A program made the translations under genes and the position numbers. Positions 1 to 25,075 of a DNA stretch of 25,075 nt are shown here, piece after piece. Under the pieces are notes generated by a model, which saw only the letters and a list, made by a program, of their open reading frames with translations, did no database searches and was not told the origin of the DNA. This DNA comes from a virus. Each line of letters starts with the position of its first letter. Positions within the stretch are counted from its first letter, which is position 1. The DNA lies in the IMG/VR virus record IMGVR_UViG_3300032220_000939, positions 1 through 25,075 of that record; one strand, written 5' to 3'.

Positions 1-369
1 AATTGTACGAAGATATTTCATTGTCTCAATATCAACACCATCTCTACCACCATCAACAGCACCAGCTTTAACTATACCTACGTTCATTGTTCTGAAATGT
101 ATATGTGGAATCATTTCGTAATAACTTACTTGTATAAGGTATGGACTAATATAATCATTCACCAATGTTAATTCATCATTTGTAAAAGTATTACCTGTTG
201 AACTTACTTTAGATAATAGTTGGTTATAAAATAAAGTTCCTAATAATGGTTGTAATTGAATATCTTGACTAATACCTATCTCCGCACGTATTGTGTCCAT
301 ATCAACATTCTTATTCACATTTGTGAACGCCTTTAATTTATTTTCACTTACGAGTAAAACGTTTGCCAT
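1..369 (-). CDS. Head-tail connector-like protein (DUF6712-like), C-terminus cut off by window edge
   Basis: The reading frame opens with ATG at 369 and stays open to base 1, giving 123 residues with no stop, so the gene continues beyond the window. It begins MANVLLVSENKLKAFTNVNK and contains DIQLQPLLGTLFYNQLL at about residues 36-52. The pattern 'acidic helix, then QPLLGT.LY..LL' is one I associate with the DUF6712-type head-tail connector (gp6-like adaptor) family of Bacteroidota phages. These bind under the portal ring. One base separates it from the portal stop, so the two are almost certainly co-translated, and that context supports a neck role. The family assignment is from memory of the motif and is not searched. 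Confidence 0.65.
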   Translation of the reverse strand, partial: MANVLLVSENKLKAFTNVNKNVDMDTIRAEIGISQDIQLQPLLGTLFYNQLLSKVSSTGNTFTNDELTLVNDYISPYLIQVSYYEMIPHIHFRTMNVGIVKAGAVDGGRDGVDIETMKYLRTI

Positions 370-370
370 A

Positions 371-1534
371 TTATATTTGTGTTGGGGTTTCTGGTTTATC
401 TACAACTAAAGGTGATTCATTTACATCACCTGTTTCATATATAGACATTGGTTTAATTTCAAAAGTTGTTGGTGTTCCAAATTTCATTGTAACTAATTTA
501 TCAAATACACCTAATAATTGTTTTTGATATGGTTGTATTACTGATTTACGGATGAAAGTAATATGTGTATCAATCTCATCTTTTGATCCTAATTTGTTTG
601 CTGTACTAATACCAAATAATTCTCCACTTGATATTCTGTGACCTGATAAGATTGTTCTTATAATATCATCATAAATTTGTGAATAGTATTGGTCATTACC
701 TGATGTTGCAATTTGTGTAATTTCAGGACTTAACTCCTTACTTTCGTTGAATGATATAATTGGTCTACCAGCGTTATTGACACTTGTAAATTGACTCTCT
801 AACGCTCTTGTTACTAAACGTTGTTCTTCAGGACCTGGTAGTCCGTTATTCATATTAATCCATAATGAAGGCATCATACCATTCATTAAATTATTTGAGT
901 GAAACTCTTTAATCTGTACGTCAATATTAATTGCAGCTAAAGCACCTGAATAATCAGGGTGTGGATAGTATGACTGTGATGGTGAATATTGTTTGTAATA
1001 ATATATTTGAGATGGTCTTCCGTCTTCTTGACTAAACGCATCATATTCTGTAACAGGGAACTTTTTAATATTAGTCCAATCAGCAGAATAATAATATCTT
1101 TCAATCTTATCACTTTCAGGATTAATCTTACCACTTCTTAATCTACTAAAATCAATGTGGTATATTTCAGCAATAGTTTTTCTATCTCTACTCCAAATAA
1201 CATTTAAAGCAAACCCACCAAATAGAACCAAATCTAACGCACATTTCTCAAACACTTCATCCATTCTTTCCTTATCGTTAATAAGATAAATTGTAGCCAT
1301 TGGATTGTTTAATGAAACAATACCATCACCCATTATCTGTTCTTTTTTTGATGTTACAATTGCTTTATGAATTGCACAGTTATTATATCTACTGATTAGG
1401 TATTGAGGCATGATATTACCTTCACCATATAATACATAATCTAATCTGTTTAAAACTTCAGAAAAGATTGGTAGTAATGGTTGTTGTGTAAATTGTGCTC
1501 TACTTAATTGGTATTTTTGTTTTTCTTCACTCAT
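371..1534 (-). CDS. Phage portal protein
   Basis: This 387-residue protein has the composition and motif order of small portal proteins from Bacteroidota siphophages. The N-terminal part includes MPQYLISRYNNCAIHKAIVT (about 42-61), then a central 'IYHIDFSRLRSGK' segment, and 'IKEFHSNNLMNGMMPSLWI' before a helical stretch. Near the C-terminus is 'SGHRISSGELFGISTANKLG', resembling the helix-loop region where portals contact the tunnel and adaptor. Portals form the dodecameric ring at one capsid vertex through which DNA is packaged and the neck attaches. The length is near the low end for portals. It is followed after one base by the connector. The unusual point is its place: it is transcribed after the major capsid, protease and tail genes. 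The start at 1534 is preceded by A/T-rich sequence without a Shine-Dalgarno site. Confidence 0.85.
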   Translation of the reverse strand: MSEEKQKYQLSRAQFTQQPLLPIFSEVLNRLDYVLYGEGNIMPQYLISRYNNCAIHKAIVTSKKEQIMGDGIVSLNNPMATIYLINDKERMDEVFEKCALDLVLFGGFALNVIWSRDRKTIAEIYHIDFSRLRSGKINPESDKIERYYYSADWTNIKKFPVTEYDAFSQEDGRPSQIYYYKQYSPSQSYYPHPDYSGALAAINIDVQIKEFHSNNLMNGMMPSLWINMNNGLPGPEEQRLVTRALESQFTSVNNAGRPIISFNESKELSPEITQIATSGNDQYYSQIYDDIIRTILSGHRISSGELFGISTANKLGSKDEIDTHITFIRKSVIQPYQKQLLGVFDKLVTMKFGTPTTFEIKPMSIYETGDVNESPLVVDKPETPTQI

Positions 1535-1551
1535 ATTATTCTTTTATATAT

Positions 1552-2646
1552 TTAATCTGTATCTATCCATTCAATAATTACATTATCCCCCAAATTTATT
1601 ACTCCTATACTTACATTAACTGACCTTCCAACAACTGTAGGACAACTAGTAGGATTTTGACCTCCAGCAAAAAGTTCTGTTCCAACTAAAATTCCATTAA
1701 TATATATATTAACTGTAGAATATTGAAGTGAATAATTTAAACCTGCTGGTCTACATATATCTCTATAAACACTAACAAAACCTGATGTACTAACCAAATT
1801 AACTGGATAAATTGATGAGGTATATGTAAATGGTTCTGTACCATTAATTGTAACAGGAAGTGTATATGTTCCTACATCAGTTTGTATTGTATAATTTGTA
1901 ATTCTTGCTTGTCTATTAGAATAATCATCTAAAATCATTGAATATATAAATTGATAATTAACAAGAGGAGTATTACTTGGTGTTGGTGTAGGAGTATTAG
2001 TTGGTGTTCCTGTTGGAGTAGGAGTATTTGTATTTGTAGGAGTATTTGTAGGTGTTGGTGTAACAGTATTTGTAGGTGTTGGTGTAACAGTATTAGTAGG
2101 TGTTAAACTAATTGTTGGTGTAGGAGTATTAGTTGGTGTAATACTTGGTGTTGGTGTAACAGTATTAGTAGGTGTTATACTTGGTGTAGGAGTAACCGTA
2201 TTAGTAGGAGTTGGTGTAACAGTATTGGTCGGTGTTATACTTGGTGTAGGAGTTGGACTTGGTGATGGAGGTGGTGGTTCTTGAATATAAATATAATTAG
2301 AATTATCCTCATCAGGTGAAATATATTGTGTAAATGTATTTCCTATTTCAGTCGTACCTAATAATCTTGCCATACCTGTATATACCAATGTGGTACCATT
2401 ACCAAAAATTTCTAATTGATATTGTCCCTCGTAGTTTAAATCATCAACAGTAAAATCTAATGTAATTTCACAATACCTAATATTTTCAGCAAACTCTAAT
2501 GGGTCTGCTGTACTAATAGTATAAGATTTAACCTCTTGTGATAAGATGTTTAAAAAAGTAAGTGTATATCCCGAAAAGTCGGTTCTTGAGTTATTGTTGA
2601 TGTTTAACACCAATTCATTAACTTGACCCTTATTTAATAATATCAT
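1552..2646 (-). CDS. Structural protein with N-terminal virion domain, Pro/Thr repeat linker and C-terminal domain (head fibre or adhesin candidate)
   Basis: The 364 residues divide into three parts. Residues 1-123 form a beta-rich domain beginning [20 protein letters not shown] and containing '[20 protein letters not shown]' near 71-90; similar N-termini occur in Bacteroidota phage virion proteins. Residues 124-228 are a low-complexity linker of PT, NT, VT and SIT dipeptides. Residues 229-364 form a second beta-rich domain with a Cys pair (near 294 and 335) ending [13 protein letters not shown] plausible reading is a fibre or decoration protein: the N-terminus docks on the virion and the C-terminus is displayed, possibly on the head since it lies between capsid and portal genes. 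I do not recognise the C-terminal domain. The linker is shared with two tail genes in this window. The gene follows a terminator-like hairpin. Confidence 0.6.
1963..2277 (-). repeat. Pro/Thr/Asn dipeptide repeat region (copy in 1552-2646 gene)
   Basis: About 105 codons encode degenerate repeats of the form [18 protein letters not shown]. On the plus strand this is seen as recurring units such as ggtgttggtgtaacagtatt and gtaggagtattagttggtgt. The DNA units are near-identical within the block and similar to those at 11500-11769 and 13105-13207. Confidence 0.9.
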
Positions 2647-2690
2647 ATATAACTAAATATAAAAAAAATCAAATTGGAAAGGTATATTTA

Positions 2691-2714
2691 AAAAAAAAGA
2701 GGCATAAAGCCTCT
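2691..2714 (-). terminator. Rho-independent terminator-like hairpin after the capsid/tube genes
   Basis: Read on the minus strand, AGAGGC (2714-2709), loop TTTAT, and GCCTCT (2703-2698) form a 6-bp stem followed directly by a run of T (2698-2691). It lies 50 bases after the stop of the 189-residue gene at 2765, in the longest intergenic gap of the window. This is where a late transcript covering protease, scaffold, capsid and tube could end or be attenuated before the fibre and portal genes. The plus strand also has a T-rich tract after the stem (2716-2725), so it may work in both directions. The stem is short, so termination may be partial. Confidence 0.65.
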
Positions 2715-2741
2715 CTTTTCTTTTTGGAAGATATAGAAATT

Positions 2742-2753
2742 GTCCTTTAGGAC
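2742..2753. other. Small inverted repeat between the tube gene and the terminator
   Basis: GTCC-TTTA-GGAC forms a 4-bp perfect hairpin just downstream of the 189-residue gene stop. It has no U-tract. It might protect the 3' end of the transcript or be chance. Confidence 0.3.
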
Positions 2754-2764
2754 TAACATTTCAA

Positions 2765-3334
2765 TTAACCATCTATTGTAGATTGTGTAAATACAGCAGC
2801 AATTAAGGCTTCAGGAGTTGTTCCTGAATATCCTGCTGGTGCTTCTAACACTCTACTTGGTTCATTTTCTTGTGCTGTAAATAGTAAGTTAAATCCGTTT
2901 CTATCACCTAACGCTAAACCTGTGTTTGCGTCACCACCTGATAGATAAGCGTAATTAACTTGACCCATTACGTACACCGTATCGTTTTGGTCAATAACTA
3001 AAATTTGTAAATTATCGTTTTGACTTAAAACTTTTAATTGGTTCCTTTTTTCTTGGTCGTATTTGAATAAAACAGCTGTTAAAAGTTGTTCAAAATACAC
3101 GGTTCCATTTTCGTATGACTTGGTTGTTGTCTGTACATATGAACTTGTATTTCTTTTCAATTCAAAACCATATAAAGTAACATCACCAGAATCTGTAGCA
3201 CCTGTTACAGCACCATCAGCGTTGTAAGTGTAACCAGATGTAAAACCTGATTGACCTGCAACATATATTTTTTTCACTCCACCGATTGAATCTGAACAAC
3301 CCAATGCGGCTCCTGAACTAATAAAACATGACAT
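2765..3334 (-). CDS. Small structural protein, best candidate for the major tail tube protein
   Basis: This 189-residue protein starts MSCFISSGAALGCSDSIGGV and then alternates beta-rich stretches. It contains 'LYGFELKRNTSSYVQTTTKS', 'ENGTVYFEQLLTAVLFKYDQ' and, near the C-terminus, 'ALGDRNGFNLLFTAQENEPS'. I recall this pattern (MxC...GG.k.iy, ENGT.FFEQ.L, .GD..G...t..gqE..P) from an abundant small structural family in Bacteroidota phages. The size and the beta-sandwich-like pattern fit a tail tube monomer, and no other tube candidate exists in the window. Its place directly after the capsid gene would equally suit a head decoration protein. It is 66 bases from the capsid stop, with a hairpin between them, and is followed by the terminator at 2691-2714. 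Confidence 0.5.
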   Translation of the reverse strand: MSCFISSGAALGCSDSIGGVKKIYVAGQSGFTSGYTYNADGAVTGATDSGDVTLYGFELKRNTSSYVQTTTKSYENGTVYFEQLLTAVLFKYDQEKRNQLKVLSQNDNLQILVIDQNDTVYVMGQVNYAYLSGGDANTGLALGDRNGFNLLFTAQENEPSRVLEAPAGYSGTTPEALIAAVFTQSTIDG

Positions 3335-3362
3335 ATTGTATATATTTAATTTTTTGTTTTTA

Positions 3363-3393
3363 TAAAGGGGACTTTCACCCCTTTAGTTTTTTT
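3363..3393 (+). terminator. Strong hairpin between capsid and tube genes, U-tract on the plus strand
   Basis: TAAAGGGG (3363-3370), loop ACTTTCA (3371-3377) and CCCCTTTA (3378-3385) form an 8-bp perfect stem. On the plus strand it is followed by G and seven T (3387-3393), the shape of an intrinsic terminator. On the minus strand, where all genes lie, the sequence after the stem is A-rich. For the late mRNA it may therefore be a stability or processing hairpin rather than a terminator. It may also block antisense transcription entering the capsid gene. Confidence 0.45.
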
Positions 3394-3400
3394 AATTTGT

Positions 3401-4366
3401 TTAAGCTATATTGTTAGTAGCGAAGTAGTTAATTCCTGCGAAAGAAGCAATTGCTGCTGAATAAGAGTAATTAGCACGTAATTTTAATACGTCAAAATCT
3501 CTTGACCAAAACGCATCCATCTTCTCATGGTCTGACATTAAGTCAAATCCACAGAACATATATTGTGCTGGTCCAATTATAACTTTACCACTACCTGCCA
3601 AACCTAATGTAGGTAATACTTTCACGTTAGTAGATGGGTGAACTGCACTCATGTTGTTTGTTACGTTAGTTGTACCAATATAATTTTGGAAGAAGTTTGC
3701 TTTCACTAACGCTTGATTATACAATCTAAAGTTAGAGTAAGACATAAACACTACTAAATCATCAAACACTAAAGCGTCATCAGATAAAACAGAAATTAAT
3801 TTATCTACTTCTGTAATTGGGTTACCTGCTGAACCGTAAGCCGCACTTGAACTGAATGTTGTACCAGTTGAATTAGCAACTGAAGTTTGACCTGTTGCAA
3901 TTAAGTAATTGAAACCATTGTAAGCGTCACCACCAGCGGTAGTTGCTAACCATAATTTTTGTTCAATACGTTGTTGAATTTGTTTTACTTTCAAATCAAT
4001 AATACCATCAAGGAATGGTACTGTTTCAGGATCTTGACCTGGAGGTAATAACAATGATTGATATGTATCCCATAATTGTTGGAAACATAATTCTTCGTTA
4101 ATTCTCTCATGTTGAGAAGCTAAACTTACTTGAGTAAAAGTTGTTGTACCACTTGCACTCCATCCACACTCTCCTGTTTGGAAAGCTGGTGCTGAATTTA
4201 ACAATTGGATTTGTTGTGTACCGCGGATGCCTAACTTTACAGTAGTATTTGCGGGGGTTGTTGCTCCGATAAGAGCTTTAGCTATAATTTCAGTAGAAGA
4301 TTGGTCTGTAAAACCAGTGATTGAACTTACTACATAACTAAATTCGTCTTTTGAATAAATTTTCAT
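3401..4366 (-). CDS. Major capsid protein
   Basis: This 321-residue protein starts MKIYSKDEFSYVVSSITGFT. It carries the pattern of HK97-fold major capsid proteins from Bacteroidota siphophages: 'CGWSASGTTTFTQVSLASQH' near 67-86, then INEELCFQQLWDTYQSLLLP, a spine-helix segment 'LKVKQIQQRIEQKLWLATTAGGD', a variable loop, and the C-terminal 'GPAQYMFCGFDLMSDHEKMDAFWSRD' region. It has no N-terminal delta domain, which fits the separate scaffold gene just upstream (23-base gap). With the protease, scaffold and portal it forms the head module. The leader before the start at 4366 is purine/A-rich (CAAAACGAATTAAAA) and lacks a Shine-Dalgarno site. Confidence 0.85.
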   Translation of the reverse strand: MKIYSKDEFSYVVSSITGFTDQSSTEIIAKALIGATTPANTTVKLGIRGTQQIQLLNSAPAFQTGECGWSASGTTTFTQVSLASQHERINEELCFQQLWDTYQSLLLPPGQDPETVPFLDGIIDLKVKQIQQRIEQKLWLATTAGGDAYNGFNYLIATGQTSVANSTGTTFSSSAAYGSAGNPITEVDKLISVLSDDALVFDDLVVFMSYSNFRLYNQALVKANFFQNYIGTTNVTNNMSAVHPSTNVKVLPTLGLAGSGKVIIGPAQYMFCGFDLMSDHEKMDAFWSRDFDVLKLRANYSYSAAIASFAGINYFATNNIA

Positions 4367-4389
4367 TTTTAATTCGTTTTGTTTTTTAA

Positions 4390-5139
4390 TTATTTTTTAT
4401 TAATTTGTCTGAAAGCCATAAGTGCGTTGAATTTATCGTCAGCACTTTCTCCAGATATTTTATTAAATTCCGTTTTACCATCAGATATTTTTTTACCTGC
4501 TGGTTCTGATTTGAAAGCACTAAACTCATTGTTCATAGCTTCCATTTTAGTTTCCATTTGAGACATTTTTTCACCACATTGGTAGATAAAATCTCTTAAC
4601 ATCTTCATCAATTCTACTTGAATTGGGTCACCTGCATCAACACTATCTTCAGGCATTGGGTCTGATTCACCATCCATCATACCTTCAGGTGATTTTACAG
4701 AAACAATAATACCATCTTTAGTTTCAACTTCAGAACCGTCTTCTAACATATGTACCCCATCAGGAGCAGCAATACCGTCTGGCATTTCTTCGGTAATTAC
4801 TTTTACAGCAGCACCTTCAGCCAAACTATCACCCTCAACCTTAACAACAGTACCATCTTTCAATTTTGCTTCCACGAATATTTCTTTAACTGCAGTAATT
4901 TCACCGTTAGAAACTTCAATCTCAAAATTCTCTTTTAATTTATATGAACCATCCTCTAAAGCTACCGCTTCAAACGCTTCATTGATTTTACTAACTGATT
5001 TACCAACTTCCAATTTCTCGGTGTTGATGATAGTGTCATCTTCTAATTTAAAAGACAATGGAGTTGCTTCTTCCGTCATGAAACCGAACTGAACCATTAA
5101 TTTCTTAATTTCGTTGATAGCGGTTTTTGGATTAGACAT
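4390..5139 (-). CDS. Capsid scaffolding-like protein
   Basis: This 249-residue, very acidic protein has two halves. The first (about residues 25-155) consists of repeated short beta units of the type 'L.DG..v..e.g.....v...DG.y.l': LEDDTIINTEKLEVGKSV, LKDGTVVKVEGDSLAEGA and LEDGSEVETKDGIIVSVKSP. The second (about 170-215) is a predicted helix or coiled coil, ELMKMLRDFIYQCGEKMSQM and METKMEAMNNEFSAF. Its position between the protease and the major capsid gene, its acidity and its coiled-coil tail fit an assembly scaffold that the protease later removes. Scaffolds of this layout are known in Bacteroidota phages next to XkdF-like proteases. No sequence search was possible, so 'scaffold' rests on context and composition. 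Confidence 0.6.
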   Translation of the reverse strand: MSNPKTAINEIKKLMVQFGFMTEEATPLSFKLEDDTIINTEKLEVGKSVSKINEAFEAVALEDGSYKLKENFEIEVSNGEITAVKEIFVEAKLKDGTVVKVEGDSLAEGAAVKVITEEMPDGIAAPDGVHMLEDGSEVETKDGIIVSVKSPEGMMDGESDPMPEDSVDAGDPIQVELMKMLRDFIYQCGEKMSQMETKMEAMNNEFSAFKSEPAGKKISDGKTEFNKISGESADDKFNALMAFRQINKK

Positions 5140-5178
5140 AATCTATTTGTTTTTTTGTTTATTTATTAATTCTATTAC

Positions 5179-5208
5179 TAAATATATAATTCCATATATA
5201 TTCCCAAA
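5179..5208 (-). promoter_or_regulatory. Possible Bacteroidota-type promoter before scaffold and capsid
   Basis: In the 74-base gap between protease and scaffold, the minus strand reads TTTG (5208-5205), 18 bases, then TATATTTA (5186-5179). This approximates the Bacteroidota housekeeping promoter (-33 TTTG, -7 TAnnTTTG, about 19-21 spacing) with one mismatch at the last base. It lies about 40 bases before the scaffold start, so it could give extra transcription of scaffold and capsid. In such A/T-rich DNA, chance matches are common. Confidence 0.3.
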
Positions 5209-5213
5209 TTATT

Positions 5214-6860
5214 TTAATATTTCTTCAATATCTCTACTACTTTCTGTAAAAACATTTCCTCTCTACAGAACGCAGCAATTTCTTCAAACCATCCACTTAC
5301 AGAATAACCAGCAAGTTCACCTGACTTAACCATCTCCCAAACCTTATCACCTTCAGGAGTTTTAGCACATTTCATTGCAACAAACCAAGTTCCAATAGGT
5401 AAATCACCATAACCATATTTTGAGGACTTATCATTATCATCTTCCTTAATCCAACTCTCAACAACATATACATCTTTTACAGCTGTGCCATCGTGCATCA
5501 AATCGTTATTACGAGTATATTGGTTCTTCATATATTTGTCCGCTATCATTTTGATAGTTTCTGAACTAAAATAAACTTCATATTTATTTCCGTCATTATC
5601 TTTTCTTGGGATACGTAAATCAGGAACCATTGCTGGTCCAACTATTGTACGTTTTTCTTCACTATCTATTGCAAACTTTTGGTCTTTCTTCTTTTTCTTT
5701 TTGATATTAGGGTCTTCAAAACCACCTATCGTTCCAACATCATAACCTAATTCATCTTCGTGATATAGATAAACACTATCTTCTGTATGAACTTCACCTG
5801 TCATTAATCTACCATCAGCATCTTTATGTGTAGGACCTTCGTATAATTTACCATCTTCTGTATAATGTGGTACACCTACTTCAAATTTACCAAATGAATT
5901 AACTTTACTTTCAGCCCAACTTAAAGCGGATAAACCTCCCCAACTATCATACATTAATTTACCACATCCATCATCATAACTTTTACTACTATCTAAATCT
6001 ACTTTATGACGTGATAAATAACTATACATTCTTCTAACTGTGTCTTCACTAATAGGTTCACCATTAGCGAGCTGTGAGGCTCTAATTTTTCCAACGCTCG
6101 TTCCACAAGAACCCCATCCATTTTCATCTACATATTTCAATACCGCTTTTGCGTTATTCTTAACACTTTCAGGATAATCAGAAACACTTTCCATTTTTAC
6201 CTTACTAAATGAAGGCCACGCAGGAACTACTGTTGATGGTTGTTCCAATCCTAATACCCTTGTGTCCAATGGTGCTTGTGGGTCAATCTTACCCCTATTT
6301 ACGGACGCCTTATTTCTAATTGGATATTCATATGAATATTCAATACGAGCCCATAAATGACGACAATTATACCCTCCACGCCATACTAAAGCACTATCAC
6401 CTTCATCGTTGGTTAGAGCATCCATATCTTCCAATCTCCATACATAATTCTTTTGAATTAATTCTCTACAAAAATCTCTTGTTGTTGGAATAATTGATGG
6501 TGATTGTGCTTGAGGATTTAATACATACTTATATCTAACTCTATATTCCTTTTCATTTTCTGATGATGGACCGTTTGGGTCTGGTGCAGTGATAAAATCT
6601 TCTTTACCGAATGGTGTTATTTTAGAAACAACCCATCCTTCATCAAAAAGGTCTTGTTCGTTTTGAGCAATTGAAACTAATTTATCTAAATATTTATTGT
6701 CTTCGCCATCAGGGATATGAAATTCATGAGGTTTTTCCTTACTGAAATACATCCAATTAATCTCAATTGCTGGTTCGTCAACAAGGGATATACTATCAAT
6801 ACCTGATATATCATCATCTTCTTCTATTTTTAGTTCATATACTTTATCTTTCTTAATCAT
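5214..6860 (-). CDS. Head maturation protease (XkdF-like serine protease) fused to a MuF-like and a further domain
   Basis: This 548-residue protein is composite. Residues 15-40 contain 'DISGIDSISLVDEPAIEINW', a segment typical of the start of these proteases. Residues 126-170 contain TTRDFCRELI and RGGYNCRHLW, motifs of the C-terminal part of Mu F-like minor head proteins. Residues 230-320 hold a helical module with 'ENGWGSCGTSVGKIRASQL', 'VRRMYSYLSRHK' and DSWGG...WA, which also recurs in phage head proteins. Residues 403-526 form the XkdF-like protease: NNDLMHDG with candidate catalytic His456, VYVVESWI, 'LPIGTWFVAMK', and GELAGYSVSGWF with candidate Ser520. A lysine-rich hinge (386-392) precedes the protease. 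Role: it cleaves scaffold and possibly itself during capsid maturation. It sits between the tape measure and the scaffold. Catalytic residue assignment is by motif memory. Confidence 0.78.
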   Translation of the reverse strand: MIKKDKVYELKIEEDDDISGIDSISLVDEPAIEINWMYFSKEKPHEFHIPDGEDNKYLDKLVSIAQNEQDLFDEGWVVSKITPFGKEDFITAPDPNGPSSENEKEYRVRYKYVLNPQAQSPSIIPTTRDFCRELIQKNYVWRLEDMDALTNDEGDSALVWRGGYNCRHLWARIEYSYEYPIRNKASVNRGKIDPQAPLDTRVLGLEQPSTVVPAWPSFSKVKMESVSDYPESVKNNAKAVLKYVDENGWGSCGTSVGKIRASQLANGEPISEDTVRRMYSYLSRHKVDLDSSKSYDDGCGKLMYDSWGGLSALSWAESKVNSFGKFEVGVPHYTEDGKLYEGPTHKDADGRLMTGEVHTEDSVYLYHEDELGYDVGTIGGFEDPNIKKKKKKDQKFAIDSEEKRTIVGPAMVPDLRIPRKDNDGNKYEVYFSSETIKMIADKYMKNQYTRNNDLMHDGTAVKDVYVVESWIKEDDNDKSSKYGYGDLPIGTWFVAMKCAKTPEGDKVWEMVKSGELAGYSVSGWFEEIAAFCREEMFLQKVVEILKKY

Positions 6861-6891
6861 AATATTAAATATAAATTTTTGTTAGTTGGAA

Positions 6892-9800
6892 TTAAATGGT
6901 TGATAGATTTTTCAATCTTGCTTGTTTATGTGCTTCAGTTGTTAATTCCTGTGACACCACATAAGTTTTTACAATTAATGGTGCTTGTTCTTGTGCTGGA
7001 TTTGATAATATTGGATTATCCTGTCTTGTGGTCATTAAGTTTGAATTGAATGATGTTCCACCACCCGCTTGGTTCATTAATGATAATAATGGAGCGAATT
7101 GTGTAACCGCACCACGTGTCATGATTGCTTCACCTTGTTCCGCTTCAATCATTGTTCCACCTTGAGCGTGTCTCTTTCCACCTATCAATCCACCATCAGC
7201 GTAGTTTTTACCGTAATTAGGTTTGCATGATGCTCCTCCTCCTGCTCCTCCTGAAGATTCCGATTCACTTAACTCAAGTGATGATTGATATTGTGTCCTT
7301 TTAATTGCAGCAACTTGTTTATAACCAAAAACTAAAGCGGAAGCCGCTGCTATTGGTGCTAATACAGGTCCTACAATAGGTATTGCAATAAGAGATGAGA
7401 ACGCACCTACTGCTGATTGTAATGTAGCAATAATTGCTTGAGCAATTTGTATTTTCTTATTCTCCTCAAACGCCTTTCTCTTTATATCATCTTCTTCCTG
7501 TGCAAATTTCTTTTTATTTTCTATTAATTTCTTTTCAAGTTGTTCTTGATTGGTAATTGTCTTTTTATCAAGTTCATTTTGTTTGATATACCTTTTAGTT
7601 GCTTCTTCCATTGCAACTTGTTGTTCTATTTGAGCAACCTTTCCAATGTCTTGAGCGATAGTTTGAGCCACACCTAATGTAGCTTGTGCTGCTTGTAAAA
7701 GGTCTTGTAATTCTTGTTTAGTAATATCTTTAGCCATTTTTAGATATTTCTTTCTAATTTCCTCTTTTGCATCCGCAATTTGTTGTTCTGTAAGTTTTTC
7801 TTTTATTGCTCTATCTTCCAAATCAGCAAATTCTTTCTGTTCAGCCGCTTTAAGTATTGCTCGTTGATTATTATAGAATGATTTTGTTCCTTCTATTAAC
7901 GCATCACCTCTAATCTGTAAGAACTTTAACTCATCATCTAATCTCTTTAAATTTTTATCCCTTTTATTCTGTGCATCATCATCATCTAACTTTTGAAGAG
8001 CCTGATTTTTTGCTTTCTCTAATAGTGTTATTATTCTTTCTTGTTCTATTTTTGATTGTTTTTGAAATTCTGTGTCCTTTTGTAGTGCTGCAACATCATC
8101 AGCATATTTACGTTCTAATGTTGCTTTATTTCTTCCTATCTCACTTTCATCAGCAGCGTTCATTATCTCAAATACCTTATCATTATATTCTTTTATCTTC
8201 TTTTGACTTTCATCAAATGACTTATTATCTTCCTCTTGTCTTTTCTTATTTAATTCAATTACTTTTACACCATATTTTACCCTGATTTGTTCAAGTAATT
8301 TAGCTCTTAATTCTTCCTTATCTTTTGATAATTTAAGATTATTAACCTCTCTTTCCTCATTTTGTTTATCTATCTTTAACTGTGCATCCTGTTTCTTCCT
8401 TTCCTCATTTAATATATTAACACTATTCTCTTGTTGAAGTTTAAGTAATAACGCAGCAGCTGCTTTATTATCATTCTCAATTTTAGCTTTATCAGGACCT
8501 TTTGTTACTGTTGGTTTATACCCTGTTTCTAAACTACCCGCTTCTTTTAATAAATCACTTGCTTTCTTTCTAATTTCTTCTGAAGTGTCAGTTAATTTCT
8601 GTCTTCTACGTTTTAATTCATCATCATAACTTTCTCCTAATTTTCTATCAAAACTAAAAAATCCTACTTGTTCTGCGGTTACTGCTTCCGCTGACTTTTG
8701 TGCCGCAATTCTAAATAACTCTTGTGCTTGTGCTCTTAATCCTGTTGCTTTAATGTAATTTTCAGTATTATTCTTATATAGTTTTTCAGCTTCTGCTAAT
8801 GTATCCGCTTTACCTATTGTACCACCTAATACTTCATTATAAGTTTCTAACGCTTTCTTTTTTGATATTGCACCTGTTTTTGCTTGTTCAAACGCAACAC
8901 CTACCTCTATAATTTTATTTTTTGCTTCTTCTGCGGCAGTTGCACCTTTTAATAAAGTTTCTTTAAATGTTTTTGTCGCTTCTTCTGCTGCGGTAGTCGC
9001 TGTTGCAAGTTGATAATACTTATAAGCAAAAATACCAATGAGTGCAACAATACCTGTTATTGCGGTATATACGGATGTTATAATTGCAACAAATCTTGTC
9101 ATTGCAGTAGTAGCAGCGTTTGTTGCGACAGCTTGTCCTGTTTTAGCTGCGGCATCTAATTCAGATTGTGTTGTAGATATTTTAGTAACTAAAATATTCT
9201 TTTCGGTTTCTAATGTATTAATTTTTTGTGCAAGTGATTCTTGAAATAATACATCAGTTTCTAATAAAGTTGCTGCAGTTAAATCACCTGTTGCAATCGC
9301 TGCATTTGATTTAGCAATTGAATTTTTATAAAATTCTAATCTTGATTTACTAATAATTATATTATTTTCAATATTTGATAAAGTATTTTTATCAACCGCT
9401 AAACTATTAATTTGAGTGTCATTAGCATCCTCTAATTTAGCACCTGAATTTAATACTTGTTCTTTTGTATTTTCAGCAATTGCAGCAGTATTAAGTTTTT
9501 CAGCACCAGTATTAAGTGTTGTTGCACCAGCATCTTTAGCGTTAGCACCAATCTTACCAGCTTCACTTATTCCTTTAGCTCCAATCTTACCAGTATCACT
9601 TATTGCTTTATTTAACCCAAAAACATTATCAATAACATCTGTAATATCATTGATAGTTTCTTTAAATTGGAACCTTAAATCTTTTAAACTAAATGATGTA
9701 AATGTTTTTAATAACGCAATAGCACCATTTAATTTACTTGCAAACTCACCGACAGGACCAGGTAATAACTGTAATGAAGTTAATAAGTCACCTGATTTTG

Positions 9801-10083
9801 CTTTAGTTCGTGCTAAACCATCTTGAATATTAGCTTGTGTTTTAGCCAATAACGCAAATTCTGCTGTTCCTTCCTTCGTTCTTTTAAGTTCAGCGGTAAC
9901 AAGTTTAAACTGTTGTTGTAGATTTTTTGACTTATCAATAATAACATCCAATGGTTTCCCATCAATATCATATTGGATTTTAAGACCCCTACCTAAATCT
10001 TTAAGTTGACCTAATTTCTGTACCGCTTTATCTAATTGGTCGGTCTTTACTTCCGCTTCTATTATGAGTTTTTTAGTTGCCAT
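6892..10083 (-). CDS. Tail tape measure protein
   Basis: At 1063 residues this is a long helical protein. The N-terminus (MATKKLIIEAEVKTDQLDKA) resembles the start of many tape measures. Residues 60-310 are Ala/Lys-rich helices, with a hydrophobic segment at about 331-355 (FVAIITSVYTAITGIVALIG). Residues 520-880 form a highly charged Lys/Glu coiled coil. A second hydrophobic stretch (about 883-922) includes 'LIAIPIVGPVLAPIAAASAL'. The C-terminal region has the motif ADGGLIGGKRHAQGG (962-976) followed by MIEAEQGEAIMTRGAV, a recurrent tape-measure signature. The protein sets tail length and fills the tube. At the usual 1.5 Å per residue it predicts a tail of about 160 nm (inference). Its start overlaps the preceding small gene by 11 bases. 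Unusually, it is transcribed after the fibre genes and before the head genes. Confidence 0.9.
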   Translation of the reverse strand: MATKKLIIEAEVKTDQLDKAVQKLGQLKDLGRGLKIQYDIDGKPLDVIIDKSKNLQQQFKLVTAELKRTKEGTAEFALLAKTQANIQDGLARTKAKSGDLLTSLQLLPGPVGEFASKLNGAIALLKTFTSFSLKDLRFQFKETINDITDVIDNVFGLNKAISDTGKIGAKGISEAGKIGANAKDAGATTLNTGAEKLNTAAIAENTKEQVLNSGAKLEDANDTQINSLAVDKNTLSNIENNIIISKSRLEFYKNSIAKSNAAIATGDLTAATLLETDVLFQESLAQKINTLETEKNILVTKISTTQSELDAAAKTGQAVATNAATTAMTRFVAIITSVYTAITGIVALIGIFAYKYYQLATATTAAEEATKTFKETLLKGATAAEEAKNKIIEVGVAFEQAKTGAISKKKALETYNEVLGGTIGKADTLAEAEKLYKNNTENYIKATGLRAQAQELFRIAAQKSAEAVTAEQVGFFSFDRKLGESYDDELKRRRQKLTDTSEEIRKKASDLLKEAGSLETGYKPTVTKGPDKAKIENDNKAAAALLLKLQQENSVNILNEERKKQDAQLKIDKQNEEREVNNLKLSKDKEELRAKLLEQIRVKYGVKVIELNKKRQEEDNKSFDESQKKIKEYNDKVFEIMNAADESEIGRNKATLERKYADDVAALQKDTEFQKQSKIEQERIITLLEKAKNQALQKLDDDDAQNKRDKNLKRLDDELKFLQIRGDALIEGTKSFYNNQRAILKAAEQKEFADLEDRAIKEKLTEQQIADAKEEIRKKYLKMAKDITKQELQDLLQAAQATLGVAQTIAQDIGKVAQIEQQVAMEEATKRYIKQNELDKKTITNQEQLEKKLIENKKKFAQEEDDIKRKAFEENKKIQIAQAIIATLQSAVGAFSSLIAIPIVGPVLAPIAAASALVFGYKQVAAIKRTQYQSSLELSESESSGGAGGGASCKPNYGKNYADGGLIGGKRHAQGGTMIEAEQGEAIMTRGAVTQFAPLLSLMNQAGGGTSFNSNLMTTRQDNPILSNPAQEQAPLIVKTYVVSQELTTEAHKQARLKNLSTI

Positions 10084-10273
10084 ATTCTTCTAATAGTTCT
10101 TTTTTTGTTTCTTTAAAACAAGTTTTTAATATATTCTTATCACCTTTCAAGTAATTGATTGATGAAAAATCTATACCAATATAATTTATTTCGTCTCTTT
10201 TCTTAATCATTTCACCATAACTAAATAGTGAATCGTTAATTTCTGTTTCTACTCCATTTATTACTACTATCAT
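10073..10273 (-). CDS. Small protein of unknown function upstream of the tape measure
   Basis: The 66 residues start MIVVINGVETEINDSLFSYG and end in a Lys/Glu-rich helix (KTCFKETKKELLEEYGN). Its stop overlaps the tape measure start by 11 bases and it starts 16 bases after the preceding gene, so it is translated as part of the same unit. Small genes just before the tape measure are often chaperone-like, but the chaperone candidate here is far away at 24029-24843. I do not recognise this protein. Confidence 0.55.
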   Translation of the reverse strand: MIVVINGVETEINDSLFSYGEMIKKRDEINYIGIDFSSINYLKGDKNILKTCFKETKKELLEEYGN

Positions 10274-10289
10274 ATATCTATATTTTTTA

Positions 10290-10763
10290 CTAAACCGTTA
10301 TTGAAAGTGTCTGACATATCGGATAAATTGACTTTAATCCTATCATTCTTACCTCAAAATAATATGTCCCTGTTATGAACGTTGTTAAACCCATCATGGA
10401 TGGGGTTACGGTGACCGTGTTTGACCCCGAATAGGTTGATGACCCTGTTGTACCACTTGTTATAATATCCACACATCTCCAAGGTTTATAATAGGTTTGA
10501 CCAGCAGCCAACATATGGACTGATAATAGATGAATATTACCTGATGCCGATATAAACACATCAGCACCATTTCTTGCCCAATCCCAATTATGAGTAAAAG
10601 TCATTCCTGTTGACGCTATTGATGTACCAGTAAAATTACTTATCGTTCCACTTACACTATTATCGTTTATGTCTTGTACAATCTCAACATCATATTCCGC
10701 CAATGTGTTGTTTGGAAATACGAAATTGCTACTGTCTAACTGTATTATATATTTTCTACTCAT
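10290..10763 (-). CDS. Hypothetical beta-rich structural protein, fibre-associated
   Basis: The 157 residues are Ser/Thr/Gly-rich and predicted to be mostly beta: MSRKYIIQLDSSNFVFPNNT, then 'HNWDWARNGADVFISASGNI', and 'GTYYFEVRMIGLKSIYPICQ' near the end. The composition matches the neighbouring tail-tip and fibre proteins, and it lies between the glycine-rich fibre and the small pre-tape-measure gene. A tail-tip accessory or small receptor-binding protein is plausible. I do not recognise a family. Its start is preceded by TATATTTA five bases before ATG, as at 6860 and 23998. Confidence 0.6.
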   Translation of the reverse strand: MSRKYIIQLDSSNFVFPNNTLAEYDVEIVQDINDNSVSGTISNFTGTSIASTGMTFTHNWDWARNGADVFISASGNIHLLSVHMLAAGQTYYKPWRCVDIITSGTTGSSTYSGSNTVTVTPSMMGLTTFITGTYYFEVRMIGLKSIYPICQTLSITV

Positions 10764-10803
10764 ATTATTAAATATAAATTATTGTTTATTGTGTGTTGAA
10801 ACA

Positions 10804-12183
10804 TTATAAGAAATACTTTATTCTTATAAATCCTTGTGCACCAGCACCACCTGCTCCTGATTGTGTATTTGCATTACAAAAACCTCCACCTCCACCTCCA
10901 CCAACAAAACTACCATCTGCACCACTTCCAAGTGTAATACGACCATTACCGCCAGCACCCCCATCATCTGCTTTATAAGCACCTCTATTTTGTGCGGATG
11001 CACTATTTCCAGAACCAGTAGTACCTGCACAACCACCACCACCACCACTATAATCGGTACCTGAACCTGTAAAACCAGCAGCACCGCTACCTCCATTATA
11101 TTTTATATCTCCATAAGATAATGAAGCTAAACCTCCACTACCACCTGCACCAGCTCTTGAAGCACAACTTGATGGTGTAACTCCATTAGTTCCTGAATCT
11201 GCTGCAACTGTTGTTTCACTACCAAACCAAGTACTAGTTACACCAGGTGAACCACCATCAACTTGATATGAATATGTTGTACCACCAACTACAGATAAAG
11301 TTGATTTAGCGTAAGCTCCTCCTCCACCACCACCTCCTGCTATATTATTTCCACAACTAAAAAAAAGTGCAACATTTGCACTACCTCCATTACCACCTTT
11401 ACCAAAACATTCAACGGTTATTGAACTAACACCATTAGGTACAGTCCAAGTAAGACCACTACCATCTGATGTTAAATTAACAGTTCTTTCTACAGGTGAT
11501 AATGTCGGTGTTATACTCGGTGTAGGAGTATTAGTATTAGTTGGTGTAACAGTATTTGTTGGAGTTACAGTTGGTGTATTAGTTGGTGTTTGTGTTGGTG
11601 TAGGTGTATTAGTTGGTGTTAATGTATTAGTGGTTGTTGGTGTTGGTGTTTGTGTTCTTGTAGGTGTATTAGTTGGTGTTTTTGTAGGAGTAGGTGTATT
11701 AGTTGGTGTTTTTGTTGGGGTTGGTGTTTGTGTTCGTGTAGGAGTATTAGTAGGCGTAGGAGTTGGTGGGTATTGAACAATTGCATTAACCAAATATTCA
11801 AAATTATAATCAAGTGAAATTGGTGAAACTGTAAATGTAACTTCTAAAGTTGTTGGTGAATTACCAGTAACTCCTGTTATATATACATCTCTAATTCCCA
11901 TGTCTCCACCTTGGTCGTCTGTTGTATAATCCCTTCTTGTTACATTTATTTCATTATTATTAGCTGTTGTTGTTACTAATATTCTAACTATATCTCCATT
12001 GGATAAAAAAGTTGAATATAAACTATTATTATTATCATATATTAATTTTCTTTCTACAGTATTAACAAAACATTGAAGTTTAGAAATAATACTTGTTTGA
12101 TTTTGTTCATCATATGTAACCAACAACGAACCTATTGCTGTTAAATATGTGTCTTGTTGTGAAGGATATACTCTTGCTGTCAT
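10804..12183 (-). CDS. Tail fibre/adhesin with Pro/Thr repeat stalk and C-terminal glycine-rich domain
   Basis: This 459-residue protein has three parts. Residues 1-138 form an N-terminal domain ([20 protein letters not shown] onward), presumably the attachment domain. Residues 139-228 are PT/NT/KT/RT/QT repeats. Residues 233-459 form a glycine-rich domain. It opens with [20 protein letters not shown], contains '[20 protein letters not shown]', '[16 protein letters not shown]', '[16 protein letters not shown]' and [10 protein letters not shown], and ends [14 protein letters not shown]. The opening 'W.VP.GV.SITVE..G.GG' and closing 'G..G.IRI.Y' are hallmarks of glycine-rich domains found at the ends of phage fibres. 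The layered glycine runs recall the polyglycine sandwich of T4-type gp38 adhesins, which bind host receptors. Receptor binding is therefore the likely role. Four cysteines (277, 340, 385, 436) sit in the glycine-rich part. Confidence 0.75.
11500..11769 (-). repeat. Pro/Thr dipeptide repeat region (copy in 10804-12183 gene)
   Basis: About 90 codons of [19 protein letters not shown]-type repeats. Compared with the copy at 1963-2277 it carries basic and polar substitutions (K, R, Q in place of V or S), but shares NTVTPTNT and TPSITPT units and their DNA. At least two internal duplications are visible ([11 protein letters not shown] and [11 protein letters not shown], each twice). Confidence 0.9.
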
Positions 12184-12195
12184 AATTTATTTTTT

Positions 12196-15100
12196 TTATA
12201 TTGCGCATGTTCCAGCACAGTTAGTTCCTTGTGTTGCTGAACCATCTAAATCTATTGTATAACTTGGTCCTGCATTATAACCATCAATTCTATATACATA
12301 ACCATCTCCATTATTATAATAGTGTGAAGTTATTAATGTTCCACCTGTTGTATTATTTCTTGCAACCAATGAATAAGTTGGGTTAGTACAACTTGGACAA
12401 TCAAATCTAGTTACATCATAATAGTTGTATGTAGGTCCTGCAGGTGATGCTGTAGGTGTAGGAGTTGGGCTTGGACAAGCAGAACATCCAGCACCTATTA
12501 CTTCTCCAACATCACTACCAAATGTTATTGATATTTGTTGGTAATTTCCACCATATTGTAAATAATATGTTCCACTTGATTGATAAGCAAATGTATTACC
12601 CGTGAAATAAGTTGATGAACAGAAACTTGTTGTATTACCTGTAAAATTAGCACTAATACCACTAATTGATCCTGAACAAGCATCATTAGTAGTTGAACCA
12701 AAATATCCTGAACCAGTAAATAAAGGAGTATTAGTTGATGTTGGTGTAGGTGTAGGTGTTGGTGTAGAAGTATTTGTTGGAGTTGGTGTTGGTGTTGGTG
12801 TTGGTGTTGAACCTGATGGTACATATCCTGAACAATCATAACCTGTGTTACAATTACCTGTTAAATAAGTTAATGTTAAATAAGATTGGTCAATACCTGT
12901 TGTTCCGATTGGGTCATATTGAACTACACTACTTACAACTTGGATACATTGATAATATGTTCCTGGTCCTACTGAAAAAGCACGTGCAGTTAATACACCA
13001 AAACAATCGTTATATTGTAATGTTGCAATTGTTCCACCTTCAGGTGGTGGTTGTGTAGTACCTGTTACTACAATAGGGAAACAATAACATTGTCCTACTG
13101 GTACACGAGTTGGTGTAGGTGTTGGTGTTCCTGTTGGTGTATTAGTTGGTGTTACAGTTGGAGTATTAGTAGGAGTTGGTGTATTAGTTGGTGTAGGAGT
13201 TGGTGTAACACATGAACCATAATAATCTGATGGACCTACTAATATACCAAATGTTGTTGCTGTATTATCAAATTCAGTACAATTTGTAAATAAATTTAAT
13301 CCTGTATAACCACTACCATTCCAAAATGATGGAAGACCTAAACCAAACGCATATACTGTATTTGGAAATACAGGATTTACATAATTCCAAACGTGTTCCA
13401 ACATTGTGTCGTTAGTCCAATCTATATATCCTGAATTATCATATTCATTTTCAGTAATTTCACTTATTGTAAATGGAACAGCATAACTTGCAACACCTGT
13501 ATGTACATCTTTAAAAGAAGTTGTAAATCCTGTTGTTACAGCAGGTAATGTTCCCATCATTTGGTCATAAAATATACTCCAACCAAAACTTGTGTCTCTT
13601 AAATTAGGATTAGTAAAGTCAGTAGCAATTTTAAATGTACATCCACCTGTTGACTCATAATCACAATATTGATATTTGAAATATCTTGTTGGATATGTTT
13701 GTGGATTTAAATTAGTTTGTACCAATTCAACCCTTGTTAATTCTCTATTAACTAAATTATATTCTTGTATTTTATTAACATAAAAGAATTGTTCTTGTAT
13801 TTTAATAATATCTTTTGGTTCTAAATTAATAACATCTGAATATTTTAAATCAAAAAATCCACTAACAAATCTTGTATTTGAGTTATATAAATTACTTATT
13901 CTATTTTCATAAAATAGATTATAAGCATCATTTTCTGTATATACATTATATGTTTGAACCCCAATATCTATTGGAAATTCAGAACTAAATAATATACACG
14001 CACTATCATTATTAATCTTATCATCATCAGCCATACCCATTGGCATGGTGTGTGATATAATTGGTGCAGTTAATAAAGCTATACCAGTTGTGTCATCTGA
14101 TGAATTAACACTTATGTTAAATGTATTATATAATGTATTTTCATATACCTCACCCAATGTGTCCAAAAACATATTATGACAACCCAAGAACCAAAATAGT
14201 TTTGGTTTTGTTTTTAATCCCCTATAAGCATAATATGTTTGACTATTACCACCCACAGATTCCGTTGTTGATGAACCAACATAATTAATTCCCAATGGTA
14301 ATAATATACCACCGTTATTTGGTTGGTCAGCTGTGTCCCATTGTCTTAATACTTCAGGTGAGAATATTGTTTCTGTAATTTCTGTTTCAGATTTAAAATC
14401 AGTTGGACCATAAAATAATTGTGTTCCATAAACTTGTTTCTCTCTATCTTTAAATTCTTTATTTCCATAATCTCCATCCTCTTGGTCTGTAAAAATTAAG
14501 TTACTTGCAATGTAATTCAACGCTGGTTCAACTGAAAATCCTTTATCGTATGATAATTTATCCGTCCAATCATGTACCACACCTGTTCCAATATAATAAG
14601 AATAAGGTTCAATAATAACATTGTATGGATTAGTTGGGTCAGGTATAAATACCAAATTGAATTTCTTGGCTATAGAAGATATAATATCTATCTGTTTTAT
14701 ATTTTGGTCTATTACTAAACTAAAATTAACTGCATCATCTTCTTGAAATATAATTGGTGTTCCTACTGCTGTTGGAAAATATCTTAATGTACTTATGTCT
14801 GCCACGGGTACACCATCAACAGGGAAACCAAAATCAAATCCATATACTGCATTAATAGTTACTCCACTTAATCCTGTTGCTATTGAACCATATTCACTAT
14901 AAGGGAACATATTAGCAAACCCATAATTAATTGTTTCAGAACAATAGCATGGGATGCCTGTACCTCTTTTACAAATTATAATACTCAATGGTGTTCCATA
15001 AGTTTGACTACCACTATATATTAATTCAACACCTTCTCTTGGAAGATATTCTATTGTACTTAAACTATAACTGAATTTTGTTGCACTTGAACTAAAGTAA

Positions 15101-15960
15101 CCATACATATATAAGGTCTTCATCCAAGGTGTGTTCATAAAGTCAGATGTAATTGTATATCCGTATGTCTTAAATATTAATCTCAATAAACCCCACATAC
15201 TTAAAGCGGGTTTTAATTGGTTGTCAAATATTCCTTCGCCAGGTGAATTAATTTTATAATTTTGAACACCTGCTGCGTACATTGCTCCACTACTTGTCCA
15301 CGCTGATATAGGTCCTGTTGATGTATAGAACCTTGTTTGTTCGTCAGGTGTTCCACCACTCAAGTTAAGTGTTGACCCTGAATATTCATAACCATTATGA
15401 ACCAATGGATAAAAATATAGATACGGTGCTTCTTGATTTAAACCAAAATTAGTTTCCTCATCTTGGTATGGTTCAACTGCGTTATTTAAATTAAATGTAT
15501 GATTGAATGTATATGTAGTGTCATTAAAATCTAAATCTTTTAATAAGTTGTTTCCTATATCTCCAAATAAGTTTGCAACACTACTAAATAAAGTCACATC
15601 ATATTCTACCTTACTATCTAATACATTTACTTTATTTAATCTCATGTAACCATTGAAAAAAATTTGACTGTCTATCAACACATCACAAGGTGTCTTTTTA
15701 TTACTAAAGAAATAAAGTCCTTCCACATCCACATTAAAGAAACTCTCAAAAAATCTATTGTTCTTTTTAGAACCAGGTAAAGAAAGATTTACAGAAAAGT
15801 CCGTGTTCTTTTTTGATATGTCTTGTAACTCCGCAAATGATTTATTAATCTTAATTGGAATATCAGCATATAAATCTAAATTTACATATTGTGTTTCACC
15901 AGTAATTGTTAAATGTGGTACAGTTGTCTGTACCCTTAATATTGTTTGTTGTTGACTCAT
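12196..15960 (-). CDS. Large tail hub/baseplate-like protein with C-terminal chain of small domains on Pro/Thr linkers
   Basis: This is a 1254-residue protein. The N-terminal 130 residues carry 'NLDLYADIPIKINKSFAELQ', DFSVNLSLPGSKKNNRFF and a strand-rich 'FNGYMRLNKVNVLDSKVEYD', a combination I know from large tail-tip proteins of Bacteroidota phages that act like a Tal/hub. The middle (about 130-830) is mixed alpha/beta and includes 'DISTLRYFPTAVGTPIIFQE' and 'INLEPKDIIKIQEQFFYVNK'. From about residue 831 the protein is a series of small Cys-containing, Gly/Ser/Thr/Tyr-rich domains. They are joined by PTPT linkers at about 918-953, 1051-1080 and 1162-1174, and the last ends NCAGTCAI. The C-terminal chain is probably surface-exposed and host-interacting. 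The gap to the preceding gene is three bases, indicating tight coupling. I do not recognise the small domains. Confidence 0.65.
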   Translation of the reverse strand: MSQQQTILRVQTTVPHLTITGETQYVNLDLYADIPIKINKSFAELQDISKKNTDFSVNLSLPGSKKNNRFFESFFNVDVEGLYFFSNKKTPCDVLIDSQIFFNGYMRLNKVNVLDSKVEYDVTLFSSVANLFGDIGNNLLKDLDFNDTTYTFNHTFNLNNAVEPYQDEETNFGLNQEAPYLYFYPLVHNGYEYSGSTLNLSGGTPDEQTRFYTSTGPISAWTSSGAMYAAGVQNYKINSPGEGIFDNQLKPALSMWGLLRLIFKTYGYTITSDFMNTPWMKTLYMYGYFSSSATKFSYSLSTIEYLPREGVELIYSGSQTYGTPLSIIICKRGTGIPCYCSETINYGFANMFPYSEYGSIATGLSGVTINAVYGFDFGFPVDGVPVADISTLRYFPTAVGTPIIFQEDDAVNFSLVIDQNIKQIDIISSIAKKFNLVFIPDPTNPYNVIIEPYSYYIGTGVVHDWTDKLSYDKGFSVEPALNYIASNLIFTDQEDGDYGNKEFKDREKQVYGTQLFYGPTDFKSETEITETIFSPEVLRQWDTADQPNNGGILLPLGINYVGSSTTESVGGNSQTYYAYRGLKTKPKLFWFLGCHNMFLDTLGEVYENTLYNTFNISVNSSDDTTGIALLTAPIISHTMPMGMADDDKINNDSACILFSSEFPIDIGVQTYNVYTENDAYNLFYENRISNLYNSNTRFVSGFFDLKYSDVINLEPKDIIKIQEQFFYVNKIQEYNLVNRELTRVELVQTNLNPQTYPTRYFKYQYCDYESTGGCTFKIATDFTNPNLRDTSFGWSIFYDQMMGTLPAVTTGFTTSFKDVHTGVASYAVPFTISEITENEYDNSGYIDWTNDTMLEHVWNYVNPVFPNTVYAFGLGLPSFWNGSGYTGLNLFTNCTEFDNTATTFGILVGPSDYYGSCVTPTPTPTNTPTPTNTPTVTPTNTPTGTPTPTPTRVPVGQCYCFPIVVTGTTQPPPEGGTIATLQYNDCFGVLTARAFSVGPGTYYQCIQVVSSVVQYDPIGTTGIDQSYLTLTYLTGNCNTGYDCSGYVPSGSTPTPTPTPTPTNTSTPTPTPTPTSTNTPLFTGSGYFGSTTNDACSGSISGISANFTGNTTSFCSSTYFTGNTFAYQSSGTYYLQYGGNYQQISITFGSDVGEVIGAGCSACPSPTPTPTASPAGPTYNYYDVTRFDCPSCTNPTYSLVARNNTTGGTLITSHYYNNGDGYVYRIDGYNAGPSYTIDLDGSATQGTNCAGTCAI
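12440..12475 (-). repeat. Short Pro/Thr linker 3 in the hub-like protein
   Basis: About 12 codons (PSPTPTPTASPA) lie between GCSAC and PTYNYYDVTRFDCPSC, marking the boundary of the last small Cys-containing domain. Confidence 0.75.
12722..12813 (-). repeat. Pro/Thr linker 2 in the hub-like protein
   Basis: About 30 codons of [17 protein letters not shown] type lie between a domain ending DCSGYVPSGS and one starting LFTGSGYFGSTTND. Confidence 0.85.
13105..13207 (-). repeat. Pro/Thr linker 1 in the hub-like protein
   Basis: About 34 codons of [18 protein letters not shown]-type sequence separate a domain ending DYYGSC from one starting VGQCYCFPIVVTG. The DNA units match those of the two other Pro/Thr genes. 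Confidence 0.85.
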
Positions 15961-15963
15961 ATA

Positions 15964-17565
15964 TTAAAATCCTTGATTAGCAAAGAACGTGTCTCCTGAC
16001 TTAAATGTTATTTTATATTTATTTAACTTCTGATGTTTTTTAGTAATTGTTTGTACTTCAGTTGATAAAACTTGTAATGGTCTTAAATCCATATATATTT
16101 TATCTTGTCTATCCATTGGTGAAACGTAATTAGGTTTAACTTCATACACTTGTGGTGACATAAATAATTGTTCTAACCATTTTCCTGTTGCCACATTAAT
16201 AAAATCTGATTCAACTACAATCTCTTGGTCAACATCTGTTCCAAATGTCTTCACATTTCTACCAAAATTTATGTCTGGTCCTGAATTATCTGTTGAAAAA
16301 TACCTACTATTATATGATTGTGACTTAATTTTCTTGGTGTCTTGTCTATAAGCCTTAAAAGTAAAGTAGTCAAACCCACCTTTTGAGTTTAAAAAACATA
16401 CTCTTGTATTTTGTGGAAGACAATTATCGTATAAATAGAAATAGAATGTCTCACTTACAGGACCAACAGGTCCTACTGACGCTCTACTTGCACTGTTTGT
16501 TGGGAATGAATAGAATAATTGAACCGTATAATAAGCCACATTCTCCCATGTTTGACCTGATAAGAATATATTTGATATATCTGCAGGTCCACAAGGTAGA
16601 GCAAATGGTTGTAATGTGTCCGTATAACCTGTTGGTGATGCGTATGTTGTACCACTAAAGTTTAATTCTTGTGACCAAAACCCATTAGTTGATAATTGAG
16701 TATTTGTCTCATCATATAAAGTAAAAACTGCGTAGTCTGCTTCTATAACCATTCTGTCTCCTGATTGTCCGTTTAAGTAATATAATACATAATTTTCTTC
16801 AGGTTGTATATATTGGATTCTTGGTGCATCAGTTAAAAATCTTGCTGTCTCACTTGCTTCAGGTACACTTGGATAGTCCATCATGTATTGTGATATGGGT
16901 GATAATCTTCTATTATTATCTAATGTATTAATTGTTAATCCTGTTCCCATTACACTACCAATCTCTTGGTCAAAATTTGGAAGGATATATTTATTCTCTA
17001 ACATTTGAAATTGACCACCGATATAATCAAAATATTGTCCTGTGTTTGTAAATCCTGATGCTGTAAATCCTGTTGCTGTAACACAGTTAGGTATGTTTGT
17101 AAAATGGTTTAAATCATTTGTTGGTGTACCTCCACTATATTCTGTTATAGTTGTTCCACTTGAATTAACATATCTATATCCATATTTATAATTTGCTGTA
17201 ATAATATTTGGATATGGGTTATTAATATTAATTGTATTTGTTGTTGAGTACCAGTTGTTTAACCAATAGTATTGAAAATGTTCTGACTGAACATAATTAG
17301 ACATATAGTTATATGGTCTTAAATTAAAATAATAATAATAAGTTCCACCTGATAATGATGTGTTATAAGGTACTAAACTCATTCTTCCTACTTTAGTTCC
17401 ATCTCCATATAAATCTACATCCATCTCCATATCATCTTCGTATGTTGAACCTGTTAGAACTATATTATAATTACCACCTCGTTGATATACCATATCGGTA
17501 GATCTTCTTAATTGGGTATTATTATTTAATCCGTTTGCGTATAATTGTGGGTAACCAAAACTCAT
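15964..17565 (-). CDS. Tail tip/distal-tail-like structural protein
   Basis: This 533-residue protein is Tyr/Asn/Ser/Thr-rich and predicted mostly beta. The C-terminal third is the recognisable part: NTRVCFLNSKGGFDYFTFKA (386-405), 'INFGRNVKTFGTDVDQEIVV' (432-451), 'GKWLEQLFMSPQVYEV' (461-476) and a final YKITFKSGDTFFANQGF. The 'FLN..GG.DYFTF' motif followed by a long beta region is a pattern I recall from tail-tip proteins of Bacteroidota phages, and it resembles the strand that opens distal tail proteins. A role linking tube end and hub fits its position next to the large hub-like gene. Its start overlaps the stop of the previous gene as ATGA (17562-17565), implying translational coupling. 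Exact function is unproven. Confidence 0.6.
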   Translation of the reverse strand: MSFGYPQLYANGLNNNTQLRRSTDMVYQRGGNYNIVLTGSTYEDDMEMDVDLYGDGTKVGRMSLVPYNTSLSGGTYYYYFNLRPYNYMSNYVQSEHFQYYWLNNWYSTTNTININNPYPNIITANYKYGYRYVNSSGTTITEYSGGTPTNDLNHFTNIPNCVTATGFTASGFTNTGQYFDYIGGQFQMLENKYILPNFDQEIGSVMGTGLTINTLDNNRRLSPISQYMMDYPSVPEASETARFLTDAPRIQYIQPEENYVLYYLNGQSGDRMVIEADYAVFTLYDETNTQLSTNGFWSQELNFSGTTYASPTGYTDTLQPFALPCGPADISNIFLSGQTWENVAYYTVQLFYSFPTNSASRASVGPVGPVSETFYFYLYDNCLPQNTRVCFLNSKGGFDYFTFKAYRQDTKKIKSQSYNSRYFSTDNSGPDINFGRNVKTFGTDVDQEIVVESDFINVATGKWLEQLFMSPQVYEVKPNYVSPMDRQDKIYMDLRPLQVLSTEVQTITKKHQKLNKYKITFKSGDTFFANQGF

Positions 17566-18206
17566 ATTGTTTCTATTTTTGTGCTTATAAAAATATTATC
17601 TACCATATCTACAAATTGTTCAAACGTATATTGTTCCAACGCATCCATAAACACGGTACTTCCTTCTAATTTATTATAAAATTTATCTTCTATATCTGCT
17701 GGTAAAATACCAAACTCTTTTATATTTCGTTGTATTGCAAACGCCATACCTTTTTGTAAATCTATATTAAACCTTACATTCTTTTCCTTTATCCAATCAA
17801 GTAATACTTTCATGGGTAGTGCTTTCTTTCCTTTCTTTATTCTTGACCTGTTGATAATATACGCCGTAGAAACTTGTGATTGTAGTGATTTGTATTTTAC
17901 ATTACTTACATCTGTTGCAAATATTCCCCTTGCGTTCATCCAATCTAATATTGCATCAATAGGAACACCTTTCTTTCCTTTAGCACGACCTGATTGTACC
18001 CATTGGAAATAATCATTAGCGAATATTTGGAAACTAATAACACCTTTTTTTGATGTGGGTACTACCATAATGGACGCACGTAAAGAACCTGAAGCAACTT
18101 TATTGCCAGTTCCAAATGGTCGTTTTGCTGAATAGGGATATTCATCAAGGTCCAATACTCCTTTCAACACATCATCCATTATAGTTGTTATAGTTTCTAT
18201 ATCCAT
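17562..18206 (-). CDS. Tail completion protein candidate (HK97 gp10-like) with duplicated motif
   Basis: The 214 residues include 'FQWVQSGRAKGKKGVPIDAI' (67-86), followed by LDWMNARGI and, later, MAFAIQRNIKEFGILP (154-169). The series 'v.SGR.....P...I..W...KGI ... AFAI.R.I...GI' is that of HK97 gp10-like neck or tail completion proteins, which join tail tube to head. The W/GI/AF block occurs twice: 78-125 (KKGVPIDAILDWMNARGI, then AYIINRSRIKKG) and 127-166 (KKALPMKVLLDWIKEKN, then MAFAIQRNIKEFG), suggesting an internal duplication. The gene is coupled to both neighbours. The fibre stop and its start share one base (TAATG at 18206), and its stop overlaps the next start as ATGA. Confidence 0.55.
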   Translation of the reverse strand: MDIETITTIMDDVLKGVLDLDEYPYSAKRPFGTGNKVASGSLRASIMVVPTSKKGVISFQIFANDYFQWVQSGRAKGKKGVPIDAILDWMNARGIFATDVSNVKYKSLQSQVSTAYIINRSRIKKGKKALPMKVLLDWIKEKNVRFNIDLQKGMAFAIQRNIKEFGILPADIEDKFYNKLEGSTVFMDALEQYTFEQFVDMVDNIFISTKIETI

Positions 18207-21200
18207 TACGCAGGGTTTATAATTTGATAAGCAACTGTGTCTGCGTCACCATTACCATTTGATGTTATTGTAAATGTTCCACTACCTTTTGAACTTACTG
18301 CAACCATATGTGCGTTGGTTAAAGTTTGTTTGGTTAAGAATATTAAACTATTAGCTGTAACTAAACTATTAGAAACCGTTACAGTACCAGGGTTTCCACC
18401 ATCAAGTAGTGCAGTTCCCATTGTTTTATTTGAACCTGACGCAAACATTACATTACCTGTTACTTTTAATGAACCACTTATGTTTGTGTTTCTATATAAA
18501 GTAATATCACCTAATGATGCAGGACTTGCTGATGTTCCTACTTGCATCCAAGTTTCATAATCACCACCTGATGGTAAATCCTTAAATAGTGAGCCACTAT
18601 TTGAGTTATTGACTGAAATTTGTAATGTGTCATAGTTTCCACCATTTGCAAACATTTCAATATCGCTTTCTACATTAGCACCAAATTCAAGTCTGGAAAT
18701 AGATTTATCAGGGGCCAAATTAAAAGCCCCTCCTAAAAAATCATCGCTGTATGTTCCAAATTCAAAGTCATATCCAGGACCCCACGCTTGAACAACACCT
18801 GAAACAAATAAACTACCTGTAATAGTTGTATTACCAATAAAAGTATTTGAACCACTTACAGATAATGAACCTGTAACAACTAAATTATTTTTTACATTAG
18901 TTGCTGCGTTAATCTGTAATGTTTGGTTTGCTGTGGTACCATCCATTTTACCATATATAATAGACCCACTTCTTGCATCGTTAAGTGAACCGTATGATTG
19001 ATTAGTTATATATAAATTATTGTCACCTGTTTCTTCACTACCAGCATTTCTACCAATAGCAATATTACCTGAACCACTTACATTATTACTTAAAGCACCG
19101 GCACCAATTGCAAGGTTCTCAACACCTGTTGTGTTAGAAAATAATGTATTTTTTCCGATTGATATATTATTTGAACCAGTCGTGTTTTGATATGAAGCAG
19201 CATCACCAATAGCAATGTTAGAACCACCTGTGGTATTATTTTTTAAGGCGTCTGTTGCTATTGCTAAATTAAATTCTGCTACATTATTCTGTAATGTATT
19301 TGCTCCAATTGCTGTGTTATTTGAACCTGATATATTATTTAATTGTGATTGGTTTCCAATAGCGACATTATTTTGTCCTGTCGTCATATTAGGTAAAGAG
19401 GCACCACCTACAGCTAAATTACCACCACCTGTTGTTGCTGAACCTAAAGCGTTATTACCTAAACCTGTATTACTATTTGCTGTTGTTATACTCGCTAACG
19501 CAAACTCACCATAAGCCAAATTATTAAGTGAGTTTCTACCTTTTGCCCATAATGAACCACTACTAATTTGTAAAGAACCATATATTGTTTGTGTTGGATA
19601 TGTTGTTGCTGAACCTGTGGTGATTAAACCAGTTCTATCTGTAACAACTGAACCTGTAACTACTGATGAACCATTAACACTTAATGAACCTGTTATATTA
19701 ACTGAACCTGAAACATTAACTGAACCTGAAACATTAACTGAACCTGTAAAGTTTGAGTTATTATTACTATCAATTCTTAAAGCGTTTCTTCTATTACCTG
19801 CACCTGTTCCTGTTCCCACAACAAATACTGTGTCTTGTGAACTTTCTTGTAATGAACCTGTTGCGTTAAACCTACCAACGAATGTTGAACCACCTATTGT
19901 TGTTGATGTGTGTGACGCTGAAACAATTAAGTTTTGTCCCAATATTGTGGTTGCAACTAAATGACCACCTGTAAATGAACCACTATATATACTATTAACT
20001 TCATTACTTCTACCATAAATAATGTTTTGTCCAAATGCTCTTCTTGTTCCACTATTAGAACCTGAAACTGTAAGTGTATTACCTACACCACCAAATGTGT
20101 TTTGATTTACTGTAATATTATTTACCGCTGTTGAAACTGATGATGAATAGTTATTTGAAACAGTTATACCACCACCTAAATTACCTTGATAAGTTATTGA
20201 TGAACTATTGTGACTTAATTGTGTGGAGTTAGTAAAAACATTATTACTAATAGTTGTATTTAATCCTAATGTTGTTCTATTTGCTATTGAAATAAGCGAA
20301 CCTATGTTACCATTACCAGTCATATTTAACGAACCAGATGGGTGATCTATATAAATTGATGAATTATTACCCAAACTAAAATTATTACTAAAAGTTGGTT
20401 TTGCTAATGATGATGATGTAAATCCTAAACCAACATATCCACCCAATATATTACTATTCATCGTTGGTAACATCACAGATGATGTTGAAACTAATATACC
20501 ATTTTGTGTTGATGGTTGTCCGAATAAAATATTATTACTACCACTTAAATACGCTTTAAATCCTAGATCAAAACTATAATTTTCATCAGGTATTAACCCA
20601 TTCATTATAATATTATTGGAACCTGTAATACTCCAACTACCTGTTAATTGTGATTGAGGTGCGTTTGGGTCATTACCTAAACCCATTATAATATTACCAC
20701 CTGCTTCTGAACCTGTTATTCTAAATGGTACTGTTTGTCCTGATTGTGCAATAAATATATTACCACCAAAATCTGTTAATGAACCTGATATAAATTGTGT
20801 TGTATTAACTGAACCTGTTGTTATTAATCCATCTCTATTACTTGAAATATATGGACTTAAAGCATCCGCTATATTTGCGTATGTGTCGTATTGAGTTACA
20901 CCTGATGTATTTGTTGTTAAAACATATGAACCTGTTCCTAATTGAATTGAACTATTAATAAAGTCAATTTGGTCAGGATAGAATGTTCCTGATTGATGTA
21001 ATGAACCTGAAAGATTTATTACTGATGATGAAACTACTAATTCATTACCTGCTACAATATCAATACGTTCAACTGAACCGTAATTATCAACCTTAACATA
21101 CGTTACATCATCACCCAAAAATATTTGACCACCACTTGCTGTGATGTGTGTGTCGGTTGGTGATGTGTTATATATTTCTACAAATCTTACATCACCTTGA

Positions 21201-22969
21201 TTTGGTTGTAAGAATAAACTACCTGTTCCTATTATGTTTGTTACACTTAATGAACCTGTTACTTGTAAGTCATTTGTTGTAGCCCAATATGAACCTGTCT
21301 GTGCAAATAAACTATCACCACTTGTTCCACTCGTTCCTGAAGTACCTGACCCACCTGAACCTGTTACATATTCTAATTGTAACGATGAACTATTCCATGT
21401 TACATAATTTGGTGATGTTGAACCTGAAGGTATATTACTAATTTTTAATGAACCTGTTATTTTAACTGAACCTGTAACATTTATTATATCATTATTACTT
21501 GATATTGAAACTCCAGTACCTCTTAATCTTAAAGCAGTATTACTGGAAATTTCTAAATCACCGTAACCTAAATCATTAATTACTGGTGTTTTAAGTACGT
21601 TCTGTATTTCTATATTTGAACTTCCTAATGATAATTTATCACCTACATTAGTATATGATATTGTTGTATAGTCAACAACATCACCAATATTAATTGAACC
21701 TGTAATATCTAATCCTCTTGTAAATTGTGGTGCTGGATTATTACCTAAATTAGGTGCTACAGTCATAAATGGAACATAATCTAACGCAAATACATTATCC
21801 CAATCCTTAAATGATATACCATTACTACTATCTACTTTTATATTTAATTCAACATCTGTGTTTAAATTAGGATAATCATATACTCCTAAATAAAATTGTG
21901 CGTTGCTACCAGTTGGTCCAAATATATATCCTTCCGCTGGTGTTGATTGTTTTTGAGTTGAATCAACATTAAAAGAACTAGGTGACATTGTTAATATTGC
22001 TAACGCGTCTTGTGAAACAAACCTTCCACTACCTGTAACGATTAAATCAAATGGTTCTGAACCACTTATTAATAATGAACCTGTTATACCTACATTGTTT
22101 GTTGTGTTCCATATTGAACCTGTTAGTGCAAATAAACTATCACCACTCGTTCCACTACTACCTGTTGAACCTGAACTACCTGATGTACCATCGGTTCCTG
22201 ATGAACCACTAGTTCCATCTGTTCCACTACTTCCACTACTACCATCTGTTCCTGAAGAACCACTTGTTCCGTCACTTCCATTAGAACCTGACGTACCATC
22301 TGTTCCATTACTTCCTGATGTTCCATCGGTACCAGAACTACCTGACGTACCATCTGTTCCTGAACTTCCTGAAGAACCACTAGTACCATCCGTTCCATTA
22401 GAACCTGATGTACCGTCTGTACCGTTACTACCTGATGTACCAGAACTTCCATCACTACCGTTACTACCTGATGAACCATCGGTTCCTGAACTACCTGATG
22501 TTCCTGAACTACCACTACTACCATCACTACCCGATGTTCCTGATGAACCACTACTTCCGTTTGTACCTGATGAACCTGTTGAACCATCACTACCTGATGA
22601 ACCTGATGTACCACTACTACCATCGGTACCGTTAGAACCTGACGTACCAGAACTTCCACTTGTTCCTGATGTTCCACCACTACCTGTTGAACCTGAACTA
22701 CCTGAAGCCCCACTCGTTCCACTTGAACCATTGGTTCCATTAACACCACTCGTACCTGATGTACCTGATGAACCATTTGAGATAGGAACATTATTGATAT
22801 AGAATGAACCTGATATGTTCACTTCAGTTAAACTCATTTGTAATGGACTATTACTTCCATCACCTGTTTGTATTGTTTGTAATGAATTTGTTAAACCATT
22901 AGAACTATCGGTCATTTTTAATAGACCTTGATAGGAACTTGATACGTATAAATTATTTAATTGACCCAT
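18206..22969 (-). CDS. Giant tail fibre with collagen-like stalk, beta repeats and YadA-like head repeats
   Basis: The product has 1587 residues. Residues 1-65 form an N-terminal domain (MGQLNNLYVSSSYQGLLKMT). Residues 66-276 are 71 uninterrupted Gly-X-Y positions with X and Y almost only S, T, D or N. Residues 280-1140 carry repeated 'TGSL.VSGS' units, typical of trimeric beta-prism or beta-helix fibre shafts. A short second Gly-X-Y run near 540 is followed by a second GDSLFA.TGS.W module. Residues about 1142-1323 have repeats of the form N..IG..A...TTGS.N.AIG, like the YadA/Hep_Hag head. The end (about 1500-1587) has TVTVSNSLVTANSLIFLTKQ and DADTVAYQIINPA, a C-terminal domain I recall from other phage fibres. 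It probably trimerises and is displayed as a long receptor-binding fibre. No S74 chaperone domain is seen. Confidence 0.82.
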   Translation of the reverse strand: MGQLNNLYVSSSYQGLLKMTDSSNGLTNSLQTIQTGDGSNSPLQMSLTEVNISGSFYINNVPISNGSSGTSGTSGVNGTNGSSGTSGASGSSGSTGSGGTSGTSGSSGTSGSNGTDGSSGTSGSSGSDGSTGSSGTNGSSGSSGTSGSDGSSGSSGTSGSSGTDGSSGSNGSDGSSGTSGSNGTDGTSGSNGTDGTSGSSGSSGTDGTSGSSGTDGTSGSNGTDGTSGSNGSDGTSGSSGTDGSSGSSGTDGTSGSSGTDGTSGSSGSTGSSGTSGDSLFALTGSIWNTTNNVGITGSLLISGSEPFDLIVTGSGRFVSQDALAILTMSPSSFNVDSTQKQSTPAEGYIFGPTGSNAQFYLGVYDYPNLNTDVELNIKVDSSNGISFKDWDNVFALDYVPFMTVAPNLGNNPAPQFTRGLDITGSINIGDVVDYTTISYTNVGDKLSLGSSNIEIQNVLKTPVINDLGYGDLEISSNTALRLRGTGVSISSNNDIINVTGSVKITGSLKISNIPSGSTSPNYVTWNSSSLQLEYVTGSGGSGTSGTSGTSGDSLFAQTGSYWATTNDLQVTGSLSVTNIIGTGSLFLQPNQGDVRFVEIYNTSPTDTHITASGGQIFLGDDVTYVKVDNYGSVERIDIVAGNELVVSSSVINLSGSLHQSGTFYPDQIDFINSSIQLGTGSYVLTTNTSGVTQYDTYANIADALSPYISSNRDGLITTGSVNTTQFISGSLTDFGGNIFIAQSGQTVPFRITGSEAGGNIIMGLGNDPNAPQSQLTGSWSITGSNNIIMNGLIPDENYSFDLGFKAYLSGSNNILFGQPSTQNGILVSTSSVMLPTMNSNILGGYVGLGFTSSSLAKPTFSNNFSLGNNSSIYIDHPSGSLNMTGNGNIGSLISIANRTTLGLNTTISNNVFTNSTQLSHNSSSITYQGNLGGGITVSNNYSSSVSTAVNNITVNQNTFGGVGNTLTVSGSNSGTRRAFGQNIIYGRSNEVNSIYSGSFTGGHLVATTILGQNLIVSASHTSTTIGGSTFVGRFNATGSLQESSQDTVFVVGTGTGAGNRRNALRIDSNNNSNFTGSVNVSGSVNVSGSVNITGSLSVNGSSVVTGSVVTDRTGLITTGSATTYPTQTIYGSLQISSGSLWAKGRNSLNNLAYGEFALASITTANSNTGLGNNALGSATTGGGNLAVGGASLPNMTTGQNNVAIGNQSQLNNISGSNNTAIGANTLQNNVAEFNLAIATDALKNNTTGGSNIAIGDAASYQNTTGSNNISIGKNTLFSNTTGVENLAIGAGALSNNVSGSGNIAIGRNAGSEETGDNNLYITNQSYGSLNDARSGSIIYGKMDGTTANQTLQINAATNVKNNLVVTGSLSVSGSNTFIGNTTITGSLFVSGVVQAWGPGYDFEFGTYSDDFLGGAFNLAPDKSISRLEFGANVESDIEMFANGGNYDTLQISVNNSNSGSLFKDLPSGGDYETWMQVGTSASPASLGDITLYRNTNISGSLKVTGNVMFASGSNKTMGTALLDGGNPGTVTVSNSLVTANSLIFLTKQTLTNAHMVAVSSKGSGTFTITSNGNGDADTVAYQIINPA
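18990..19545 (-). repeat. YadA/Hep_Hag-like head repeats in the fibre
   Basis: About eleven degenerate units of 14-18 residues share 'NN.aIG..aL.nNTTG', for example NNVAIGNQSQLNN, NNTAIGANTLQNN, SNIAIGDAASYQNTTG and NNISIGKNTLFSNTTG. In trimeric autotransporter adhesins such units form a left-handed parallel beta-roll that binds surfaces. Confidence 0.8.
19681..19752 (-). repeat. Four tandem 18-bp units in the fibre gene
   Basis: Four consecutive 18-base units occur, the middle two (19699-19716 and 19717-19734) identical: taactgaacctgaaacat. They encode SVNVSG, a six-residue beta-strand repeat, and the outer units are diverged by a few bases. This looks like recent slippage expansion of the shaft. 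Confidence 0.9.
22142..22774 (-). repeat. Proline-free collagen-like Gly-X-Y repeat
   Basis: Glycine occurs at every third position from residue 66 to 276 of the fibre without a break. Typical triplets are GSS, GTS, GTD, GSN and GSD, often in 9- to 12-residue higher-order units such as GTDGTSGSS. There is no proline in the X or Y positions. The DNA is a 9-base-periodic array of ccatctgttcctgatgaacc-like units. Confidence 0.95.
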
Positions 22970-22990
22970 GTTATATTTTTTTTGTTTGTT

Positions 22991-23998
22991 TTATATATTT
23001 TTCCACGCTGTTGATATTGTGTTCCATAATTCTGCCAACTCATACCATTTTCTACCTGATGTTATAAATGGTAATTCAGGAAGAACACATCTGTTATAAT
23101 CAAATGGTTGTGTTATTTGTAAGTTCATTGTCCATCCTCCAAGTACCGTTTCAAATCTTTCAAGGAATGGGTCACACGTTGCGTTCCAATTACATTCATA
23201 CTCACTCAAATACAATACTGTAAATACATCCTTACAAATTTCTAAACCATCGTTCATCACATCTCGTTGATTTGAATAATCATCTTCCACTATATCTGAT
23301 ATTATTATTTGAAAGTTATATATCATTTCATTCTGTGCCAGTGTTGTTTGACCTGGTACAATATACATCCTCGTATATAATGGTTCTTTCTTGGTCTCTA
23401 TATCTAATGTTAATTGTGTTACATCACCAAACCCATATGAGTTAATCTGTTCGTGTGCTCTTGCTATCTCTTTTAAATCATCCAATATTAATTTGTAATT
23501 AACTTCATTCACCGATGTTGGTAATGTTAATCCTGATATTGGTAATACACAAGTATTGTAGTCAAACGGTTGTTCTATTGTTATGTTCAAGGTCCATCCA
23601 CCTAATAGTGTCTCATATCTTTCCAAGAATGGTTCAGCAGGACTATTCCATAATGGTTCATAATCTATACTGAATCCACCGAATGTTGCTGTATATGATT
23701 GATATAGTATTGTCCATACATCTTTAACCGTTTCCAATGTGTCAGACATAACATCTTCCTGATTGGATAGGTCTGCGTTGATAATATCACATATAATAAT
23801 AGAGAAATTATAGTCCAATCTATTCTGTGCTAATACAGTTTGACCTGGTACCACATACATTTTCATATATACAGGTTCCTGTTTGGTCTCTATATCCATT
23901 GTAAGTTGGGTAATATCACCATAACCAAAAGAATTAATCTGTGGGTTATAATAAGCTATACCACTTAAATCCTGAATAATCTGTTTGTAGTTCACCAT
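22991..23998 (-). CDS. Structural protein made of two tandem copies of one domain
   Basis: The 335 residues contain two copies of the same domain: residues 2-153 (VNYKQIIQDL to CVLP) and 166-307 (VNYKLILDDL to CVLP). The best preserved part aligns QINSFGYGDITQLTMDIETK with QINSYGFGDVTQLTLDIETK and VVPGQTVLAQN with IVPGQTTLAQN. By eye about 64 of the first 100 aligned positions are identical. The copies differ by about 10 residues in the loop near 101-115. A short unrelated C-terminal tail follows (308-335). The unit, of about 150 residues, resembles a small tail protein of Bacteroidota phages that I cannot name. Position between the tail chaperone and the fibre suggests a tail terminator, tube or fibre-adaptor role. 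The start is preceded by TATATTTA at five bases. Confidence 0.65.
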   Translation of the reverse strand: MVNYKQIIQDLSGIAYYNPQINSFGYGDITQLTMDIETKQEPVYMKMYVVPGQTVLAQNRLDYNFSIIICDIINADLSNQEDVMSDTLETVKDVWTILYQSYTATFGGFSIDYEPLWNSPAEPFLERYETLLGGWTLNITIEQPFDYNTCVLPISGLTLPTSVNEVNYKLILDDLKEIARAHEQINSYGFGDVTQLTLDIETKKEPLYTRMYIVPGQTTLAQNEMIYNFQIIISDIVEDDYSNQRDVMNDGLEICKDVFTVLYLSEYECNWNATCDPFLERFETVLGGWTMNLQITQPFDYNRCVLPELPFITSGRKWYELAELWNTISTAWKNI

Positions 23999-24028
23999 AT
24001 TAGTAAATATAAAAAAACCAAAAGCGTA

Positions 24029-24319
24029 TTATGAATTACGAGCTTGTTTCATAATTCTTTCTTGCTCTTGGTCGTAGTTTATTAAAAAGGATAGTTGGTT
24101 TAGAGCTTCCACCACCGTTTTTTCGTAGATGTACTCGTGTTTTGTAAAATCATTTCCAGCCAATTTATTGACGACAATGAACCAGCCATAGACCGATTGA
24201 AAAGAGCGCTCATTATAATCTTCCTCAAACTCCATACGAGCTTTATCCTCATCCATATTGGCAATCTCGGAGTCAAAGACAGCTGGAAATAATTTGAATA
24301 TCTGTTTGCGTAATTGATA
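24029..24319 (-). CDS. C-terminal (T-like) extension of the tail assembly chaperone, reached by -1 frameshift
   Basis: From TAT at 24319 this frame encodes 96 residues, beginning YQLRKQIFKLFPAVFDSEIA, with VYGWFIVVNKLAGNDFTKHE and a helical end 'VEALNQLSFLINYDQEQERI'. Joined to residues 1-175 of the zero frame it makes a 271-residue fusion with uniform character. The motif 'GW..v...LAgnD..K.......LN.LSfl' is what I would expect as the C-terminus of this family. An internal ATG at 24256 could give a 75-residue protein alone, but the sequence between 24319 and 24256 is also protein-like, which favours the fusion. The stop is followed 30 bases later by the start of the duplicated-domain gene. 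Confidence 0.6.
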   Translation of the reverse strand, partial: YQLRKQIFKLFPAVFDSEIANMDEDKARMEFEEDYNERSFQSVYGWFIVVNKLAGNDFTKHEYIYEKTVVEALNQLSFLINYDQEQERIMKQARNS

Positions 24320-24843
24320 AAAAAAAACTGTGCCGATAATATGACACCAACATCTAATTTATTCTTAAACAGTTCAGCCCGTTTCTGCATGTTCTTAACA
24401 TCATATTTCTCAATCTCAAAATCATGATGGGACCTTTCACTAATAATTGGTCTATACATTATTGCACATAAGATATGTAACATATCTAATACCTCATCTT
24501 CTTTCTTGGTACTGATAGTGTCCATATCCACATATTCTGCGAACGATAAGTCCTCCCACTTGGGGAAGAACCCATAACTTATTCCATCTAAATCAAACCT
24601 ATCTTTAAACTTGGGTCTTTCTGTTGGTATTAGTTTTACAATTTCTGATGCTAAATAATTAACCTTCTCAAAATCTGTTTCTAATAAATCTTCAACAGGT
24701 GCTCCTGTAAATAAACTCACCAACTTGGCTGCGTAATAATCATCCGAGAATAAATCTTTTAACTTATACATCTTAACATAATGACCTATCGTCATTAGTT
24801 CAGGTATCTCGTATTGTTTATCTTCTATTTTAAATTTTACCAT
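24100..24843 (-). CDS. Tail assembly chaperone-like protein, zero-frame (G-like) product
   Basis: The frame gives 247 residues starting MVKFKIEDKQYEIPELMTIG, with LDGISYGFFPKWEDLSFAEY and later 'LCAIMYRPIISERSHHDFEI'. The pattern 'YG..P.W.dls..EY.D......L...l.aimYRPI' is one I associate with the tail assembly chaperone-type genes of Bacteroidota phages. Residues 1-175 look like a real folded protein. After TTT TTT TTT (24327-24319) the zero frame becomes basic and unlike the rest (INYANRYSNYFQLSLTPRLP onward) until its stop at 24100. The -1 frame continues convincingly. Such G/GT arrangements control tape measure chaperones. The start at 24843 overlaps the previous gene by 14 bases. It could instead be a gene broken by a one-base deletion. 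Confidence 0.7.
   Translation of the reverse strand: MVKFKIEDKQYEIPELMTIGHYVKMYKLKDLFSDDYYAAKLVSLFTGAPVEDLLETDFEKVNYLASEIVKLIPTERPKFKDRFDLDGISYGFFPKWEDLSFAEYVDMDTISTKKEDEVLDMLHILCAIMYRPIISERSHHDFEIEKYDVKNMQKRAELFKNKLDVGVILSAQFFFINYANRYSNYFQLSLTPRLPIWMRIKLVWSLRKIIMSALFNRSMAGSLSSINWLEMILQNTSTSTKKRWWKL
24319..24327 (-). promoter_or_regulatory. Slippery T9 run, candidate programmed -1 frameshift site
   Basis: The minus strand reads CAG TTT TTT TTT ATC in the zero frame. Any T TTT TTT heptamer in it fits the X XXY YYZ rule for -1 slippage. A -1 shift at the end of the run gives TAT CAA TTA and opens the 96-codon frame. Confidence 0.55.
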
Positions 24844-25060
24844 AATCTTTTTTCATACCCAATCTCTTATGTTTATTACCAATCTTGTAGTTACATCCAC
24901 AGGATTTAGTATTGTTCCTCTCAACATTTTGTACTATAAGCATCTTCTCGTTACCACACTCACACATAAATATACCCGTCTTATAAAATCTATTACCTGA
25001 TTTTATTATTGATGTGTGTTTGACTAATGTCAGTTTGTTTGTTTTATCTCCTATATTCAT
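24830..25060 (-). CDS. Small Cys-rich (zinc-ribbon-like) protein, HNH/AP2-associated family
   Basis: From ATG at 25060 this encodes 76 residues. The frame also extends to a GTG at 25075, so the true start could lie outside the window. It reads KTNKLTLVK...GNRFYKTGIFMCECGNEK and ends with SCGCNYKIGNKHKRLG. The four cysteines form CxC (33, 35) and CxC (54, 56) pairs, as in the small phage proteins 'G..TV......R...C.CDCG......... SCGC'. These often stand alone or precede HNH endonuclease domains. It has many Lys residues and may bind nucleic acid through a zinc knuckle. No HNH motif is present, so it may be a solitary domain or a remnant. Its stop overlaps the start of the chaperone gene by 14 bases. 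Confidence 0.55.
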   Translation of the reverse strand: MNIGDKTNKLTLVKHTSIIKSGNRFYKTGIFMCECGNEKMLIVQNVERNNTKSCGCNYKIGNKHKRLGMKKDYGKI

Positions 25061-25075
25061 ATATATAATATACAC

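Follow-up and report, generated by a model that had tools for sequence, protein, structure and literature searches.

A putative programmed −1 frameshift gene of uncultured phages may encode a G/GT-like tail assembly chaperone with two conserved C-termini

The usual description of G/GT genes is that a frameshift adds the T domain to a small proportion of the G molecules. In lambda-type G/GT the shift takes place near the 3′-end of G, and this kind of architecture is typical of tail chaperones, while the U_UUU_UUU sequence is less shift-prone in E. coli than A_AAA_AAG (PMC5009743). The published mean distances between the slip site and the stop codon are 26 nt for the SEA-PHAGES and 36 nt for the Xu phages, and PRFect uses the slip-to-stop distance as a feature, its authors tying missed cases to distances >30 nt (PMC10885494).

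The gene described here is encoded by the minus strand of a 25,075-base virus record in IMG/VR, the whole of which is referred to as the window. Its ORF starts with the ATG at 24843, ends with the stop codon at 24102–24100, and reads in the zero frame through TTT TTT TTT over 247 codons. The N-terminal domain common to both products comprises 172 zero-frame codons (24328–24843, minus strand) and is conserved over the 124 relatives described below. It is followed by the T9 slip site (24319–24327, minus strand), the core heptamer of which, T_TTT_TTT, lies at 24325–24319 with an A next to it at 24318. Beyond the run, the zero frame encodes a basic C-terminal extension of 72 codons (24103–24318, minus strand) with a conserved IWxKIKLxWxMRK segment. 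The −1 frame extends for 96 codons (24032–24319, minus strand, stop codon at 24031–24029); it begins with YQLRKQIFKLFP... and continues with an acidic linker and a helical domain of the form GWF..NDxTKHE...LNQLxFLI. The coordinates of the ORF, the run, and the stops in the initial annotation proved to be right, and one −1 step at the T9 run gives a fusion of exactly 271 residues. Both parts that had been taken for real protein, namely the zero frame as far as the run and the −1 frame beyond it, turned out to be conserved across the relatives.

Relatives were collected from IMG/VR with the fusion as query, which yielded 26 loci, and with profile searches, which yielded up to 80 loci each. The resulting set contained 124 sequences with a readable site, the 25,075-nt window included, some of the contigs being overlapping or near-identical, and the identity of the relatives ranged from about 57% to 100%. 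A −1 step was needed in every one of the 124, and T_TTT_TTT followed by A was present in all of them (NNT_TTT_TTT_A). The site was of the T9 form, TTTTTTTTTA, in 112 sequences, while the other 12 contained only T7, where ACT, TCT, CAT, or CGT precedes TTT TTT A in the register for a tandem slip of two Phe-tRNAs. The X XXY YYZ site proposed in the initial annotation was borne out, as the heptamer stands in the zero-frame register in each sequence including the T7-only ones, and reading the site in the homologues revealed that they are split at a conserved slippery site with the same −1 register in 124 of 124. Taken at the level of sequence comparison, a programmed −1 frameshift at the X_XXY_YYZ-type site T_TTT_TTT is strongly supported.

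Since the fusion query might favour split genes, a second sample of 80 loci was taken via the large terminase (TerL), the gene of which directly precedes the frameshift gene. The slip site in its searched form was found in 55 of the 79 TerL-sampled loci examined, and the remaining ones were contig ends, sites that the motif missed, or T10 sites. Thirteen of these remaining loci were opened, and 12 contained T9 or T10 in the slip register, followed by the −1 domain in one frame and by a long tail with a W-x-x-RK-type motif in the zero frame. The exception (L157) had an additional frame break inside the N-part.

For the search for −1 start codons and the counts of Phe codons a non-redundant set of 67 genes was used, which are <95% identical in the −1 part (counts made on this set disregard phylogeny). 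In none of the 67 representatives was an ATG, GTG, or TTG codon found between the upstream −1 stop and the first conserved −1 residue, and the earliest possible −1 start lies 20–28 codons beyond the slip, past the conserved YQxRKxIFxLYP segment. As there is no start codon ahead of the conserved −1 residues, the −1 frame can be reached only from the upstream ORF, and a start of its own for the −1 part was ruled out.

We consider it probable that this locus is a G/GT-like tail assembly chaperone gene whose expression involves programmed −1 slippage at U_UUU_UUU. Translation without a shift, the course most ribosomes would take, would yield a 247-residue “G” consisting of the 175-residue N-part and the basic 72-residue tail, while a fraction of them would shift by −1 at the pair of Phe codons, which would give a 271-residue “GT” protein, in which the same N-part is followed by the conserved segment, the acidic linker, and the helical T-like domain. 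The zero frame continues for approximately 70 codons within the T-coding sequence, so that this stretch would encode two proteins simultaneously. We infer that slippage is by the ribosome and not by the RNA polymerase, as well as the ratio of the products and the action of the N-part on the tape measure and of the T-part on the tail tube.

The assignment as a G/GT-like tail assembly chaperone, the best identity for the product, is plausible and was made from the architecture, a weak fold match, and the tail-gene neighbours. The model of the N-part has a predicted beta-beta-helical fold, and its top row in a comparison with 223 chains of solved structures was the HK97 tail assembly chaperone 2OB9, a weak match (Z 3.7, rmsd 3.6 over 69 residues) spanning residues 1–73 of the N-part; just one other row exceeded Z 2. 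At the sequence level, no match to a chaperone family was found in Pfam or PHROGs. Tail assembly chaperone families are very divergent. The Pfam matches to Git3 and TetR_C_19 were below their cut-offs and were judged to be due to chance. Sequence search of the solved structures gave no hit, Foldseek gave no significant match against the PDB, the T-like part had no match in the PDB, and two scans of bacterial genomes found no relative.

The lack of a family match, the weakness of the fold match, and the distance from the tape measure gene would also suit a real dual-coded frameshift gene that encodes, directly after TerL, a different factor for packaging, the head, or the tail, and the gene does directly follow the large terminase gene in L031 and L093, as it also does in L009 and L011. 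We give this explanation a modest chance of being right, since the G/GT-type architecture and the HK97 chaperone in the top structure row speak against it, as do the genes located after the frameshift gene, which look tail-like. These encode the duplicated protein described next, a fibre, and an HK97-gp10-like protein (the last with a sub-threshold score). The next gene (22991–23998, minus strand), which also comes straight after the frameshift gene in L031 and L093, encodes a 335-aa tandem duplication, the halves of which are 60.5% identical over 152 residues. It showed weak PHROG matches to families of unknown function and of virion structural proteins, and is possibly a tail-terminator-like protein. 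The ORF at 6892–10083 is likely to encode the tape measure, as read from its sequence, although it has no family match, and it is not adjacent to the frameshift gene but approximately 14 kb away. This distance is weak evidence, because the whole order of the late genes is rearranged.

The late order itself is unusual: TerL (in the relatives) is followed by the frameshift gene, the duplicated tail protein, the fibre, the gp10-like protein and, further on, the likely tape measure gene, after which genes for an XkdF-type protease, a capsid-like protein, a tube-like protein, the portal, and a DUF6712 protein are found. The 548-aa protein encoded at 5214–6860 (minus strand) has the XkdF protease domain in its C-terminal portion and other head-protein-like segments ahead of it. 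The fibre-like protein of 1587 aa (18206–22969, minus strand) has a long proline-free GSSGTSGSDG stretch that is collagen-like, and long repeat linkers of the same type occur in three separate genes (1552–2646, 10804–12183, and 12196–15960, all on the minus strand). Upstream of the frameshift gene, an HNH-type homing-endonuclease-like ORF (24830–25075, minus strand; phrog_374 HNH endonuclease, E 2e-7) reaches from the contig end to this gene. Similar ORFs precede the gene in four relatives (L003, L004, L007, and L027) and a different HNH-like ORF does so in L028, whereas L009, L011, and L031 have TerL in this position; the HNH-like ORF upstream of the frameshift gene is probably an insertion.

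The slip at U_UUU_UUU could also be made by the RNA polymerase, the −1 product being translated from mRNAs that gained one extra U on T9. The T9 and T10 runs are long enough for this and they are the dominant form, and an RNA stimulator was not detected, since the structure searches gave no downstream RNA structure for the window sequence (z +0.95) and no consensus pairs in 29 sequences, both searches covering structures free of pseudoknots. Nevertheless, nine of the 67 non-redundant genes contain only T7, which always stands as NNT TTT TTT, the register for tandem tRNA slip, with the preceding Thr, Ser, His, or Arg codon ending in T in each case. A T7 run is short for transcriptional slippage. 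Both Phe codons of the slip site were TTT in 67 of the 67 genes, while 28% of the upstream Phe codons were TTC, and only one further run of ≥7 T was found elsewhere in the 54 kb of these genes. The T7 variants lead us to favour ribosomal slippage of paired Phe-tRNAs and to regard polymerase slippage as unlikely.

The zero frame remains open for 72 codons past the slip in the window and for 62–72 codons in all 124 sequences, the distance from the slip to the zero-frame stop being 204–216 nt in nearly all loci. Over 61 codons it was open in 45 of 45 representatives, while none of the 45 was open in the third forward frame or in any of the three antisense frames; in a control on the coding region upstream, an alternative frame was open in 0 of 450 tests. 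When the −1 protein was redrawn synonymously with the codon usage of the other window genes, the openness had P values from <0.0003 to 0.025 per sequence; the same redraw with the codon usage of the overlap itself, which already reflects any constraint, gave weaker values (P = 0.01–0.23). The synonymous difference, counted pairwise, was 0.70 upstream, 0.44 in the overlap (−1 frame), and 0.83 past the zero-frame stop, and the share of the third codon position in the differences between close pairs was 68%, 34%, and 60% in the upstream, overlap, and following parts, respectively. In the zero-frame alignment W204 (position 29 of the extension) was invariant in 48 of 48 sequences, at a column where the −1 frame varies between Met, Val, and Leu; the Lys at extension position 26 was likewise invariant, the −1 residue being Lys, Gln, or Glu, and so was G221.

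RNA elements are frequent downstream of frameshift sites, and the low synonymous change in the overlap could be ascribed to such an element instead of a zero-frame protein. This is highly improbable, as the constraint covers approximately 200 nt and stops at the zero-frame stop, all relatives share the openness of the zero frame but not of the other frames, a conserved structure was not found, and amino acids are conserved column by column specifically in the zero frame. Since the zero frame is open, constrained, and has invariant residues of its own, both frames of the overlap are, on the evidence of the alignments, under selection, and the gene is read as making two conserved alternative C-termini. 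The initial annotation had regarded the zero frame after the run as noise, which is refuted by its openness in all relatives, the purifying selection seen in the synonymous rates, and the column-wise conservation. Its proposal of a tail-chaperone G-GT pair stands as a plausible one with respect to architecture, fold match, and neighbours, but the pair is not a textbook one, because the zero-frame end is a conserved, dual-coded alternative C-terminus.

Foldseek matches of 260–267 residues to both models, such as A0A6J5N0W0 (267 aa), suggest, as far as predicted models can tell, that some distant relatives hold both parts in one ORF. A single 271-residue ORF broken by an assembly error or a recent one-base homopolymer deletion, as the initial annotation had allowed for, would be in line with such relatives and with a homopolymer site where one more T would join the frames, but it is practically excluded by the identical register in 124 of 124 contigs, in particular by the T7-only relatives that are exactly in the slippery-heptamer register, by the selection on the zero-frame tail, and by the complete genomes of two isolates, the Nonlabens phages P12024S and P12024L, which are also split at T9.

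The zero-frame extension has a net charge of +8 to +15, while the −1 frame, read over the same nucleotides, gives −2 to −9. In the models, for which the two readings were folded separately and not as one 271-aa chain, the zero-frame tail was predicted to be partly helical with low confidence, its last 30 residues having pLDDT <50, and the −1 domain was confidently helical over its final 50 residues (pLDDT about 90). We lean toward the interpretation that this clade overprinted approximately 70 codons on the T domain, by which a short “G” end became a second functional C-terminus and the slip came to switch between two evolved tails. In the likely history of the clade, an early zero-frame stop was lost and the zero frame came to overprint the T-coding sequence.

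If this holds, the unshifted product also has a conserved, strongly basic tail, encoded by DNA that also specifies the acidic linker and the T domain, and slippage sets the balance between two evolved tails. Annotation tools that expect an in-frame stop near the slip would then overlook such genes. A frameshift is hereby assigned to a gene that hundreds of uncultured phages carry behind TerL, and it explains the split pair of hypothetical genes in the Nonlabens phages P12024S and P12024L.

Among named phages, these Nonlabens phages were the only cultured relatives found by tblastn (E 0.6), which was later backed by profile comparison and synteny. A BFVD match pointed to Flavobacterium phage 6H (E 3e-5), and the gene was not located in the fetched 6H genome. 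In the TerL-related isolates Flavobacterium 11b, Cellulophaga phi10:1, Bacteroides Versailles, and Polaribacter P12002L, TerL is followed by other genes, and Bacteroides BS-TP3 has a 178-aa ORF there, without a T-run slip site and with no evident similarity. In P12024S and P12024L (Inhavirus) the split gene directly follows TerL, as in the IMG/VR family, and a T9 site is at the same place. The pairs are annotated as two hypothetical proteins (P12024S_38/_39 and P12024L_40/_41) without a frameshift. The N-part is related to these genes with an hhalign probability of 95 and a BFVD E value of 3e-9, and their −1 frame begins with FFxxxRxxxxxLYP, resembling that of the IMG/VR frameshift family. They differ in that their zero frame ends approximately 25 codons past the slip, which is nearer to the ordinary G/GT.

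The locus also resembles the overprinted dual-coded genes of viruses in having two selected frames and a synonymous constraint bounded by the overlap, but in contrast to those overlapping genes (PMC8227390), its two products would have a common start and N-domain and differ only in the C-termini reached via the frameshift. With lambda gpG/gpGT (PMC5009743) it has in common one start, a shorter in-frame and a longer −1 product, a slippery heptamer, a common N-part, and a location in the tail block. Unlike lambda G/GT, however, the gene lies after TerL and not beside the tape measure gene, has no family match at the sequence level, and slips 204–216 nt before the zero-frame stop as opposed to the published means of 26–36 nt (PMC10885494), and its zero-frame tail is dual-coded and conserved. 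The frameshift trick itself is known from lambda G/GT, and what is different here is the length of the DNA read in both frames, which exceeds the usual one several times.
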